Below are positions 1 to 64,000 of a stretch of 64,000 nucleotides of DNA, piece after piece (position 1 is the first letter of the stretch; every line of letters begins with the position of its first letter). This stretch comes from Alphaproteobacteria bacterium (GTDB lineage: Bacteria; Pseudomonadota; Alphaproteobacteria; UBA8366). The stretch spans positions 62,001 to 126,000 of the forward strand of contig JANQKC010000026.1 of the NCBI GenBank assembly GCA_028281325.1. Reading direction: 5' to 3'. Under the pieces are notes generated by a model. The model was not told the origin of the DNA. It did not search any database and saw only the letters and a program-made list of their open reading frames with translations. The position numbers and the translations under genes are program-made.

Positions 1-132
1 GTCGCCGCCCGCTCGACATTCGCCTATTTCATCGTGTCGCCGGACAAGGCGATGGAACGCGACAACGTGGTCGCCTTCCGCGACTGGCTGTTCGACGAAG
101 CGGCCGATCGCGCAATCGCGACTGTTAGGTAG
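1..132 (+). CDS. LysR-family transcriptional regulator, C-terminal fragment cut by window edge
   Basis: Frame 1 is open from the first base and ends in TAG at 132, giving 43 codons. The fragment contains FRDWLFDEA near its end, which resembles the last helix of the substrate-binding domain in GcvA/LysR-type regulators. The gene starts outside the window, so nothing can be said about its HTH. It converges on the TRAP permease gene, whose end overlaps it by 8 bases, so it could regulate that transporter, but this is only positional. The assignment rests on a short stretch. Confidence 0.6.
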   Translation, partial: VAARSTFAYFIVSPDKAMERDNVVAFRDWLFDEAADRAIATVR

Positions 133-2548
133 AGCGCGCCGACCCGGCGCTTTGCCGCGACTGCCGGTGCTGCATCAGCAACTGCCCGACGCCAAGCGCC
201 GCCCCACCCGCATTCAGCCAAGCCATGTCCATGAACAGCAGGATCGCCGCCGCAAGAAGGACCGCGCGGCTGGCGATACCCAGCGTTACCCAACCTTGGC
301 CGATGGCCGCCATCGAAACGAGGAAGATGCCCAGGCCGCAGACCAGCAACCGATAAAGGCTCTCCCCCAGCGTCCCTTCGAGCAGCAGCAGTTCGGGATG
401 ATAGACGAAGAGATACGGCACGATGAACGCCGTGATCGCGAGGCGGCAGGCCATGACCGCGGTATGCAGCGGGTCCGCCTTGGACAACCCCGACGCGCCG
501 TATGCCGCAAGCGCCACCGGCGGCGTGATCGAACTCAAGACGCCGTAATAGAAGATGAACATATGCGCCGCCACGATCGGCGCGCCCAGATTACCGATCG
601 CCGGCGCGACGACGATCACGAGCAGCAGATAGGCCGCCACGGTCGGCAGCCCCATGCCCATCACCAACGACGCCAGCATGACCAGGAAGAAAGCCAGGAA
701 AAGCGAGGTGGACGCCATGTCGGTCACCAGGATGGAAATCCGCACCCCGGCCGCGGTGAGCACCAGCAGCCCGACGATCGTACCGATGACATAGGTCGCG
801 GCGACAAGGCTCAGCGCGTTTTCCGCGCCCTTGTCGAACCCGTCGACGATGGCCCGACCGAGCGGCGCCAGCCCTGTCGCCAACGTCTCCTCCGACGGCG
901 GCGCGCCGGCGGCCCCTTTGAGCAACACACCGACGAGGCCGAGAAAGGCGACCCCGGCGGTCATGGCCCAAAGGTGGTCCTGCACCAACCCGCCGACGGA
1001 CAGGAATCCGGACCAATCCGCAATGGCCAAGGAAAAGGGCAGGATGACAGGGAATCGCCGCAAGGTCGGGTGAACCAGGCACGCCGCCGCGACACCGACC
1101 AAGGCAACACGCAACACTGCCGTTTCGCCGAAGACAGGAAGCACGACGCTCAGGCCGAGCAGACCTGGCAAGGCGGCAGCGATGACGCACAACGCCAGGA
1201 GTCCAAGCCCGAACAGGCTGACCGCGATGATGCCGCGCCGGCCCCATTCGCCTTTCGCCTCGCGCAAGGCGCGGACGAGATCGACCAGCACCAGCAGCGC
1301 GACCGTCGCCTTGAACCCGGCCAGGCCCGGCGTCTCGCCGCCGATGATGCTGACCAACAGCATCAGGATCGGGATGAGCAGATAACCGCCGGCGCGGACC
1401 TGGTCGCGGATGACCGGAATCTCCGAACTCGGCAAACGCGCCAAGCCCAGACGCCGCGACTCGAAGTAGATCGCGCAGGACAAGCTGCCGAAATACAGCA
1501 CCGCGGGGATCAACGCGTAGAGCATCAGCTTTGCGTAGGACACGCCGATGATCTCGGACATGATGAACACGCTTGCGCCCATAATCGGCGGCACGATCTG
1601 ACCGCCGCAGGACGCGACCGCCTCGACCGCCCCGGCGAAGACCCGCGTGAAACCGGTGCGGATCATCAACGGAATGGTGAAGGCCCCCGTGCTCACCACA
1701 TTCGCCATCGTGCTGCCGGAGACCATGCCGAACATCGAACTGGCAGCGACGGCGGCCTGCGCCGGTCCGCCGCGATACCGCCCGGTCAGCGCGAAGGCGA
1801 GCCGGATGAACACCTGACCCGCGCCGGTGCTCTCCAACAGGCCTGCGAACAGAATGAAAATGAAGATGAACTGGCTCATGATCGCCGCGATCGTTCCGAA
1901 AGTCCCTTCGGAGGTCAGCCACAGATAGGCGGCCATGCGATCATGGCGCTCGCCCTGAAACGGATAGATCGACGGGTCGAGCAAGCCGCGCACGTCCGGC
2001 GCCAACAGCGACAACACGACAGCCGCAACGAAGCCGGCGGCGATCCTGGGCGACGCAAACCGGCGCAAGAGTTCCGCGATACCAACGGGCAACAGCACGA
2101 CCAGGAAAATATCGCCGATATAGGTATAGGCGATCGCGCCCAAGGCGATGAGGAAGAGCGGCAACCCGACCGACCGGCGGACCATTTCCAACAACATGGC
2201 CGGCCCAACGGCCGCCATGATCAGGTCAAGCTGGGTTTCGGCGCCGCTCCGGTCCGCAAGCGCGTCTTCTTCGACAATCACGAAAAGGCATGCGGCGAAC
2301 GCCATGACGATGCAAGCGATGTCCCAGGCAATCGCCGCGCCGCGCCGGCGGCGGGACAGGTCTTCCCGCTCCGGCCAATTCGCCGCCGGAAAAAGCAAGA
2401 AAACCATGACCGCCGAGAACAGCAGCAGCGTCGCCCGTTGCGCCAACGGCGACAGCACGCCGAACCCGATGGTGTAGAGTTCGAAGACGCAGACGGCGAG
2501 CGACAGCAGCAAGCATAAGCGCGACCGCAGTGACAAATAGGCCTGCAC
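125..2548 (-). CDS. TRAP transporter fused permease (DctQ/DctM-type, TAXI system)
   Basis: This 807-residue, very hydrophobic protein is the membrane part of a tripartite TRAP importer with small and large permease subunits fused into one chain, as is usual in TAXI systems. About four N-terminal membrane segments (residues 10-180) precede a DctM-like core. The core has the signature GMVSGSTMANVVSTG (about 274-288) and GGQIVPPIMG (about 315-324), with a related second half further on (LPTVAAYLL). The start is GTG, preceded by GGAGG four bases upstream. It lies 97 bases downstream of its likely partner, the TAXI binding protein at 2646-3617. The transported organic acid cannot be told from sequence. 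Confidence 0.9.
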   Translation of the reverse strand: MQAYLSLRSRLCLLLSLAVCVFELYTIGFGVLSPLAQRATLLLFSAVMVFLLFPAANWPEREDLSRRRRGAAIAWDIACIVMAFAACLFVIVEEDALADRSGAETQLDLIMAAVGPAMLLEMVRRSVGLPLFLIALGAIAYTYIGDIFLVVLLPVGIAELLRRFASPRIAAGFVAAVVLSLLAPDVRGLLDPSIYPFQGERHDRMAAYLWLTSEGTFGTIAAIMSQFIFIFILFAGLLESTGAGQVFIRLAFALTGRYRGGPAQAAVAASSMFGMVSGSTMANVVSTGAFTIPLMIRTGFTRVFAGAVEAVASCGGQIVPPIMGASVFIMSEIIGVSYAKLMLYALIPAVLYFGSLSCAIYFESRRLGLARLPSSEIPVIRDQVRAGGYLLIPILMLLVSIIGGETPGLAGFKATVALLVLVDLVRALREAKGEWGRRGIIAVSLFGLGLLALCVIAAALPGLLGLSVVLPVFGETAVLRVALVGVAAACLVHPTLRRFPVILPFSLAIADWSGFLSVGGLVQDHLWAMTAGVAFLGLVGVLLKGAAGAPPSEETLATGLAPLGRAIVDGFDKGAENALSLVAATYVIGTIVGLLVLTAAGVRISILVTDMASTSLFLAFFLVMLASLVMGMGLPTVAAYLLLVIVVAPAIGNLGAPIVAAHMFIFYYGVLSSITPPVALAAYGASGLSKADPLHTAVMACRLAITAFIVPYLFVYHPELLLLEGTLGESLYRLLVCGLGIFLVSMAAIGQGWVTLGIASRAVLLAAAILLFMDMAWLNAGGAALGVGQLLMQHRQSRQSAGSARST

Positions 2549-2645
2549 CGGTCCTCCGATCCCGGCAGCACGGAACCGTCCGCCAACGGCCCGTCGACGG
2601 GGCTGGCGGCGGGCGGCGGTGTCTACCGTTTCCTAAAGCCCCGCA

Positions 2646-3617
2646 CTATTTGCAGCCGGCGACGCCCGCTTCCGTGTAGTAGCGCTTCGCGCCTTCATGC
2701 AGCGGCAAGGACAGCCCCATGCACGCTGCCGCGAGCGTGACATTCTTGGCGGCTTTCGCCGTACCGTGGAATGCCTCAAGGTTTTCGAACAACGTCTTGG
2801 TCACGGTGTAGACAAGGTCCGCCGGGACGGCTTCGCTGGTGGAAAATCCGAAGAAGATCGAGATCGTGTTGATCGCGTCCGTGTTGGCCTGGTTCGACCC
2901 GTATGTTCCAGGGGCAATCGATGCCGGCAACAGCCCGGGGCCATAAGTCTTCACGATGTCGTCTACCGCGCTTTTATCCATGTTCACCAACCGCACCTTG
3001 CGCACGGCGGTGATCTCCTGAACCGCGCTCATCGGCGGCAACCCCATGGTGAGATGCGCATCGACGGTCTTATCCCGCAATGAGCCGAACCCACCGGAAA
3101 ACCCCGGCGTCAGTTCCTTGAAGTCGCCTTTCTTGAGACCGTGCGCCGCAAAGAAATACTGCGCAAAGGTCTGCGTCGTGCTCGCCGCCGAACCGACCGA
3201 TATCCTCTTGCCCTTGAAATCCTTGACCGACTCGATCCCGGACTCCGCGAGCGTCAGCCACTGAAACGATCCGAACGGATAGGCGAGCACCGCGCGCAGA
3301 TTCTTCTTCGGGCCTTCCTTTTCGAAACGGCGTTCGCCTTTATAGGCCCACGCCCCAACCGGGCCGCCGAGTCCCCAGGCGAAATGCGCGCCGTCCTTGG
3401 CCAGGATGCGCGCCTGCGCCACCATCCCTTTGGCCGACTGCGGCGTCGCATCGATACCCGCCTTGTCCTTCAGGATCTTGCTGAGGCCGACCGCGAATTG
3501 ATAAGGCTGCCCCTTCACGCCGCCGCCGAGGATCGTCACTCTCTCCGCCGCAAGGGCGTTCGGCGTTGCATAGCCGGCAATCGCCAGCGCCGCCGCAAAG
3601 ATGAGTCCGTGTCGCAT
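2646..3617 (-). CDS. TAXI-family TRAP transporter solute-binding protein
   Basis: This is a 323-residue periplasmic binding protein with an N-terminal signal peptide (MRHGLIFAAALAIAGYATP, cleavage near ALAA at about 24). The mature part begins with VTILGGGVKGQPYQFAVGLS, typical of the TAXI group that feeds fused TRAP permeases. The reading frame is open much further upstream into the next gene. The ATG at 3617 is chosen because GGGAGGAAAACC lies just before it and the signal peptide starts there. It is directly upstream of the fused permease at 125-2548 and probably co-transcribed with it. Ligand unknown; TAXI proteins bind small carboxylates such as glutamate or 2-oxoglutarate. Confidence 0.9.
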   Translation of the reverse strand: MRHGLIFAAALAIAGYATPNALAAERVTILGGGVKGQPYQFAVGLSKILKDKAGIDATPQSAKGMVAQARILAKDGAHFAWGLGGPVGAWAYKGERRFEKEGPKKNLRAVLAYPFGSFQWLTLAESGIESVKDFKGKRISVGSAASTTQTFAQYFFAAHGLKKGDFKELTPGFSGGFGSLRDKTVDAHLTMGLPPMSAVQEITAVRKVRLVNMDKSAVDDIVKTYGPGLLPASIAPGTYGSNQANTDAINTISIFFGFSTSEAVPADLVYTVTKTLFENLEAFHGTAKAAKNVTLAAACMGLSLPLHEGAKRYYTEAGVAGCK

Positions 3618-3679
3618 GGTTTTCCTCCCTTGTTTTATGGTGCTTGACTTCGATTGTGCCGGAAACGCCGAACCGGCGC

Positions 3680-4144
3680 TTACGGCCGGGTGATGATCCA
3701 CTCCTCGGTGATCTTCGTGCCGGCCTCCCGGATAACCTTGGAGATCGGGCAGAACTTCGCGAGGTCCGTCTTGATCGTCTCGATGGCCGCATCGTCGGCG
3801 TCGGTCGTCATGGCGATGGTCAACGCGATCTCGGGGAACGGGACGGCGATCTCCTCTTTCATATCGGCGCCGCGCCGGTCGAATTTCGCTTCCGCGTCGA
3901 CCGTCATGGCCTGCACCGTGACGCCGTTCGCCGCGGCGATCTTCTGACTGATCCGGTTGGTGCAGCCGAGCAGCGCCGCGATCATCGTCTGGGTCGGCGA
4001 CATCCCTTCGCCGGACCCGCCCCGTTCCAACGGTTCGTCGACGACCATGGTGAGACCGTCGGCCGACACATCGGTCCGCGCATGGGTTGTGCATTCACCG
4101 TGCAGCTTCATCGTCACGACGGTTTTGGGCTTGATATTGACCAT
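3680..4144 (-). CDS. OsmC family protein (thiol peroxidase-like)
   Basis: The 154-residue protein has the OsmC/Ohr layout with two conserved cysteines at about C61 (LLGCTNR) and C132 (KFCPISK). In characterised family members these reduce organic hydroperoxides. AAGGAGG six bases before the ATG at 4144 fixes the start. It is embedded between an amidohydrolase and a TAXI binding protein on the same strand, with short gaps (22 and 62 bases), so it is probably in one operon with both TRAP units. OsmC-like proteins also occur as selenoproteins in some bacteria, but both cysteines here are ordinary Cys codons. The role next to a transporter is unclear; redox protection during catabolism is a guess. 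Confidence 0.85.
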   Translation of the reverse strand: MVNIKPKTVVTMKLHGECTTHARTDVSADGLTMVVDEPLERGGSGEGMSPTQTMIAALLGCTNRISQKIAAANGVTVQAMTVDAEAKFDRRGADMKEEIAVPFPEIALTIAMTTDADDAAIETIKTDLAKFCPISKVIREAGTKITEEWIITRP

Positions 4145-4166
4145 GATAGCTCCTCCTTCCGAAAAC

Positions 4167-5054
4167 TCATTCGAACCCGTAGAGCGACGTCGGGTTATCG
4201 ACCAGAATGCGTTTGCGCATCGCCGCGTCCGGCGCGAAATCCGCCAGCATGTTCAGCAGGTCGCCGTCATTCGGCATCTGCATATTCACGAAGGGATGCG
4301 GCCAGTCGCTGCCCCACAACACGCGGTCGGGCGCGGTTTCGATCAGCGCCGCCGCATAGGGCTGGACATCGTCATAAGGCGTCATGGCCATGGTGGTGAT
4401 CCGGTATGTCCCGGTCAGTTTGACCCAGGCCCGGCCGTCGCTCAGCAGGCCGAGAAAATCCTGGAAACCCGGATTGCCCAATCCCTTGTCGGTCTTCATG
4501 TAACCGAGATGGCCGAAGACGATATCGACGGGAAACCGCGCGAAGGTCTTCCGCAGGTCCGGGAAGTCCGAGACGTGGATCAGCACTTCGATATGCCAGC
4601 CGAAATCGCGGATGCGTTCCGCCATATGTTCCACGGCGCTCATGTCGCGGAACGGCATCCCGCCCTTGTCGACGATATTCACGCGGATGCCGCGCACGCC
4701 GGCGGCGTTCAGCCGTTCGAGCTCCGCATCGCTGACGGATTCGCCGACCGCCGCGACGGCGCGCAGCCGATCCGGCTCGCGTGCGACAGCGTCCAGCATG
4801 GCGCTATTGTCGGTGCCATAGACGCTCGGCTGCGTCAGGACGCCGCGCTCCATCCCGAGTACCGCGTGCAGACGCAAGAAATCCTCAAGCGACGCGTCCG
4901 GCGGCGTGTAGCCCCGGCGCGGCGAGTAGTCGTATTTCGATTCCGGCCCGAAGATATGGGCATGCGTATCGCATGCAAGCGGCGGAATCTCGAAATTCGG
5001 TTTCTTCGGGTCCGGGTCGGGGCCCTGGCAGACAGGGATGCTGTCTTGCGTCAT
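4167..5054 (-). CDS. Amidohydrolase_2 family metal-dependent hydrolase (LigI-like)
   Basis: The protein has 295 residues. The metal-binding DTHAH is at 29-33 and the late motif GSDWPHP at about 248, both characteristic of the amidohydrolase-2 group that includes 2-pyrone-4,6-dicarboxylate lactonase (LigI) and other lactonases or decarboxylases. There is no signal peptide, so it is cytoplasmic. GAGGAG precedes the ATG at 5054. It sits between two TRAP-TAXI systems, which fits hydrolysis of an imported cyclic carboxylate or lactone. The substrate is not determined by the sequence. Confidence 0.8.
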   Translation of the reverse strand: MTQDSIPVCQGPDPDPKKPNFEIPPLACDTHAHIFGPESKYDYSPRRGYTPPDASLEDFLRLHAVLGMERGVLTQPSVYGTDNSAMLDAVAREPDRLRAVAAVGESVSDAELERLNAAGVRGIRVNIVDKGGMPFRDMSAVEHMAERIRDFGWHIEVLIHVSDFPDLRKTFARFPVDIVFGHLGYMKTDKGLGNPGFQDFLGLLSDGRAWVKLTGTYRITTMAMTPYDDVQPYAAALIETAPDRVLWGSDWPHPFVNMQMPNDGDLLNMLADFAPDAAMRKRILVDNPTSLYGFE

Positions 5055-5063
5055 TCTTACTCC

Positions 5064-7058
5064 TCACTTTTTCTTTTCTGCTGCAACAAGAAGATCGGCA
5101 GGTCCGCGGCGCTGCCACAGATAGACGGCGGCGAGGCCGCAGATGCCGACGATGTTCACGAGCCGGCCGTCGAGCGACGCCACGAAGGGCTGACCCGCCG
5201 GCCAGAAACAAAACAGACTGACAAGGCCCAGCGCCACCCAGTCGGAAAACCGCGTTTCGCGGTGCAGGAAGCCGACGGTCCACGCCGAGAAAGCAATCGT
5301 CCCCACGGCGGCCGTCGCCATCGTCCACAATCCCGCCTGGACACTGCCGGTCATCAGGATCGGCGTGAAGGCGAACAGCAAGGGCACGACGTAGAGCATC
5401 TTGGCGAAACGAAAACTCGCCCAGGCCGTCTGCCATGGATCGGCCTTGGCGATCGACGCCGCGACGAACGCGCCGAGACAGACCGGCGGCGTAATGTTGG
5501 AATCCTGACTCAGCCAGAACACGATCATATGGGCCGCGATCAGCGCGACGCCGAGTTCCTGCAACGCCGGCCCGGCGATCACCACCAGCACCAGATATGA
5601 AGCGGTGATCGGCAACGCCATGCCCAACACCAGCGAGGCGAGCGCCACGAGCAGGACGGCGATCAGCAGGCTGCCGTCCGACAACTGCACCATCAATAAG
5701 CTCATCTTCAAGCCGACGCCGGTCATCGCCATCATACCGACGATGAGGCCGATGCCCGCCGCGGCCGCGCCGATGCCGAGCGCGTTGGTCGTCCCCTCGA
5801 CCAGCGTTTCCGCCAACGTGCGCGGCCCCATGATCTCGTCCGGCCGCGCGGCCCAGCCGAACCGCGCGCAGGCGATTCGAATCCAGTTGATCAGCACCGT
5901 GCTGGCGATCGCCATGACGGCGCACCAGTCCGGCGAATAACCGGCGATAAGAAAGGCGAGCAAGACGGCAAAGGGGACGATGTGGTACCAGCCGCGCCGC
6001 AGCACGTCCATCGCCGGCGAGGTCTCCCCCTCGGCCACGCCGCTGATCCCGAACTTGCGCGCCTCGAAATGCACGATCAGCCAAATCGATCCCAGATACA
6101 GCAGCGCCGGGACCGCCGCGACGGCGATGATCTCGACATAGGGAATGCCGGTAATCTCGGCCATGATGAACACGCCGGAGCCCATGACCGGCGGCAGGAG
6201 CTGCCCGCCGAGCGATGCCGAGTTCTCAACGGCGCCCGCGACATGCGGCCGGAACCCGACCCGCTTCATCAGCGGGATCGTCAGATTCCCCGTCGACACC
6301 ACATTGGCCAGACTGCTGCCGGAGATCGACCCGAAGACCGCCGATGCGGCGACCGACACCTTCGCCGGACCGCCGGGCGACCGGCCGGCCAGCGCCATCG
6401 GCAGGTCGATGAAGAACTTGCCCATGCCCGACCGCTGCATGAACGCGCCGAAGAAGATGAAGATCAGCACGTAGTTCGCCATGACGCTGGTCATGACGCC
6501 AAAGACGCCCTCTTGCGAATAGAAGCTGTAGTTGACGATCTGGGCGAGGTCCGCGCCCCGGTGAGCAACGGAGTCGGGGAAGATCCAACCGAAATAGGCA
6601 TAGAAGAGCGCGAACAGCGCGATCCCCGGAATCCACGGTCCGATCCCGCGCCGCGCCGCCTCCAGCGCGAGCAACACGGCGCAGCCCGACATGAGCGTAT
6701 CGGTCACCGTCCACGCGCCCGCCCGCTCGACCAGCGGAAGATATTGGATGATGTAATAGCCGAGGCACAGAATGGCCGCCGCGATCAGCACCAGGTCCAA
6801 CACACGCCGGGTCCGTTTCAAGACCGGCGACCGGCCCGTGAAGACGGCGAAGGCCAGCACCCACATCACCAAGGTGAAAACGCCGAGGTGAATCTGGTCT
6901 TCCGCAATACCCGGCCCGGCGGACCAGATCACGAAGACGCCGAAACATACCGCGACGATCCGATAGAGGCTCCCCCACAACCCATCGGGCAGGGCATCGG
7001 GGATGCCGATCGATGAGGGCGGTTTTCCCGCCGCTATGTCGTCCTGCGACCGCATCAT
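5064..7058 (-). CDS. TRAP transporter fused permease, second copy
   Basis: This 664-residue membrane protein is a second DctQ-DctM fusion, shorter than the 807-residue one at 125-2548. The signature region SISGSSLANVVSTGNLTI lies at about 245-262 and GGQLLPPVMGSG follows. The C-terminal half repeats the fold (LGMALPITASYLVL). It is downstream of the TAXI binding protein at 7123-8121 with a gap of 64 bases, and 9 bases before the amidohydrolase, so the three are likely one operon. An ATG at 7055 would also serve as start. Ligand unknown, probably a carboxylate related to the amidohydrolase substrate. Confidence 0.9.
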   Translation of the reverse strand: MMRSQDDIAAGKPPSSIGIPDALPDGLWGSLYRIVAVCFGVFVIWSAGPGIAEDQIHLGVFTLVMWVLAFAVFTGRSPVLKRTRRVLDLVLIAAAILCLGYYIIQYLPLVERAGAWTVTDTLMSGCAVLLALEAARRGIGPWIPGIALFALFYAYFGWIFPDSVAHRGADLAQIVNYSFYSQEGVFGVMTSVMANYVLIFIFFGAFMQRSGMGKFFIDLPMALAGRSPGGPAKVSVAASAVFGSISGSSLANVVSTGNLTIPLMKRVGFRPHVAGAVENSASLGGQLLPPVMGSGVFIMAEITGIPYVEIIAVAAVPALLYLGSIWLIVHFEARKFGISGVAEGETSPAMDVLRRGWYHIVPFAVLLAFLIAGYSPDWCAVMAIASTVLINWIRIACARFGWAARPDEIMGPRTLAETLVEGTTNALGIGAAAAGIGLIVGMMAMTGVGLKMSLLMVQLSDGSLLIAVLLVALASLVLGMALPITASYLVLVVIAGPALQELGVALIAAHMIVFWLSQDSNITPPVCLGAFVAASIAKADPWQTAWASFRFAKMLYVVPLLFAFTPILMTGSVQAGLWTMATAAVGTIAFSAWTVGFLHRETRFSDWVALGLVSLFCFWPAGQPFVASLDGRLVNIVGICGLAAVYLWQRRGPADLLVAAEKKK

Positions 7059-7122
7059 GACCGCAGCGGCGTCCCGGCAAACCGCCGGGCACAGCGCCGC
7101 TGTCCCTTGCCGAGCGACGCCG

Positions 7123-8121
7123 CTACTTCGGCATCAGATCGGCGGGAATCTCAGCACCCTGCTCTTTCCAGAATTTCACGGCGCCCGGATGCAGCGGCAC
7201 GGTGATGGTGCGCAGACCGTCCGCCTTGGTCATTTGGCGCACGATCTTGCCCGCGGATTTTTCCAGGAACGCCTTACCCTCGTCCGAGTAGACCGCTTTC
7301 AGAATTTTGTAGACCGTGTCGTCGGATACGCCGGCATGCGCGATCATGACCGTGCCGGTGCCGAAGGTCGCCGTATCCGCATCGATATTCGGGTATACGC
7401 TGGCCGGAATCACGGACGGCCCGAAATAAGGATACTTCTCATAGAAGCCCGACTTGCGCGCCGGCGCATCCAAATCGATGAAACGGACTTTCATCGACGA
7501 TGCGGTGTCGCGGATCATCGCGTTGCCCAGGCCCGGATGCCAGTTATAGGCCGCGATCTTTCCGTTCTTCAGCGCTTCCGGGCTTTTCTTCCCGGCGTAG
7601 ACCGGCTTGAACTTGCCCCAGAGGCCGATGTGTTTGACCAGCGCGGTCAGGTTCTTGGCGGAACCGGATCCCGGCCCGCCCATGGAAATCGTCTTGCCCT
7701 CGATGTCTTCGAGCTTCTTGATGTCGCTGTCCGCCGGCACGACGAAATGGCCGATCGAACCGAACAGGTAGGTCAGCGCGCGCACATCGGTTTGCGGCTT
7801 CTTGAAGGTATCTTCCCCGCGATAGCCTTGATAAAGGTCGCTGGCGAAGACCAAACCCAGTTGCGCGCGACCCGCATTCACCGTCCGGGTGTTGTCGATC
7901 GACCCAGCCGATGCTTCGGCCGACGCCTTCAGTCCGGCGACGTTCTGCGACAGATAAACCGCCCAGGCGCTGGCCGTCCGGTTGAACGCGCCGCGGACTT
8001 GGCCGCCCCGAATGGTGATGCTTTCGTCGGCCGCCACGACCGGCGCGGTTCCAAACAGCATACCCGTCGACAGCGCCACTGCCGCCAAGGCGCCCAATAT
8101 CACTGGTTTGCGTGCAAACAT
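7123..8121 (-). CDS. TAXI-family TRAP transporter solute-binding protein, second copy
   Basis: The binding protein has 332 residues with a signal peptide (MFARKPVILGALAAVALST, cleavage near VVAA). The mature part begins ESITIRGGQVRGAFNRTASA, typical of TAXI proteins. An ATG two codons further upstream (8127) directly abuts GGGAGG with no spacer. The ATG at 8121 has the correct six-base spacing, so I prefer it. It heads the probable operon with the permease at 5064-7058. It is clearly related to, but distinct from, the binding protein at 2646-3617, so the two TRAP units are not a recent duplication. Confidence 0.9.
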   Translation of the reverse strand: MFARKPVILGALAAVALSTGMLFGTAPVVAADESITIRGGQVRGAFNRTASAWAVYLSQNVAGLKASAEASAGSIDNTRTVNAGRAQLGLVFASDLYQGYRGEDTFKKPQTDVRALTYLFGSIGHFVVPADSDIKKLEDIEGKTISMGGPGSGSAKNLTALVKHIGLWGKFKPVYAGKKSPEALKNGKIAAYNWHPGLGNAMIRDTASSMKVRFIDLDAPARKSGFYEKYPYFGPSVIPASVYPNIDADTATFGTGTVMIAHAGVSDDTVYKILKAVYSDEGKAFLEKSAGKIVRQMTKADGLRTITVPLHPGAVKFWKEQGAEIPADLMPK

Positions 8122-8321
8122 TCTCATCCTCCCATTTTTCTTGTGCCCGGTGTCGGTTCTACGCCGATGTACCCCGGCTTTTTAGGCATGGGTGATCCCA
8201 CGTCCTTATTAGGAGTCTATTGTCGGTGGAAAGCGGATCGCGTGGCAAACGATTGATCCTGACCCGTCGATTTAGAAAAGCTGAGGCGACGGGCCCCGTT
8301 ATTCGACGGAACCCGCCAAAT

Positions 8322-9113
8322 TCAAGCTTCGTCGACCGCAGAATCGGTAATGTGAATGCCACCGTTGCTGCGAATGTCCATCAGCCTCACGGGATGCGGC
8401 ACCGAGCAGATTGCGGGCACGACGGAGTAGCAGACCCCGCTCGGCCCCATGAACAGGCTGCCGGGATGATAGTGACCTGACAACACCGCGACCACGCGGT
8501 CCGATCCATCGATCGCCCGCGCCATCGTGCGGGACGTGCTGTAGTCGTATTGCGACCGCATGAAGGTCGGCGGCTCCACCATGTAATGCTGCAGGTGAAT
8601 TTGCGGCAGGGCGTGATCGGGATCGGTCAGCACCGTATCGAACAAATCGGCCTCGGCCCCGTCGCGATAGGGCGTCCGCGCGTCGTCCAAGTCGTCGCAG
8701 AAACTGACGAAGCGGAAGCCGGCGTGATCGATCACCGGGGCCGACTCCGGAAACACCTTGTGGACGAGATCGGCCACGTCATGGTTGCCCGGGATCACGA
8801 CGAAGGGCGTCCGCATCGCCAGCAGGCGATCGCGCACCAGCCGATAATCGGCTTCGGCCTGCGCCAGCGCCTCGGCCAAAGCGTCGGCGTCTTCGACATC
8901 GCCCGCCACCACCGGGTCCGGCACGTCGAGCAAATCGCCCGTGAAAACGATGACGTCCGGCGCGAAATCGTCGAGGCGCGCCGCCAGCCGTTCCAGCACC
9001 GCCGGCATCTCACGCGACAGCCGTTCGGATCGGTCGGCGGTGCCCGGTTGGTGCCACCGCAGGTGCATATCCGTCATATGAAGCACGCGGGTCGCGTCGT
9101 CGGGCTTTGGCAT
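8322..9113 (-). CDS. Calcineurin-like metallophosphoesterase (CpdA-type)
   Basis: The 263-residue protein shows the metallophosphoesterase ligand series in order: DMH (about 15-17), GDLLD (about 59), GNHD (about 123) and GHYHPG (about 211). This is the layout of class III cyclic-nucleotide phosphodiesterases such as CpdA and of glycerophosphodiesterase GpdQ. No signal peptide is visible, so it should be cytoplasmic. Its stop is 13 bases from the start-proximal antiporter gene unit on the same strand: the antiporter (9127-10236) lies immediately upstream, suggesting co-transcription. Cyclic nucleotide or other phosphodiester substrate cannot be decided. Confidence 0.85.
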   Translation of the reverse strand: MPKPDDATRVLHMTDMHLRWHQPGTADRSERLSREMPAVLERLAARLDDFAPDVIVFTGDLLDVPDPVVAGDVEDADALAEALAQAEADYRLVRDRLLAMRTPFVVIPGNHDVADLVHKVFPESAPVIDHAGFRFVSFCDDLDDARTPYRDGAEADLFDTVLTDPDHALPQIHLQHYMVEPPTFMRSQYDYSTSRTMARAIDGSDRVVAVLSGHYHPGSLFMGPSGVCYSVVPAICSVPHPVRLMDIRSNGGIHITDSAVDEA

Positions 9114-9126
9114 CCGGTCCTGTCCC

Positions 9127-10236
9127 CTACGGATCGAGTTCGGCCGGACGGTCGCGCAGCAGGATCACCGGCAGCGCCGCGCTGCCCATCACGACCATCA
9201 GCATCATAATGTAGAGGTCCTGCGTCAGGACGCCAATTTTCAAGCCGACCGTCGCGGAAATCAACCCGAAGCTGAGGCGGTAGTTGAACAGCGCGCCGAT
9301 GAACCGCCCCGATGCGTTAACCAGCATCCGGCCCGGCACGGCCGATCCGATGAATTTCAACGAGCAGGCGACGACGAAGAGGATCGCGGCCGCGCCCAGC
9401 ACATCCCATGTCAGCAACCGGATATCGAATTGGGTACCCGCTTGCAGAAAAAAAACCGGACCGAACAGGCTGAACACCACCCCTTTCAGTTTCTCTTCCA
9501 GGATTTCGTGTTCTTCCATCACCTCCGACATCACGATCCCCAAGCCGAAGGCGATGATCGCGGGGTGAATGCCGCCGATACTCTCGGCCATGAATCCCAT
9601 GCCCACGAGCAGAACGAGCAAGAAACGCAGTTCCAGTTCGACGATCGATCCCTTGTACCGGCGGAAAATCCATTTCCCGAGGCGCGGCAGCCCCAACACC
9701 GTGGGGACGACGACGATCAGGAACAGCGCCGTGCCCCAGCCCAACTCGCCCAGCAGGACTGCCAGCAGCACCATGCTGATCACGTCGACCACCGAGGCGG
9801 CGGCAAGCAGCACCTGCCCCACTTCCTGATCCAACAAACCGCGGTCCTTGAGCGCGTGATAGACGAGCGCCAGCGACGTGGTCGACAAGCCGATCGCCAT
9901 CAAGCCGGACGTCAGCAGTTCGAGATCGAAGAGAAACCGGCAAACCAGAAACACGCCGATCATCGGCAGGAACAAGGAAAAGACGCCGATGACCACGCTG
10001 GCCCGCCAAGTGTTGCGCAGCCGGTTCACGTCGATCTCGAACCCGGCCATGAACATCAGCCCGAGCATGCCGAGATTGGCGAGGAAATGCAGCCAGTCGA
10101 GTTCGCCGATATCGGTGATGAAATAGGCCAGCATGATGCCAGCGAATATCTCGATGATCGCGCTCGAAATGTTCAATTCGAACGCGAGCGCGGCGGCGCC
10201 GACAAGCACGAGGGCGACGATCAGCGACGGGTCCAT
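9127..10236 (-). CDS. Cation:proton antiporter (CPA2, Kef-type membrane domain)
   Basis: The 369-residue protein is built of about 11-12 hydrophobic segments. The family pattern includes NLGMLGLMFMAGFEIDVNRLR (about 53-73), as in Na+/H+ exchanger-type (CPA2, KefB-like) proteins. It lacks the C-terminal TrkA-N/RCK regulatory domain of KefB/KefC, being only the transport core. The ATG at 10236 is preceded by a weak GGGGCGG. It is divergent from the ThDP enzyme at 10533 and 13 bases upstream of the metallophosphoesterase. Ion specificity (Na+ or K+) cannot be read from sequence. Confidence 0.85.
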   Translation of the reverse strand: MDPSLIVALVLVGAAALAFELNISSAIIEIFAGIMLAYFITDIGELDWLHFLANLGMLGLMFMAGFEIDVNRLRNTWRASVVIGVFSLFLPMIGVFLVCRFLFDLELLTSGLMAIGLSTTSLALVYHALKDRGLLDQEVGQVLLAAASVVDVISMVLLAVLLGELGWGTALFLIVVVPTVLGLPRLGKWIFRRYKGSIVELELRFLLVLLVGMGFMAESIGGIHPAIIAFGLGIVMSEVMEEHEILEEKLKGVVFSLFGPVFFLQAGTQFDIRLLTWDVLGAAAILFVVACSLKFIGSAVPGRMLVNASGRFIGALFNYRLSFGLISATVGLKIGVLTQDLYIMMLMVVMGSAALPVILLRDRPAELDP

Positions 10237-10532
10237 ACCGCCCCGTTGCGATCGTCTGCCGCATCAATCCGGTAACACCGCGCCGCCGCACGGCGCCTTT
10301 CCGATACCGCAACCATGGATATCGTGACAATCCCCTACCTAGTCGCCCGCTCCGGCCGTTCTGCGCGACCGAAAACCTTGATACAGCCCTCTAAAGCAAG
10401 TTGGCGGCGGAGGCAAATAAGATCGCCATCGCCTGTGACTTGCGCAAACCGGGCCCGGCGACTAAGGATTGTACACAAGACATCCGAGCGCAAGCGACCG
10501 CGCGACAATCGAACAGAATTGAGGAGTCCGTC
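10237..10532. other. Intergenic region between divergent antiporter and ThDP enzyme genes
   Basis: This 296-base stretch must hold promoters for both divergent genes. GAGGAG at 10521-10526 is the ribosome binding site of the ThDP gene. I see no strong palindrome, no hairpin followed by a T run and no convincing small gene in it. Confidence 0.5.
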
Positions 10533-12077
10533 ATGAATGGCGCCGAAAGCCTGGTGCATACGCTGCTGCAAGGCGGCGTCGACGTTTGCTTTACCAACCC
10601 CGGCACGTCCGAGATGCACTTCGTCGCCGCGCTCGACAAGATCGACGGAATGCGCTGCGTGCTCTGCCTGTTCGAAGGGGTCGTCAGCGGCGCGGCCGAC
10701 GGCTACGCCCGCATGACCGGCAAACCGGCAGCGACCCTGCTGCATCTGGGGCCAGGCCTCGGCAACGCGCTCGCCAACCTGCACAACGCCAAGAAGGCGC
10801 GCTCGCCGGTCGTGAACGTGGTCGGCGAGCATGCCACCTATCACATCCAGTACAACACGCCATTGACCTCGGACATCGCCGGGATCGCCGGGCCGGTGTC
10901 CGCCTGGGTAAAGGCGTCGCAGGATGCGCAATCGGTCGGGCCGGACGGCGCGGAAGCCATCGCCGCCGCCCGCACCGCGCCGGGGCAGATCGCGACCCTG
11001 ATCCTGCCGGCCAACACCGCCTGGGGCGACGACGGCGTCATCGGCACCGTCCCCGCCATCCCCGAGCGCGAAACGGTCGACGCGAACGATATCGACGCTG
11101 CGGCCGAGGTATTGAAAGGCGGCAAGCGCACGCTGCTGCTGCTCGGCGCCGGCGCGGTGTTCGAGGAACCGCTGGAACTGGCCGGCACCATCGCCGCCGC
11201 CACCAGCTGCGACGTTTTGGCGGAGGGCATGAATTCCCGGTTGCAGCGCGGCGCGGGCCGGCTGGCGGTCAATCGAATTCCCTACCCAGTGCCGCAGGCG
11301 CTGGACGTCCTGAAGCCTTACGAACGGATTCTGCTGGTCGGCGCGGGCCGGCCCGCCGCCTTCTTCGCCTATCCCAACTCGCCGAGCCTGCTGGCCCCGG
11401 AAGGCTGCGAGGTCATACCACTGGCCACGCCGGAACAGGATTGCACGGCCGCCTTGGCGGCGCTGGCCGATGCGGTGGGCGCCAAGCCGAACAGCGCAGC
11501 GCTGCAGCCGCTGGCGCGGCCGGACCGGCCGACCGGACCGATCACGCTGGAATCGATCGCGGCGGCCATCGGCGCGCTGTTGCCGGAGAACGCCGTGGTC
11601 GTCGACGAGAGCATCACCACCGGGCGGAATTTCTACCCGACGACGGCGGGCGCGCCGCCGCATGACTGGCTGCAGAACCGCGGCGGCTCGATCGGCCTCG
11701 GCCTGCCGATGGCGACCGGGGCCGCGGTCGCCTGCCCGGACCGAAAGGTGATCTGCCTCGAAAGCGACGGCAGCGGCATGTATAACCCGCAAGCCCTGTG
11801 GACGCAGGCGCGTGAGAATCTCGACGTGACGACGCTGGTCTTCGCGAACCGCGCCTACAACATCCTGAAGGGCGAATTGGCCAATGTCGGCGCGGGCAAC
11901 CCGGGGCCGCGCGCGCATGACATGCTGACGCTGGACCGTCCCGCCTTTGATTGGGTCAGCCTGGCCAAGGGTTTCGGCATCGAAGCCGAACTGGTCGACA
12001 ATGCCGACGACCTATGCCGCGCCTTCGAACGCGGCATCGCCGTCGACGGCCCCTATCTGGTCGAGGTCGTGATCTAA
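10533..12077 (+). CDS. Thiamine-diphosphate-dependent enzyme (acetolactate synthase large subunit-like)
   Basis: This 514-residue ThDP enzyme has the domain order of the POX/acetolactate synthase group. The N-terminal Pyr domain carries the catalytic glutamate in CLFEGVVSGAADGYARM (E48). A central domain follows, then a C-terminal PP domain with SDGSGMYNPQALW (about 414) and the Mg2+-binding Asn further on. The family includes benzoylformate decarboxylase, oxalyl-CoA decarboxylase and IlvB-like proteins of unknown function. No small regulatory subunit gene is adjacent, so it is probably not the biosynthetic IlvB. GAGGAG precedes the ATG at 10533; the frame is open upstream but has no good start. 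Its stop codon overlaps that of the convergent deaminase in the tetranucleotide CTAA. Confidence 0.85.
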   Translation: MNGAESLVHTLLQGGVDVCFTNPGTSEMHFVAALDKIDGMRCVLCLFEGVVSGAADGYARMTGKPAATLLHLGPGLGNALANLHNAKKARSPVVNVVGEHATYHIQYNTPLTSDIAGIAGPVSAWVKASQDAQSVGPDGAEAIAAARTAPGQIATLILPANTAWGDDGVIGTVPAIPERETVDANDIDAAAEVLKGGKRTLLLLGAGAVFEEPLELAGTIAAATSCDVLAEGMNSRLQRGAGRLAVNRIPYPVPQALDVLKPYERILLVGAGRPAAFFAYPNSPSLLAPEGCEVIPLATPEQDCTAALAALADAVGAKPNSAALQPLARPDRPTGPITLESIAAAIGALLPENAVVVDESITTGRNFYPTTAGAPPHDWLQNRGGSIGLGLPMATGAAVACPDRKVICLESDGSGMYNPQALWTQARENLDVTTLVFANRAYNILKGELANVGAGNPGPRAHDMLTLDRPAFDWVSLAKGFGIEAELVDNADDLCRAFERGIAVDGPYLVEVVI

Positions 12078-13306
12078 AGCCGCAACAGCTCGGGCGCCTG
12101 CCGCTGGAAAAGCCGCCGTCCGCGTTTGAAGGCGGTCAGCGGCGGGGCCACGACCGCGATGGTCTCCGCCGCGCTTTCGGCATTCCAGAGGACGAGATCG
12201 GCCGGATTGCCGACGGCGATGCCATAGGCTTCCCGCCGCATCGCGCGCGCCGGCCGTTCGGTGACCATCCGGAAACATTCGGTCAGTTCGTCGACCGTGC
12301 CGCGCTGGATCACATTCGCATACATGTTGACGATGCGGACCAGCGAGCAATCGCCGAAGGGCGTGAACGGATTCATGATGTTGTTGGTGGAAATCGTGCA
12401 GTTCGCGCCGAAGGCGTTCAGCGCATTCCCGTCGGCCACGCCGCGGATGACGTTGTAGTCCAGGTGGCGGCCGTTGTTGAACAGGTCCGTCGCCGGCAGC
12501 ACCGCGACCGACACGCCGGACTCGCCGAGACGCCGGCCGAGCGCCTCTAGCTCCTCCGGCGGCAAGCAGGAGTATTTGGAGCCGTGGCCGATCGCGACCC
12601 GGCCGCCCCAGCCCAACTTGTCGGTTAGATCGCAGACCTGGAAGATATCCAGGTCATGCGTCGTGTACCCACCGTCGAGATGGATATCCACGTCCACGTC
12701 ATACTCGCGCGCCAGCGCGAAAATCCGCTCGATCTGCGCCGGCCGGTCGGTATCGTAGCGCGGCGCCCCGCCGACGACGGGCGCGCCCCGTTCCAGCGCC
12801 GCGACCACATTTTCCTCGCCGCCGGGGCTGTTGGTCCAACCTTCTTGCAGAAAGGCGCAAAGCTGCAGGTCGATGCCCCAGGCGTAGTCGTTCGCGAGTT
12901 GTTCGATCGCCTCATACCCACGCAGCCCGACATTGGGGTCCACCTCCACATGGGTCCGCATATGCGTAACGCCATTCAACAAGCATTGCTCCAACGTATC
13001 GCGCGCACGGGCATAGATATCTTCGACCGTGAAGGTATGCTTAATCGCCGCGGTGCGTTTCATGTGATCGGTGGACTTGCGATCCGCCGGCGGTTCACAG
13101 CGATCGAGAATCCGCGCCTTGTCGAGATGGAAATGACTTTCCACCAACCCCGGCGACACGAAACGCCCGGCGGCGTGAACCGTGTCGCCGCCGTCGGGCA
13201 ATCCGGTCTCAAGCGCAACGATCCGGCCGTCCTCGACGCCGATATCGACGGTCGGCTCGTCCGGCCCAGCTAGCCGTGCGTTCCGGATGACGAGATCCAA
13301 GGTCAT
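12074..13306 (-). CDS. Cytosine-deaminase-like amidohydrolase (CodA family)
   Basis: The 410-residue amidohydrolase has HFHLDKA at 58-64 as its first metal-binding motif, EVDP (about 118), the later histidine in GHGSKYS, and the catalytic aspartate in ATDLF. This is the cytosine deaminase/isoguanine deaminase layout. The frame extends 20 codons further upstream, but ATG 13306 follows GAAAGGATCGG at good spacing and begins the typical MTLDLVIRNARL strand. It is divergent from an N-carbamoyl-amino-acid hydrolase and a PyrE-like gene (13462-15449), which supports a role in degradation of a pyrimidine, hydantoin or related N-heterocycle. The exact substrate is unknown. Confidence 0.85.
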   Translation of the reverse strand: MTLDLVIRNARLAGPDEPTVDIGVEDGRIVALETGLPDGGDTVHAAGRFVSPGLVESHFHLDKARILDRCEPPADRKSTDHMKRTAAIKHTFTVEDIYARARDTLEQCLLNGVTHMRTHVEVDPNVGLRGYEAIEQLANDYAWGIDLQLCAFLQEGWTNSPGGEENVVAALERGAPVVGGAPRYDTDRPAQIERIFALAREYDVDVDIHLDGGYTTHDLDIFQVCDLTDKLGWGGRVAIGHGSKYSCLPPEELEALGRRLGESGVSVAVLPATDLFNNGRHLDYNVIRGVADGNALNAFGANCTISTNNIMNPFTPFGDCSLVRIVNMYANVIQRGTVDELTECFRMVTERPARAMRREAYGIAVGNPADLVLWNAESAAETIAVVAPPLTAFKRGRRLFQRQAPELLRL

Positions 13307-13461
13307 GGTCCGATCCTTTCGTGGCGGCGGCGAGAAGCGCCGAAACATCGCAATTCTACGCCGCAATCGTGATCACGCGTCAATGTCGAACGATTGTCAT
13401 TAATCTTGCCTAAAGACGAACGCGGCAGGATGATGGGGGTTTTCCCGGATTGGATGGAACG

Positions 13462-14760
13462 ATGTCCGAGACGAATTTAGCCAGGGATTGGATGGTCTCG
13501 AACGACCTTCGGGACTGGACGATCGATATCTTCGACACGCTGTACAAGCAATCCTTCGACGGTGTCGGCGTCTCGCGCGCCACCTATGGCGACGGCGAGA
13601 CCAAGGCGATGGAGGTGATCGCTGATCGGGCCGATCAGGAAGGCCTCGACGTCAGCTACGACGCGGCGGCCAATCTCATCATTTCGCTGCCCGGCGAAGC
13701 GCCGGATCAGCCTTTCGTCGCCTGCGGATCGCATTTGGATTCGGTCCCCGAGGGCGGAAATTTCGACGGGGCGGCCGGGGTCATCGCGGGCCTTCTGTCG
13801 CTGGTGCAACTCCGCCGCAAGGGTGTCACACCGCCGCGCACGATCAAGGTGATGGGGTTGCGGGGCGAGGAAAGCGCGTGGTTCGGGCATTGTTACCTGG
13901 GATCGCGCGCCCTGTTCGGCGGCCTCGAACCGGAGGACATGACCCTGCCGCACCGCACCACCGGCGATCCCCTGATCGACTACATGCGGACCGCCGGCGC
14001 GGACGTGCAGCAGCTTCAATCGGGCAACGCCCTCCTCAGACCGCAGGACATCGCCTGCTTCTTCGAACTGCATATCGAGCAGGGACCGGTCATGGTCGCG
14101 CGCGGCATTCCCGTCGGCATCGTCACCGGCATCCGCGGCAACAATCGCCATCCGAATGCAAGTTGTACCGGCGAAGCGGCCCATTCCGGCGCGGTGCCGC
14201 GCTGGCTCCGCCATGACACCGTGTTCGCGGCGTCGGAATTGGTCACCCGCCTCGACCGGCACTGGCAAGCCTTGCTGGAACAGGGCGAGGATTTGGTGGT
14301 CACCGTCGGCATCATCGGCACCAACCCGGACGAACACGCCATGAGCCGTGTGCCCGGCCATATCAATTTCAGCCTGGAATACCGAAGCCAATCGAAGGAA
14401 CTGCTGCGCGAGTTCGAAGAACTTGTGCATGACGAGGCGCGGATCATCCAGCGCCTGCGGAAAGTCTCCTTCGACCTCGGCCCGCCGGTCGAAACCGAGC
14501 CGGCGATGATGGACGCTCGGCTGGTCGCCCATCTGTCGAGCCTGTGCCAGAAGCTGGACATCGACCATGAGCAGCTACCGTCGGGCGCGGGGCATGACGC
14601 CGCAATCTTCGCCAACGAAGGCGTGCCATCGGCTATGATCTTCGTGCGCAACGAGAACGGCTCCCACAATCCGGACGAGGCCATGGACTATGACGACTTC
14701 TTCCTGGGGACCGAGGTCCTGTTGAACGGATTGCTGACGGCGCCGGAGGCCCTGACATGA
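13462..14760 (+). CDS. Zn-dependent amidase/carbamoylase (M20, HyuC/AllC-like)
   Basis: The 432-residue protein belongs to the M20 hydantoinase/carbamoylase group, which cleaves N-carbamoyl-L-amino acids, beta-ureidopropionate or allantoate. Metal ligand motifs are GSHLDSVPEGGNFDGA (H91, D102), RGEESAWFG (about 135) and ELHIEQGPV (about 195), with SGAGHDA near the end. The frame is open from a TTG at 13450, but the ATG at 13462 with GGATGG just upstream is the better start. It overlaps the phosphoribosyltransferase gene by ATGA, so the two are translationally coupled. The pairing with a CodA-like deaminase suggests breakdown of a ureide. Confidence 0.9.
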   Translation: MSETNLARDWMVSNDLRDWTIDIFDTLYKQSFDGVGVSRATYGDGETKAMEVIADRADQEGLDVSYDAAANLIISLPGEAPDQPFVACGSHLDSVPEGGNFDGAAGVIAGLLSLVQLRRKGVTPPRTIKVMGLRGEESAWFGHCYLGSRALFGGLEPEDMTLPHRTTGDPLIDYMRTAGADVQQLQSGNALLRPQDIACFFELHIEQGPVMVARGIPVGIVTGIRGNNRHPNASCTGEAAHSGAVPRWLRHDTVFAASELVTRLDRHWQALLEQGEDLVVTVGIIGTNPDEHAMSRVPGHINFSLEYRSQSKELLREFEELVHDEARIIQRLRKVSFDLGPPVETEPAMMDARLVAHLSSLCQKLDIDHEQLPSGAGHDAAIFANEGVPSAMIFVRNENGSHNPDEAMDYDDFFLGTEVLLNGLLTAPEALT

Positions 14761-15449
14761 CGAACGATCCCACCCTGGGGGCGCGAACCGCGCAGATCCT
14801 GCTGGACACCAGGTCGGTCCTGTTCCGGCCCGACCAACCCTTCTTCTTTTCTTCCGGCTGGGCCAGCCCGGTCTTCGTCGACTGCAAGCGGCTGATCTCC
14901 TATCCGCTGGCGCGGGAGGCGATCATCGACCTTTCCGTCCGCAAGATCCTGTCGATGGTCGGCTACGAAGCGCTCGACGTGATCGCGGGCGGCGAAGGCG
15001 GCGGCATGCCCTTCGCCGCGATCATTGCCGACCGACTGCACCTGCCGCTGGTTGTGGCCCGGCGGCAGTCCAAGGGGATCGGCCGTTACGCACAGATGGA
15101 CGGCACCTTCAAAGAAGGCAGCCGGGTCCTGCTGGTCGACGACGTGACGACCGACGGGCGCACCAAAGCCAGCTTCTGCAACGGCCTGAAACGGGCCGGC
15201 GCCGACGTACGGCACGCTTTCGTGATCTTCAAATACGGCATCTTCGACCATCAGGTGCCGGACATGCAGGAGTTGGGCATCAACCTGTTCTCGCTCGCCA
15301 CCTGGACCGAAGTCCTGGCGGTCGCCCGCGACCGGGAAGCTTTCAGCGAAGATACATTGGCCGGGATCGAGTCCTATATCGCCGACCCTATTGCCTGGTC
15401 CGAGCGGCATGGCGGCATCGGCCGCGACGCCGTTACGCCGACCGCATAA
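14757..15449 (+). CDS. Orotate phosphoribosyltransferase-like protein
   Basis: The 230-residue protein has a type I phosphoribosyltransferase fold. The PRPP-binding loop LLVDDVTTDGRT is at 125-136 and the OPRT lysine region RRQSKGIG at about 102-109. FFFSSGWASPVFVDCK near the N terminus is the usual OPRT entry (FxxxSGxxSPxYxDxR). It is coupled (ATGA overlap) to the carbamoylase gene and not to pyrimidine biosynthesis genes. It may salvage a pyrimidine-like base released by the neighbouring catabolic enzymes, or it may be the cell's PyrE; the window alone cannot decide. Confidence 0.85.
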   Translation: MTNDPTLGARTAQILLDTRSVLFRPDQPFFFSSGWASPVFVDCKRLISYPLAREAIIDLSVRKILSMVGYEALDVIAGGEGGGMPFAAIIADRLHLPLVVARRQSKGIGRYAQMDGTFKEGSRVLLVDDVTTDGRTKASFCNGLKRAGADVRHAFVIFKYGIFDHQVPDMQELGINLFSLATWTEVLAVARDREAFSEDTLAGIESYIADPIAWSERHGGIGRDAVTPTA

Positions 15450-15464
15450 TCGATCGGAACGGTC

Positions 15465-16064
15465 TTAAGACTTACTGCCGTCGAGGGTGGAGAGCGCTTC
15501 GATCACCGCGTCGGGATCGGGCCGCTGCGTAAAATGCGCTTCCGCATAGACGCCGCGCACGACGCCGGCTGCATCGAGCACGACGATTGTCGGATATGCG
15601 ATGCCGTACCCGAAAGCGCCGGGAGCGTGTTCGTTGTTGAATACGTTGAAGGCCCGGATAGCCTCCGACTTCGGATCGGACAACATCGTGAACCCGATCT
15701 TCCGCCGCTTTGCGAAGCGGTCCAGCGTCTCGACCGGGTCGTAACTGACGGTGGCGACGGTATAGCCGAGGTCGGTGATCTCTTTCAAACGCTTGTTCCA
15801 GGCGACCGCCTGGATCTTGCAGAAGGGTCACCAGTCGAAGGATCGCGTAAACAGGATGATCAGTCCGCGATCACCGGTCAGGTTTTCCCGGCTGCGCGGA
15901 TCGCCGTTTTGATCCTGTACCGTCAATGCATGCGGGCTGGGCGCGCCAACCGCCGGACCACGCTCCGCCGCCGCGGCAGGCAAGGTCAGCCCGATAGCCA
16001 CCAGCAGGGCTGCGAAAGCCGGCGCCATTCCGGCGAATACACTCTTATTCAGCCATGGAATCAC
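15465..16064 (-). CDS. Secreted redoxin (peroxiredoxin/thioredoxin-like) selenoprotein, TGA read as Sec79
   Basis: The frame gives 199 residues if the single in-frame TGA at 15828-15830 is decoded as selenocysteine. It starts at GTG 16064 (GAGG nine bases upstream). It has a signal peptide (hydrophobic core about 13-30, cleavage near AAAA-ERG) and the mature AhpC/TSA-type fold: GAPSPHALTVQDQNG, LIILFTRSFDW, then U79-P-F-C82, and YPTIVVLDAAGVV. The TGA falls exactly at the N-terminal cysteine of the CxxC centre, and both sides of it continue the same family without any frame shift. A SECIS-like hairpin lies just downstream (15797-15814). The alternative is a nonsense mutation of a Cys codon; the hairpin and intact downstream coding argue against it. 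It lies upstream of no gene on its strand and converges on the PyrE-like gene. Confidence 0.85.
15797..15814 (-). promoter_or_regulatory. Predicted bacterial SECIS hairpin
   Basis: In the mRNA sense the 14 bases after UGA are followed by the stem UCCAGGC, loop GGUC and GCCUGGA, seven perfect base pairs closing a tetraloop. The apical loop begins 21 bases after the UGA. In Escherichia coli fdhF the SECIS element also presents a GGUC apical loop, at about 19 bases after UGA, and the loop G and U contact SelB (established knowledge). The stem lies inside codons for IQAVAW, as bacterial SECIS elements do. Confidence 0.75.
15828..15830 (-). other. In-frame UGA selenocysteine codon
   Basis: On the minus strand this TGA separates the codons for FTRSFDW from those for PFCKIQAVAW. 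It stands where homologous redoxins carry the first Cys of WCPxC. No other in-frame stop occurs between GTG 16064 and the final TAG/TAA-class stop at 15465. Confidence 0.8.
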
Positions 16065-16166
16065 GATAGACGTCCTCGATCCGACTCAACCAATCACCGT
16101 CCAATCTATGATCCTTTAGAAATGAATCAATAGGATAATACGACCCGAACACGATCTCGTTACCGT

Positions 16167-17810
16167 CTATGAACCGAGCGCTTTGGGCCCTTGGACGAAG
16201 CGCCACTCATGCGCCAGGCCCAGATAGATGCCGGCGCACATGACCAACAGGACCAGTGTGAAAGGCAGCCCTACCGTAATGGCCGCAGCCTGAAGGGCGC
16301 CCAGCGCATCACCGCCGCCGCCGAACAGCAGAGCGCCCGCGATGACCCCCTCCATGGTCGCCCAAAAAATCCTTTGCGGTACGGGTGCGTCGAGTTTGCC
16401 GCCCGACGTGATGCTATCGACCACCAGCGATCCGGAATCGGACGAGGTGACGAAAAACACCAGCACCAGCACGATGGCGATGAACGAGGAGATGCTTGCC
16501 ACGGGCAGGTTTTGCAGCATCTGGAACATGGCGAGCGACACCTCGCTGATGCCATCGGCCAACGCACCGATCTCGTTCTGCGCCTGGTCCAGGGCCGAGC
16601 CACCGAAGCTCGCCATCCAGACGAGCGTGACCAAGGTCGGGACGAGCAGCACGGCAATGAGGAATTCCCGAACCGTGCGGCCCTTTGAGATGCGGGCGAT
16701 AAACATGCCGACAAAGGGCGACCAGGAAATCCACCACGCCCAGTAGAACACCGTCCAGCCGTGGAAGAACTTCTCGTCCTCGCGACCGATCCAATTGCTC
16801 AAGGGGATGATGGTTTCGGCATAGGCGACTGCCGTCGTGCCCAATGTCGTAAAGATAGCGATCGTGGGTCCAGCCAGAATGACGAACAACAGAAGCAATA
16901 CGGCGAGCCCCATATTGACGTTGCTCAACACCTTCACGCCCCCGTCGAGACCGCGTACGACGGAGATGACGGCAACGAAGGTAACGCCGAAGATGATGGC
17001 GATCTGCGTCGCGATGCCGCTATCGATTCCGAAAAGAAATTTGAGGCCGCTGGCGGCCTGTTGCGCGCCGAATCCCAGGGAGGTGGCGAGCCCGAATATG
17101 GTGGCGAGCACGGCGACAATATCGATCACATGGCCGAACCAGCCCCACGATCGATCCTTTATCAGGGGAAAAAAGCCGGACCGGATGGTCAGTGGCAACC
17201 CTTTGTTATAGGTGAAGAAAGCCAGCGATAGCCCGACCACGGCATAGATCGCCCAGGGATGCAGCCCCCAATGGAACATGGTCGCGCCCATTGCCGCATC
17301 GGCGCCCTGCGGCGTGTGGGGCGGCGCGTTGAGCGGCGTGCCGTACCAGTTGGTGTAGTAGGCGGTAGGCTCGGCGACGCTCCAGAACATCAGCCCGATC
17401 CCCATCCCGGCGGCGAACAGCATGGAAAACCATGACAAGGTCGAGAATTCCGGCCTGGCGTCGACGCCGCCGAGGCGGATTTTCCCGAACGGCAGGAAGA
17501 TCAGCGCGAGACAGAAGAGGACAAAAAAATTGCCGCCGACCATGAACAGCCAGTCGAAATGGGCGATGGACCATCCCTTGGCGCCGTCGAAAACCGCCTT
17601 TGCCGACTCAGGCGCCATCAGGGTGCCGAGCACGAAAACCAGAATCATCGCGGCCGTGATCCAGAAAACCGGATGATGGAGGTCCATCCCCCAACGCCGC
17701 AGATTGTCCTGTCCAATATGATAGTCCGTTAGATACCGGTCCGGAATGGTTGCCTCCCTTCGGCCGGGGGCGTCGACCCGATTCCGCCGCCCCCTAATCA
17801 CGGTGTCCAC
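16167..17810 (-). CDS. BCCT-family betaine/carnitine/choline transporter
   Basis: The 547-residue transporter has about 12 membrane segments. The BCCT signature occurs as GMGIGLMFWSVAEPTAYY (about 135-152) and the later tryptophan-rich stretch WAWWISWSPFVGMFIARISKGRTVREF lies at about 355. Members import quaternary ammonium compounds (glycine betaine, carnitine, choline, DMSP) with Na+ or H+. The N-terminal hydrophilic lead (DRYLTDYHIGQDNLRRWGMD) is seen in alphaproteobacterial members. The start at GTG 17810 is uncertain, because no strong ribosome binding site precedes it. The substrate is not defined by neighbours. Confidence 0.9.
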   Translation of the reverse strand: MDTVIRGRRNRVDAPGRREATIPDRYLTDYHIGQDNLRRWGMDLHHPVFWITAAMILVFVLGTLMAPESAKAVFDGAKGWSIAHFDWLFMVGGNFFVLFCLALIFLPFGKIRLGGVDARPEFSTLSWFSMLFAAGMGIGLMFWSVAEPTAYYTNWYGTPLNAPPHTPQGADAAMGATMFHWGLHPWAIYAVVGLSLAFFTYNKGLPLTIRSGFFPLIKDRSWGWFGHVIDIVAVLATIFGLATSLGFGAQQAASGLKFLFGIDSGIATQIAIIFGVTFVAVISVVRGLDGGVKVLSNVNMGLAVLLLLFVILAGPTIAIFTTLGTTAVAYAETIIPLSNWIGREDEKFFHGWTVFYWAWWISWSPFVGMFIARISKGRTVREFLIAVLLVPTLVTLVWMASFGGSALDQAQNEIGALADGISEVSLAMFQMLQNLPVASISSFIAIVLVLVFFVTSSDSGSLVVDSITSGGKLDAPVPQRIFWATMEGVIAGALLFGGGGDALGALQAAAITVGLPFTLVLLVMCAGIYLGLAHEWRFVQGPKALGS

Positions 17811-18092
17811 CTAGGTCTCTTCCAACAGCGTCACCGCCTCGTCATCGTTGTCGTGTAGCGCGTTGCCCTTTGCGCTCGTCGCGTATGTGCAAAGGCCTGG
17901 ATACGGTCGAGAATGGGCTTCACGACGATCGTAACGGGCGACTGCCGGATCGACCGCGGCGCTCTTGATCTTCGAATGGCTTCTCTCCGCAACACGAAAA
18001 AACCGGTCCTCCCGGCGGAGCGATGTCCGCGCGCCAAAACCCTGCCTATCGGCATCCGTCCGCGCTTGGATTGCCGATCAAGACCGGCGGAT
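17811..18092. other. Intergenic region with no recognised feature
   Basis: This 282-base gap lies between the BCCT gene start and the end of the hydroxyacid dehydrogenase gene, both on the minus strand. It should carry the BCCT promoter and the end of the upstream transcript. Open frames here are shadows and show no family resemblance. Confidence 0.4.
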
Positions 18093-19028
18093 TCATTCCA
18101 TGCCGTCTTTTTCCAGGACCGCCTTGATGGCGTCCGCCTCGACGGCGATCTCGACGCCGGCGCGTTCTTCCTGCAGCAGCATGGCGACACGGGAATCCCG
18201 ATCGTCCCAGCCGCGGGCGCGCGCCTCGGTCAATTCTTCCAGCGCCATGTTGGCGAAGCGCATTGGCACGCCGACTTCCTTTCCCAGCGCCGTCGCCAGG
18301 GACACGTCTTTATGCGCGAGCCGCAAGGCGAAGTCGGGAGGGTCGAACTTCCCGGACAGAAACTGCGCGGCCAGTCCGTCATAGGTCCGCCGCCGTCCCT
18401 GCGCGCCCTGCCGCACCGCATCCCACAGCGCGGCCGGTTCGACCCCGGCCTTCACGCCCATGGTGAAGACCTCGGCCATGACGCACTGGATCGCGTAGCC
18501 GGAGCAGTTATGCACCAACTTGGCGACCGACCCGGCGCCGATCGGTCCGATGTATCGGGCGCGATCGCCGATCGCGTCGAGCACGGCCTTATGCTTTATG
18601 AAAATGTCTTCCTCGCCACCCACCCACAGCGCCATCTTGCCGGACGCCGCACCGTGCGGCCCGCCGCTGACCGGCGCATCGAGGAAATGGATCCCCTTCT
18701 CGGCGAATTGAGCGTGCAGATTCCGCACCATGCTGGGCGCGTTGGTCGACAAGTCGAAACAGGCGCTGCCGGCCTTCATCCCTGTCAGCAAGCCATTCTC
18801 GCCGACCGCGACGGCTTCCACCTCGGGTGGTCCCGGCAACGAGGTCATGACCACCTCGCAGGATTCGCCGAGGGCGGCGGGCGAGTCCGCCCAGGTCGCC
18901 CCGTTGGCGACATGCGGATCGGCCGTCGCCTTATCCAGGTCGTGCACGATAACGTCATAGCCGCCCTTGATCAGGTTGGCGGTCATCCCCCTCCCCATGG
19001 TCCCCAGGCCGATGAACCCTACCTTCAT
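18093..19028 (-). CDS. NAD(P)-dependent beta-hydroxyacid dehydrogenase (3-hydroxyisobutyrate dehydrogenase-like)
   Basis: The 311-residue protein opens with the dinucleotide-binding motif VGFIGLGTMG (G7/G9/G12) and carries the substrate-site motif APVSGGPHGAASG (about 118-130). The catalytic lysine is in GAGSVAKLVHN (K about 168). This set defines the beta-hydroxyacid dehydrogenase family (3-hydroxyisobutyrate, tartronate semialdehyde and related enzymes). GAGGAG precedes ATG 19028. It is 51 bases downstream of the thiolase-like gene on the same strand, so it may act on a hydroxyacid released in the same pathway. The precise substrate is not determined. Confidence 0.88.
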   Translation of the reverse strand: MKVGFIGLGTMGRGMTANLIKGGYDVIVHDLDKATADPHVANGATWADSPAALGESCEVVMTSLPGPPEVEAVAVGENGLLTGMKAGSACFDLSTNAPSMVRNLHAQFAEKGIHFLDAPVSGGPHGAASGKMALWVGGEEDIFIKHKAVLDAIGDRARYIGPIGAGSVAKLVHNCSGYAIQCVMAEVFTMGVKAGVEPAALWDAVRQGAQGRRRTYDGLAAQFLSGKFDPPDFALRLAHKDVSLATALGKEVGVPMRFANMALEELTEARARGWDDRDSRVAMLLQEERAGVEIAVEADAIKAVLEKDGME

Positions 19029-19079
19029 GAGTATCTCCTCTTCTTACTTGTTCCGTCGAACCACGCCGGGCGCGGTGGT

Positions 19080-20222
19080 CTAAGGGTCTTGATTGGTGAA
19101 GACGATCGTGCCCGCCGCCGCGAACATGCCGCCGACGCCCTGACAGACCCCGACCTGCAATCCGTCCACCTGCGCCGGCGCTTCGCCGCGCATCTGGCGC
19201 ACACTCTCCTGCAGCGCGAACATGCCGTACATGCCCGTATGCGTGTAGGACAGCCCGCCGCCGGACGTGTTCATCGGCAGCTTGCCGCCGGGGGCGGTGT
19301 TGCGCTCCATGATGAAGTCCGGCCCCTCGCCCCGCTCGCAGAAGCCCAGATCTTCGAGTCCCCAGATCGGCAGATGCGCGAAGGCGTCGTAGACCATCAG
19401 ATGATCCACCTCGCTGTGCTTGATCCCCGATTCCTCGAAGGCCTTGGCCGACGACACCTTGAAGGCGCGCGAGCTGGTGTAGCTTTCGAGCTGGCTGACC
19501 AGCCGGCTTTCGACGCTTTCCCCGGTGCCGAGGATATAGACCGGCTTCTTCGGGAAGTCCTTCGCCCGATCCGCCGAGGTCAGGATCAGCGCGCCGCCGC
19601 CGTCGGTGACAAGACAGCACATCAGCAAGCGGAACGGCCAGGCGATCATCCGGCTTTCCAACACGTCGTCGATGGTGATCGGGTCGCGGAAGGCCGCGCG
19701 CGGGTTCTTTGCCGCCCATTCGCGCTGGATTACCGCCACATTGGCGATCTTCTCGACCGGCACGTTGTATTCCTTCATGTAGCGCAGCACCGGCAACGTG
19801 AACATGGTCGGCGGGCCGAGCACGCCATAGGGAATCTCAAACTGGCCGTTCAAGCTGCCCGGATGGATCGGCGGGCGGGCCTTCGCCACGTTCGACCGGC
19901 CGGATTCACCATGCGTGATCAGCACCGTACTGCACAGGCCCGAGGCGATCGCCGCCGCGGCATGGCGCACGTGAATCAGAAAGGAGGTCCCGCCGACGGC
20001 CGTGCCGTCGACCCATTTCGGCGTGATGCCGAGATAGTAGGCGATCTCGGTCGGCTCCTCACGGCAGCAGGCGACGCCGTCGATGTCGGACGGCTTCAGC
20101 CCGGCGTCGGCCATCGCGTTCAGCGCGGCGTCGGCATGCAGTTGAATGTTCGAGAGGTCGGGGATCTTCCCGAGTTCGGTGGTTTCGGCGGCGCCGACGA
20201 TGGCGACGGAATGCGGTTTCAT
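19080..20222 (-). CDS. Thiolase-like protein (SCPx/Ltp2 type, DUF35 partner)
   Basis: The 380-residue protein has the two-domain thiolase fold of the lipid-transfer-protein (SCPx) group, beginning VAIVGAAETTELGK. The segment where biosynthetic and degradative thiolases have the nucleophilic Cys reads GTAVGGTSFLIHVRHAAAAI (about 73-92), with no cysteine at the expected place. This is also true of Ltp2-like retro-aldolases that pair with a DUF35 protein. GAGGAGAGAGAGCC precedes ATG 20222; the open frame upstream is rejected. The DUF35 gene is 17 bases upstream. I therefore lean to a carbon-carbon lyase or aldolase on a CoA ester rather than a true acetyl-CoA acetyltransferase. Confidence 0.8.
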   Translation of the reverse strand: MKPHSVAIVGAAETTELGKIPDLSNIQLHADAALNAMADAGLKPSDIDGVACCREEPTEIAYYLGITPKWVDGTAVGGTSFLIHVRHAAAAIASGLCSTVLITHGESGRSNVAKARPPIHPGSLNGQFEIPYGVLGPPTMFTLPVLRYMKEYNVPVEKIANVAVIQREWAAKNPRAAFRDPITIDDVLESRMIAWPFRLLMCCLVTDGGGALILTSADRAKDFPKKPVYILGTGESVESRLVSQLESYTSSRAFKVSSAKAFEESGIKHSEVDHLMVYDAFAHLPIWGLEDLGFCERGEGPDFIMERNTAPGGKLPMNTSGGGLSYTHTGMYGMFALQESVRQMRGEAPAQVDGLQVGVCQGVGGMFAAAGTIVFTNQDP

Positions 20223-20239
20223 GGCTCTCTCTCCTCGCC

Positions 20240-20656
20240 CTAGCTTTTCGCCGGCCGGAATTTCGGCAGCGTGATCTCGTCGGTCGCGGTCTCGAAGGCG
20301 ACTTCGAGCGGCATGTCGAGCACCAGCGCCTCGGGCGTCTGTGCGCAATCGACGATGTTGGTCATCATGCGCGGCCCTTCTTCCAATTCCACCACGGCGA
20401 TCGCATAGGGCGCTTCGTCCTCGAAGCCCTTCGCCGGACGATGGTTGATGACGTAGCTGAACAGCGTCGCCTTGCCGGAGGCTTCGAACACCTCAACGTC
20501 GCGCGAGCCGGTGTAGGGGCTGAACGGACGCGGCGGGAAATAGGCCTTGCCGGTGTCCTTGCACCGTTGCAGCAGAAGCTTGCCGTCGCGGCAGCCGTCC
20601 CAGAAATGCTGCGTCTCCGGCGTCGGTTGCGGCAGCGGTTTACGATAGTCGCTCAT
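20240..20656 (-). CDS. OB-fold DUF35 protein with degenerate zinc ribbon
   Basis: The 138-residue protein has the N-terminal helix and rubredoxin-like ribbon followed by an OB fold, as in the DUF35 partners of thiolases and aldolases, which bind CoA esters. In the ribbon (about residues 30-50) the expected CxxC...CxxC is reduced to QRCKDTG...FSPYTG, keeping only the first cysteine. The ATG at 20656 (preceded by GAGGATGACCGG) gives the usual start with the FWDGC segment close to the N terminus. It is 17 bases upstream of the thiolase-like gene and surely forms a complex with its product. Confidence 0.85.
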   Translation of the reverse strand: MSDYRKPLPQPTPETQHFWDGCRDGKLLLQRCKDTGKAYFPPRPFSPYTGSRDVEVFEASGKATLFSYVINHRPAKGFEDEAPYAIAVVELEEGPRMMTNIVDCAQTPEALVLDMPLEVAFETATDEITLPKFRPAKS

Positions 20657-20826
20657 GGTCCGGTCATCCTCTAATGCTTGGCCCAGCGCCCGAATGTCGA
20701 TTATGCTTCCGTCAACAATACTCATCCGTCCCGTCATTGCCAAAAAAGCCGCCGCACCGGTGCTCGATACTCACGCCACCGCCGCGGCATTCGCCCAATG
20801 ACGATCGAGCAGGAGAACGCCGCCCG

Positions 20827-23157
20827 ATGATGAAATATGCCGTTGGCCAAGCCGTCCCGCGAACCGAGGATCCGCGCCTGCTGCGCGGGCACGGAAACTA
20901 CATCGATGACTTCATCCTGCCGCGCCAAGCCTACGCCTACATGCTGCGCTCGCCCTACGCCCACGCCGAGATCACATCGATCGACGCTTCAGAGGCCCTG
21001 GCGCAGCCGGGCGTGATCGCCGTGCTGACCGGCGAGGATTACGAGGCCGACGGCATGGGGGAGATCACCGGCCCGAAGCCGCGCAAACGCCGCGACGGCT
21101 CGCCCATGTTCCGGCCGCCGCGCCCGGCATTGACCAAGGACCGCGCGCGCCATGTCGGCCAGATCGTCGCCGTCGTCGTCGCCGAATCGGTCGACATCGC
21201 GAAAAGCGCGTCGGAGCTCGTTTTCGTGGACTACGACAGCCTGCCGGTCACCGTGGCCACGGACCAGGCGACCGATCCCGAAACACCCGCGATCTGGGAC
21301 GCGTGTCCCGACAACGAGGCCTTCTTCTACGAAGCCGGCGACAAGCGCTCGGTCGACGCCGCCTTGGCCGGCGCGGCGCATGTGGTCAAGCAGCGCTTCG
21401 TGATCAACCGCATCAACGCCAATTCGATGGAGCCGCGCGGCGCGCTCGGCGACTACGATCCGCGCGAGGATCATTACACGATCTATGCGGGCATCCAGCG
21501 ACCATGGGCTTGGCGCACCACGCTGTGCAAGAACCTGTTCCATATCCCGGAAAACAAGATGCGGCTGGTGACCGGCGACATGGGCGGGTCCTTCGGCATG
21601 AAAGGCGCGATCTATCCGGAGATTCCGCTCGTCGCCTGGGCGTCGAAACGGGTCGGCCGCCCGGTCAAATGGCGCTGCGAGCGGAGCGAAGGTTTCGTCG
21701 CCGACGACCACGCCCGCGATAACGTCAGCGACGTGCAACTGGGACTCGACGAGGACGGCAAGTTCCTGGCGCTCAAGGTCGAGACCAGCGCGGCGCTCGG
21801 CGCCTATGTGTCCTTCATGGGGATGGGACCGCCCACCGGCAACATTGGCGGACTCGCCGGGGTCTACACCACGCCCGCCGCCTATGTCGGTGTCTCCGGC
21901 GTGTTGACCAACACCTCGCCCCTGTCGCCCTATCGCGGCGCCGGACGTCCGGAAGCGTCCTACATCATCGAGCGGATGATCAATCTCGCCGCGCAAGACA
22001 TGCAGATCGATCCGGCGGAACTGCGGCGGCGCAACTTCATCCCGCCCGATGCCTTTCCCTACAAGACGCCGCTGACCTTCACCTATGACTGCGGCGAGTT
22101 CGAGAAGGTGATGGACCGTACGATGGAAAAGGCCGACTACGCCGGCTTCGCGGCGCGGCGCGCCGAGTCCGAAGCACAGGGCAAGCTGCGCGGCATCGGC
22201 ATGTCCTGCACCATCGAAGTGGCCGCCGCCGTGCAGCCGGAGACCGCGGAAATGCGGTTCGACCCGTCCGGCACGGTCACGGTGCTGGTCGGCTCCACCC
22301 CGCACGGCCAGGGCCACGAGACGATCTACAAGCAGGTGGTCTGCGAAAAACTCGGCATCGAGCCAGAGGCTATCCGCGTCATCGAGGGCGACACGGAGAA
22401 AGTCTCCTTCGGCACCGGCACCGGCGGGTCGCGCACCGCCGCCATCGGCTCGTCGGCGGTTCTGATGGCGACCGAGAAGGTGATCGACAAGACCTCGAAG
22501 ATCGCCGCCCATATGCTGGAAGCGTCGGAACAGGACATCGCGCTGGAGGACGGCAAGTTCGTCATCGCCGGCACCGACCGGTCGATCGATTTCACCGACG
22601 CGGCGCAGGCCGCCTTCTCCCCGGACAAACTGCCCAAGGGCATGGAACCGGGTCTCTACGAATTTGGCACCTTCATTCCCGAAGCGCCGAACTTCCCGAA
22701 CGGCTGCCACATTGTCGAAGTCGAGGTCACGCCGGACACCGGCGAGATCGCGTTGCTGCGCTATTCCGTGGTCGACGATTGCGGCGTGGAGTTAAACCCC
22801 CTGCTGGTCAAGGGCCAGGTGCATGGCGGCATCGTCCAAGGCGCGGGCCAGGCGCTGATGGAACATATGGTCTACGAAGAAGGCAGCGGGCAATTGCTGT
22901 CCGGTTCCTTCATGGACTACTGCATGCCCCGCGCCGACGACTTCTGCTATTTCGACGTTTCGGCCCATCCGGTCCCGACGCAGACCAATCCGTTCGGCGT
23001 CAAAGGCGTCGGCGAGGCCGGCACGGTCGGGGCGTTGGCCGCCGTGATGAACGCGGTGAACGACGCGCTGGCGGCGCGCGGGGTCCGACACGTGGAAATG
23101 CCGCTGACGCCCGAGCGCGTCTGGCGCGCCATCCAGGACGCGTCGAAAGCCGCGTGA
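20827..23157 (+). CDS. Molybdenum hydroxylase large subunit (xanthine dehydrogenase/aldehyde oxidase/CoxL family)
   Basis: The 776-residue catalytic subunit has an N-terminal a/b hammerhead domain (about 10-130) and two molybdopterin-binding domains. Motifs include GGSFGMKGAI (about 255), the pterin-site GQGHET (about 498-503) and the catalytic Glu in VKGVGEAGTVGA (about 738). Such enzymes hydroxylate aldehydes, purines or N-heterocycles. The FAD (CoxM) and 2Fe-2S (CoxS) subunits they normally need are not in this neighbourhood. The frame opens earlier, but ATG 20827 follows GGAG and begins with the family-typical YAVGQAVPRTEDPRLLRG. The stop overlaps the AcnX-like start (TGATG). Confidence 0.9.
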   Translation: MMKYAVGQAVPRTEDPRLLRGHGNYIDDFILPRQAYAYMLRSPYAHAEITSIDASEALAQPGVIAVLTGEDYEADGMGEITGPKPRKRRDGSPMFRPPRPALTKDRARHVGQIVAVVVAESVDIAKSASELVFVDYDSLPVTVATDQATDPETPAIWDACPDNEAFFYEAGDKRSVDAALAGAAHVVKQRFVINRINANSMEPRGALGDYDPREDHYTIYAGIQRPWAWRTTLCKNLFHIPENKMRLVTGDMGGSFGMKGAIYPEIPLVAWASKRVGRPVKWRCERSEGFVADDHARDNVSDVQLGLDEDGKFLALKVETSAALGAYVSFMGMGPPTGNIGGLAGVYTTPAAYVGVSGVLTNTSPLSPYRGAGRPEASYIIERMINLAAQDMQIDPAELRRRNFIPPDAFPYKTPLTFTYDCGEFEKVMDRTMEKADYAGFAARRAESEAQGKLRGIGMSCTIEVAAAVQPETAEMRFDPSGTVTVLVGSTPHGQGHETIYKQVVCEKLGIEPEAIRVIEGDTEKVSFGTGTGGSRTAAIGSSAVLMATEKVIDKTSKIAAHMLEASEQDIALEDGKFVIAGTDRSIDFTDAAQAAFSPDKLPKGMEPGLYEFGTFIPEAPNFPNGCHIVEVEVTPDTGEIALLRYSVVDDCGVELNPLLVKGQVHGGIVQGAGQALMEHMVYEEGSGQLLSGSFMDYCMPRADDFCYFDVSAHPVPTQTNPFGVKGVGEAGTVGALAAVMNAVNDALAARGVRHVEMPLTPERVWRAIQDASKAA

Positions 23158-24410
23158 TGCGGCTGACCGAGGTCGAAGCGGCGATGGAGGCCGGCGCACT
23201 CGGCAAAGGCGCCGCGTGGGCCATCGCCTATCAGAAACGGGTCGGCGAATTCTTCGAAGCGGAGGACTTCGCCGAAATCCGCTTCGCCCACATGATCACC
23301 GACGCGGAGACATTGGGTGCGTCCGGCCTTGCCTTTCTGGAAGAGATGGCGGCGATGCCGGCCGAGGACCGCCGCCTGCGCACGCTCGCCATCGTCGACA
23401 GCCGCGGGTTCGACGACCGCGCGTTCGAACGGTTGTTGCCCGGCACGCCGCTGGTCGGCGACACGCAGCGGGCGATCGACGCGCTCGGCCGGATGGGCGC
23501 GATGAAGGCGCACGGCTATTTCAACAACCATTCGATTCCCCTGCCTGCGTTCGGCGAATCCTGCGCCTTCAGCGGCACGCCGACCGTGGTCTACGCGAAC
23601 AGCATGGTCGGGGTCCGCAGCAATTTCGAGGCGGGTCCGTCCGCCATCGCCGCGATGCTGACCGGCCGGGTGCCGCGTTACGGCTTTCACCTGGACGCCA
23701 ACCGCCGCGGCACGGATTACTTCAAACTGGAAGGGACGCCGAAGAACACCGCCGACTGGGGCGCGGTCGGCGCGATCGTCGGGCGGCATCTCGCGTCCTA
23801 TTGGAAGGTACCGGTGATCGACGGCGTCGCCGAGCGGCCGGATGCCATCTCCTTGAACCATCTCGCCCTCTGTCTCGCCAGCTACGGCTCACACGCCATG
23901 TTCCATGTGGTTGGCGTCACGCCCGAGGCACGCGACGCGCAGGACGCCTTCGGCGGTCCGCCACCGGAACCCACCGTGGTGACGCAGGCCGACATCGATG
24001 CCTTTCACCGCGAATACGAAGGCGACGGCGAGCAACTTGACGTGGTCGCGTTCGGCGCGCCGCAACTCACCATGCCCGAGGTCTACACGGTCGCCGAAAC
24101 GCTGGCGGGACGCAGGGTGCATGAGAACACGACGCTGTTGGTCTACACACCGCTGGAGATCAAGGAGGCGTGCCACCGGGCCGGCATCGCGCAACAGATC
24201 GAAGACGCCGGCGGCATGCTGGTCCACGGGCCCGATTTCTTCGCGACCTTCGCCAAGGAAATCCGCGCGGCGCAGGGCTGGACGCGGCTGATGACCCAAT
24301 CGGTCAAAACCGCGAACATCACCGAGGGATATGGCTACGTGCCCGTCGCGGCGCCCCTAGAGGACTGCATCGAATCCGCGGTCGCGGGCCGGATCGTGAG
24401 GACGGCATGA
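23157..24410 (+). CDS. Aconitase X-like catalytic subunit (DUF521/AcnX large domain)
   Basis: The 417-residue protein matches the AcnX large-subunit architecture, including VVYANSMVGVRSNFEAGPSA (about 144-163) and the late MTQSVKTANI. AcnX enzymes are hydrolyases such as cis-3-hydroxy-L-proline dehydratase and archaeal phosphomevalonate dehydratase. In family members I remember, three cysteines bind an Fe-S cluster (a CTPY, a GCPH and a DTC motif). The corresponding segments here read NNHSIPL, GAPQL (about 300) and HGPDF (about 357), so all three seem replaced. Remaining cysteines are at about 136, 239, 339 and 404. It is coupled to the small subunit by ATGA. The reaction is unknown. Confidence 0.8.
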   Translation: MRLTEVEAAMEAGALGKGAAWAIAYQKRVGEFFEAEDFAEIRFAHMITDAETLGASGLAFLEEMAAMPAEDRRLRTLAIVDSRGFDDRAFERLLPGTPLVGDTQRAIDALGRMGAMKAHGYFNNHSIPLPAFGESCAFSGTPTVVYANSMVGVRSNFEAGPSAIAAMLTGRVPRYGFHLDANRRGTDYFKLEGTPKNTADWGAVGAIVGRHLASYWKVPVIDGVAERPDAISLNHLALCLASYGSHAMFHVVGVTPEARDAQDAFGGPPPEPTVVTQADIDAFHREYEGDGEQLDVVAFGAPQLTMPEVYTVAETLAGRRVHENTTLLVYTPLEIKEACHRAGIAQQIEDAGGMLVHGPDFFATFAKEIRAAQGWTRLMTQSVKTANITEGYGYVPVAAPLEDCIESAVAGRIVRTA

Positions 24411-24817
24411 GCGTGATTACCGGCCATAAGGGAATCGGCGGGCAGGTGCGCGGCACGGCGCTGGTGGCGAGCGACAATTTCAGCACCCGCTACGACCTGG
24501 ACCTGGACCGCGGCGTGTTCTCGCGGCGCGCACACAAACTGTTCGGCGAAAGCTATGTCGGCCGCGTGCTAGTGTTGAATGCGGCCAAGGGCGGCGTCGC
24601 GTCCGCCTGGATGCTGCGGGAAATGGTGATCAACGAAAAGGCGCCGCTCGCCTTGCTGCTCAACGACGCCAATCCGGTGATGGCGCAGGGCGCGGCGTTT
24701 GCCGAACTACCCTTCATGCACCGCTTCGAAACGGACATCACCCAGGCGATACGGACCGGCGACACGGTGCTGGTCGACCCGCAGGCGGGCCGGGTGACCG
24801 TCGAACCGGCATCCTGA
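24407..24817 (+). CDS. Aconitase X-like swivel-domain subunit (DUF126)
   Basis: The 136-residue protein matches the AcnX small (swivel) domain that caps the active site of the large subunit. It starts GHKGIGGQVRGTALVAS and ends with a QAIRTGDTVLVDPQAGRVTV strand. In typical members the loop GRGSxSSS supplies the catalytic serine; here the corresponding stretch reads AKGGVASAWML (about 67-77), another departure from the canonical site. It overlaps the large-subunit gene by ATGA, so the two are made together as a two-subunit AcnX. It is convergent with the DadA-like gene, 11 bases apart. Confidence 0.82.
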   Translation: MSVITGHKGIGGQVRGTALVASDNFSTRYDLDLDRGVFSRRAHKLFGESYVGRVLVLNAAKGGVASAWMLREMVINEKAPLALLLNDANPVMAQGAAFAELPFMHRFETDITQAIRTGDTVLVDPQAGRVTVEPAS

Positions 24818-24828
24818 TAGCGCGGCGT

Positions 24829-26070
24829 CTAGAAACGCTCGGCGCGGAACGGTGTCAGATCGACCTCGGTCGGTTTACCGGCCATGAGTTGCGCCAACAG
24901 TTGGCCGGTAATCGCGCCGGTGCCAAGGCCCACATGCCCGTGCCCGAAGGCGAAATAGACGTTGCGGTGAACCGGCGAACGCCCGATCACGGGAAGGCCG
25001 TCGGGCGTGGCCGGGCGATGTCCATACCATTTCGTTTCCACGTCGCCGGTCAATTCCGGCAACAAAGCGCGCGCGTCGTCCAGAATCCGCAAGGACAGAT
25101 CCCAACGGGGCGGCGCGTCCAGCCCCGAAAACTCCGAACCGGTGGTGAAGCGGATGCCGTGCTCCATCGGCGTGATCACGACATGGCGTTCGGCCGCGCC
25201 CACCGGGATGCACATGCCCACTCCCGAATCGGGAATCATGACGTGGTAACCGCGCTCGGATTCAAGCGGAACGGACGTGCCCAATCGTTTGGCCAAGGCC
25301 CCGGAAAAGGCCCCCGCCGCGACGACGACGGTCTCCACATCGCAGCCGCCGCCCTCGCTCAAAATTCGTCGCGGGCCATCGGGTCCAATCTCGAAGCCCG
25401 TCACCGTATCCCGCAGGATCGTCCCGCCCCCCTGTTCCAGGGAGCGCGCGAGCACCTGGATCATATGCTGCGGATTGATGCTGATACCGCCTTCCGGCAG
25501 AAAGTGCCCGAAGCGGACCGAGGGTCCCAGCGCCGGCTCGATCTCGCGCACCTCGTCGCCCGAGAGCGCCTGCACCTCGATACCTTTCTCGCGGCGGCGC
25601 TCCTGCGATCCCTGCGCCGCCTGGAACCCCGCCTCGGTCTCATAGATGAAGAGGCGGCCGTTGCGCTGGATCAGCGCCTCGTTGCCGGCGGCGCGCAGCA
25701 GCGGATCGTAGGCGTCGAAGGCGTAGCGCATGATTCCCGCAAGCGCGTCGGAAACTTCGAGGAACCGAGCCTCACGGCTGCTCAGCGCGAATCGCAGAAA
25801 CCACGGCAAGGACTTCGGAAGATGCGACAGGCGGATATCCAGCGGATGCATCGGGTCCAACCATATCTTCCAGGCATGCCGCCAGATGCCCGGCGTCGCC
25901 GGCGGAATGAAGGAGGCGATGCCGATATTGCCCGCGTTCCCGGCGGAACACCCATTCCCCGGCTCGTCGCGGTCGATCAAGGCGACATCGAACCCTTCGC
26001 GTTGCAGATACAACGCCGTAGAGACGCCGACCGCGCCGGCGCCGATGACGTGAACGGTTTTACGCGGCAT
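24829..26070 (-). CDS. FAD-dependent D-amino acid dehydrogenase-like oxidoreductase (DadA/DAO family)
   Basis: The 413-residue flavoprotein has the N-terminal Rossmann motif VHVIGAGAVGVSTALYLQ (GxGxxG at 10-15), the NAGNIG segment (about 44) and the C-terminal FAD-contacting GHGHVGLGTGAITG (about 380). This is the DadA-type D-amino acid dehydrogenase subgroup of the DAO family. Such enzymes oxidise D-amino acids or hydroxyproline-type amines to 2-oxo or imino acids. Proximity to AcnX-like genes (AcnX in some bacteria acts on 3-hydroxyproline) and to a GST makes a proline-derivative pathway conceivable, but this is inference only. Confidence 0.85.
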   Translation of the reverse strand: MPRKTVHVIGAGAVGVSTALYLQREGFDVALIDRDEPGNGCSAGNAGNIGIASFIPPATPGIWRHAWKIWLDPMHPLDIRLSHLPKSLPWFLRFALSSREARFLEVSDALAGIMRYAFDAYDPLLRAAGNEALIQRNGRLFIYETEAGFQAAQGSQERRREKGIEVQALSGDEVREIEPALGPSVRFGHFLPEGGISINPQHMIQVLARSLEQGGGTILRDTVTGFEIGPDGPRRILSEGGGCDVETVVVAAGAFSGALAKRLGTSVPLESERGYHVMIPDSGVGMCIPVGAAERHVVITPMEHGIRFTTGSEFSGLDAPPRWDLSLRILDDARALLPELTGDVETKWYGHRPATPDGLPVIGRSPVHRNVYFAFGHGHVGLGTGAITGQLLAQLMAGKPTEVDLTPFRAERF

Positions 26071-26116
26071 CGCCCTTCCATCTCGCGCAGATTTGCCCTT
26101 CGACTTTACCGGCTGG

Positions 26117-26719
26117 TTAGAAGATCGGCTTCGTTTCCTCCATCGCCGGGCGTTGCATCATCTTCTCGAACCACCCGGTCAGCAGCGGCCGGCCCTTACG
26201 CCACTCGTCACCCGGATGACGCCAGTCGGCATAGCCCAGCGACGCGACGACGGTGATCGTGCCGAGGTTCGGTTCGTCGCCGAACCCGCCCGCCAGAGAC
26301 TCCAGTTCGTCATACGCACGCGCGGCGCGCGCCGCCTCGGTCGCGATCACGCCTGGCGACTTCTCCCCTTCTTCGCGCCGTATTTCATGCGACCGGACGA
26401 ACAGCGAATCCATCAGAAGCGACGCGATGCCGTCCACATGCAACGCCTCGTCCCGCGCCTTCGGCTCGGTCGGCAGCAGACTGCCGCCCGCCATGTCGTT
26501 GAGATAGCGGCAGATGATCAGCGATTCGCAGAGATACGCGCCGTTATCCGTCAAGAGGCCGGGCACCTTGCCGCCGGGACCGTGCTTGAAAACCACATTG
26601 TCGCTGCCGCCGAGCGGCGCGGCGTCGATTTCCTCGATCCGATCCATCAGTCCCGCCTCGCGCGCCACGATACGTGGGCGCCGGGCGTAGGGTGAGTTAC
26701 CGGCGTGGAAAAGTTTCAT
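26117..26719 (-). CDS. Glutathione S-transferase family protein
   Basis: The 200-residue protein has an N-terminal thioredoxin-like GST domain beginning MKLFHAGNSPYARRPRIVARE, with the SPYARR catalytic-loop motif. The helix with ESLIICRYLND (about 67-77) binds glutathione's gamma-glutamyl group in relatives, and an alpha-helical C-terminal domain follows. It is on the minus strand, 46 bases upstream of the DadA-like gene and 35 bases downstream of an acyl-CoA dehydrogenase. A related GST lies at 49147. Substrate unknown. Confidence 0.88.
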   Translation of the reverse strand: MKLFHAGNSPYARRPRIVAREAGLMDRIEEIDAAPLGGSDNVVFKHGPGGKVPGLLTDNGAYLCESLIICRYLNDMAGGSLLPTEPKARDEALHVDGIASLLMDSLFVRSHEIRREEGEKSPGVIATEAARAARAYDELESLAGGFGDEPNLGTITVVASLGYADWRHPGDEWRKGRPLLTGWFEKMMQRPAMEETKPIF

Positions 26720-26754
26720 AAGGTCACTCCCTCGATATCACTCGTTATGGACAG

Positions 26755-27990
26755 TCACGCGCCGCCGTCGCCGCCCGGTACTTCGTTGAACGGTACGTCC
26801 TTGTCGACCCGGATATCCTGCGGCAGGCCGAGGATGCGCTCGGCGATGATGTTGCGCAGGATTTCGTCGGTGCCGCCGGCGATCCGGTCGCGCGGCGACG
26901 ACAGCACCGCCTCCTGGAACAGGGCCTTCATCGGCATCAGATCCTCGTCGTAGACCACGCCGGCCATGTCCATCAGGTCGAGCGCGAAATGCGCGATCTG
27001 CTGCCGTTTGGTGCCGTTCACCACCTTGTTGATCGAGGATTCCGGCCCCGGCCGCTCACCCCGCGACAGGGCCGTGATGGTGCGGAACCGGGTCAGCCGG
27101 ATGCCCTGCGTCTGGATGTACCAGTCGGCCAGCTTGTCGCGGACCATCGGGTCGGCCACGGCGGGCCCATCCTCCAACATCAACTCGCGGGCGAGACCGA
27201 AGATGTCGTCGAAATCCGGCGCGGCCCGGTCGCCGACTGCCACGCGTTCGTTCATCAGCGTGGTGATCGCCACCTTCCATCCGTCGCCCACATCCCCCAG
27301 CCGTTGGCTGTCCGGTACCCGTACGTCGGTGAAGAAGACCTCGTTGAAGTTGGACGTGCCCGCAATCTGCTTGATACGCCGCGTCTCGATACCCGGCGAC
27401 TTCATGTCGAGGAAGAAATAGGTCAGGCCCTTATGTTTCGGGACGTTGGGATCGCTCCGCGTGACGATCACGCCGAAGTCGGCGAGATGCGCGACCGACG
27501 TCCAGATCTTCTGGCCGTTGAGGATCCAATCGTCGCCGTCACGCGCCGCCCGCATTCGCAGATTGGCAAGATCGGACCCGGCGGAGGGTTCGGAGAAAAG
27601 CTGGCACCAGACCTCCTCGCCGCGCAGCGCCGGGGGCACATAGCGCTGTTTCTGTTCCTCGGTCCCATAGGTCAGCATCACCGGCACGCACATGCCGAGG
27701 CCGACCTCGTAGACGCCGCGCGGCGTCAGGAAGTTCGCTTCCTCCTGGCTGTAGATCACCTGCTGCATCTGGGTTCCGCCCCGCCCGCCGTATTCCTTGG
27801 GCACGGTGATCCCGGCCAGCCCGGCCTCGAATTTCTTCGCCTGCCAGGGTTTCGCGGAATCGATCAGGTCATCCGCCCCGTAGAGAACAGGAAAGACCTT
27901 GCCCGGCTCCTTTGGTTCCGCATTCGCGGCGAGAAAGGCCCGCGCCTCGGCGCGAAACTCGGCTTCTTCCGGCGTGTCGTTGAAATCCAT
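26755..27990 (-). CDS. Acyl-CoA dehydrogenase (FadE-like), first of a tandem pair
   Basis: The 411-residue protein is an acyl-CoA dehydrogenase with the N-terminal helical, beta-barrel and C-terminal helical domains. Family signals are WCQLFSEPSAGSDLANLRMRA (about 133-153), the FAD-stacking WILNGQKIWTS (about 161), and AGGTDEILRNIIAERILGLP near the C terminus. It oxidises an acyl-CoA to the enoyl-CoA. GGAGGACCCG precedes ATG 27990. The gene lies 12 bases after a second, shorter acyl-CoA dehydrogenase, as in heteromeric FadE pairs. A CaiB CoA-transferase is immediately upstream of both, so the three probably activate and dehydrogenate one acid. Confidence 0.92.
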   Translation of the reverse strand: MDFNDTPEEAEFRAEARAFLAANAEPKEPGKVFPVLYGADDLIDSAKPWQAKKFEAGLAGITVPKEYGGRGGTQMQQVIYSQEEANFLTPRGVYEVGLGMCVPVMLTYGTEEQKQRYVPPALRGEEVWCQLFSEPSAGSDLANLRMRAARDGDDWILNGQKIWTSVAHLADFGVIVTRSDPNVPKHKGLTYFFLDMKSPGIETRRIKQIAGTSNFNEVFFTDVRVPDSQRLGDVGDGWKVAITTLMNERVAVGDRAAPDFDDIFGLARELMLEDGPAVADPMVRDKLADWYIQTQGIRLTRFRTITALSRGERPGPESSINKVVNGTKRQQIAHFALDLMDMAGVVYDEDLMPMKALFQEAVLSSPRDRIAGGTDEILRNIIAERILGLPQDIRVDKDVPFNEVPGGDGGA

Positions 27991-28002
27991 CGGGTCCTCC
28001 GG

Positions 28003-29118
28003 TCAGGCGACGTTGCGGGTTTCGAGGCGGCTGATCAGTTTGTCCTTCCAGCGGCGCTCGCCGCCCACGGACTGCGCCAGCAACGCGGCGCGGCGGTAAT
28101 AGAGTTGCGCATCCACTTCCCAGGTGTAGCCCATGCCGCCATGGGTCTGGATGTTCTCCTTCGACGCCAGCGCATAGGCCTGGATCGCGGCGACCCGTGC
28201 GGCCGCCGCCGCCGTCGGCAGGTCGGGGGCATCGTTGGCCAGCGCCCACGCGCCATAGAGGGCGTTCGACCGCGCCAGCTCGAGCGCGACATACATGTCC
28301 GCCAGCTTGTGCTTGATCGCCTGGAACGACCCGATCGGCCGGCCGAAGGCATGGCGTGACTTGGCGTACTCGGTCGCCATGTCGAGGCAGGCCTGCGCGC
28401 CGCCGACCTGTTCGAAGGCGAACAGGATCGCGGCCCGGTCGAAGACCCGTTCCATCACGGCCCATCCGTCCCCGGCCACGCCGAGCAACGCGCCCGCCGC
28501 GCCGTCGAACCGGAACCGGGCATGGCTGCGCGACGGGTCGACCGTCTCGACCGGCGTGCGCTCGACACCATCGAGATCGGCCAGAACGAGCGATAGGTCG
28601 CGCGCGCCCTCACCCGTCCGCGCCAGCACGATTGCGAAATCCGCCACGTCGCCATCGGCCACGGGAAGCTTCTCGCCGGTCAGCACGCCGCCCTCGAACC
28701 GAACCTTCACATCCGCAGGGCCAGGCCGCTGCACGCCTTCCGCGACGGCGACGCAGCCGATTGTCTGCCCGCCCGCCAGCAGCGGCAGGTAGCGTTGCTT
28801 CTGCTCCTCCGACCCGGCGAGCAGGATGGCTTCCGCCGCCAGATAGATTGAGGAGCTGAACGGCGTCGGCGCGATCGCGAGGCCCAACTGCTCGGCGATG
28901 ACGCATAACTCCTCGTGACTCAGGCCCGCGCCGCCATAGGCTTCGGGGATGGCGGTCGCCATCCAGCCCAGTTCCGCCATGTCGGCCCACAGGCTCCGGT
29001 CGAAGGGCGCGTCGCCTTCCAGGATAGTGCGCGCCGCATCCACCGAGCCTTTTTCGTCGAGGAAGCGCCGCGCCTGATCCCGCAGCATCCGTTGTTCGTC
29101 GGAAAGATCGAAATTCAT
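28003..29118 (-). CDS. Acyl-CoA dehydrogenase, second of a tandem pair
   Basis: The 371-residue protein starts MNFDLSDEQRMLRDQARRFL, an acyl-CoA dehydrogenase N terminus. It carries the C-terminal helix motifs SRHAFGRPIGSFQAIKHKLAD (about 245-265) and IQTHGGMGYTWEVDAQLYYRR (about 320). It is more divergent than its neighbour in the central barrel. The frame is open further upstream, but that part overlaps the CoA-transferase gene. The ATG at 29118, 4 bases after the CoA-transferase stop, is chosen. Paired FadE subunits form alpha2beta2 enzymes in steroid side-chain degradation; whether these two assemble together is unproven. Confidence 0.88.
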   Translation of the reverse strand: MNFDLSDEQRMLRDQARRFLDEKGSVDAARTILEGDAPFDRSLWADMAELGWMATAIPEAYGGAGLSHEELCVIAEQLGLAIAPTPFSSSIYLAAEAILLAGSEEQKQRYLPLLAGGQTIGCVAVAEGVQRPGPADVKVRFEGGVLTGEKLPVADGDVADFAIVLARTGEGARDLSLVLADLDGVERTPVETVDPSRSHARFRFDGAAGALLGVAGDGWAVMERVFDRAAILFAFEQVGGAQACLDMATEYAKSRHAFGRPIGSFQAIKHKLADMYVALELARSNALYGAWALANDAPDLPTAAAAARVAAIQAYALASKENIQTHGGMGYTWEVDAQLYYRRAALLAQSVGGERRWKDKLISRLETRNVA

Positions 29119-29122
29119 CCGG

Positions 29123-30349
29123 TCACCTCGTATCCCGCTTCTGCACAATGCCGGCCGACTCCAGGCGCGCAATCTCGGCGTCGTCATAACCCAGTTCACG
29201 CAGCACCTCAGTATTATGCTGCCCCATGCTCGGCGGCGGCTGCGGCGGCACCTTGTCTTGATCGCGCATGTAGACCGGCGTGCCGATGGTGCGGTCGACC
29301 GGCGCGTCGTCATAGCCCATCGGCACGACCGCGCCCGCATCTTCGAAGGTCCGGTCCGACGGCACCTCTTCCGGCAGATTGATCAGCCCGAAGGGAATGC
29401 TGTGTTCCTCCAGGACCGGCTGCCACTCGGCCCAGTCCTTCTGCCGAAAGACCTCGTCGAGAACTGCTATCAAGTCGTGCGCGTTTTCCCGCCGCGCGGC
29501 GCTGTCGCGAAATCGCGGGTCGTCGAGCAGGTCCATGCGATCGATCGCGGTGAAGAACCGGCCCGCGTAGCGGTCCTCGCTGACCAATGCCAGAATGAAC
29601 CAGTGTCCGTCGCGGCATTGATAGTGATTGGACAAGGCGGTGAACCAATCGTCACGGTGCGGCCGTGGCGGAATCTCGACCCCGGCCAAAGCGGCCTGCA
29701 GATACACGGCGTTGCTCCACGCCCCGTTCGCCACCAGCGACGTGGAGACATGACTGCCCTCGCCGGTCTTCTCGCGCTGGTACAACGCCATCGCGATCGC
29801 GGCGAACATCGCCGTGCCGGTCGGGTGGTCGCCCATCCCCGGCACCGACCGCGCGGGTGCGGCACCCGGTGATGTCTTCACCTGATGCATCAACCCACTG
29901 CGCGCCCACAAGGCCGTCGAATCGAACCCGGTCTTCGCGGCTTCCGGCCCATCCTCGCCATAGGCGGTCAGCGATGCGTAGATCAGGCGGGGGTTCACAT
30001 CCTTCAGGTCTTCATAGGACAGCTTGAGTTTGTCGCGCACCGGCAGGGGAAAGTTGGTGATGAAGACATCGGCCTCCGCCACCAGCTTCCGCAACACCGC
30101 TTGGCCGTCTTCGTGCTTCAGGTCGAGGCAGATGCCGCGTTTGCTGCGGTTGTCCACCAGCCAGGTGTAGTCGAACGCCGCCCGCGGCATCCCCGGGCCA
30201 CGGTCGAACCCGCGATAGGGATCGCCGCCCGGCGCCTCCACTTTGATCACCTCTGCGCCGAAATCCGCCATGAAGGTCGCGGCGACGGGGCCGGCGATGA
30301 AACTGGCGACATCAAGTACTTTCAAACCATCGAATATCCGGCCGGTCAT
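29123..30349 (-). CDS. CaiB/BaiF family (class III) CoA-transferase
   Basis: The 408-residue protein begins GLKVLDVASFIAGPVAATFMADFGAEVIKVEAPGGDPYR, the CaiB/BaiF N-terminal Rossmann segment. The probable catalytic aspartate lies in TGFDSTALWARSG (about D167). The group moves CoA between carboxylic acids (carnitine, formyl-CoA:oxalate, succinyl-CoA:acid). Overlap or near-contact with the two acyl-CoA dehydrogenases downstream indicates an operon that activates and oxidises an organic acid. It is divergent from the SDR at 30515, so the intergenic 30350-30514 region should contain both promoters. Confidence 0.9.
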   Translation of the reverse strand: MTGRIFDGLKVLDVASFIAGPVAATFMADFGAEVIKVEAPGGDPYRGFDRGPGMPRAAFDYTWLVDNRSKRGICLDLKHEDGQAVLRKLVAEADVFITNFPLPVRDKLKLSYEDLKDVNPRLIYASLTAYGEDGPEAAKTGFDSTALWARSGLMHQVKTSPGAAPARSVPGMGDHPTGTAMFAAIAMALYQREKTGEGSHVSTSLVANGAWSNAVYLQAALAGVEIPPRPHRDDWFTALSNHYQCRDGHWFILALVSEDRYAGRFFTAIDRMDLLDDPRFRDSAARRENAHDLIAVLDEVFRQKDWAEWQPVLEEHSIPFGLINLPEEVPSDRTFEDAGAVVPMGYDDAPVDRTIGTPVYMRDQDKVPPQPPPSMGQHNTEVLRELGYDDAEIARLESAGIVQKRDTR

Positions 30350-30514
30350 CGGCGCGCGGTCCTTCCCTAGACATTTTCCTATTGGCCGTCACCGGCGCGG
30401 CTAGCGTAGACCAAGACCCCGTCCTTGGCCAAGAAACACAGGCGTGTGCGGCCGATTCCCGGTTTAAGCGACCGCTTGGTAAGCTGCGGCGACAGGAAAA
30501 GAGGAAAACAGACC

Positions 30515-31324
30515 ATGCTCAACGGAAAGAATGCTCTCGTCACCGGATCGACCCGCGGGCTTGGCGAAGCGATCGCGAAGGTCCTAGCGGCGGAGGGCTG
30601 CAATGTCATGCTCAACGGCCTCGGCGACGCCGACGAGATCGAAGCCTTGCGCGCCGGGATGGAAGCGGAATACGGCGTCTCGGTGCGCTATCACGATGCG
30701 GATTTGGCGGATGCCGCGCAGATCGACGCGCTGGTGGACGAGGCCATCGCGGCCTTCGGATCGGTCGACATCCTGGTGAATAATGCGGTAATTCGCTACT
30801 TCCACAAACTCGAAGAGTTCGACCGCGACGAATGGAACCATGCGCTCGCGGTCAACCTCACCGCCCCCTTCATCCTGACCCAGCGGGTGTTGCCCGGCAT
30901 GCGCGCCAAGGAATGGGGCCGCATCGTGAATATTTCGTCCGTGCTCGGTCTGGCGGGCCAGACGGGGCGCGCCGACTATGTTACGACGAAGACCGCCTTG
31001 ATCGGCCTGACCCGCGCGACCGCGGCCGAGACCACGGATTCCTTGAACGTTACCTGCAACGCCATCAATCCGGGATCGGTGCTGACCCCCAATTCCGAGA
31101 AGTTCGTAAACCAGCTTGCGGAAGAGAAAGGCATCGATTTCGACGCCGCCGCCAAGGAATATCTGCGCGGCCGCCAGCCCGGCGGCTTCATGCTGCCGGA
31201 ACGGACCGCCAAGCTGATCGCTTTCCTCTGCCAGGACAGTTCGTTCGACATCACCGGCACGTCCATCCCGATCGATCAAGGACGATCGGGCACCTGGCCG
31301 GTGGATCGCACATCCCCCGACTGA
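30515..31324 (+). CDS. SDR family oxidoreductase (FabG-like)
   Basis: The 269-residue short-chain dehydrogenase has the cofactor motif TGSTRGLGEAI (about 10-20), NNAVIRY (about 90), and the Ser-Tyr-Lys set in ISSVLGLAGQTGRADYVTTK. It probably interconverts a hydroxyacyl and a ketoacyl compound with NAD(P). An open frame upstream offers another start 30 codons earlier, but GAGGAAAACAGACC precedes ATG 30515 and the protein starts with the usual LNGKNALVTG. Same strand and 47 bases upstream of another SDR. Confidence 0.9.
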   Translation: MLNGKNALVTGSTRGLGEAIAKVLAAEGCNVMLNGLGDADEIEALRAGMEAEYGVSVRYHDADLADAAQIDALVDEAIAAFGSVDILVNNAVIRYFHKLEEFDRDEWNHALAVNLTAPFILTQRVLPGMRAKEWGRIVNISSVLGLAGQTGRADYVTTKTALIGLTRATAAETTDSLNVTCNAINPGSVLTPNSEKFVNQLAEEKGIDFDAAAKEYLRGRQPGGFMLPERTAKLIAFLCQDSSFDITGTSIPIDQGRSGTWPVDRTSPD

Positions 31325-31371
31325 CGGCTATAAATACCCAACCAATTCGATACGGATCACGGAGAGACCGA

Positions 31372-32130
31372 ATGCATATTGCAGGCAAAGTCGCGGTGGT
31401 GACGGGCGCGGCGAGCGGCATCGGCCGGGCGCTGGCCGAGCGGTTCATGGCGGAGAAGGCCAAGGCCGTGATCGCCGTCGACCTTCAGGAAGACGCGCTC
31501 AAGGCGGTCGCGCACTCCTGCGGCGCGATCCCCGTCGTCTGCGACGTGACCGATGCCGCCAACATCGCCGCGTTGGTGGAGCGGACCGAGTCCGATCACG
31601 GACCCATCGAGATATTCTGCTCGAATGCGGGTATCTGCGACATCGGCGACGAGCATGTTTCCGACGACGACTGGGACCTGAACTGGAACCTGCATGTCAT
31701 GGCGCATGTGCATGCCGCCCGCGCCGTCGCGGAAAAGATGGCGACCCGTGGCGAAGGCTACCTGGTCAATACCGCCTCGGCGGCGGGTCTGCTGACGCAT
31801 ATCGATTCGGCCACCTATTCGGTCACTAAACACGCGGCGGTCGCCTTCGCCGAATGGCTGGCGATCCGCTACGGCGACCGGGGCGTCCGCGTCTCCGTCC
31901 TGTGCCCGCAAGCGGTGCGCACGCCGATGACCGAGGGTCGCAAAGGATTGGTCGCCGCGGTGGACGGCATGCTCGAAGCCGACGTGGTGGCGGAGGCGGT
32001 CGTGCAGGCGATGGCCGACGAAACTTTCCTGATCCTGCCGCATGCGGAAGTGCTGGATTACATGCGGCGCAAGGCGAACGACTATGACCGCTGGCTCGGC
32101 GGCATGCGCAAGCTGCGGCAGCGCTACTGA
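31372..32130 (+). CDS. SDR family oxidoreductase, second copy
   Basis: The 252-residue short-chain dehydrogenase has TGAASGIGRALA (about 10-21), SNAGICD (about 84) and the catalytic set NTASAAGLLTHIDSATYSVTK (Ser, Tyr, Lys). GGAGAGACCGA precedes ATG 31372. It is only distantly similar to the preceding SDR, so it is not a recent duplicate. A hairpin-rich repeat starts 12 bases after its stop. Substrate unknown. Confidence 0.9.
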   Translation: MHIAGKVAVVTGAASGIGRALAERFMAEKAKAVIAVDLQEDALKAVAHSCGAIPVVCDVTDAANIAALVERTESDHGPIEIFCSNAGICDIGDEHVSDDDWDLNWNLHVMAHVHAARAVAEKMATRGEGYLVNTASAAGLLTHIDSATYSVTKHAAVAFAEWLAIRYGDRGVRVSVLCPQAVRTPMTEGRKGLVAAVDGMLEADVVAEAVVQAMADETFLILPHAEVLDYMRRKANDYDRWLGGMRKLRQRY

Positions 32131-32141
32131 CCGCGTCCTAG

Positions 32142-32291
32142 CGGACTGCAGAAAAAGTCATTTGTATCCTTCGAGACGGGCCTACCGGCCCTCCTCAGGA
32201 TGAGGAAAACAAGCATAAGCCTCATGGTGAGGAGGCGCGATAGCGCCGTCTCGAACCATGAAGATCCAAGACCATGGCTTTTCAGCAGCCT
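32142..32291. repeat. Intergenic palindromic repeat element (REP/MITE-like)
   Basis: This element of about 150 bp fills the gap between convergent genes. It has nested inverted repeats: TTCGAGACGG (32170-32179) pairs with CCGTCTCGAA (32246-32255), and CCTCCTCA (32190-32197) pairs with TGAGGAGG (32228-32235). A short stem GGCGC-GATA-GCGCC (32234-32247) and the palindrome GGCCTACCGGCC lie inside. The outer ends (CTGCAGAAAAAGTCAT and ATGGCTTTTCAGCAG) are imperfect inverted repeats. Elements with CTTCGAGACGG and TCCTCAGGATGAGG cores are dispersed in many alphaproteobacterial genomes, as I remember them. It may work as a bidirectional terminator here. Confidence 0.75.
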
Positions 32292-32293
32292 GC

Positions 32294-33253
32294 TTAGCGC
32301 GCCAGGATGTCCTCGACCAATTCCTGGACCGACAAGGCCGTGCGGAACGACGGCATGACATGCGGCTTGCCGTCCAGCATCCGCAACACGTTATCGAGCC
32401 GCCGGGTAAACGCGTCCTGGCGCAAATCGGCGACCGCCGCCGGCGCGTCGACCCAATCGCCGCCGTCGCTCGACTGAAGATTGTTCCAGTCCCAAAGGCG
32501 GTAGGACATCTTCGATCCCCAGAGCGTCACCTCGACCCGGTCCGGCCCGACGCCGCCGGACCCGCCGGCAACCGACACCGGCACGCCGGCGCAGTCGAGC
32601 TGCGCCCAGAAATGCGTCTCGCACATGGCCGGATCGTCGGGATACCGGGTCGCCGCATTCACAAGCGTCGCCGGCCCGAGCAACCGTTCGATCAGGTAGG
32701 CGAAATGCGAGAACACCTCGCGCACATAGCCGCCCTCGGCCCGTTCGGCCAGCCATGTCGCCGCCTTCTGCCAATCGCGCGGCCATTTCGAGAAATGCAG
32801 CCGCACGTCCATACCGGCGACATCGCCCATCGTGCCGTCTTTCAGCCGATTGTCGATCTCCTCGACGGTGCGCGAGGTGGCGAGGGAGAAGTTGACCGCG
32901 TTGATCACGCCCGCGGCCTCGACCGCCTGCACCAGGTCGCGGCTCTCGGCCACATCGACGCCCAGCGGCTTCTCGCAGTAGACAGCCTTGCCCGCCTCGA
33001 TGGCGGTCATCGCATACGCACGATGCGCGGCCGGTGGGCAAGCGATGTAAACCACGTCAGTATCCTCGGCTTGGATGATCTCCGATGCGGTCGCTCCAAT
33101 GCGGATGCCGTCGAACCGGTCGGCGACCGACTTGCACACCGCTTCGTCGGGATCCCAGGCATAGGCCAGGTCGAACCCGCCATGGGCCTGCATGGCATTC
33201 AGCATGCGGTGCCCCATGATGCCGAGGCCGATGAAGGCGATGGATGCTTTCAT
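32294..33253 (-). CDS. Gfo/Idh/MocA family oxidoreductase
   Basis: The 319-residue protein begins with the Rossmann motif IAFIGLGIMGHRML and has the family hallmark CEKPLGVDVAES (about 92-103), whose Lys is part of the catalytic site. Members oxidise or reduce sugars, inositols and related polyols with NAD(P). It converges on the SDR at 31372 across the repeat element and is 34 bases downstream of a RidA gene. Substrate unknown. Confidence 0.88.
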   Translation of the reverse strand: MKASIAFIGLGIMGHRMLNAMQAHGGFDLAYAWDPDEAVCKSVADRFDGIRIGATASEIIQAEDTDVVYIACPPAAHRAYAMTAIEAGKAVYCEKPLGVDVAESRDLVQAVEAAGVINAVNFSLATSRTVEEIDNRLKDGTMGDVAGMDVRLHFSKWPRDWQKAATWLAERAEGGYVREVFSHFAYLIERLLGPATLVNAATRYPDDPAMCETHFWAQLDCAGVPVSVAGGSGGVGPDRVEVTLWGSKMSYRLWDWNNLQSSDGGDWVDAPAAVADLRQDAFTRRLDNVLRMLDGKPHVMPSFRTALSVQELVEDILAR

Positions 33254-33287
33254 GCGACGGCGTGTCCTCTTTCAATGGGGCGTGTCG

Positions 33288-33674
33288 TCAGGATTTCGCC
33301 GCGACCGCTTCGAGTTCGAACAGGAACTCCGGCCGCGCCAGTGCCGCGACCACGAGCAATGTCGAGGCGGGCCTATGGTCGCCCAGGTATTTACCGCGCG
33401 CGGTGCGGGTTGCGGGCGCATCGTCGATATTCGTCAGGTAGGCCGTGGTTCGGACGAGATTCTCGACGCCCATCCCCGCATCGGCGAGGATCGCCAGCAC
33501 GTTCCGCCAGGCCTGATCCGCCTGCGCCTCTATGCCGTCCGGGATCGTGCCGTCCGGATAGACGCCGATCTGGCCGGAGATATGCAGCGTGCGGGCGCCG
33601 GCCGGAATCTCGACCGCATGGTCGTAGGCCCCGAAGGGCGGCGCGACCGTGTCGGGATTGTAGGTCTTGTTCAT
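33288..33674 (-). CDS. RidA family protein (enamine/imine deaminase-like), copy 1
   Basis: The 128-residue protein has the YjgF/RidA fold signals: LHISGQIGVYPDG (about 49-61), VRTTAYLTNIDD (about 88) and the arginine in HRPASTLLVVAAL that corresponds to the catalytic Arg105 of E. coli RidA. RidA hydrolyses reactive 2-aminoacrylate and other imines or enamines. GAGGGAGCATCGCC precedes ATG 33674. It is divergent from two further RidA-like genes starting at 33801, 127 bases away. Confidence 0.88.
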   Translation of the reverse strand: MNKTYNPDTVAPPFGAYDHAVEIPAGARTLHISGQIGVYPDGTIPDGIEAQADQAWRNVLAILADAGMGVENLVRTTAYLTNIDDAPATRTARGKYLGDHRPASTLLVVAALARPEFLFELEAVAAKS

Positions 33675-33800
33675 GGCGATGCTCCCTCGTTTTTCCGAAC
33701 CGTCTGTGCGACAGTTCTCGATCCGTTGATCGCGATCTTACCCCGCCAATCCCCGCATCGGGAGCGAAAGAATCGTCATCCACACATTCAGGAGCACACC

Positions 33801-34172
33801 ATGAGCATCGAACGGCTCGACATCAACGACACGACCGGCGGGATCGTCAGCCGTTGCGTCGCCTATGGCGACATGGTGCATATCGGCGGGATCACGGCGC
33901 AGGACACCGGCGGCGACGTCGCGGCCCAGATGCGCGACATCCTCGACACCGTGGACGGGTATCTGGCCAAGGCGGGCGCCAGCCGCACCGACGTGCTGAC
34001 CGTGCAGGTCTGGATCAAGGACATGGCGTTGTTCGCGAACATGACCGCCGTGTGGAACGAATGGGTCGATCCCAAGTTCCCGCCGGCCCGCGCCTGCGTC
34101 AGCGGCGACCTGTACCGCCCCGATATCCTCGTCGAGGTGACCGTCACGGCCGTCCGGGGGAAATCCGCATGA
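33801..34172 (+). CDS. RidA family protein, copy 2
   Basis: The 123-residue protein matches RidA-like proteins of the short single-domain type: GDMVHIGGITAQDTGGD (about 23-39), VLTVQVWIKDM and PPARACVSGDLYRPDILVEV, the last containing the presumed catalytic Arg. GGAG lies six to ten bases before ATG 33801, and the longer open frame upstream is rejected. It overlaps the third RidA gene by ATGA, so the two are translated together. Confidence 0.88.
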   Translation: MSIERLDINDTTGGIVSRCVAYGDMVHIGGITAQDTGGDVAAQMRDILDTVDGYLAKAGASRTDVLTVQVWIKDMALFANMTAVWNEWVDPKFPPARACVSGDLYRPDILVEVTVTAVRGKSA

Positions 34173-34543
34173 CGGGGTCGGACAAGAACATCGACCGCTA
34201 CGGTCCCGTCAAGGGACCGGGCCGGCCGACCATGAGCCTCGGCATCGCGCACGGTGATTGGATATCGATCTGCACCACCGCCAGGAACCGCCCGGCGAAC
34301 GCCGAAGACCAGACGCGACAGATCTTCGCCGCCTTCGACGGGTATCTGGCCGAAGCGGGAACCGACAAGTCGAAGCTGCTGACCGCGCAGGTATGGCTGC
34401 GCGACATGGCCGACTACGACGCCATGAACGCGGCCTGGAACGACTGGATCGATCCCGCCAATCCGCCGACCCGCTCCTGCATGCGCGCCGACATGGCCCG
34501 GCCCGACACCCTGGTCGAGATCCGCATCACCGCCGTGCGCTAA
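34169..34543 (+). CDS. RidA family protein, copy 3
   Basis: The 124-residue protein is a paralogue of the preceding one: AHGDWISICTTARN, LLTAQVWLRDMADYDAMNAAW and NPPTRSCMRADMARPDTLVEI, again with the Arg at the active-site position. It has no independent ribosome binding site of note and depends on ATGA overlap with copy 2. Its stop overlaps the stop of the convergent dioxygenase gene in CTAA. The two overlapping RidA proteins may form a hetero-trimer. Confidence 0.87.
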   Translation: MTGSDKNIDRYGPVKGPGRPTMSLGIAHGDWISICTTARNRPANAEDQTRQIFAAFDGYLAEAGTDKSKLLTAQVWLRDMADYDAMNAAWNDWIDPANPPTRSCMRADMARPDTLVEIRITAVR

Positions 34544-35391
34544 GCGGCCAACACCGGCTTGTCGCCCTTCAGCATGATGCGGTGGAGATACCGCCGCTTC
34601 GCGGGGTCGAAGTCGAATGTCGCCCGGTGCATCGAACTGCGGTTGTCCCAGATCAGCATGTCGCCGGGCCGCCATTTGTGACTGTACCGGAACGCCGGGT
34701 CGTCGCAATGCGCATAGAGCGTATCCAGGAGTTCGTCGGCCTCCTTCTGTTCCATCCCCTCGACCGCGTCGATCCGCATCGGGTTGAGAAACAGCGCCTT
34801 GCGCCCCGTTTCCGGATGCGCCCGGACCAACGGCTGCCAGGCGCCGGGACTTTCCGCCTCCTCAGCCGCGTTGCGCTTGAGCAGCTTCCGGGGCGCCCGG
34901 CGCGACAGATAGGCTTGGAACGCCAGCAGGCCATCGACCTTGTCCTTCAGCGATTGGGGCAAGGCGTCATACGCGTGGAACATGTTCACGAATTCGGTGT
35001 TGCCGCCGCCGTCGGGCACCTCGATCGCGAACAGCACCGTCGCCTTGGGCGGCGTCTCCAGATTCGAATGGTCCGAATGCCACGACCCGCCCCGCTTCAA
35101 CGGCTTGCCGTCGCCGGTGCGTTTGTCGGTCGCATCGTTCGACAGTTCCTCGACCACATCGTAACCCGCCAACCGGTAGGTCGCGACGATGGGCGGCATG
35201 GGGTCGCCCAGGGTGGACGCCGCCGCGATGAACTCATCCGGCGTTTCGAATTGCTGATCGCGGAAACACAGGACGACATTTTCGGCGAACACCGTGCCGA
35301 TAGCTTCCCGGTCGGACGGCGCCAACGGGTCGCGAAGGTCAAGCCCTGCAACTTCCGCCCCGAAAGGACCGCCAAGATCATCGATTTTCAT
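34540..35391 (-). CDS. TauD/TfdA family Fe(II)/2-oxoglutarate dioxygenase, copy 1
   Basis: The 283-residue dioxygenase has the facial triad HxD in GGSWHSDHSN (about 96-105) and the distal His in RSSMHRATFDF (about 250), followed by RRYLHRIML with the 2-oxoglutarate-binding Arg. KWRPGDMLIWDN precedes the distal His. The frame opens 11 codons earlier, but GGGAGG lies upstream of ATG 35391 at good spacing. It is divergent from a LysR regulator that probably controls it, with a perfect inverted repeat in between (35407-35438). Confidence 0.9.
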   Translation of the reverse strand: MKIDDLGGPFGAEVAGLDLRDPLAPSDREAIGTVFAENVVLCFRDQQFETPDEFIAAASTLGDPMPPIVATYRLAGYDVVEELSNDATDKRTGDGKPLKRGGSWHSDHSNLETPPKATVLFAIEVPDGGGNTEFVNMFHAYDALPQSLKDKVDGLLAFQAYLSRRAPRKLLKRNAAEEAESPGAWQPLVRAHPETGRKALFLNPMRIDAVEGMEQKEADELLDTLYAHCDDPAFRYSHKWRPGDMLIWDNRSSMHRATFDFDPAKRRYLHRIMLKGDKPVLAA

Positions 35392-35406
35392 ATGCTTCGC
35401 CTCCCG

Positions 35407-35438
35407 AACGACCGACCCATCCACATTTGTCGGTCGTT
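35407..35438. promoter_or_regulatory. Perfect inverted repeat, candidate operator for the divergent dioxygenase/LysR pair
   Basis: Two 10-base arms, AACGACCGAC (35407-35416) and GTCGGTCGTT (35429-35438), are perfect reverse complements separated by 12 bases. The repeat sits 15 bases upstream of the dioxygenase start codon. It could be a repressor/activator site or a hairpin in the 5' leader. Confidence 0.5.
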
Positions 35439-35469
35439 ATATTATTTCATGATAAATGTATAAACATGG

Positions 35470-35475
35470 TATAAT
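35470..35475 (+). promoter_or_regulatory. Candidate -10 box for the LysR gene
   Basis: TATAAT is found 37 bases upstream of ATG 35512 in the most AT-rich stretch of the neighbourhood. The stretch also holds two GTATAA copies 11 bases apart. No clean -35 box at 17 bases is visible, so activator dependence is likely. Confidence 0.35.
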
Positions 35476-35511
35476 TTAAAAGACTACCCCATAAATCAGG
35501 ATAATAGGGCC

Positions 35512-36417
35512 ATGGACCGATTGCGCGCGATGGAAGTTTTCGCCCAGGTCGCCGAGGCACGAAGCTTCAGCGCCGCGGCGCAAACCCTCGGCCTGTCGAA
35601 TACGGCGGTCAGCAAGCAGGTCATGATGCTGGAGGACTCTTTGGGCGTCCGCCTGCTCAACCGGACCACCCGCCGTGTCAACCTGACCGAGGTCGGCCGC
35701 GCCTATCTGACCCGGGCCCGGGAAATCCTCGCCGATGTCGACGAGTTGGAGATATCCGCCGCCGACCTGCACGCATCGCCCCGCGGATTGCTGCGGATCA
35801 ATGCGCCGGTCTCCTTCGGATCGCTCCATATCGCGCCCGCGGTGTCGGATTTTCTCGAAATCTATCCGGACCTCGAGGTCGACCTGTCGATCACCGACCG
35901 GTTCGTCGATGTGATCGAAGACCGGTTGGATGTCGCGATCCGGGGCCGCACCACGCCGGAGGATTCGAGCCTGATCGGCAAGAAGATCGCGCCGGAGCGG
36001 TTCGCCCTATGCGCAAGTCCGGCTTATCTCGCCGAACGCGGCGCGCCGACGCATCCCGACGATTTGGCGGGGCATACCTGTTTCGCCTACGCGCAGACCG
36101 ACACATGGCGGTTCACCCGCGAAGGCGCCGAGATCGCCATCCCGGTCAAAGGACGGTTCCGGTCCAACAACGGCGAAGCGCTCCGCGCCGCCGTCCGGCA
36201 TGGCCAAGGGATCGCCGTGTTGCCGACATTCCTGGTCGGCGGCGACTTACAGTCCGGCCGTTTGAAACCCCTGCTCCCGGACTGCCGGATCGCCGAAGCC
36301 GGCCTCTACGCGATCTACCCGCACCGGCGGTTGCTGTCGGCCAAGGTCCGGGTGTTCATCGATTTCCTGGTCGCCCGCTTCAACCCGACCCCGGATTGGG
36401 ATCGGAACGTTCCCTAA
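35512..36417 (+). CDS. LysR-family transcriptional regulator
   Basis: The 301-residue regulator has an N-terminal winged HTH (MDRLRAMEVFAQVAEARSFSAAAQTLGLSNTAVSKQVMMLEDSLG split across residues 1-45) and a C-terminal substrate-binding domain, a CrgA/PA-type LysR. It is divergent from the TauD-type gene at 34540-35391 and 78 bases upstream of the MaoC/CitE pair. It could regulate either; LysR genes often control their divergent neighbour. Confidence 0.9.
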   Translation: MDRLRAMEVFAQVAEARSFSAAAQTLGLSNTAVSKQVMMLEDSLGVRLLNRTTRRVNLTEVGRAYLTRAREILADVDELEISAADLHASPRGLLRINAPVSFGSLHIAPAVSDFLEIYPDLEVDLSITDRFVDVIEDRLDVAIRGRTTPEDSSLIGKKIAPERFALCASPAYLAERGAPTHPDDLAGHTCFAYAQTDTWRFTREGAEIAIPVKGRFRSNNGEALRAAVRHGQGIAVLPTFLVGGDLQSGRLKPLLPDCRIAEAGLYAIYPHRRLLSAKVRVFIDFLVARFNPTPDWDRNVP

Positions 36418-36495
36418 GCAAGCGGCATTTGACGGCAGCGGTCTTTCGCGGGACGATCCGGCGCACGCACGGACCGAGGTAAGGAGAAGGAAGAG

Positions 36496-36948
36496 ATGCC
36501 CGGGCTTTACTACGAGGAATTCGAGGTCGGCATGACGTTCGATCACGAGCTGACGCGCACTGTGACCGAGATGGACAACGTCATGTTCTGCGCCATGACC
36601 CACAACCCGCAGCCGCTGCACCTGGACGAGGAATTCGCCAAGGAGACCGAGTTCGGCCAGCGCATCGTCAACAGCCTGTTCACGCTGGGCCTGGTGATCG
36701 GCGTGACGGTCGGCGAGACGACCCTCGGCACGACCATCGCCAATCTCGGCATGACCGACGTGCGTTTCGCCAACCCGGTCTTTCATGGCGACACGATCCA
36801 CGTGGTGACCAAGGTCAAGGAGATGCGCGAGTCCAAGTCGCGCCCCAACGCCGGCCTCGTTGTGTTCGAGCATATCGGCTACAACCAGCGCGACGAGGAA
36901 GTCGCCTACTGCGTCCGTACCGCCTTCATGAGAAAGAAATCCGCATGA
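36496..36948 (+). CDS. MaoC-like dehydratase (itaconyl/mesaconyl-CoA hydratase-like)
   Basis: The 150-residue hot-dog protein carries [15 protein letters not shown] (about 34-48), the MaoC active-site region. The common D-x-N-P-x-H is replaced by H-N-P-Q-P-L-H, a variant seen in hydratases that pair with CitE-like lyases. AAGGAG seven bases before ATG 36496 supports the start. It overlaps the CitE-like gene by ATGA. The pair resembles itaconyl-CoA or mesaconyl-C4-CoA hydratase plus citramalyl-CoA lyase in other bacteria, including mycobacteria; that is inferred from pairing and not proven. Confidence 0.83.
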
Positions 36949-37838
36949 TCATCCGTTCCTGGCTCTTCGTTCCCGGCGACAGCGAGCGCAAGCTCGAAAA
37001 AGGCCGCGAGAACGAGGCCGACGCCCTGATTCTCGACCTGGAAGACGCCGTGTCGAACGACCGGCAGGACATCGCCCGCGAGATGGTGCGCGAGTATCTG
37101 AACGCCAACGCCGACCGCTCGCGGCAACAGCTCTGGGTGCGGATCAACCCGCTCGACACCGACCTCGCCCTGCCGGACCTGGCGGCGATCATGCCCGGCG
37201 CGCCGGACGGCATCTGCCTGCCGAAAGTCTACTCGGCGGAAGAGGTCAACACGCTCGGCCACTACCTGTCGGCGCTGGAGGCGCGCGAAGGGCTCGCGCT
37301 CGGCTCGACCAAGATCCTCTGCGTCGCGACGGAGACAGCGGCGTCGCTGCTGACCTTCCACACCTATCTGGACGGCGTGACCGACCGGCTGGTCGGCATG
37401 ACCTGGGGCGCGGAAGACCTGTCCGCCGCGCTCGGCGCGATGGACAACACGAACCCCAACAGCGGCGAGTACGACGACCCCTACCTGATGGCGAAATCCT
37501 TCTGCCTCGCCGCCTGCCGCGCGGTCGACGTGCAGCCGGTCGGCGTGGTCTACGTGAACTTCCGCGACGACGCCGGGTTGGAGGCCGAATGCCTGCGCGA
37601 CCGGAAGGCCGGCTTCATCGGCAAGATCGCGATCCATCCGGCGCAGCCGCCGATCATCAACCGCGCCTTCACGCCATCCGACGAGGAAGTCGACTACGCC
37701 CAGCGCGTGGTCGACGTGTTCGAGCAGAATCCGGGCCTCGGCACCGTCGGGCTGGACGGCAAGATGCTCGACATGCCGCACCTGAAACAGGCGCGCAACG
37801 TGCTGGCCATGGCCTCACAGATCAAGGCGATGGGCTGA
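36945..37838 (+). CDS. CoA ester lyase of the HpcH/HpaI-CitE family (citramalyl/malyl-CoA lyase-like)
   Basis: The 297-residue TIM-barrel enzyme begins [20 protein letters not shown] and has [13 protein letters not shown] (about 26-38), whose acidic residues bind Mg2+, and the Glu in CVATETAAS (about 127). Such enzymes cleave 3-hydroxy-CoA esters to acetyl-CoA plus a 2-oxoacid (malyl-, citramalyl- or HMG-type). The start overlaps the MaoC stop by ATGA. A hairpin-rich repeat begins 15 bases after its stop. Confidence 0.87.
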
Positions 37839-37853
37839 GCCCGATTTTTCACC

Positions 37854-38032
37854 GTCATTCCGGATTCCCGTTTTCACGGGAACGGGCTAAACACGACCCC
37901 AAAAACAGTATGTTTTTGGCGCGCGAGTGTCCGAGCCGGAATCTAGGTATTTGCGACCGTACTCTTGGATTCCGGATAGCGCGCTTTTCCAACCAAATCG
38001 AAGATTTGGGGAAAACCGGCTTCCGGAATGAC
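37854..38032. repeat. Intergenic repeat element with terminal inverted repeats and internal hairpins
   Basis: The element is bounded by GTCATTCCGGA (37854-37864) and its perfect complement TCCGGAATGAC (38022-38032). Inside are three smaller hairpins: TTCCCG-TTTTCA-CGGGAA, CCAAAAACA (37899-37907) with TGTTTTTGG (37911-37919), and CCAAATC (37993-37999) with GATTTGG (38003-38009). It lies between convergent genes. It resembles dispersed alphaproteobacterial elements with GTCATTCCGGA ends and may be a non-autonomous mobile unit and/or terminator. Confidence 0.75.
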
Positions 38033-38036
38033 AGAT

Positions 38037-39449
38037 TTAGGAGGCGGGCCGCAGCACATCGGTCAGGTCGCGGACGCGCGGCAACGCGTCCAGGTCCTTG
38101 ATCATCGCTATCGCCTCGTCCCGTTGCGCGGCGTCGATCACGCCCTCGGCGCAGTCGGCGAACTTACCGGCGATGTCTTCCCATCCGGCCGGATCGGCGC
38201 TCGACCCCTTGGCGTGGGACCGCGCGGTCTTCAGCTCGCGGCCGTCCTTGAGCCGCACGGTCAGCCGCATCTCGGCCCAGTTCACGCCGTCGACGCCCCA
38301 CTGCCCCTTGTGATGCGCCAGGTCGTCGGGCACGACGACGCGCACGCGCTGCATCAACGGCTGCACGTCGCCGCGATCAATCCGCGCCTGCGCATATTGC
38401 GCGAGCCCGGCCTTGCGGTCGGTCAGCGAGACCGCGACGCTCCACGGCAGGCAATAGCGCGCGCGGTAGGAATCCGGCGCGTCCTCGTAACAGGCGATAG
38501 CGAGCATCTGCGACGTCGATTCCAGTAAGATTTCGTCCACGTCGTCGGGCTTCAAGTCCTGTTCCTCGGCGAGGGCGATTACCGCATCGATGGTCGCCGC
38601 CGGCGCGGTCGAACCGGGATGGAAACACACATTCGTGGTGCCGCGCGCCAGCTCCCACCGCGTGCCCAACGCCTCGACCATGAGGCCCAGGTCGTAGCCG
38701 CCGGGCCCGCTGAAACATTCGGCGAGTCCGAAGGTCTCATGCCCGCCCACGTCGCTCGGCGACGGCTCGATGATGTCCGGGTCGACCGCGTAACCGCCGC
38801 GCGCCAGCAACGCCGCGAAGACGCCGTTGCGCACGCCATGCCCGACATGGAACGCCTTGCCCATGGAGCCCACATTCTTGCGCAGCCCCTGCCCTTCGGA
38901 CGCGGCGATGCCGATCGCCATCCGTGTTTCCATCAGGTCCAGCCCCATCATGCGCGCGCCCGCCGCCGCGACGCCGAGCGCCCCGAGGATGCCGTTCGGA
39001 TGCCAGCCCCGGTCGAACATGGCCGGCCGCAACCCCTGGCCAACCCGCGACTCCAGTTCGAAGCCCAGCGCGAACCCTTCGATCATCGCACGGCCCGAGA
39101 TATCGATATCCTCGGCCAGCGCCAACGCCCCCGGCACCATCACCACGCTGACATGAGTGACGCCCTTGGTGTAGTCGTCGAATTCCTGGGAATGGGCCGA
39201 CATGGCGGTGACGAACCCGGCGAGCGGCGACGACGTGCGGTCGGGATGCCCGAGGATGCTGGCGCGCCCCTCACCGCCCATGTGGCGCGCGATGTCGAGC
39301 GCGATCAGCGTCGAGCGTTCCCAAGATCCCGCCAGCGCGATCCCGATCATGTCGAGAAAGCGGAGTTTCGCGGACTCGACCACGGCGCCGTCGAGCGCCG
39401 ACCCCGGCGTCTCCACCACCATCCGGGCAAGCTGTTCGGTGACGCCCAT
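38037..39449 (-). CDS. MmgE/PrpD family protein
   Basis: The 470-residue protein belongs to the MmgE/PrpD family (2-methylcitrate dehydratase, cis-aconitate decarboxylase and relatives): FLDMIGIALAGSWERSTLIAL near the N terminus, an all-helical domain, then a C-terminal alpha/beta domain. It acts without Fe-S clusters. GGGAGGAACGGGCG precedes ATG 39449. In the same neighbourhood are a MaoC hydratase and a CitE-like lyase, so dehydration or decarboxylation of a tricarboxylate-like acid is plausible. The exact reaction is unknown. Confidence 0.88.
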   Translation of the reverse strand: MGVTEQLARMVVETPGSALDGAVVESAKLRFLDMIGIALAGSWERSTLIALDIARHMGGEGRASILGHPDRTSSPLAGFVTAMSAHSQEFDDYTKGVTHVSVVMVPGALALAEDIDISGRAMIEGFALGFELESRVGQGLRPAMFDRGWHPNGILGALGVAAAGARMMGLDLMETRMAIGIAASEGQGLRKNVGSMGKAFHVGHGVRNGVFAALLARGGYAVDPDIIEPSPSDVGGHETFGLAECFSGPGGYDLGLMVEALGTRWELARGTTNVCFHPGSTAPAATIDAVIALAEEQDLKPDDVDEILLESTSQMLAIACYEDAPDSYRARYCLPWSVAVSLTDRKAGLAQYAQARIDRGDVQPLMQRVRVVVPDDLAHHKGQWGVDGVNWAEMRLTVRLKDGRELKTARSHAKGSSADPAGWEDIAGKFADCAEGVIDAAQRDEAIAMIKDLDALPRVRDLTDVLRPAS

Positions 39450-39531
39450 CGCCCGTTCCTCCCCTCATTGTCATAACGGCTGTGTATAAGAGTACGCGCC
39501 GGTCGGCCCGCCCGCCAAATCCGGCGACCGA

Positions 39532-39732
39532 ATGCAGATACGAGGATCGATCGTGACCGACAAGACGCCGAATGGCGCCGCCCTTACCATCGACATGGCC
39601 CGCCGCATGGCCGCGCCGATCCCCGACGCCGAGGCCGCCATCATCCCAAACCTAAAACACATGGCGCTCGCCGAGGACCCGGCAGCGGTCATCGCGCCGT
39701 TGGTATCGTTCCTGGACCGGACCGCGGCTTAG
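39532..39732 (+). pseudogene. Remnant of an alpha/beta-hydrolase gene (C-terminal fragment)
   Basis: The 66-codon frame encodes a stretch with AIIPNLKHMALAEDPAAV (about 41-58), resembling the C-terminal end of alpha/beta hydrolases, where the catalytic His follows the PxxGHM-like turn, ending in FLDRTAA. The preceding TPNGAALTIDMARRMAAPIP fits the strand and helix before it. About three quarters of a normal hydrolase, including the nucleophile elbow, is missing, and I find no matching sequence upstream. It could also be a small expressed protein. Its stop overlaps that of the convergent dioxygenase. Confidence 0.5.
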
Positions 39733-40763
39733 GCCAAATAGGGGTTCACCCCGCCGCGCGGGCCGGTGCCGAGACGGTCGGCGACTTCGGGCAGCAACGC
39801 CCGGGCGGTCGGCGTGTTCAGCCAGAGGCGAAGCAGCCGGCGTTTCCTGGCCGGGTCGGGCCAGTCCTCGTAGTCGGTCCGCGAGTGCAGGATCGTGTAG
39901 TTGTTCAGCAACTGGATGTCGCCGGTCTGGAAGCCCATGTTGAATTGTAGGTCCGGGCGTTCCGAGAGTTCTTCGAGCGCCATGATCGCGTCGTTGTCGA
40001 GCGCGTCATACAGGTCGCCGGTCTTCTTCGCGCCGCGCTCCACCTGTTTGGCGTTGTAGTAACAGGTGAGCCGCCCGTCGACATTGCTGTAGACGGGAAT
40101 GCGTAGCGGCGACGTCAGGTTCGGCGCATCGGACGGCCCCTTGCCCGCATAATCGATGCGGTAGCCGCGATACAGCCGTTCCAGCAGTTCCGGTCGCGTC
40201 TTCAGAATTTCGTTGTGGATCGCCGAGGCGCTGGCGATCGTGCTGACGCCGCCGGTCATCGCCGGGTGAATGCAGAACAGGCCGACGATATCGCACGGGT
40301 CCACATGCGGCCGAAGCCGCCGGTTGGACGAATGGCCGCGGACGTTATTGCCGTCGTAATCGTTGCCGAGGTCTTCGATCGTGTGCAGCAAGGCGCCCTG
40401 CGGATTCTGCGAAATCGGCTCGCCGATATACTGCCCGACGCCCCAGAACAGGACGCTGGCCTCCTGATGAGAATAGTCGGGCAGGCGGATGCCCCGCAGC
40501 AGCGCGAAACCGCGCCCCTCTTCGACCTCGCGCACGATCGCGTCGATCTTGGTCGCGAGAGTCGGCAGCGGGAAATCGGCGCGCGTCATTTCGATTACCG
40601 GCTTGCCCGTCCCAATCGCATGCGCCATCGCCGCCTCGATTTCGGCGATATCCGCATCGGTGAGGCGATGCAACCAGGAGGAATCGGTCTCGTAATCCGC
40701 CGCATACCAGACATCCGGACCGGTCGCGGGGGCCGGGACGTCGAAACCGGTGTTGCTCGTCAT
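39729..40763 (-). CDS. TauD/TfdA family Fe(II)/2-oxoglutarate dioxygenase, copy 2
   Basis: The 344-residue protein has HxD in RLRPHVDPCDI (about 173-183) and the distal His in NYTILHSRTDYED (about 291), with the cofactor-binding arginine region RKRRLLRLWL. It belongs to the longer TauD subgroup, resembling gamma-butyrobetaine-hydroxylase-like enzymes. The frame extends 25 codons upstream, but I prefer ATG 40763. GGAGG is 13 bases away, so the start is not secure. Substrate unknown. Confidence 0.87.
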   Translation of the reverse strand: MTSNTGFDVPAPATGPDVWYAADYETDSSWLHRLTDADIAEIEAAMAHAIGTGKPVIEMTRADFPLPTLATKIDAIVREVEEGRGFALLRGIRLPDYSHQEASVLFWGVGQYIGEPISQNPQGALLHTIEDLGNDYDGNNVRGHSSNRRLRPHVDPCDIVGLFCIHPAMTGGVSTIASASAIHNEILKTRPELLERLYRGYRIDYAGKGPSDAPNLTSPLRIPVYSNVDGRLTCYYNAKQVERGAKKTGDLYDALDNDAIMALEELSERPDLQFNMGFQTGDIQLLNNYTILHSRTDYEDWPDPARKRRLLRLWLNTPTARALLPEVADRLGTGPRGGVNPYLA

Positions 40764-40919
40764 GACAATAAGGGCCTCCAGCAATCCAATTGGGGATATG
40801 ACGCCACGCATTATGCGGTCGCGCACCGTCTCCGGCAAATCATCCGCCGGTTGGCCTTCCCGTCGGGGCGGGCTACCCTGCGGACCTTACAATCCTTGCC
40901 AAAATGGCCCGAGGTTTCG

Positions 40920-42080
40920 ATGTCCGACCCGCTGCTGTTCACCCCGCTCGGCCTGCGCGGCGTTACCTTGAAGAACCGCGTCGTGGTCGCCCCGATGCAT
41001 CAATATATGGCGGCGCGCGGGTATCCGACAGACTGGCACCTGATGAATATCGGGCGTTACGCCGCCGGCGGCGCGGGGATGGTCTTCGTCGAATCGACCA
41101 AGGTAGCGCGCAACGGGTGCGGCACGGTCGGCGACCTGGGCCTTTGGGATGACGATTTCATACCGCATTTCGCGCGGCTGGCCGATTTCATCCGCGCGCA
41201 TAACGCGGTCCCGGCGATCCAGCTCGGCCATTCCGGGCGCAAGGCGCGGCGTTTCCGGCCATGGGAAGGCGGCGGGCCGTTGACCCCAAGTCCCGAAATC
41301 GACGACTGGGACGATTGGGGATTGGTGGCGCCCAGCGCCTTGCCGAGCGGCAATGACGATCCCGTGCCGCATGAACTGTCGGCCGGCGAGATCGCCAACC
41401 TGGTCGACGCCTGGGGCAAGGCCGCCGCCCGCGCTGACGCTGCTGGGTTCGACGTGCTGGAAATTCACGCGGCGCACGGCTACCTGATCCACCAATTCCT
41501 GTCGCCCAAGGCGAACCGCCGGACCGACGCCTACGGCGGGTCGGACGGCAAGCGGCGGCGCTTCGCCATGGAAGTGACCGAGGCGATGCGCGCCGCCTGG
41601 CCCGACGACAAACCGTTGTTCATGCGGCTGTCGGTCGAGGACGGCGCGGGCTGGGGACCGGCGGAAAGCGTCGAACTCGCCAAGGCCGTGAAGCCGATGG
41701 GCGTCGACGTCATCGACTGCAGTTCCGGCGGGATGCTGGACCGGCCGGTCGACGGCAGCGGCCCGGTCGGCTACGGCTATCAGGTACCCTACGCGGAACG
41801 GTTGCGCCGGGAGGCCGGCGTCATGACCATGGCGGTCGGGCTGATCGTACACGCGGACCAGGCGGAGGAAATACTACAGAACGGCCAGGCCGATCTCGTC
41901 GCGCTGGCGCGGGAAATTCTCTACAACCCGAACTGGCCGATGGACGCGGCGCAGAAGCTGGGCGTCGACGCGGCGTTTAGTTCCGTGCCGTCGCCGCAAG
42001 CCTATTGGCTGGCGAAACGCGCCGCCACCATCAAGGACATGGTGCCGTCGACCTACCGGGCCCCCGGTAAGAAACCCTAA
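40920..42080 (+). CDS. NADH:flavin oxidoreductase / Old Yellow Enzyme family (YqjM-like)
   Basis: The 386-residue FMN barrel starts LFTPLGLRGVTLKNRVVVAPMHQYMA. It carries the OYE segments QLGHSGRKA (about 101) and IHAAHGYLIHQFLSPKANRRTDAYGG (split about 183-208), with the paired active-site His. Such enzymes reduce activated C=C bonds of enoates with NAD(P)H. The ATG at 40920 begins the conserved domain; the long open frame upstream overlaps the dioxygenase and is rejected. Substrate unknown. Confidence 0.9.
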   Translation: MSDPLLFTPLGLRGVTLKNRVVVAPMHQYMAARGYPTDWHLMNIGRYAAGGAGMVFVESTKVARNGCGTVGDLGLWDDDFIPHFARLADFIRAHNAVPAIQLGHSGRKARRFRPWEGGGPLTPSPEIDDWDDWGLVAPSALPSGNDDPVPHELSAGEIANLVDAWGKAAARADAAGFDVLEIHAAHGYLIHQFLSPKANRRTDAYGGSDGKRRRFAMEVTEAMRAAWPDDKPLFMRLSVEDGAGWGPAESVELAKAVKPMGVDVIDCSSGGMLDRPVDGSGPVGYGYQVPYAERLRREAGVMTMAVGLIVHADQAEEILQNGQADLVALAREILYNPNWPMDAAQKLGVDAAFSSVPSPQAYWLAKRAATIKDMVPSTYRAPGKKP

Positions 42081-42167
42081 ATCCGCCAAACACCCCGCCG
42101 ACAAGTAGGCCCCTACCGCCACCGAGGTGAGGGCAACCACCCGTCGTGATCAAACGCGTGTCATAAA

Positions 42168-42237
42168 AGTGAAAAACGAGTGAAATGATTTTCACATGAA
42201 AATCTTTATATCATTAGAATGTTCATATGAATATTCT
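42168..42237. promoter_or_regulatory. Operator region of the DeoR gene with direct and inverted repeats
   Basis: AGTGAAA occurs at 42168-42174 and again at 42179-42185, 11 bases apart. GTGAAA-TGAT-TTTCAC (42180-42195) and TTTTCA-CA-TGAAAA (42189-42202) are perfect short inverted repeats. A 22-base near-palindrome with one mismatched pair of positions spans 42216-42237 and contains the DeoR start ATG (42227). This is typical of an autoregulated DeoR gene; the region is also clearly AT-richer than its surroundings. Confidence 0.6.
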
Positions 42238-43063
42238 AACATCGAGACAGACCATCAACACCGCCACCAACATCGATCTGCAAGCCGCACCAACGCCGCG
42301 CCAGGATGAAATCATCGGCCTTGTGCGGCGCGAAGGCTACGTCACCATCGAGCAGTTGGCGGAGTCCTTCAGCGTGACCGCGCAAACCATCCGGCGGGAC
42401 GTCCAGCGGCTCGCCGACCTCGGCATGCTGCGGCGCAAGCATGGCGGCGTCGAGATACCGTCGGCGCTGGAGAACATTCCCTATCGGTCGCGCAAGGTCC
42501 TGAATCTGGCCGCGAAGGAAACACTGGCCGCCGCCGCCGCCGAGCGAATTCCCGACGGCGCCTCGATCGCCTTCAGCATCGGCACCACGCCCGAGATCGT
42601 CGCCCGCGCGCTGCTCGATCATCGCGACCTGCGCATCTTCACCAACAACATGAATGTGGCGATGACCGCCTGCGCCAACCCCACCTTCGAGGTCACGGTG
42701 ACCGGCGGACGGCTGCGCAACGAAGATTTCGACTCGCTCGGCGCCCAGGCGGAAAGCTTTTTCGCGTCCTACAAGGTCGATTTCGGCGTGTTCGGTGTCG
42801 GCGGCGTCGATACGGACGGGTCCCTGCTCGATTTCTATGAGGACGAGGTGCGCTGCCGGCAAGCCATCCTCGCCAATTGCCGTAACGCCATCCTGGTTCT
42901 CGACCATTCGAAATTCGGCCGCAGCGCTCATGTGCGGGGTGGCCATCTGTCGGACGCGTCGATGCTGGTCTGCGACATACAGCCGCCGGCGGATGTCTTG
43001 GCGCTGCTCGCGGACACCGCCCTCGACATCGTGGTGGCGCAATCGCCGGAGCACCCGGCATGA
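42227..43063 (+). CDS. DeoR/GlpR-family transcriptional regulator
   Basis: The 278-residue regulator has an N-terminal DeoR HTH (RQDEIIGLVRREGYVTIEQL, about 25-44, then SVTAQTIRRDVQRLADLG) and a C-terminal DeoRC sensor domain that binds a sugar phosphate in relatives. It precedes and overlaps (ATGA) the ABC transporter gene cluster, so it very likely controls it. It is preceded by an operator-like region that overlaps its start codon, suggesting autoregulation. Confidence 0.9.
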   Translation: MNILTSRQTINTATNIDLQAAPTPRQDEIIGLVRREGYVTIEQLAESFSVTAQTIRRDVQRLADLGMLRRKHGGVEIPSALENIPYRSRKVLNLAAKETLAAAAAERIPDGASIAFSIGTTPEIVARALLDHRDLRIFTNNMNVAMTACANPTFEVTVTGGRLRNEDFDSLGAQAESFFASYKVDFGVFGVGGVDTDGSLLDFYEDEVRCRQAILANCRNAILVLDHSKFGRSAHVRGGHLSDASMLVCDIQPPADVLALLADTALDIVVAQSPEHPA

Positions 43064-44154
43064 GCACGGTCGAAATCACCGGCCTCGTCAAGCAATGGGG
43101 CGACACGCGCGCGGTCGACGGCGTCTCGTTCGTCGCGGCGGCGGGATCGCTCACCGCGCTGTTGGGACCGTCCGGCTGCGGCAAGTCGACGATCCTGCGG
43201 ATGGTATCCGGTTTGGAACCGCCGACCGAGGGTCATGTCCGGATCGGCGGCCGGGACGTCACGCGCACGGAACCGGCAGGGCGCGGCGTATCCATGGTGT
43301 TCCAGTCCTACGCCCTGTTTCCCCATCTTTCGGTCGAAGAGAACATCGTCTTCGGTCTCAAGGTACGGCGCATTTCCGCGACCGACCGGGCGCGACGCCT
43401 CGCCAAGGTCGCGGACATGGTCGGCCTCTCCGACCTGTTGGACCGCAAACCCAGCGCGCTTTCCGGCGGGCAGCGGCAGCGGGTCGCGTTGGCGCGCGCG
43501 GTTATCGCAGAGAACGACGTCTGCCTGATGGACGAACCGTTATCCAACCTGGACGCAAAGCTGCGGACCGAAATGCGCACGAGCATCCGCGATCTTCAAC
43601 GCCGTCTCGACATGACGATGATCTACGTCACGCACGATCAGACCGAGGCGATGACCATGGCCGACCAGATCGTCCTCTTGAACGACGGCAAGGTGGAACA
43701 AGCCGGCACGCCGGAACAGCTTTACGACGCGCCGTCCTCCGTCTTCACCGCCGCCTTTATCGGAATGCCGCCGATGAACCTCCTCACGCTGGAACGCTTC
43801 TCGGATGGCGTCCGGGTTCGCGGCGACCGGGAGGGGCCGGCGCTTGCGTTTTCGGCGGACTCCGGCTGGCGCCTCGGCGTCCGGCCGGAGCATGTCGCGC
43901 TGGCGCCGGGCTCGCCTGTCATCGGCACGGTAGCCGCCAAGGACTACCTCGGCGCGGACACCTTAGTGACGCTTGAGGTTGGCCAAGAACGCTTAACCGC
44001 CCGGATTGCCGGCCGGCCAGCGGCGGCAATCGGTGAACGCGTCGGCGTGCAATGGCCGGAAGACGCGGAGTATTTGTTCGACGCGCACGGCCGCGCCGTA
44101 TCGCGCGGTTCGAGGACGGACGGGCAAACGCCTGTCCGCACCGCATCGGCATGA
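43060..44154 (+). CDS. ABC transporter ATP-binding protein (UgpC/MalK-type)
   Basis: The 364-residue ATPase has Walker A GPSGCGKST (36-44), signature LSGGQRQRV (about 135) and Walker B VCLMDEPLSNLDAK (about 155). A C-terminal TOBE-like regulatory domain follows (about 240-360, LGVRPEHVAL). It overlaps the DeoR stop by ATGA. With the binding protein and two permeases downstream it forms an importer of the sugar/glycerol-3-phosphate class. Confidence 0.92.
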   Translation: MSTVEITGLVKQWGDTRAVDGVSFVAAAGSLTALLGPSGCGKSTILRMVSGLEPPTEGHVRIGGRDVTRTEPAGRGVSMVFQSYALFPHLSVEENIVFGLKVRRISATDRARRLAKVADMVGLSDLLDRKPSALSGGQRQRVALARAVIAENDVCLMDEPLSNLDAKLRTEMRTSIRDLQRRLDMTMIYVTHDQTEAMTMADQIVLLNDGKVEQAGTPEQLYDAPSSVFTAAFIGMPPMNLLTLERFSDGVRVRGDREGPALAFSADSGWRLGVRPEHVALAPGSPVIGTVAAKDYLGADTLVTLEVGQERLTARIAGRPAAAIGERVGVQWPEDAEYLFDAHGRAVSRGSRTDGQTPVRTASA

Positions 44155-44252
44155 CGCACGCCACCGGAGACCCGGACGTCATGCCGACCAACCGACCGGG
44201 CGGAAGCACACCCCGGATCGTGTCAACACGCACCAGATAGGGAGCATCCACA

Positions 44253-45530
44253 ATGTTCAAAATGTTTCGGAAAGCCGTGCTCGGCGTCGCCGCGGCCGGC
44301 TGTCTGCTTTACGCCGGGGCGGTCCAGGCGAAGACCGAACTGACAATGTATTATCCGGTCGCCGTCGGCGGCCCGCTGACCAAGATTGTCGACGGGATGG
44401 TCGTCGACTTCATGAAAGAGAATCCCGACATCAAGGTAAACGCCATTTACGCGGGCAACTACAACGATGCGCGGATCAAGGCGCTGGCAGCGCTCAAAAG
44501 CGGCAAGCCGGCGCAGTTGTCGGTCATGTTCTCGATCGACATCTACGACCTGATCGAACAGGACGCGATCGTCGCCTTCGATGACATCGTCGAAACCGCG
44601 GAAGAGAAGGCGTGGCTGCAATCCTTCTATCCGTCGCTGATGGAGAACGGCCGGACAATGGGCAAGACCTGGGGCGTGCCGTTCCAGCGTTCGACCATCG
44701 TCATGTATTACAATAAGGACGCCTTCAAGAGCGCCGGGCTCGACCCCAACAAACCGCCGCAGAATTGGGAAGAACTGGCTTCGGCCGCGAAGAAACTGAC
44801 CCAACCCGACGGCTCGCGCTGGGGCATCATGATTCCATCCACCGGATACCCGTACTGGATGTTCGGCGCGCTGGCGATGCAGAACGGCCAGGTGTTGATG
44901 AACAGCGACGGCAACGAGACCTTTTTCGATCACCCGAAGGTCGTCGGCGCCCTGCAATTCTGGAAGGATCTGGGCAGCAAGCACAAGGTGATGCCGGCCG
45001 GCGCCATCGAATGGGGCACGCTGCGGAAGAACTTCCTCGAAGGGCGGACCGCGATGATGTGGCATTCCACCGGCAATCTGACCGCTGTGAAGAAAAACGC
45101 CAACTTCGATTTCGGCGTCGCCATGCTGCCGGCCAGCGCGCAACGGGGCACGCCGACGGGCGGGGGCAACTTCTATATCTTCAAGAAGACCACGCCCGCC
45201 GAACGGAAGGCGTCGATGAAGCTGATCCGTTTCATGACCAGCCCGGAACGCGCGGCCGAATGGTCGAAGAAGACCGGCTACATCGGCATCAGCCCCGACG
45301 CGTATAACACGCCGACCCTGCAGGAATACGTCAAGACCTTCCCGCCGGCGGCCGTCGCGCGCGACCAGCTCCAGTTCGCAACGGCGGAACTGTCGACCTT
45401 CCAGACCGGCCGGGTCCGCAAGCTGTTGGACGATGCGATCCAGTCCGCGTTGACCGGCGCAAAGGAGCCGGCGGAAGCCTTGGCCGACGCGCAAGCCCAA
45501 GCCAAGACTCTATTGATGGACTACAAGTGA
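44253..45530 (+). CDS. ABC transporter substrate-binding protein (UgpB-like)
   Basis: The 425-residue periplasmic binding protein has a signal peptide (MFKMFRKAVLGVAAAGCLLY, cleavage after about VQA26). The mature portion is of the family-1 sugar/glycerol-3-phosphate type: IKALAALKSGKPAQLSVM (about 72), RSTIVMYYNKDAFKSAGLD (about 147-165) and GGGNFYIFKK (about 304-313). GGGAGCATCCACA lies upstream of ATG 44253. A 9-bp hairpin after its stop (45543-45570) may protect its transcript. A DeoR regulator and Ugp-like arrangement suggest sn-glycerol-3-phosphate or a similar phosphate ester, but this is an inference. Confidence 0.9.
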   Translation: MFKMFRKAVLGVAAAGCLLYAGAVQAKTELTMYYPVAVGGPLTKIVDGMVVDFMKENPDIKVNAIYAGNYNDARIKALAALKSGKPAQLSVMFSIDIYDLIEQDAIVAFDDIVETAEEKAWLQSFYPSLMENGRTMGKTWGVPFQRSTIVMYYNKDAFKSAGLDPNKPPQNWEELASAAKKLTQPDGSRWGIMIPSTGYPYWMFGALAMQNGQVLMNSDGNETFFDHPKVVGALQFWKDLGSKHKVMPAGAIEWGTLRKNFLEGRTAMMWHSTGNLTAVKKNANFDFGVAMLPASAQRGTPTGGGNFYIFKKTTPAERKASMKLIRFMTSPERAAEWSKKTGYIGISPDAYNTPTLQEYVKTFPPAAVARDQLQFATAELSTFQTGRVRKLLDDAIQSALTGAKEPAEALADAQAQAKTLLMDYK

Positions 45531-45542
45531 CCGAACACGGAT

Positions 45543-45570
45543 ACGGGCGGCGGCTTCGGCGGCCGCCCGT
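45543..45570 (+). terminator. Intercistronic hairpin after the binding-protein gene
   Basis: ACGGGCGGC (45543-45551) pairs perfectly with GCCGCCCGT (45562-45570) around a 10-base loop. There is no T run, so it is more likely an attenuating or 3'-end-stabilising hairpin that lets the binding protein exceed the permeases than a full terminator. Confidence 0.5.
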
Positions 45571-45613
45571 CCGGATTCAGTTCTGGAAAACAAGGGCTTA
45601 TTAAGGGGCCACC

Positions 45614-46507
45614 ATGCGTCCGGACAGCGTGCGCGCGAACACTCTGCACCACGTCTATGGCTGGCTTCTCTTGATGCCGGCCGCCATTCTGTTGATCGCC
45701 TTCACGCACTATCCGACGGTGGCGACGCTGATCAACAGTCTTTTTTCGAAGGGCAACATCGTCCGGCCGTCCCGGTTCATCGGACTCGGCAACTACGAGG
45801 CGATGCTCGACGACCCGATCTTTTGGAAGGCGTTCGGCAACAATATATGGTTCGCCGCCGGCACGATTCCCACATCGATGATTCTGGCCATCGCGATGGC
45901 GTTACTCGTGAACCGGGCGTTACCCGGCCGCGGTTTCCTGCGAATGGCGTACTTCACGCCGACCATTCTGCCGATGATCGCGGTGGCCAATATCTGGCTG
46001 TTCTTCTACACGCCGGAGATCGGCTTAATCGATCAGATTCTCGAAACCGTCGGCCTGCAAGGGAAGAATTGGCTCGGCGATCCAGATACGGTGCTGGGCG
46101 CGCTCATCGTCATGACGATCTGGAAGGAGGCGGGATTCTTCATGATCTTCTACCTGGCCGCGCTGCAAAACATTTCGCCCGAATTGAACGACGCCGCACG
46201 CCTGGAAGGGGCAAGCCGCTGGACCTATTTCCGCCGCGTGCTGTTCCCGCTGCTGATGCCCACGACCTTGTTCGTCGCGATCAACGCGTTGCTGAACTCG
46301 TTCAAACTCGTCGATCACCTGTTCATCCTGACCAAAGGCGGACCCGATAACGCCAGCAACCTGCTGCTTTATTACATCTTCGAAAGCGCCTTCTCCTTCC
46401 TCGACGCGACCTATGCGGCAACGCTGACCATGGTGTTGCTCGCCTTGCTTGCCATCCTCGCGATCGGGCAATTCGTCATCCTGGACAAACGGATCCATTA
46501 CCGATGA
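45614..46507 (+). CDS. ABC transporter permease (UgpA-like)
   Basis: The 297-residue permease has six membrane segments with the first at about 14-35. The cytoplasmic EAA loop reads LNDAARLEGASRWTYFRRVLFP (split about 194-215), which docks on the ATPase. It overlaps the second permease by ATGA. It forms the sugar/glycerol-3-phosphate-type importer with 43060-45530 and 46504-47340. Confidence 0.9.
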   Translation: MRPDSVRANTLHHVYGWLLLMPAAILLIAFTHYPTVATLINSLFSKGNIVRPSRFIGLGNYEAMLDDPIFWKAFGNNIWFAAGTIPTSMILAIAMALLVNRALPGRGFLRMAYFTPTILPMIAVANIWLFFYTPEIGLIDQILETVGLQGKNWLGDPDTVLGALIVMTIWKEAGFFMIFYLAALQNISPELNDAARLEGASRWTYFRRVLFPLLMPTTLFVAINALLNSFKLVDHLFILTKGGPDNASNLLLYYIFESAFSFLDATYAATLTMVLLALLAILAIGQFVILDKRIHYR

Positions 46508-47340
46508 GCGTGGCCGCTCTGTTTCCGTCCCGGTTGAGATTCGGCGATTGGCTGGAAACCACCGCCGCCTGGCTGCTGGCGCTGCTGTGGATCGCGCCGC
46601 TCGCCTACGCTTTCTGGGCGGCGTTCCATCCCAGCGAGTATTCGACCCGATTCGACCTGACCGCACCGCTGACGCTGACGAACTTCACGGACGCGCTCTC
46701 GCAGGCGCCATTCGCGCGCTACATGGTGAACACCTTTCTGCTCGTCACCATGTTGCTGGCCGCGCAATTCATACTCTGCACGCTGGCGGCATTCGCCTTC
46801 GCGCGGTTCGAATTCTGGGGCCGCGACGCGGCCTTTGCGTTGGTCCTGGTTCAGCTCATGATTACGCCGGAAATCCTGATCGTCGAGAACTACGCAACGC
46901 TCGCGGGCGTCGGGTTGATCGACACGATCCTGGGAATCGGGCTGCCTTACATGGCCAGCGCGTTCGGCATTTTCCTGCTGCGTCAGGCGTTCAAGACGAC
47001 GCCACGCGAACTCGAAGAGGCGGCCCGTGTCGAAGGGTGCGGCTGGTTCGGCGTATTGTGGCGGATCTACATCCCGATCGCCAAGCCGACATACCTGGCC
47101 TACGGCCTTGTGTCCGTAAGCCATCACTGGAACAACTTCCTGTGGCCCCTGGTCGTGACCAACTCGGTCGAGACCCGGCCGCTCACCGTGGGGCTCGCGA
47201 TCTTCGGCGCGCCGGAATCGGGGGTCGACTGGTCGATCATCTCGGCAGCGACCCTATTGTCCGTGTCGCCCCTTCTGATCGCGTTCCTACTGTTCCAACG
47301 GCAGTTTATTCAGTCCTTCATGCATGCGGGCATCAAATAG
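46504..47340 (+). CDS. ABC transporter permease (UgpE-like)
   Basis: The 278-residue permease has six membrane segments. The EAA loop reads LEEAARVEGCGWFGVLWRIY (about 177-196) followed by IPIAKPT. It overlaps the first permease by ATGA and is the last gene of the importer operon. No UgpQ-like phosphodiesterase gene follows; the next gene, converging 16 bases away, is a D-aminoacylase-like hydrolase. Confidence 0.9.
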   Translation: MSVAALFPSRLRFGDWLETTAAWLLALLWIAPLAYAFWAAFHPSEYSTRFDLTAPLTLTNFTDALSQAPFARYMVNTFLLVTMLLAAQFILCTLAAFAFARFEFWGRDAAFALVLVQLMITPEILIVENYATLAGVGLIDTILGIGLPYMASAFGIFLLRQAFKTTPRELEEAARVEGCGWFGVLWRIYIPIAKPTYLAYGLVSVSHHWNNFLWPLVVTNSVETRPLTVGLAIFGAPESGVDWSIISAATLLSVSPLLIAFLLFQRQFIQSFMHAGIK

Positions 47341-47356
47341 GCCACCCGGAAAGGGA

Positions 47357-49054
47357 TCAAGCGGCGAGCGGCCCGCGCACGAGCCGGCCCGGCAACGCGC
47401 CGGTATGTTCGTTGTCCTTCAGCACAGTTTCGCCGTTGACCACGGTCGCCTTGATGCCGTCGGCATATTGTTTCAGCCGCTGGCCGCCCGCCGGCAGGTC
47501 GTTCACCACCTCGGGCATGCGCGGCGCGACCGTATCCGGGTCGAGCACGACGATATCCGCGTTCATCCCCTCGCGCAGCAAGCCGCGGTCGTGGAATCCC
47601 CAGCGGGTCGCCGTGTCGTAGGTGATCATGCGGATGCCCTGCTCAAGGGTGAATTCCTGTTCCTGCCGCACCCAGTGGCTCAGCAGGTGCGTTTGCAGTG
47701 AACTGTCCATGATCTGCGAGACATGCGCGCCGGAATCCGAGAAGGTCACGCAGGTGTCCGGATGTTTGATCAACGCCAGCGCGTCATCCATATTCTCGTT
47801 CGACAGGGGCTGCCGGAAGAAGATCTTCAAGTCGTGTTCCAGGGCGACATCGATCAGCGCCTCTTCCGGATCGACGCCGCGCGTCGCGGCCTCCTCGGCC
47901 ATCGTCCGGTGCGGCCAGGCGACCTTGTCCATGATGTAGAACAGGTCCCACTCCGGCGGCCGCGCCTCGCCGCCAACCGCCGTCGACCCGTCATGCGGGC
48001 GTTTCGCGACCTCGATCAGCTTCGCGCGGGTCTCCGGATCGCGCATCGCCGTCGCCTGTTGGTCCAACGGCAGCTTCCGGATGTCCGACCAGACCTCGCG
48101 CTTGTCGTACGGCATGGCCGTTTCGAACGACATGATCGTGTTGATCTCGCGGGCATGGACCTGGGTGAACAGACGCGCGCCGTTGCGGTTGCCTTCCGAA
48201 ATGATCTCGTAGAGTTGCTTCCACTGCCCCGGATACCCACGCCGGCTCAAACTGCCGAAGGTGATGGGTCGGCCGCTTTCGGCGGACAGGTCGACCAGCG
48301 ACTGATAGAAACCGCCGAGATAGTCAATCTCACCGCGTTCCATGGCGAGTTGGAAGATGCCGGCGTCGATCTCGCCCATGCCGTTCACGATCGCCGCCAC
48401 TTCCGAGAAGGGGGCGATGCGGCTCGCCACCGGACGGTCGTCGGGGGTCAGATGGCTGGGGCTGCGCGAGGTCGAGAAACCGATGGCACCGGCGCGCACC
48501 GCTTCCTGCACCAAGGCGGTCATCGCTTTCAAATCGTCGTCGGTCGCTTCCTCCTCGAAGGCGCGCTCGCCCATGACATAGGTACGCAATGCGGAGTGGC
48601 CGATATAACCGCTGTAGTTGATGCCCTTGGGCAACTTGTCGATCGCATCGAGATACTCGGGAAAACTCTCCCACTGCCACTCGATCCCGGCGAGCATCGC
48701 ATCGCGGGAGATATCCTCGGCCCGTTCCAGGTTGCGGAAGACGTAATCGAATTCGGCCTCGCGGCAGGGCGCCAACGTAAACCCGCAATTCCCCATGACC
48801 ACCGACGTGACCCCGTGGTAGCAGGAGCAACTGCCCAGTTGATCCCAAAAGATCTGCGCGTCCATATGGGTATGGCCGTCGACGAAACCGGGTGTCACCA
48901 CATGCCCTTCCGCGTCGATCACCTCATCGGCGGGCGACGAAATCCTGCCGATCCGCGCGATCTTCCCGTCCTTGACGCCGACATCCGCGCGGTAGCGCGG
49001 CATGCCGGATCCGTCGATCACCATGCCGTTCTTGATGACAAGGTCAAAGCTCAT
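47357..49054 (-). CDS. N-acyl-D-amino-acid deacylase family amidohydrolase
   Basis: The 565-residue amidohydrolase begins MSFDLVIKNGMVIDGSGMPR and has DGHTHMDAQIFWD (metal-binding, about 62-74), GNCGFTLAPC (about 96) and FSDSGAHVSQ near the C terminus. These fit the D-aminoacylase (DAN) subgroup of the amidohydrolase superfamily, which cleaves N-acyl-D-amino acids. A GTG two codons upstream (49060) could start it, but GGGAG spacing favours ATG 49054. It converges on the ABC operon. Substrate unknown. Confidence 0.87.
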   Translation of the reverse strand: MSFDLVIKNGMVIDGSGMPRYRADVGVKDGKIARIGRISSPADEVIDAEGHVVTPGFVDGHTHMDAQIFWDQLGSCSCYHGVTSVVMGNCGFTLAPCREAEFDYVFRNLERAEDISRDAMLAGIEWQWESFPEYLDAIDKLPKGINYSGYIGHSALRTYVMGERAFEEEATDDDLKAMTALVQEAVRAGAIGFSTSRSPSHLTPDDRPVASRIAPFSEVAAIVNGMGEIDAGIFQLAMERGEIDYLGGFYQSLVDLSAESGRPITFGSLSRRGYPGQWKQLYEIISEGNRNGARLFTQVHAREINTIMSFETAMPYDKREVWSDIRKLPLDQQATAMRDPETRAKLIEVAKRPHDGSTAVGGEARPPEWDLFYIMDKVAWPHRTMAEEAATRGVDPEEALIDVALEHDLKIFFRQPLSNENMDDALALIKHPDTCVTFSDSGAHVSQIMDSSLQTHLLSHWVRQEQEFTLEQGIRMITYDTATRWGFHDRGLLREGMNADIVVLDPDTVAPRMPEVVNDLPAGGQRLKQYADGIKATVVNGETVLKDNEHTGALPGRLVRGPLAA

Positions 49055-49146
49055 GGCCACTCCCTTCCCGCTTGCGCCGTATTCCGATCATCCAAGGCAT
49101 AAGCCTACAGGAAGTTCCGGGAAGCCGGAAATCGCGTGCGGAAAGG

Positions 49147-49725
49147 CTAGCGAGGCGCGGTCGCGATCATCGAGGGACGCCGGTTGACGCCATCCAACCA
49201 ATCGGCAAGGCGGGGATGCGCCGCGCGCCAACCGATATCCGGCAATCGAAAATCGAGATAGCCCAAGCAAGCCGCCAGCGCGATATCGCCAAGGTCGAAC
49301 CGGCCCTCTTGCACCTTGACCCGCGGCAATACCCGGTCGATGGCGCGGCGCTGCCGATCGATCCAATCGGGCCACTGCCGTTCCGGCGGACGGCGGCCTT
49401 CGATGACGATGGCGAAGGCCGCGTCGATCACCCCTTGCGCCAACGCGGCGCGCGCCCGCGTCAGCATCGCGTCGGATCCAAGCAGCGACGGCCCGTCGCC
49501 CACGCCGTCGAGATATTCGCCGATCAGCGCACTCTCGGTGATCAGCGCTCCCGCGTCCGTCAGCAAGGCCGGAACCTTACCCACCGGCGTCGCCGCAAGT
49601 AGGTCCGCCGGATCGCTCCAAGGGTCGATCTCGCGCATCTCGACGCGGTCGATCAGACCCTTTTCATGGACGGTGACGATCACCCGGCGGGCATATGGCG
49701 AGGCGACATTGTAGAAGAGTTTCAT
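49147..49725 (-). CDS. Glutathione S-transferase family protein, second copy
   Basis: The 192-residue protein starts MKLFYNVASPYARRVIVTVH with the SPYARR N-domain motif, and has ITESALIGEYLDGVG (about 62-76) as the glutathione-binding helix region. It resembles the GST at 26117-26719 in length and motifs, so the two are paralogues. The next gene downstream (D-aminoacylase) starts 92 bases beyond its stop on the same strand. Function unknown. Confidence 0.87.
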   Translation of the reverse strand: MKLFYNVASPYARRVIVTVHEKGLIDRVEMREIDPWSDPADLLAATPVGKVPALLTDAGALITESALIGEYLDGVGDGPSLLGSDAMLTRARAALAQGVIDAAFAIVIEGRRPPERQWPDWIDRQRRAIDRVLPRVKVQEGRFDLGDIALAACLGYLDFRLPDIGWRAAHPRLADWLDGVNRRPSMIATAPR

Positions 49726-49758
49726 CCGCGCATTCCTTATCTAGACGATGAATTGCCT

Positions 49759-50985
49759 CTAGGTCTGTCCGGGACGGACCGCCTTGGCGGCGGTGAATTC
49801 GATCACCAAGGCCAGCCACAAGGCCGCGGCCCCCACACCGAAGAGCGCTACATGAGAGCCGCCGGTTTGGGCGAACAGGTAGGAAAAGCCGTACCCGGCA
49901 ACGGCCTGACCGATCGCAAAGGCGGTCGTCGCGATCCCCCAGGCCCGCCGTTGAAGGTCGGCCCGGTCCGGCGCCAGATCATGCACCCGCCCGGCGACCA
50001 GCGGGACCACGCCCGGCACCGACGCACCGATGATAAAACTCGACAGGACAAGCCAGCCGGCGGCATCGGTCGCGACCACCAGGCTCACGCCGACTGCCTG
50101 CACCAAGACCATCGCGCGCAACGCCCAACGAAACCCGATCCGGTCGGCCAGACGGCCGGACAGCGCCGCCCCGATCAGCGCCCCCACCCCGAAGACGATC
50201 CAGTACCAGCTTGCGGTTTCCAGCCCCGCACCGCGCCCGCGCGCCACGAAATCGACCAGAAAAACCATATGCGCGACCAATCCGACGGCGTTGAGGCCGT
50301 AGCTGACATACAGCGCCCGCAGCGGAAACCGCGACACCGGCTCGGAAACTGACGCCAGCGGTACGGCAACGGGTGCAGCCGAACTCGACGGCCAGCCGTC
50401 CCACGCAAAGGCCGTGAGGCCCAGCGCGAGCAGACCGAGCGCCAACCAAACCTCGACCAGCCCGGCCTGCAGGACGAGCGGCACCAGGGTGCCGGACGCG
50501 ATGATGCCGAGACCGACCCCGGTGAAGATCACCCCGCCGGCGAGCCCCCGACGGGATCGCGGCACCGCCGACAGCACGATCGACGCCGCCAATACCATCA
50601 ACGCGCCGCCGGCATAACCCGACAGGAACCGCCACAGGAAGAACCACAGGAACGACAACGGAAAGGCGCAGGCGAAAAAGGACGCGGTCGCGACCAGCAT
50701 CATGATCCGCAGCATCGCGACCGGCGAACGCCATGCCGCCATCGGCGCGGCGAGCAACGCACCGGCGAGATAGCCCGCAAGATTGGCCGCGCCGAGATAG
50801 AAGACCTGCGACGCGGTGAACCAATCCGCCTCGATCAGCGCGGGAATCAACGGCGTGTAGGCGAAGCGCGCAAGACCGATGCCGATCAGGCATCCGCAGA
50901 GCCCCGAGAACGCCGGCCGCCAGACCGCACCGTCCCCATCCGTTCCCTGCGCAATCCTTTCGGCCGTCCCGCTCCCTTTCCCCAT
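49759..50985 (-). CDS. MFS transporter (YbfB/YjiJ family)
   Basis: The 408-residue hydrophobic protein has 12 predicted membrane segments, beginning CGCLIGIGLARFAYTPLIPAL (about 30-50), a signature of YbfB/YjiJ-type MFS proteins. ARGRGAG (about 225) is a short loop between the halves. It lies 81 bases downstream of a LysR regulator, with a GATAA-GTG-TTATC inverted repeat between, so the LysR may control it. No clear ribosome binding site precedes ATG 50985. Substrate unknown. Confidence 0.87.
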   Translation of the reverse strand: MGKGSGTAERIAQGTDGDGAVWRPAFSGLCGCLIGIGLARFAYTPLIPALIEADWFTASQVFYLGAANLAGYLAGALLAAPMAAWRSPVAMLRIMMLVATASFFACAFPLSFLWFFLWRFLSGYAGGALMVLAASIVLSAVPRSRRGLAGGVIFTGVGLGIIASGTLVPLVLQAGLVEVWLALGLLALGLTAFAWDGWPSSSAAPVAVPLASVSEPVSRFPLRALYVSYGLNAVGLVAHMVFLVDFVARGRGAGLETASWYWIVFGVGALIGAALSGRLADRIGFRWALRAMVLVQAVGVSLVVATDAAGWLVLSSFIIGASVPGVVPLVAGRVHDLAPDRADLQRRAWGIATTAFAIGQAVAGYGFSYLFAQTGGSHVALFGVGAAALWLALVIEFTAAKAVRPGQT

Positions 50986-51033
50986 GATCGAAACAGTAGG
51001 TCAAAGGCTATTTCAGGAAAATTGATTTATATT

Positions 51034-51046
51034 GATAAGTGTTATC
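51034..51046. promoter_or_regulatory. Inverted repeat in the promoter region of the MFS gene
   Basis: GATAA-GTG-TTATC is a perfect 5-bp-arm inverted repeat in an AT-rich 80-base gap between the LysR stop and the MFS start. It fits the size of a LysR box but the T-N11-A pattern is not exact; it is a candidate only. Confidence 0.3.
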
Positions 51047-51066
51047 TTAAAGAGAGATAGATAAAT

Positions 51067-51954
51067 CTAGGCCGCGCTGGCGGCATGCACCAATGCCGGC
51101 CGGGCGCTCTCCAGGAAACGCAGCAGCGCGGTCGATTGATGGGCCTCGCGATGGCGGATGAACAGCGTTTCCGCCAATGCCTCGTCGGGGGGCAACTCAT
51201 GCAACGCGACCCGCCCGTCGCGCCAGGCGGTATCCATGATTCCCTTGGGCATCAGGGTCACGCCGAGCCCGGCGGCGACGCAACCGACGATCGCCTCGAT
51301 CGTGCCGAATTCCAACTGGCGCAACCCGACGATACCGCGGCGTTCCAAAATCCGTTCGAGCTGTGCGCGATAGGAACACCCCGCGCGCAAAACGACAATC
51401 TTGAGGTCGCCTTGCCGCATCAGATCGTCGATCGATCCCACCGACGGCGCGCTGGCGATCACCATTTCCTCACGGAACACCACCTCCCGGACCAAATCGC
51501 GATGATCGACCGGCCCGGAGACGAAGGCGCCTTCGACCTCGCGGGCCAGCACCGCCGCGATCAACTCCTCGGTCGTGCCGGTCCGCAGCACTAGGTCGAC
51601 GTCGGGATAGGTCGTGGCAAAGGCAGTCAGGATCGGCGACAGGCGCAGCGCGGCGGTGGTTTCCAGCGAGCCCAGCGTCAGCAATCCCTTGGCCTCGCCA
51701 TCGTCGCGCACCGCACGGCGCGCGTCATCCAGGAAATGCCCCGCCCGTTGCGCATAAGGCATCAACCGGCGGCCGGCCGCCGTCAGCGTCACGCCCCGGC
51801 TGTGCCGGTCGAACAAGGGCGTTCCGAGGTCTTCTTCCAGCTTCCGGATGCGCGTCGTGACGTTCGACTGCACGGTGTTGAGTTCCGTGGCCGCGCGGTT
51901 GATCGCCCCCAACCGGGCAACCGCCTCGAAAACCCTGAGATCGCCGACATCCAT
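51067..51954 (-). CDS. LysR-family transcriptional regulator
   Basis: The 295-residue regulator begins MDVGDLRVFEAVARLGAINR and has the HTH with TVQSNVTTRIRKLEEDLG (about 28-45), then a substrate-binding domain (about 90-290). It is upstream of the MFS transporter on the same strand and downstream of the D-cysteine desulfhydrase-like gene's divergent... neighbour on the same strand, separated by 68 bases from it. Control of the MFS gene is likely by position. Confidence 0.9.
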   Translation of the reverse strand: MDVGDLRVFEAVARLGAINRAATELNTVQSNVTTRIRKLEEDLGTPLFDRHSRGVTLTAAGRRLMPYAQRAGHFLDDARRAVRDDGEAKGLLTLGSLETTAALRLSPILTAFATTYPDVDLVLRTGTTEELIAAVLAREVEGAFVSGPVDHRDLVREVVFREEMVIASAPSVGSIDDLMRQGDLKIVVLRAGCSYRAQLERILERRGIVGLRQLEFGTIEAIVGCVAAGLGVTLMPKGIMDTAWRDGRVALHELPPDEALAETLFIRHREAHQSTALLRFLESARPALVHAASAA

Positions 51955-52022
51955 ACGCTCAGACTACGATATCTTATAAAAAGATCAACCGGAGCTGTAT
52001 TACCACTCCATAACGATATCGA

Positions 52023-53084
52023 TCAGGCGCCGTCGCGGGCATCGAGCGCCGCGTTCAACTCATTCTGATAGGCGAAGATCGCCGGCAAGCCGCCCGTATG
52101 CATGAAGACCAAGGCATCGCCGCTTTTCGACTTCCGGGCACGGTCGAGGAAACCGGCCATCGCCTTCGCCGTATAGGTCGGGTCGAGCAGCAGCGCCTCG
52201 CTTTGCGCGCACAGCATAATCGCCTCCAGGCTGGTTTCGCTGGACTGCCCGTATCCCGGCGCGAGATAGGCATCGGTCACCACGACATCGTCGTCTTGCA
52301 CCGGGTTGTCGACTTCCAGCAGGGCGGCGATCTCGGCGCAGCGGTCCCGGATGCGTGGGCGCTGTTGGTCCGCGTCGCGACGCACGCAGACACCGGTGAC
52401 CGTCATCGGCGAGCCGAGCGCCCGTAGCCCAAACAGCAGGCCCGCATGCGTATTACCGCTGCCGGAGGCGACAACCACCTCGCCCACCGGGAGGCCTTGG
52501 TCGGCGATCTGCGCCAACATCTCATGTGCGGCGACGACGTAGCCGAGCGCGCCGAAAGGTTTGTGACCGGGCGATAGCGGAATGATGAACGGACGCCGCC
52601 CTTCCGCCGTCAACCGCTCGGCAATCGCGTGCAGGTTCCGGTCCGCCCCGGCCTCGTCCTCGCCTTCGGGGTAGGAATGCAGCGTGGCCCCCAACAACCG
52701 GTCGAGCAGCACGTTGCCCGATTGCCGGTAATTGGGGTCGGTTTTCGGCACCCGCTCTTCCAACTGGATATGGCAATCCATGCCGAGTTTCCGAGCGCCC
52801 GCCGCCGCGAGCCGCACGAAGTTGGACTGCACCGCGCCGGTGATCAGCACCGTGTCCGCCTTCTGCGCGGCCGCCTCGCCGAGATAGAACTCGAGCTGCC
52901 GCACCTTGTTGCCGCCAAAGGCCAGGGGGATACAGTCGTCCCGTTTGATAAAGAGCTGCCCGCCGCCGCAGACCTTGGTGAGGTTCGGCATCGGTTCCAG
53001 CAGGGTCGGGCCTTGGAACAATTCGGCACGCGCCATCGTCGACAGACGGCCCAAAGACTCCGGGAGTTCGGCGCTAACGGTCAT
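52023..53084 (-). CDS. D-cysteine desulfhydrase / ACC deaminase family PLP enzyme
   Basis: The 353-residue PLP enzyme of the tryptophan-synthase-beta fold carries the PLP lysine in AFGGNKVRQLEFYLGEA (about K56) and QSNFVRLAAAGARKLGM (about 84-100). It matches D-cysteine desulfhydrase and 1-aminocyclopropane-1-carboxylate deaminase-type enzymes, which release pyruvate or 2-oxobutyrate with ammonia. ATG 53084 begins a typical short N terminus, but an ATG 18 codons in (MARAELF) would also serve. It is 38 bases downstream of a dioxygenase on the same strand, so it may act in the same pathway. Confidence 0.85.
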   Translation of the reverse strand: MTVSAELPESLGRLSTMARAELFQGPTLLEPMPNLTKVCGGGQLFIKRDDCIPLAFGGNKVRQLEFYLGEAAAQKADTVLITGAVQSNFVRLAAAGARKLGMDCHIQLEERVPKTDPNYRQSGNVLLDRLLGATLHSYPEGEDEAGADRNLHAIAERLTAEGRRPFIIPLSPGHKPFGALGYVVAAHEMLAQIADQGLPVGEVVVASGSGNTHAGLLFGLRALGSPMTVTGVCVRRDADQQRPRIRDRCAEIAALLEVDNPVQDDDVVVTDAYLAPGYGQSSETSLEAIMLCAQSEALLLDPTYTAKAMAGFLDRARKSKSGDALVFMHTGGLPAIFAYQNELNAALDARDGA

Positions 53085-53122
53085 CGGCGTCCTCGCTGGA
53101 TAAGGGGGTCTCGGCCGCCCGG

Positions 53123-54013
53123 TCAGGCGACCTGCTGGGCAACCGTCGGCGTGTCGCCGGCGATCGTGGTGCGGCGCATGTCGCGTTTCTCGGTCGTGTC
53201 CGCGAACCGCCGCACGCGGTGCATCGTCTGCCGGTTGTCCCACATCACCAAGTCATGCAATCGCCATTTGTGAACGTAAACGAATTCGGGCTTGGTCGCG
53301 TCTTCGATCAAGTCGCGCAGCAGCGAGCGCGCCTCGGGCACCGGCCAACCGACGATCGTGCCGGCATGCGACGACAGATAGAGCGATTTCCGGCCGGTGA
53401 CGGGATGCGTCCGCACCAGGCTTTGCCGCACCGGCTTGAAATTCGCCCGCTCTTCCTCACTCAGTTCGTCGAAGCCGAGCAGGCCGCGCGAATAGATCAG
53501 CGAATGCTCGCAGACGAGATCGGAAATCTCCGCTTTCATCTCGTCGTCGAGCGCGTCATAGGCGGCGCGCATGTCGGCGAACTCGGTGTTGCCGCCCTTT
53601 CCCGGGATGAGGCGCGCGGACAGGATCGAGTATTTCGACGGCACCGCGCGAAACGAACTGTCCGAATGCCAGAGCCGGTTCCCCAGATTGAACATCCGGG
53701 TCCGGTCGTCGCGGCCGAGGAGCTTGTCGCCCTTGGTCAGGTTCGACACATCTGCCAGTTCGGGCGGCAGCCGCCGGTCTTCCGGCTTGGTGACATTGCT
53801 GACCGCGCCGGGCAGCTCCAAGTCGCCGAAGTTCCGGCTAAAAGCGACCTGCTGCTCGTCGGTCAAATCCTGGCCCGGAAAGACCAGCACCGCGAAACGG
53901 TCCATGCCGGCGTCGATGACGGCGATATCGTCGTCGGACAAGGGCTGACGCAAATCCACGCCACTGACTTCCCCGCCGATGGTGGGATGGAGGGGTCGGA
54001 TCGTGAGGGTCAT
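53123..54013 (-). CDS. TauD/TfdA family Fe(II)/2-oxoglutarate dioxygenase, copy 3
   Basis: The 296-residue dioxygenase has HxD in NRLWHSDSSFR (about 112-122) and the distal His in RQTMHRVRRFAD (about 266), with the arginine region MRRTTI. It is of the 2,4-D/TfdA-like subgroup. GGAGATTTTGCC precedes ATG 54013. It is divergent from the Lin0512 pair and upstream of the D-cysteine desulfhydrase-like gene. Substrate unknown. Confidence 0.9.
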   Translation of the reverse strand: MTLTIRPLHPTIGGEVSGVDLRQPLSDDDIAVIDAGMDRFAVLVFPGQDLTDEQQVAFSRNFGDLELPGAVSNVTKPEDRRLPPELADVSNLTKGDKLLGRDDRTRMFNLGNRLWHSDSSFRAVPSKYSILSARLIPGKGGNTEFADMRAAYDALDDEMKAEISDLVCEHSLIYSRGLLGFDELSEEERANFKPVRQSLVRTHPVTGRKSLYLSSHAGTIVGWPVPEARSLLRDLIEDATKPEFVYVHKWRLHDLVMWDNRQTMHRVRRFADTTEKRDMRRTTIAGDTPTVAQQVA

Positions 54014-54152
54014 GGCAAAATCTCCAGCAGCAAGACAGGGCGAGGAGGATTTTACCGCATCGCTGCGCGTTGGGCACTATATTGGCGTCCGGCGCGAAAG
54101 CCGACTACCGTAGGCGTATTCGCGTTACCGTCCACAGGGAGAACCTTACAAT

Positions 54153-54494
54153 ATGGCTTGGAAGCGGATCGTGCTGGAAATCGGCATGGGCACCGACATA
54201 CGGGGCACCGACCCCACGAAAGCCGCGGTGCGCGCCTTGCGCGACGCGCTGTGGCACAACTCGCTCAGCATCGCCAAGGCGCTCGGCAAGGATACCGATT
54301 CGATGCGGGTCGAGGTCACGATCGGCGTGCCGCAGCCCGAGCGGGTGGATACGGACGCCGTCCTCGCCATCCTGCCGCACGGCACCGGCACCGTGAATGT
54401 CGTCGAGGGCGGCCTGCAAATTCCCAATGACGAAGGCACCGATTCAGCCCTCGTCGCCAGCGCCGCCGCCGTGGTGCGGCTCGACCTGCCGTAG
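54153..54494 (+). CDS. Lin0512 family protein, copy 1
   Basis: The 113-residue protein belongs to the small uncharacterised Lin0512 family, beginning RIVLEIGMGTDIRGTDPTKAAVRAL (split about 5-29), with VTIGVPQPERVDTDAVLAILP (about 55-75). It is related to the next gene over its whole length, in the same orientation, 11 bases apart. I see no catalytic motif and no transmembrane segment. Function unknown. Confidence 0.75.
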   Translation: MAWKRIVLEIGMGTDIRGTDPTKAAVRALRDALWHNSLSIAKALGKDTDSMRVEVTIGVPQPERVDTDAVLAILPHGTGTVNVVEGGLQIPNDEGTDSALVASAAAVVRLDLP

Positions 54495-54505
54495 GAGGAC
54501 GGAAC

Positions 54506-54847
54506 ATGACCAAGAGACGCGCAATCCTCGAAATGGGCATGGGCAACGACCTGCACGGCGGCGACTACACGAAAGCCGCGATCCGCGCGGTCCAGGACGC
54601 CCTGCACCACAGTTCGCTGACCTTCATCCGGACGCTGGGGATCGACAAGAGCACGCTGGAGGTCAACGTGACCATCGGCGTGCAGCAGCCGGAAAAGGTC
54701 GACACCGACGCGGTCGCCGCGACGCTGCCGGTCGGCAAGGTCACCGTGAAAGCGGTGAAAGGCGGGCTCGACGTTCCCGACGACGAGGTGGACGACACCG
54801 CGGTGATCGCGAATGCCGGCGTCGAGGTCTGGATCGACGGGGTCTAG
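54506..54847 (+). CDS. Lin0512 family protein, copy 2
   Basis: The 113-residue paralogue begins RAILEMGMGNDLHGGDYTKAAIRAV and shares VTIGVQQPEKVDTDAVAATLP with copy 1. AGGAGG six bases before ATG 54506 fixes the start. The tandem pair probably forms one complex; family members usually come in such adjacent copies, as far as I recall. Next to a dioxygenase and a PLP enzyme on the opposite strand and a cupin gene, it may accompany a catabolic unit. No function is known. Confidence 0.75.
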   Translation: MTKRRAILEMGMGNDLHGGDYTKAAIRAVQDALHHSSLTFIRTLGIDKSTLEVNVTIGVQQPEKVDTDAVAATLPVGKVTVKAVKGGLDVPDDEVDDTAVIANAGVEVWIDGV

Positions 54848-54869
54848 GCCCCAGCACTACTCGATAGCG

Positions 54870-55220
54870 CTACTCGATCGGTACGAAGATCGAATGCCGC
54901 AGTTGGCCGCCGACCGACTGCGACAGGTGGCCCTTGCCGCTGATATCCTCGACCAGGATCACCTCGCCGGCGGCGATGATGCGGCTTTCGCCGTCGCTCG
55001 CCGTCAGTTTCGCGCCCGCGTCCAGGTTGATGATGTATTGCCGCCGTGGCGCGGGATGCCAGTCGAGATCGTAGTCACCGCTGGTCTTGCGGAAGATGAT
55101 ACCGGCCGCCGGCAGCCGCTCGGAATATTTGCTGGCGCCGCGTTCCTCGACCCAGTCGACCTCGATATCGCGGAAATGTGACTCGCCGTTCTCGTCTTCG
55201 TACAGGTTATGAATGCGCAT
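54870..55220 (-). CDS. Small cupin-fold protein
   Basis: The 116-residue protein starts MRIHNLYEDENGESHFRDIEV and has the cupin sequence pattern (GDYDLDWHPAPRRQYIINL, about 48-66, and GEVILVEDISGKGHLS). Two of the usual metal-ligand positions are conserved (H55, H97-like). GGGAGGAAGTGCC precedes ATG 55220. It is divergent from the molybdenum hydroxylase subunit gene at 55429. Possible role: a small metal-binding enzyme or sensor; unknown. Confidence 0.75.
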   Translation of the reverse strand: MRIHNLYEDENGESHFRDIEVDWVEERGASKYSERLPAAGIIFRKTSGDYDLDWHPAPRRQYIINLDAGAKLTASDGESRIIAAGEVILVEDISGKGHLSQSVGGQLRHSIFVPIE

Positions 55221-55428
55221 GGCACTTCCTCCCATAGAGCCGGACCGCTCGTTTGTTCTACCTTTTGTCCCGACCGTAGAATAGCGCCGCAGGGTGCCCG
55301 GTGCGACTCCGGCGCGAGCCTCGTTGAACCTACCGTATCCATTCCCGTAAGCTATCGGAACAGGAGGGCGAACCCCATGAACCGACCCGGCGATCCACTT
55401 CCATCGCATACATCCACGCAGCGCCGCC

Positions 55429-57753
55429 ATGGGTGAGTATGCCGTCGGCCAATCGGTCTCGCGTTTCGAAGACCCGCGCCTATTGCGCGGCGGCGGGCGG
55501 TATGTGGACGATATCGTATTGCCCGACATGGCCTTCGGGCATGTGCTGCGGTCGCCGCACGCCCATGCGCGGATCCTTGCCATCGACACGGCGGCGGCGG
55601 AAGCCGCGCCCGGCGTCCTGGCGGTCCTGACCGGCGAGGATTGGGCGGCGTCGGGCTTCGCCGACCTGCCGACCGGCAGCGGCCGCTACAAGCGCGACGG
55701 ATCGCCGATGTTCGTGCCGCCCTATCAGGCGTTGGTGCGCGACCGGGTGCGGCGCGTGGGCGACTACGTCGCCTTCGTCGTCGCCGAGACGCGCAACCAG
55801 GCGATGGACGCGGCGGAGCTTATCGAGGTCGACTACGACCCCCTGCCGTCGACGACCGACACCGAGGCATCCGCCGGGTCCGGCGCGCCGCCGGTCTGGG
55901 ACGAATGCCCGGACAACATCTGCTATGTGCATACCGAGGGCGACAAGCCGGCCACCGACGCCGCGCTTGCCACAGCCGACCATGTGGTGCGGCAGAAACT
56001 GGTGATCAACCGGGTCAGCGCCAACAGCCTGGAGCCGCGCGGCTCCATCGGCCACTACGATGCGACCGAAGACCACTACACCCTCTATACGACGTTGCAG
56101 GGATTGCAGCCCTATCGCGGCCTGCTGTCCCGCATCCTCGGCGTGCCCGAGAGCCGGGTCCGCGTGATCGCGGGCGACATCGGCGGCGGGTTCGGCATGA
56201 AGTCGGCGGTCTATAACGAGGTGCCGCTGGTCCTGCTAGCGTCGAAACGCCTCGGCCGTCCGGTCAAGTGGATCAGCACGCGGTCGGAGGCGTTGCTCAG
56301 CGACGGCCATGGCCGCGACAACGTGATCGAGGCCGCGCTCGGCCTGGACAGCGACGGCAAGTTCCTCGCCCTCGACGTCAAGACGATCGCCAGCGTCGGC
56401 GCCTATGTCCAACTCGGCGGCGAAAGCTCGGCGGTGAAGAATCTTGGCTCGCTCGCCGGGGTCTACACCACGCCGGCGATCCACGCGGACGTGACCGCGG
56501 TTTTCACCAACACCAACCCGATCCGGGCCTATCGCGGCAACGGGCGGCCGGAAGCGGCCTTCGTGATCGAGCGGCTGATCGACATTGCCGCCGACGAATT
56601 GGACATCGATCCGGCAGAACTGCGCCGCCGCAATACCATCCCGCCCGACGCCCTGCCCTACAAGACCGGCCTCACCTACACCTATGACAGCGGCGCGTTC
56701 GAGAAGAACATGGACATGGCGGCCGGTCTGGCCGACCGCGCTGGGTTCGAGACGCGGCGCGCCGAATCCAAGTCCCGTGGCAAGCTGCGCGGCCTCGGCC
56801 TGTCCAACACGATCGAACGCGCCGGCTCCGAAGGGGTCGAGGGTGCGGAAATCCGTTTCGACGGCAGCGGGACGGCGACGATCCTGACCGGCTCGATCGA
56901 CCAGGGCCAGGGCCACGCTACCATGTACAAGCAGCTCGCCTGCGAACGCCTCGGCCTCGACCCGGACGACGTGCGTTATGTGTCGGGCGACACGGACAAG
57001 GTGCCCTTCGGGCGCGGCAGCTTCGGCTCCCGCTCGGCGACGATCGGCGGATCGGCGCTGCACGAGGCCATGCAGAAGGTGATCGCCAAGGCGACACGCA
57101 TCGCGGCCCACGCGCTTGACGCCGACCCGGAGCAGATTGAGTTCGAGGACGGCGTGTTCAGCGTTCCCGGCACCAACCGGTCGATGACCGTCAAGGACGC
57201 CGCCCAACGCGCCTTCAATCCGGACAAGCTGCCCGACGGATTGGAGCCGGGGTTGAGCGGCCACGCGATCTGGTCCCCATCGGGCATGAATTTCCCGAAC
57301 GGCGCGCATATCTGCGAGTTGGAGATCGACGAGGAGACCGGCGAGACGGATATCCTGCGCTACAGCGTGGTCGACGACGTCGGCGTGGTGCTGAACCCGC
57401 TGCTGCTCAAGGGGCAGCTTCACGGCGGTATCGCGATGGGCGTCGGGCAGGTGCTGATGGAGGACATCCGCTACGAGGATGGCACGGGACAGCTTCTGTC
57501 CGGGTCCTTCATGGATTACTGCATGCCGCGCGCGGACGACCTGTGCTTCATGGATATCGAGAGCAACCCGGTCCCGACCAAAACCAACCCGCTCGGCGTC
57601 AAGGGTGCGGGCGAAGCAGGCACCGTCGGGGCGATGCCGGCGGTGACCAACGCGCTGGTCGACGCGCTCTCCGTGCTGGGCGTACGGCATGTGCCGATGC
57701 CGGCGACGCCGGAACGGCTGTGGCGGGCGATCCGCGACGCGAAGGCCGGGTAG
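55429..57753 (+). CDS. Molybdenum hydroxylase large subunit, second copy
   Basis: The 774-residue protein is collinear with the subunit at 20827-23157 from the N-terminal EYAVGQSVSRFEDPRLLRGGG through DIGGGFGMKSAVYNE (about 245), RAYRGNGRPEA (about 364), QGQGHATMYKQ (about 493) and the catalytic Glu in VKGAGEAGTVGA (about 728). The pair are clear paralogues, both without FAD and Fe-S subunit genes nearby. A cupin gene is divergent upstream and a PfpI-like gene converges downstream. Substrate unknown. Confidence 0.9.
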   Translation: MGEYAVGQSVSRFEDPRLLRGGGRYVDDIVLPDMAFGHVLRSPHAHARILAIDTAAAEAAPGVLAVLTGEDWAASGFADLPTGSGRYKRDGSPMFVPPYQALVRDRVRRVGDYVAFVVAETRNQAMDAAELIEVDYDPLPSTTDTEASAGSGAPPVWDECPDNICYVHTEGDKPATDAALATADHVVRQKLVINRVSANSLEPRGSIGHYDATEDHYTLYTTLQGLQPYRGLLSRILGVPESRVRVIAGDIGGGFGMKSAVYNEVPLVLLASKRLGRPVKWISTRSEALLSDGHGRDNVIEAALGLDSDGKFLALDVKTIASVGAYVQLGGESSAVKNLGSLAGVYTTPAIHADVTAVFTNTNPIRAYRGNGRPEAAFVIERLIDIAADELDIDPAELRRRNTIPPDALPYKTGLTYTYDSGAFEKNMDMAAGLADRAGFETRRAESKSRGKLRGLGLSNTIERAGSEGVEGAEIRFDGSGTATILTGSIDQGQGHATMYKQLACERLGLDPDDVRYVSGDTDKVPFGRGSFGSRSATIGGSALHEAMQKVIAKATRIAAHALDADPEQIEFEDGVFSVPGTNRSMTVKDAAQRAFNPDKLPDGLEPGLSGHAIWSPSGMNFPNGAHICELEIDEETGETDILRYSVVDDVGVVLNPLLLKGQLHGGIAMGVGQVLMEDIRYEDGTGQLLSGSFMDYCMPRADDLCFMDIESNPVPTKTNPLGVKGAGEAGTVGAMPAVTNALVDALSVLGVRHVPMPATPERLWRAIRDAKAG

Positions 57754-57788
57754 CGGCCGCCAGCGCCGATCTGTTCTACGGTGTTCCC

Positions 57789-58466
57789 CTAAAGGGCTTC
57801 GGCAGCGGACCGGACGGCCGCCTGCCGGTCGGCTTGACGCTCGGCCGCCGCCGACCGGGTCGCCGCCGTCAAGGCCTCGCCCGCCGATTCAGGTGACCCC
57901 GCATCATAGGGCGGCTGCGGATTGTATTCGATCCCGAGCTGGATCGATTTGGCGACATCGTCGCCGAACCACTCGCCCGCGACCGTCAACGCGAAATCGA
58001 TTCCCGCCGTCACGCCGCCGCCGGAAATGATGTTGCCGTCGACCACGACGCGCGCCGGATCGGGAATCGCCCCGAAGTCCGACAGCATCTCGCGCGACAT
58101 CCAATGGCAGGCGGCGCGGCGGCCTTTCAACAAACCGGCCGCTCCTAAGACCAGCGAGCCCGTACAGACCGACGTGACGTAGCGCGCGCCTTCCGCCTGC
58201 CGCCGCAGGAAATCCAGCGTTTCGGCGTCATTCAGCAACGGGTTCATCCCGCCGCCGCCCGGCACGCACACGAGATCGAGCTGCGGGCAATCCGCAAACG
58301 TGACATCGGGGATAAGGCGCATGCCGCCACCGGCCCGCACCGGGTCGAGGGTTTTCCAAACCAGCATGACCTCGGTATCCGGAAACTTCGTGAACACCTC
58401 GTAGGGTCCGGTCATATCGAGTTGCGTGATGTTGGGAAACACGAGCAGACCAATGCGAAACGTCAT
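57789..58466 (-). CDS. DJ-1/PfpI family protein (isonitrile hydratase-like)
   Basis: The 225-residue GATase1-like protein has the nucleophile elbow VTSVCTGSLVLGAAGLL (Cys about 100) of the DJ-1/PfpI superfamily, close to isonitrile hydratase InhA and ThiJ/AraC-type N-terminal domains. No HTH follows, so it is the free-standing type. The alanine- and arginine-rich tail after residue 190 seems variable. AAGGATGACATC precedes ATG 58466. Possible isonitrile or thiol-related substrate, unproven. Confidence 0.8.
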   Translation of the reverse strand: MTFRIGLLVFPNITQLDMTGPYEVFTKFPDTEVMLVWKTLDPVRAGGGMRLIPDVTFADCPQLDLVCVPGGGGMNPLLNDAETLDFLRRQAEGARYVTSVCTGSLVLGAAGLLKGRRAACHWMSREMLSDFGAIPDPARVVVDGNIISGGGVTAGIDFALTVAGEWFGDDVAKSIQLGIEYNPQPPYDAGSPESAGEALTAATRSAAAERQADRQAAVRSAAEAL

Positions 58467-58523
58467 GATGTCATCCTTTGCGTTGGTTCGCGGGCCACGC
58501 CGATGGGCAGTCCGCGCCGGTGG

Positions 58524-60191
58524 TCAAGTATCGTATCCGTAATCGCGCCGAGCGCTATCGGACGTGACGTAACCCGCCTTCAGGTCGGCCTCGATATTCT
58601 CCCGCGCACGCTGCGCTGGGTCGCCGTGCCCGCCACCGCCCGGCAGCGCCAGCCGCACCACGTCCCCCTTGTGGAACGAGAATTCCGGCGAACTGTTCGG
58701 CGCGATCGGCTGGCCGTTGATGTCGATGGTCGACAACGATCCGGACCCGCCGCCGCCGAGACCTTCGGGCGGATTCCGCATCCGTCCTGCCGCACCGGCG
58801 AAGACCAAGGGCTGACCGTCGGCGGTGCCGCTGTCATAGGCGCGGAAGATCAGTTCCTGGCCCAGACCGCCGCGGAAGGTCCCCGCCCCGCCGGAATCGG
58901 GGATGAGCTGCCGCGCCTCGTAGAGCACGGGCGTTTCATGCTCGGACCATTCGATCGACACGTCGCGCACGTTGTAGGGGAAACTGACCGCCGACAAGCC
59001 GTCGCGGCCCGGCCGCCCGCCCATGCCGCCGAAGGCATGCTGGTGCAGCGCGTAGTCCTCGCCGTCGGGTCGGGTGCCGGTGACGTAGAACTGCCAGGTC
59101 GGCAGCGATCCGGAATCCGCCGGCACGCGGTCCGGCACGATCTGGGCGAAGATGCGGAACATCAGCTCGCCGACCAGCATGCCCGAGCTGAGGCGCCAGA
59201 AGCACGACGCCGGATAGGTCGGGTTCAGGATCGTGCCCTCGGGCGCGGTCAGGTGCAACGGCCGGTAGGTGCCTTGGTTGTTGGGCAGCGCCGGGTCGCA
59301 GACCATCTTCGTCGGGATGGCGACATAGGCCCGCGTGAAATTGAGCGGGCAGTTGATCGGCCGGCGGACCTGCGGCGCGGTACCGGTGAAATCGGCGGTC
59401 AATTCGTCGCCCTTGATCGTCACGGTGACGGCCAGCGGCTGCGGTTCGTCGATGCCGTCGATATCCATCAGCATCTCTTCGTGCCACTGCCCGTCCGGCA
59501 AATCACGGAGCCCAGCACGGATGCCCGCCTCGGTGCGGCCGATCAACTCGTCGGCGACCTCCAGCAGGCTGTCGAGCTTGAACTCGGCGCAGAGCGTTTC
59601 CATCGCCCGGCAGCCGGCCCAGCCGGTCGCCACCTGGGCCCGCAGGTCGCCGATCATCTTCTCCGAATAGCGCACGTTGCGCCGGATCAGTCCGAACAGC
59701 TCCTCGTTTGGCTCGCCTTCCTTGTAGAGGCGCAGCATGGGAATGATCAGGCCTTCCTCGAACACCTCCTCGGACAGGCCCGAGCCCTTGCGCCCGCCGA
59801 TGTCCACATGATGGATCGTGTTCACGGCGAAGCCGATCAGGCGGCCGTCATGGAAAGCCGGGGTGGTGATGAAGATATCCGCCGTCTGGCCGTTGCACAG
59901 CCAGGGATCGTTGCAGATGAAGACATCGCCGGGCCGCACCGTCTCCGGCGGGAAGGCCTTGGTCAGGTTCGCGCCGAAGGCGGGCATGCAGCCGGTATGG
60001 CCGGTGGCCCCCAGCCAGGTCTGCGCGATCAGGTAGCCGCGATGGTCGAGCAGGCCGGTCGACATATCGTGCACCTCGACCACGTCATGCGAGAAGGCGG
60101 TGCGGAACATGGTGGTCGCCATCTCGTCGGCGATGGCGATCAGGCGCGGCCAGATCACGTCGAGCGGGATACGGCTTTCGGATGCGGTCAC
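58524..60191 (-). CDS. hyuB: Hydantoinase B / oxoprolinase family subunit
   Basis: The 555-residue protein matches the N-methylhydantoinase/5-oxoprolinase B subunit over its length: AIADEMATTMFRTAFSHDVVEVHD (split about 16-40), GDVFICNDPW (about 87-96), and GGGGSGSLSTIDINGQPI at the C-terminal end. GTG 60191 is the start and overlaps the HyuA stop (GTGA). Together they form an ATP-dependent lactamase acting on hydantoins, 5-oxoproline or acetophenone-type compounds. Target here unknown. Confidence 0.92.
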   Translation of the reverse strand: MTASESRIPLDVIWPRLIAIADEMATTMFRTAFSHDVVEVHDMSTGLLDHRGYLIAQTWLGATGHTGCMPAFGANLTKAFPPETVRPGDVFICNDPWLCNGQTADIFITTPAFHDGRLIGFAVNTIHHVDIGGRKGSGLSEEVFEEGLIIPMLRLYKEGEPNEELFGLIRRNVRYSEKMIGDLRAQVATGWAGCRAMETLCAEFKLDSLLEVADELIGRTEAGIRAGLRDLPDGQWHEEMLMDIDGIDEPQPLAVTVTIKGDELTADFTGTAPQVRRPINCPLNFTRAYVAIPTKMVCDPALPNNQGTYRPLHLTAPEGTILNPTYPASCFWRLSSGMLVGELMFRIFAQIVPDRVPADSGSLPTWQFYVTGTRPDGEDYALHQHAFGGMGGRPGRDGLSAVSFPYNVRDVSIEWSEHETPVLYEARQLIPDSGGAGTFRGGLGQELIFRAYDSGTADGQPLVFAGAAGRMRNPPEGLGGGGSGSLSTIDINGQPIAPNSSPEFSFHKGDVVRLALPGGGGHGDPAQRARENIEADLKAGYVTSDSARRDYGYDT

Positions 60192-62272
60192 GGCGTCTCT
60201 CCCGGCAAGGTGATGACAAGCGATCCGAAACCGTCGATCTCGACCGTCGCCTCCGAATCGATGATGGTGGTCGAGGTCTGTTCCTCGACGATGGCCGGCC
60301 CGGCAAAACGCATGCCGGGCGCCAGCGCGGTGCGGTCGTAGACGGCGAAATCGATCATCGCCCCCGCGGTCGGCGAATAGGCAGGCCGCATGCCCGAACT
60401 GGCGACGTCCCCACCGTTTCCGACTGCCGGGGTCAATTGCAGCCCCGCCCCCTCGATCTCGCCGAACACGCGCAGGTTCACGACCTCCGCCGGCACGTCG
60501 TCGTAGAAATAGCCGTATTTCTCGCGGTACAGCGTCGAAAACCGCTCGAACACGGCGTCCGCCGACAACGCATCCTCGACCGGCACCGTCACCTGATAGC
60601 TCTGGCCCACGTAGCCCACGTCGAGCGAGCGGCGAAAACGGCGCGGCCCGGTCGCCTCGACCCCGTCCAGCAGCGCCTCGATTTCCGCCGTCATCTGGTC
60701 GAACTGACCCCCGATGTCGTCCGGCGCGAGACCGGCCAACGGCATCTTGTACGTGCGCACGATGTCGTAGGCCGGCGGCGCGACAAGCAGTCCCAGCGCC
60801 GACAGGACACCGGCCCGCAGCGGCACCATGAGCCGTCGGATTCCCAGCTTGCGCGCCAAATTGTAGGCATGCACCGGCCCGGCCCCGCCGAAGGCGACCA
60901 TGGTCGCCGCTTCCGGGTTGCCGCCGCGTTCGGTGACATGCATGCGCACGGCCGCGGCCATGGTCTCGTTGATCACGTCATGCACCGTCCAGGCCGCCTC
61001 CACCAGGGAGCGTTGTTGCGGCCCGCCGATGGTTTCCTCCAATCCGGCCGCCGCGCCCTTGGCGTCGAGCGCCATCGACCCGCCCGCGAAGTTGTCCGGG
61101 TTGAGATAACCGAGCGTCAGGTCCGCGTCGGTCACCGTCGGGTTCGTCCCGCCCCGGCCATAACAGATCGGCCCCGGCTCGGCGCTGGCGCTTTCCGGCC
61201 CGACCTGGACCAAGCCCATGCGGTTGATCGCCGCGATGCTGCCGCCGCCCGCGCCGATCTCGATCATGCTGACCGCGGGCACGCCGACAGGAAAACCGCT
61301 CGACTTGGTGAAGCGCTTGGCGCGCGCGACCTCCAACTCCTCGGTGATCGGCAACGCCTGATCGCGGATCAAGCATGCCTTCGCCGTGGTACCGCCCATG
61401 TCGAAGCTGAGCACGTCCGCAAGGTTCAGATTCTGCGCGATCTGCCGCCCGACGATCGCGCCCGCGACGGGGCCGGATTCGATCAGCCGGATCGGGAAGG
61501 CGCCCGCCGTATCCGTCGATCCCAGGCCGCCGTTCGACAGCATGATCTGCAGCGGCGCGGTGTAGCCGGTGTCGCCGAGGCCCGCGCCCAGATTGTTGAG
61601 ATAGGTCTGCGCCAGCGGTTTGACGTAGCCGTTCACCACCGTGGTGCTGGTGCGCTCGTATTCCTTGATCTGCGGCAGCACGTCGGACGACAGCGTCACC
61701 GGCAGGTCCGGCGCGAGTTCGGCCAGAATATCGCGGGCGGCCCGTTCGTTGTCCGGGTTCACATAAGAGTGCAGGAAGGCGACCGCGACGGATTCGACGC
61801 CCTCGCGCTGCATGACCTCGACCGCGGCGGCGATATCGTCGCGCGGCACCGGTTTCAGCACCACGCCGTCGGCGAACACGCGCTCGTCGATGGGCAACCG
61901 CAACCAGCGCGGCACCAACGGCGTGGGCGGATCTTCCCATAGTTCATAGGTCGTGACCCGGGTATGGCGGCGCAGTTCCAGGATATCGCGAAAGCCCTTG
62001 GTGGTGAGCAATGCGGTCACCGCGCCCTTGCGCTCGATCACCGTGTTGGCGACCAGGGTCGTGGCATGCGCGATGCGGTTGGTCGCCGCAATATGGCCGG
62101 GGCATGGATCGTCGAAGGCGCGCAGCCCGGTGAACACGCCGACCGACGGGTCCGCCGGTGTCGTCAGCGACTTGGCGATGCGGATGGCCCCGTCACTCTC
62201 GTCGAGCAGCACGAAATCGGTGAAGGTGCCGCCGACATCGACGCCCAGGCGGTACGGACGGTCAGACGGCAT
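60188..62272 (-). CDS. hyuA: Hydantoinase A / oxoprolinase family subunit
   Basis: The 694-residue protein starts MPSDRPYRLGVDVGGTFTDF with the phosphate-binding VGGTFTD motif of the ASKHA fold, followed by ATTLVANTVIERKGA (about 68), the second nucleotide segment SFDMGGTTAKACLI (about 285) and GAGGGSIA (about 335). This is the HyuA/oxoprolinase A subunit. ATG 62272 is preferred to an upstream ATG 6 codons earlier. It is followed without a gap by HyuB, so both belong to one operon. Confidence 0.92.
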   Translation of the reverse strand: MPSDRPYRLGVDVGGTFTDFVLLDESDGAIRIAKSLTTPADPSVGVFTGLRAFDDPCPGHIAATNRIAHATTLVANTVIERKGAVTALLTTKGFRDILELRRHTRVTTYELWEDPPTPLVPRWLRLPIDERVFADGVVLKPVPRDDIAAAVEVMQREGVESVAVAFLHSYVNPDNERAARDILAELAPDLPVTLSSDVLPQIKEYERTSTTVVNGYVKPLAQTYLNNLGAGLGDTGYTAPLQIMLSNGGLGSTDTAGAFPIRLIESGPVAGAIVGRQIAQNLNLADVLSFDMGGTTAKACLIRDQALPITEELEVARAKRFTKSSGFPVGVPAVSMIEIGAGGGSIAAINRMGLVQVGPESASAEPGPICYGRGGTNPTVTDADLTLGYLNPDNFAGGSMALDAKGAAAGLEETIGGPQQRSLVEAAWTVHDVINETMAAAVRMHVTERGGNPEAATMVAFGGAGPVHAYNLARKLGIRRLMVPLRAGVLSALGLLVAPPAYDIVRTYKMPLAGLAPDDIGGQFDQMTAEIEALLDGVEATGPRRFRRSLDVGYVGQSYQVTVPVEDALSADAVFERFSTLYREKYGYFYDDVPAEVVNLRVFGEIEGAGLQLTPAVGNGGDVASSGMRPAYSPTAGAMIDFAVYDRTALAPGMRFAGPAIVEEQTSTTIIDSEATVEIDGFGSLVITLPGETP

Positions 62273-62499
62273 GACGGTTCCACCCCACACTGACTTGGAT
62301 CGTCCTGGTTTCGATCGGCACGCGCCCCTCCCAAAATGATGTCGCGCCGTCCTGGATTCGCGGCGCGATCAGCCATTAATTATGTCATCTAAATCGCTTA
62401 TGGAAAGTCCCGGCCGGTATTTTGGCCCGGTGCATGCCGATTTCTCCATCGCACGGCCCTGATCTACAATGGGGAACTGCGGCAATTCGAGAGAACGCC

Positions 62500-63330
62500 A
62501 TGCCTTTGACGATCACGCCCTTTTCCGGCGCGCTCGGCGCCGAAGCGACCGGGATCGATCTCGCCGGTCCGGTCTCACGGGAAGACGTGGCGGCGATGGA
62601 AGCCGCGCTCGACGAGCATCTGGTGTTGGTCGTGCGCGACCAATCCTATTCGCCGCCGCAGTATCTCGCGGCCGTCCGTCATTTCGGCGACACCATGCCA
62701 CAACACCTGACCGAGATGCTGATGGACGACCATCCCGAGATCGCGGTGCTCGACAGCAGCAAGACCAGGGTCGGGCCGGACGGAATCTTCGCGCCGGTCG
62801 GCGCGCGCGAATGGCATACCGACCACACCAACCACGAACGGCCGCCAAAATACACCGCACTCTATGCGGTAAAGCTGCCGGCGTCCGGCGGCGACACCGG
62901 TTTCGCCAATATGCGGCGCGCCTATGAGGCGTTGCCCGCGGCCGAGCAAGCCGACCTCGCCGCCCACACCGTCGTCACCAAGATCGAAGACCACAATTAC
63001 GTCAGCGACGAAGCGCGGGAAAAATACGGCAAGCCGCGCACGCATCCGCTGGTCCGCACGCACCCCTCGACCGGCCGGAAGGCCCTCTATTTCCATCCGG
63101 GGAAGCTGCGCAACCTGGAAGGCATGGACCCGGAGAGCAGCACCGCCTTCATCGACGACCTGGTCGCGCGCACGATCACGCCCGACGTGACCTACCGGCA
63201 TAAATGGCGGCCCGGCGACATGGTGATCTGGGACAACCGCGCGGTCCTGCACATCGCGCATCGCGACTACGATCCGGCGGAAGGCCGCATCATGCACCGG
63301 GTGTTGATCCAGGGCGAGGTGCCGTTCTAA
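62500..63330 (+). CDS. TauD/TfdA family Fe(II)/2-oxoglutarate dioxygenase, copy 4
   Basis: The 276-residue dioxygenase has HxD in AREWHTDHTNHE (about 103-114) and the distal His in RAVLHIAHRDYDPA (about 250), with RIMHRVLIQG. It is clearly close to copy 1 (34540-35391), sharing HKWRPGDMxIWDNR. GAGAACGCC precedes ATG 62500. It is divergent from the hydantoinase operon, across a 227-base gap. It is 43 bases from the downstream TRIC gene. Substrate unknown. Confidence 0.9.
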   Translation: MPLTITPFSGALGAEATGIDLAGPVSREDVAAMEAALDEHLVLVVRDQSYSPPQYLAAVRHFGDTMPQHLTEMLMDDHPEIAVLDSSKTRVGPDGIFAPVGAREWHTDHTNHERPPKYTALYAVKLPASGGDTGFANMRRAYEALPAAEQADLAAHTVVTKIEDHNYVSDEAREKYGKPRTHPLVRTHPSTGRKALYFHPGKLRNLEGMDPESSTAFIDDLVARTITPDVTYRHKWRPGDMVIWDNRAVLHIAHRDYDPAEGRIMHRVLIQGEVPF

Positions 63331-63373
63331 AACGCGCCATCCGGGAAGACCCCGGGCAACAGCGGACAAATCC

Positions 63374-64000
63374 ATGGATTGGGACGTCGTCAGCCGTCTG
63401 GGTGAAATGGCGGGAACGGTCGCCTTCGCGGTCACGGCGGTTCTCGCCGTCGCCCCACAACGGGTCAGCCTGTTCACCGCCTGCGTCATGGGCACCATCA
63501 CGGCGGTCGGCGGCGGCACGATCCGCGACGTGATCACCGACCAACCGGTCTTCTGGTCGCTCGACCCCACCTATATCTGGGTCGCCCTGGCGGCCAGCAT
63601 CGCCGCCTTCTGGGCGCACCGGTTCTTCGCCCGGAGGAGCGTGTTCCAGACGATGCTCTATCTCGATGCGCTGGGCATGGCGCTGTTCGCGGTGCAGTCG
63701 GCCGGGGCGGTCTGGCGGCTGGATTTCGGCCTGCCGGTCGCGCCGGTCATCCTGGGCATCGTCACGGCGATCGGCGGCGGTCTGATCCGCGACGTGCTGG
63801 CCGGGCGGCAGACGCTGTTGATGAACGAGGAAATCTACGCGGTGCCGGTCCTGCTCGGCACCAGCCTGCTGGTCGTGCTGATGTCGATCTTCCCGGACAA
63901 TTGGGAGATCAATTCGGCGATCGGGTTCGCGATCATCTTCGGCATGCGCGCCGCCGCGATCCGCTGGAACTGGCGTTGGCCGGACTGGCTGAACAGCAAG
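63374..64000 (+). CDS. TRIC-type cation channel family membrane protein (UPF0126), cut by window edge
   Basis: The open frame starts at ATG 63374 and runs to the last base (209 codons). It has about seven membrane segments in two related halves, each with a GGGxxRD motif: GGGTIRDVI (about 47) and GGGLIRDVL (about 134). The family is the bacterial trimeric intracellular cation channel/glycine transporter-like group. Family length is around 205 residues, so the stop should lie just outside the window. Ion specificity cannot be read here. Confidence 0.85.
   Translation, partial: MDWDVVSRLGEMAGTVAFAVTAVLAVAPQRVSLFTACVMGTITAVGGGTIRDVITDQPVFWSLDPTYIWVALAASIAAFWAHRFFARRSVFQTMLYLDALGMALFAVQSAGAVWRLDFGLPVAPVILGIVTAIGGGLIRDVLAGRQTLLMNEEIYAVPVLLGTSLLVVLMSIFPDNWEINSAIGFAIIFGMRAAAIRWNWRWPDWLNSK

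Follow-up and report, generated by a model that had tools for sequence, protein, structure and literature searches.

A redoxin gene of this alphaproteobacterial genome that looks broken by an internal stop codon is almost certainly intact, with the stop read as selenocysteine (Sec), and sequence comparison strongly supports the placement of Sec at residue 79, the first position of a CxxC motif. We consider it very probable that the product of the gene is an exported, peroxiredoxin-like selenoprotein of the AhpC/TSA group, for which SelB and a SECIS element would decode UGA as Sec79, with Sec79 and Cys82 forming a periplasmic redox pair. The Sec machinery, the fixed codon, the SECIS hairpin, selection across the stop, and the fold are the parts of this reading that the sequences support, while we infer export, substrate, electron donor, and the role of Sec as the attacking residue.

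The gene is encoded on the minus strand of the window, i.e., the whole stretch of 64,000 nucleotides that was analyzed, where positions 16064 to 15465 translate as 199 codons from a GTG start to a TAA stop, interrupted only by one TGA at codon 79 (15830–15828). The original prediction had named no strand, which is supplied here by translation; the plus strand of 15465–16064 has no meaningful reading. The GTG start is also in frame in the sister species, and a possible ribosome-binding site, GAGGA, can be read from the sequence 8 nt upstream (16073–16077, minus strand). Residues 1–33 (MIPWLNKSVFAGMAPAFAALLVAIGLTLPAAAA; 15966–16064, minus strand) form a predicted signal peptide, judged by eye from its charged N-terminal residues, the hydrophobic core, and a final A-x-A with cleavage after AAA, and several homologues have comparable leaders. 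With TGA translated as U, the context of the stop reads RSFDW-U-PFCK, so that P-F-C directly follows TGA and completes the motif U79-P-F-C82 (15819–15830, minus strand), of which columns 79 and 82 are invariant in the alignment of Sec- and Cys-containing homologues. When queried with Cys replacing Sec, the protein matches the AhpC-TSA domain PF00578 over residues 46–170 (81.7 bits, cut-off 26). Because this match spans the TGA, both halves belong to one domain, which bears out the earlier proposal that the two open segments lie in one frame and make up a single redoxin.

Among the 44 genomes of the order that we searched, 13 have a match to the redoxin, i.e., this genome, 11 with full-length copies, and one with a decayed copy. 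The 11 full-length copies of other genomes are 43%–80% identical and carry TGA at exactly codon 79, in one case (G026) together with an additional in-frame TAG. The original prediction had argued that the position of the TGA was too exact for a chance mutation, and the identical codon in these genomes confirms this. It had also suggested looking for Cys at this codon in homologues, and all 12 homologues examined outside the order indeed have it there (as CPFC, CPYC, or CRFC), in agreement with the predicted place and motif. Alternatively, the gene could be a pseudogene or artefact, with the TGA arising by nonsense mutation or sequencing error from the Cys codon of an ordinary redoxin. This is refuted because the TGA is common to 11 other genomes with full-length genes, and it also sits badly with the purifying selection on the part after the TGA (dN/dS of 0.166 in comparison with the sister species). 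Loss of the gene does happen in the lineage, as a decayed copy with several stops in one relative illustrates, yet we regard this alternative as extremely improbable. The decayed copy (L036; G014:C68:19852–20196) seems to represent loss in progress in a genome where selB and tRNA-Sec have both been retained.

The mature part before the TGA has a dN/dS of 0.149 against the sister species, i.e., the part after it is under the same purifying selection. A codon that ended translation would have freed the downstream part to drift. Termination at UGA generally competes with Sec insertion, as is well established, and one could thus imagine that the UGA mostly yields a 78-residue fragment, perhaps with a restarted C-terminal piece, and that the full-length protein is a minor or selenium-dependent product. 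We consider this very unlikely given that both halves form one domain and are both selected, and that the whole fold, with its pair of active-site residues, would be present in neither half alone; if only efficiency is meant, the idea is compatible with insertion of Sec.

In a phylogenetic tree built without distant Bcp-type sequences, the Sec homologues group together as a single clade (support 99/98). These distant sequences had been included in a first tree, where they were drawn into the Sec clade with a branch length of 3.5, and the tree was rebuilt without them. A second, separate group of Sec redoxins with a VW-U-PPC motif (L071, G003:C9:66496–66972; L072, G032:C390:2217–2687) forms its own clade and has no evident signal peptide. 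Plasmid records contain only distant redoxins, which are 25%–30% identical among the matches listed.

Absence of selB or selC from the genome had been named in advance as evidence against Sec, and all four genes of the machinery were found in the source assembly (5.1 Mb, 98.9% complete): tRNA-Sec (selC; 76.7 bits, cut-off 47), selB (451.6 bits), selA (600.6 bits), and selD (411.7 bits), with selA, selB, and selC all within ca. 5 kb. At this locus (L009; G000:C24, 9977–15155), selC does not overlap selB and is separated from it by a gene that looks by eye like a member of the enolase superfamily, with a carboxymuconolactone-decarboxylase-like gene (also named by eye) next in the row; the literature describes selC within or overlapping selB in some Alphaproteobacteria. 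The selD gene (L112; G000:C17:10982–11911, outside the window) has an in-frame TGA of its own, in the context GGG-U-GCK, and SelD is therefore likely a selenoprotein itself. Across the order, selB occurs in 12 of the 13 genomes with a redoxin match vs. 7 of the 31 that lack such a match (Fisher P = 2.5e-5, uncorrected for kinship). The one TGA-bearing genome in which no selB was found (G040) is represented by a fragmented assembly (88% complete, ca. 540 contigs).

A frame that is open across a TGA would also be expected if UGA were read as another amino acid, through an altered code or plain read-through. Against this, TGA ends an estimated 21 of the 47 likely genes of the window and is thus an ordinary stop in this genome, the homologues show Cys rather than Trp or Gly at this codon, and tRNA-Sec, SelA, SelB, SelD, and a SECIS element are all present, so that we find this explanation hardly credible. 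A scan of the window for other cases of read-through returned two candidates only, at 28005, which resembles an ordinary junction of two genes, and at 5506, which is weak.

The candidate SECIS element is a hairpin 3' of the TGA, CCAGGC-GGUC-GCCUGG or, with one more pair, UCCAGGC-GGUC-GCCUGGA (15797–15814, minus strand). Its apical loop GGUC (15804–15807, minus strand), the likely contact of SelB, lies 20 nt after the TGA and is invariant in all 11 distinct Sec sequences. Published limits for bacterial SECIS elements are an apical loop of 3–9 nt on an upper stem of 4–16 bp, a G in the first two loop positions that is usually followed by G or U, a distance of 16–37 nt from UGA to loop, and a minimum free energy of −7.5 kcal/mol or lower (PMC13188914). 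The hairpin lies within all of them with its 4-nt GGUC loop, stem of 6–7 bp, spacing of 20 nt, and folding energy of −12.8 kcal/mol. On its own it is significantly more stable than expected (z = −3.95), and the fold is weaker in longer context (z = −1.07 over the 60 nt after TGA). The RNAalifold consensus of the 11 distinct Sec sequences, this one included, is the same hairpin, and all 66 of its pairings are conserved. One stem pair shows a compensatory change from G-C to A-U (in G034), and two pairs have one-sided G-U wobble variants. The covariation statistic is weak, with the observed score reached in 54 of 500 shuffles, because the hairpin sequence hardly varies. Conservation of codons is stronger evidence for the SECIS than covariation: synonymous codons are 87.5% identical in the six codons that begin 5 codons after the TGA, the top value among 164 windows of codons (median 45%), and Cys homologues, which lack the hairpin, have no such peak at its position. 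The encoded protein differs as well, reading QAV[AV]W in all Sec homologues vs. QL in most Cys homologues. The RNA hairpin therefore appears to dictate the protein sequence at this site.

A confident AlphaFold2 model with Cys in place of Sec has a peroxiredoxin-type fold (mean pLDDT 89.1, pTM 0.87), and among solved structures it comes nearest to the peroxiredoxins Bcp4, AhpE, and PrxQ (3hjp, 1xvw, and 5ima) at a TM-score of ca. 0.8. The redoxin shares this overall fold with the Bcp/PrxQ and AhpE proteins but has a UxxC motif and lacks their conserved Pro and Arg. In the peroxiredoxin signature PxxxTxxC, the Pro position seven residues before Cys82 is taken by an invariant Ser75, and Sec occupies the position of Thr. 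The active-site Arg, found in the Bcp homologue of this genome within the segment GIERSTF, falls in a column of the redoxin alignment that is not conserved but varies (Y, H, R, V, or Q). Next to it stands Pro158 (15591–15593, minus strand), which is invariant in Sec and Cys homologues and lies where thioredoxin-like oxidoreductases have their cis-proline; we take it to be cis as in that family.

These features suggest how the protein might work. SelB carrying Sec-tRNA would bind to the GGUC hairpin of the mRNA and insert Sec at the UGA, and translation would then run through to the TAA. The predicted signal peptide would direct the protein to the periplasm, where Sec79 and Cys82 would act as a reversible selenenylsulfide/selenol-thiol pair; in the fold, both lie where the first long helix begins. 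The protein is most likely a periplasmic thiol-disulfide or peroxide reductase that would work through a Sec79-Cys82 selenenylsulfide and might be recharged by a DsbD/CcdA-type thiol carrier in the membrane; one DsbD-type membrane domain is encoded in the genome. Of its two likely groups of substrates, periplasmic disulfides or peroxides, we would favor disulfides. A different chemistry for the same selenoprotein, i.e., a true peroxidase in which Cys82 attacks the peroxide and Sec79 resolves, is possible though the less likely option. The nearest solved folds are peroxiredoxins, and alignment to the genome's Bcp homologue, which has TPGC as its motif, places Cys82 opposite the peroxidatic Cys and U79 opposite Thr. 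Such a role is argued against by the invariant Ser75 in place of the peroxiredoxin Pro and by the missing GIERSTF Arg beside the invariant Pro158.

The original prediction of a likely new selenoprotein stands regarding Sec and the novelty of the gene, but not regarding its kind, since UxxC peroxiredoxin-like proteins with a PF00578 domain are a listed selenoprotein family. A "Prx-like protein" with UxxC instead of TxxU was described among the selenoproteins of the Sargasso Sea set (PMC1088965). In the GOS set, 225 Sec members were counted for "Prx-like 1" (Table 2 in PMC2398784), and a catalogue from 2026 has the entry "Prx-like thiol:disulfide oxidoreductase, PF00578, UxxC, UxxU" (Table 1 in PMC13188914). 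This type of selenoprotein has thus been catalogued for two decades, and the redoxin adds to it a lineage-specific member that is new and apparently exported. Shared features are the PF00578 domain, UxxC (here U79-P-F-C82) in place of TxxU or TxxC, a bacterial SECIS after the UGA, and common Cys homologues, whereas the recognizable export signal and the lineage-specific QAV[AV]W apparently imposed by the SECIS set our protein apart. The likeness to this family, whose reference member is WP_010940744.1, was judged by these shared features. Sec peroxiredoxins with a TxxU motif have the same fold and domain family, but there Sec replaces the peroxidatic Cys, while the Sec of the redoxin takes the place of Thr, three residues closer to the N-terminus. 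The SelL-related model NF040769 shows weak similarity over residues 47–140 with 29.9 bits, far under its curated cut-off of 120, so that we rejected membership; SelL itself has a UxxU motif. No NCBIfam model covers the redoxin above its own cut-off. As a tentative idea that we hold to be rather unlikely, the Sec homologues could form a separate subfamily of exported peroxiredoxin-like selenoproteins that is fixed in one order, has no curated model, and in which we found no reversion from Sec to Cys.

The same gene neighbors are found only in the sister species while the surroundings vary in other genomes, and the neighborhood therefore gives no clue to function. A BCCT transporter gene that adjoins the redoxin gene (16167–17810) is missing at this site in the sister species; there, a hydroxyisobutyrate-dehydrogenase-like gene adjoins instead, pointing to insertion or loss of the BCCT gene.

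Two further redoxins encoded outside the window have an in-frame TGA. One is of Bcp/PrxQ type with Sec at the peroxidatic position (TPG-U-T; L111, G000:C16:19642–20043) and is likely a Sec peroxiredoxin. The other is a peroxiredoxin-like protein with the motif SW-U-PYC and a strong hairpin of −19.3 kcal/mol after the TGA (L110, G000:C2:32791–33312), likely the third redoxin selenoprotein of the genome. Together with SelD and the redoxin described here, the genome thus encodes at least four likely selenoproteins. A survey from 2006 knew FdhA as the only selenoprotein of Alphaproteobacteria (PMC1794560); our results mark two families of this order as users of Sec with several redox selenoproteins. 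Standard annotation would shorten the almost certainly intact redoxin gene or label it as a pseudogene, and genes of this kind are easily missed. With its near-invariant SECIS and the clean split between Sec and Cys homologues, it would make a good test case for how the SECIS functions and for why an exported redoxin keeps Sec.

Follow-up and report, generated by a model that had tools for sequence, protein, structure and literature searches.

A Prx-like gene with an in-frame UGA

On the minus strand of the 64,000-nucleotide stretch of alphaproteobacterial DNA that we analyzed (the window), a frame runs open from a GTG at 16064 to a stop ending at 15465 and encodes 199 residues if an in-frame UGA is read as selenocysteine (Sec). 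The product matches the AhpC/TSA domain (Pfam PF00578) with 81.7 bits against a cut-off of 26, and its AlphaFold model, with a mean pLDDT of 90, has a fold matching Bcp/PrxQ and AhpE structures. The active-site motif reads S-F-D-W-U-P-F-C-K, in which U79-P-F-C82 forms a UxxC aligned with the CxxC of Cys homologues. In the model the U/C pair opens the first long helix, an arrangement shared with redox enzymes of the thioredoxin fold. The TxxU active site of Sec-containing peroxiredoxins does not occur in the motif, which reads S-F-D-W-U-P-F-C. The product, probably exported, is a redox protein of the Prx/thioredoxin fold whose active site is U-P-F-C; judging by fold and motif, it is likely to act outside the cytoplasm in redox chemistry of thiol-disulfide pairs or peroxides.

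Table 1. Features of the selenoprotein gene and its hairpin, in window coordinates.
Feature	Position	Strand	Basis or remark
Prx-like (AhpC/TSA fold) selenoprotein gene, 199 aa with UGA as Sec, GTG start	15465..16064	minus	ORF, Pfam, model, UGA homologues
Shine-Dalgarno-like GAGGAC	16072..16077	minus	Kept with the GTG start in a sister genome
Probable signal peptide, residues 1-33, hydrophobic stretch ending AAAA	15966..16064	minus	Sequence
In-frame UGA, Sec79, the U of the U-P-F-C motif	15828..15830	minus	Frame and homologue alignment
Cys82 codon, resolving partner in UxxC	15819..15821	minus	Motif, homologue alignment
SECIS hairpin, 7 bp with GGUC loop	15797..15814	minus	Outermost pair 15814-15797 not conserved
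5' arm of conserved 6-bp stem, CCAGGC	15808..15813	minus	Homologue pairing, RNAalifold
Apical loop GGUC	15804..15807	minus	Homologue comparison, codon entropy
3' arm of conserved 6-bp stem, GCCUGG	15798..15803	minus	Homologue pairing, RNAalifold

The same genome carries a tRNA-Sec with a UCA anticodon and adjoining selA and selB genes, recognized by profile matches (TIGR00474, 601 bits; TIGR00475, 452 bits), with the C-terminal winged-helix domains wing_2 and wing_3 present in SelB. Its selD (L080, G000:C17:10982-11911) has an in-frame UGA of its own, in the context GGU-UGA-GGC-UGC, and 17 nt after that UGA comes a hairpin with a GUC loop. There is also a second SelD-like sequence (L081, G000:C33:123515-124432), which lacks an internal stop and lies inside an 819-aa open frame. 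Between selB and the tRNA-Sec gene, on the same strand and starting right after selB, is a gene of the enolase superfamily (MR_MLE; L009:9714-10811).

A GGUC-capped hairpin downstream of the UGA

Just downstream of the UGA, the minus strand from 15814 to 15797 reads TCCAGGCGGTCGCCTGGA (RNA: UCCAGGC-GGUC-GCCUGGA). An earlier note on this DNA had described a perfect 7-bp stem with a GGUC apical loop, the stem beginning 14 and the loop 21 bases after the UGA, and both the structure and the positions hold: 13 nt separate the UGA from the stem (+14) and 20 nt separate it from the loop (+21), and RNAfold predicts exactly this hairpin. The predicted minimum free energy (MFE) is -12.8 kcal/mol when just the upstream flank is included and about -15 (to -15.2) kcal/mol with both flanks. 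The z-score for folding stability, -0.6 to -2.0, is modest, not exceptional and not decisive alone.

How readily such a hairpin arises by chance can be gauged from the window itself, where 56 of 1486 TGA triplets precede a fully paired stem of no fewer than 6 bp whose loop has a G in its first two positions; only two of the 1486 have a GGUC tetraloop on such a stem. The other GGUC hairpin, also of 7 bp (loop at 28954, plus strand), lies antisense within an acyl-CoA dehydrogenase-like gene, and we took it to be a chance occurrence. Random codon choice for the peptide QAVAW yields a 6-bp GGUC hairpin about 8% of the time. Given that frequency, the unremarkable z-score and the window counts, the hairpin in a single sequence is only suggestive, and it is the comparative evidence that decides.

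A scan against Rfam found no covariance model at its gathering score; the best hit, RAGATH-25 at 16 bits against 49, was taken as chance. When we searched the hairpin's own genome with a covariance model for further SECIS copies, the full score (60 bits) was reached only at the Prx-like gene. All other matches stayed below 20 bits, mostly covered no more than the hairpin, and were likewise set aside as chance.

Conservation of the hairpin with the UGA

Homologue searches covered relatives, the order, the class, the phylum and two further groups. They yielded 49 sequences with UGA at the same codon (that of the window included), 17 with Cys and one decayed sequence with UAA. A contig search with Cys-codon patterns returned Cys forms only, because the patterns were built with Cys codons. 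The UGA forms span several families, with frames open on both sides of the codon. At the same distance from the UGA, the motif CCARGCGGUCGYYUGG is present in 41 of the 49 UGA forms and in none of the 17 Cys forms. Four further UGA forms are one base off: L021 and L068 have an outer C->U change, L077 has an inner C->U change, and L079 has the loop GAUC. These four and the 41 make up a core set of 45 sequences, 38 of them distinct.

Across the core set the distance between hairpin and UGA is constant and the loop is GGUC in 44 of 45 cases, the exception being the GAUC of L079 (near base 2037), a natural variant with a Val->Ile change in an otherwise intact gene. All six inner pairs form in 38 of 38 distinct sequences, and RNAalifold finds the same six unprompted. 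The outermost U-A pair, formed in 13 of 38, is incidental, so that the 7-bp stem of the earlier note is present in the window sequence but only its inner 6 bp are conserved.

Genomes of family f106 have tandem UGA-containing Prx-like genes, each with its own GGUC hairpin (L041, L031/L043, L032/L042, L054, L056, L064), and elsewhere there are decayed gene copies, interrupted by several stops, whose UGA or hairpin is gone or degraded (L026; L061/L068 around base 901). More distant UGA paralogues have a loop 20-21 nt from the UGA with other loop sequences (CGUGC, CGUGA, GGG), which agrees with the diversity already known among bacterial SECIS elements; in G003 and G031 one such second paralogue with a GGG-loop hairpin occurs alongside the GGUC type in the same genome (L028, L029).

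Selection on the RNA

At the fourth stem pair, silent substitutions in the codons at +6 and +9 from the UGA replace G-C by A-U, and the two codons are fully coupled: all 4 sequences with CAA have GCU, and all 41 with CAG have a codon ending in C. On the tree the switches fall on four independent branches, all four matched, none mismatched and with no half-way state, a number of pairs too small for formal significance in a sign test. The earlier note had named the lack of covariation in homologues as grounds for rejecting the element; compensatory change is found, with two-sided covariation in only one of six stem pairs; most positions of the stem are held constant by the codons. Among the other inner pairs, those that vary alternate only between C-G and U-G or between G-C and G-U.

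Among 47 conserved codons in the 46 UGA genes aligned, synonymous entropy is lowest at the two that form the loop, GCG (44/44) and GTC (44/45). Taken over their whole length, the same genes use GCG for 42% of Ala and GTC for 45% of Val codons. Ala and Val residues that are equally conserved use all four codons: for A138, GCC 24, GCG 14, GCA 5 and GCT 2; for V162, GTG 27, GTC 9, GTT 7 and GTA 1. The hairpin is thus selected as RNA, as seen in the fixation of the loop codons, the coupled changes of the fourth pair and the six inner pairs that always form.

Association with SelB

SelB exceeds the cut-off in 19 of 20 tested genomes with the UGA form and in none of 12 with the Cys form only. The one UGA genome in which we found no SelB match, G039, has an assembly that is 88% complete and in 540 contigs. 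One Cys homologue, L052, falls inside the core clade (support 100/99), its exact place within the clade being unresolved. At the hairpin position L052 reads GGC GAG GCC CTC GAC TGG and has no hairpin, and its genome has no SelB. A loss of Sec in the L052 lineage is likely, a course of events that the tree does not prove.

Within the Sec clade, Q-A-V and W are nearly invariant, and a change of Ala to Val at codon +9 is seen where the stem is maintained by G-U pairing. On balance we lean, by a small degree, toward the RNA signal rather than protein function as what fixes the peptide Q-A-V-A/V-W after the active site. Its residues would then follow what the SECIS stem and loop allow, with the hairpin and part of the peptide released where Sec has given way to Cys and SelB is absent, as in L052.

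Interpretation

We are almost certain that the hairpin is a true bacterial SECIS element (bSECIS), the kind of RNA signal by which a UGA stop codon comes to be read as Sec, and that it lies within the coding sequence of a Prx-like selenoprotein; it would bind SelB and direct readthrough of the UGA. This reading is supported by the hairpin itself, by selection at the RNA level, by the strict link to UGA and SelB and by the genes for tRNA-Sec, SelA, SelB and SelD. The earlier note's proposal that the UGA is recoded gains the same backing, from the compensatory switches, the constancy of the loop codons, the restriction of the hairpin to UGA homologues and the full Sec machinery. In E. coli, hairpin-bound SelB brings Sec-tRNA(Sec) to the ribosome when a UGA enters the A site. 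By analogy, SelB with Sec-tRNA(Sec) and GTP would bind the GGUC-capped stem through its C-terminal winged-helix domains, contacts that we take from general knowledge. From a position about 20 nt past the UGA, it would deliver selenocysteine, and the UGA would be read as Sec79 instead of as a stop. The conserved loop, the stem and the constant spacing fit this E. coli mechanism; SelB binding, readthrough and the efficiency of readthrough are inferred.

Three other explanations were weighed. The UGA could be a true stop or a decayed Cys codon, through pseudogene formation or a sequencing error, and the codons for QAVAW could have produced the hairpin by chance; the 8% chance frequency, the modest folding z-score and the decayed copies in other genomes (L026, L061/L068) speak for this. 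Against it stand the UGA at the same codon in 49 sequences from several families with frames open on both sides, the synonymous fixation of the loop codons, the matched compensatory changes and the strict association with SelB. We regard this explanation as very improbable and already refuted by the conservation found. The conserved nucleotides might instead reflect a protein-level need for QAVAW together with codon bias, with no RNA element at all. The near invariance of Q-A-V and W in the Sec clade would agree with such a need, but Ala and Val residues conserved just as strongly (A138, V162) use all four codons while those of the loop are fixed, the Cys homologues are mostly without QAVAW, and CAG/CAA and GCC/GCT, both silent, always change together, which makes this account extremely improbable.

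UGA can also be read by near-cognate tRNAs. The codon might accordingly be decoded as Trp or by such a tRNA, with the hairpin acting as a general readthrough or pausing structure independent of SelB, Sec at residue 79 being predicted from sequence. Yet relatives have the redox Cys of CxxC at this position and never Trp, SelB accompanies the UGA form in 19 of 20 genomes and is absent with the Cys form in 12 of 12, and the loop matches the SelB-type GGUC of fdhF; we judge decoding of this kind very unlikely. Reading the codon as Sec restores a gene that standard annotation would end at the UGA, and it leaves the general picture of Sec decoding unchanged.

Comparison with known systems

In the published bSECIS model the loop has 3-9 nt with a G in its first two positions, the upper stem has 4-16 bp, the loop lies 16-37 nt from the UGA and the MFE is at most -7.5 kcal/mol, with no bulged U required (PMC13188914). 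The hairpin described here agrees with the model on every point and has nothing outside it, with a 4-nt loop that opens with G, then G, a stem of 6-7 bp, a distance of 20 nt and -12.8 to -15.2 kcal/mol; its sequence conservation within the Prx-like Sec clade is unusually strong. It lies just downstream of an in-frame UGA within the coding region, its RNA structure is conserved across homologues, and the genome encodes SelB, SelA, tRNA-Sec and SelD.

The likeness to E. coli fdhF drawn in the earlier note is borne out: in both elements a GGUC apical loop sits on a stem shortly after the UGA, 18 nt away in fdhF and 20 nt here. The two differ below the loop, where fdhF has a 3-bp uppermost stem above a bulged U, as the note had said, whereas the stem here runs unbroken for 6-7 bp. 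The note had called the hairpin a somewhat different variant for want of that bulge. The bulge is indeed absent, but the published model needs none (PMC13188914), which keeps the hairpin inside the known class; its lack of a bulged U is no ground for a new one.

By its AhpC/TSA domain and motif, the gene fits the published family of Prx-like thiol:disulfide oxidoreductase selenoproteins, which have PF00578 and UxxC (PMC1088965, PMC1794560, PMC13188914, PMC9312934). Like that family, it has UxxC instead of the TxxU of Sec-peroxiredoxins, and its Cys homologues have CxxC; unlike the family as described, it comes from an alphaproteobacterial clade that probably carries a signal peptide. This lineage may have received little description, since for Alphaproteobacteria a survey from 2006 named a single selenoprotein family (PMC1794560). 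About 45 natural variants of one SECIS, with constant spacing, compensatory changes, one GAUC loop and one Cys relative that lacks both element and SelB, offer useful material for probing the requirements of SelB. The element is a new and well-supported case of an already known type of signal, the bSECIS.
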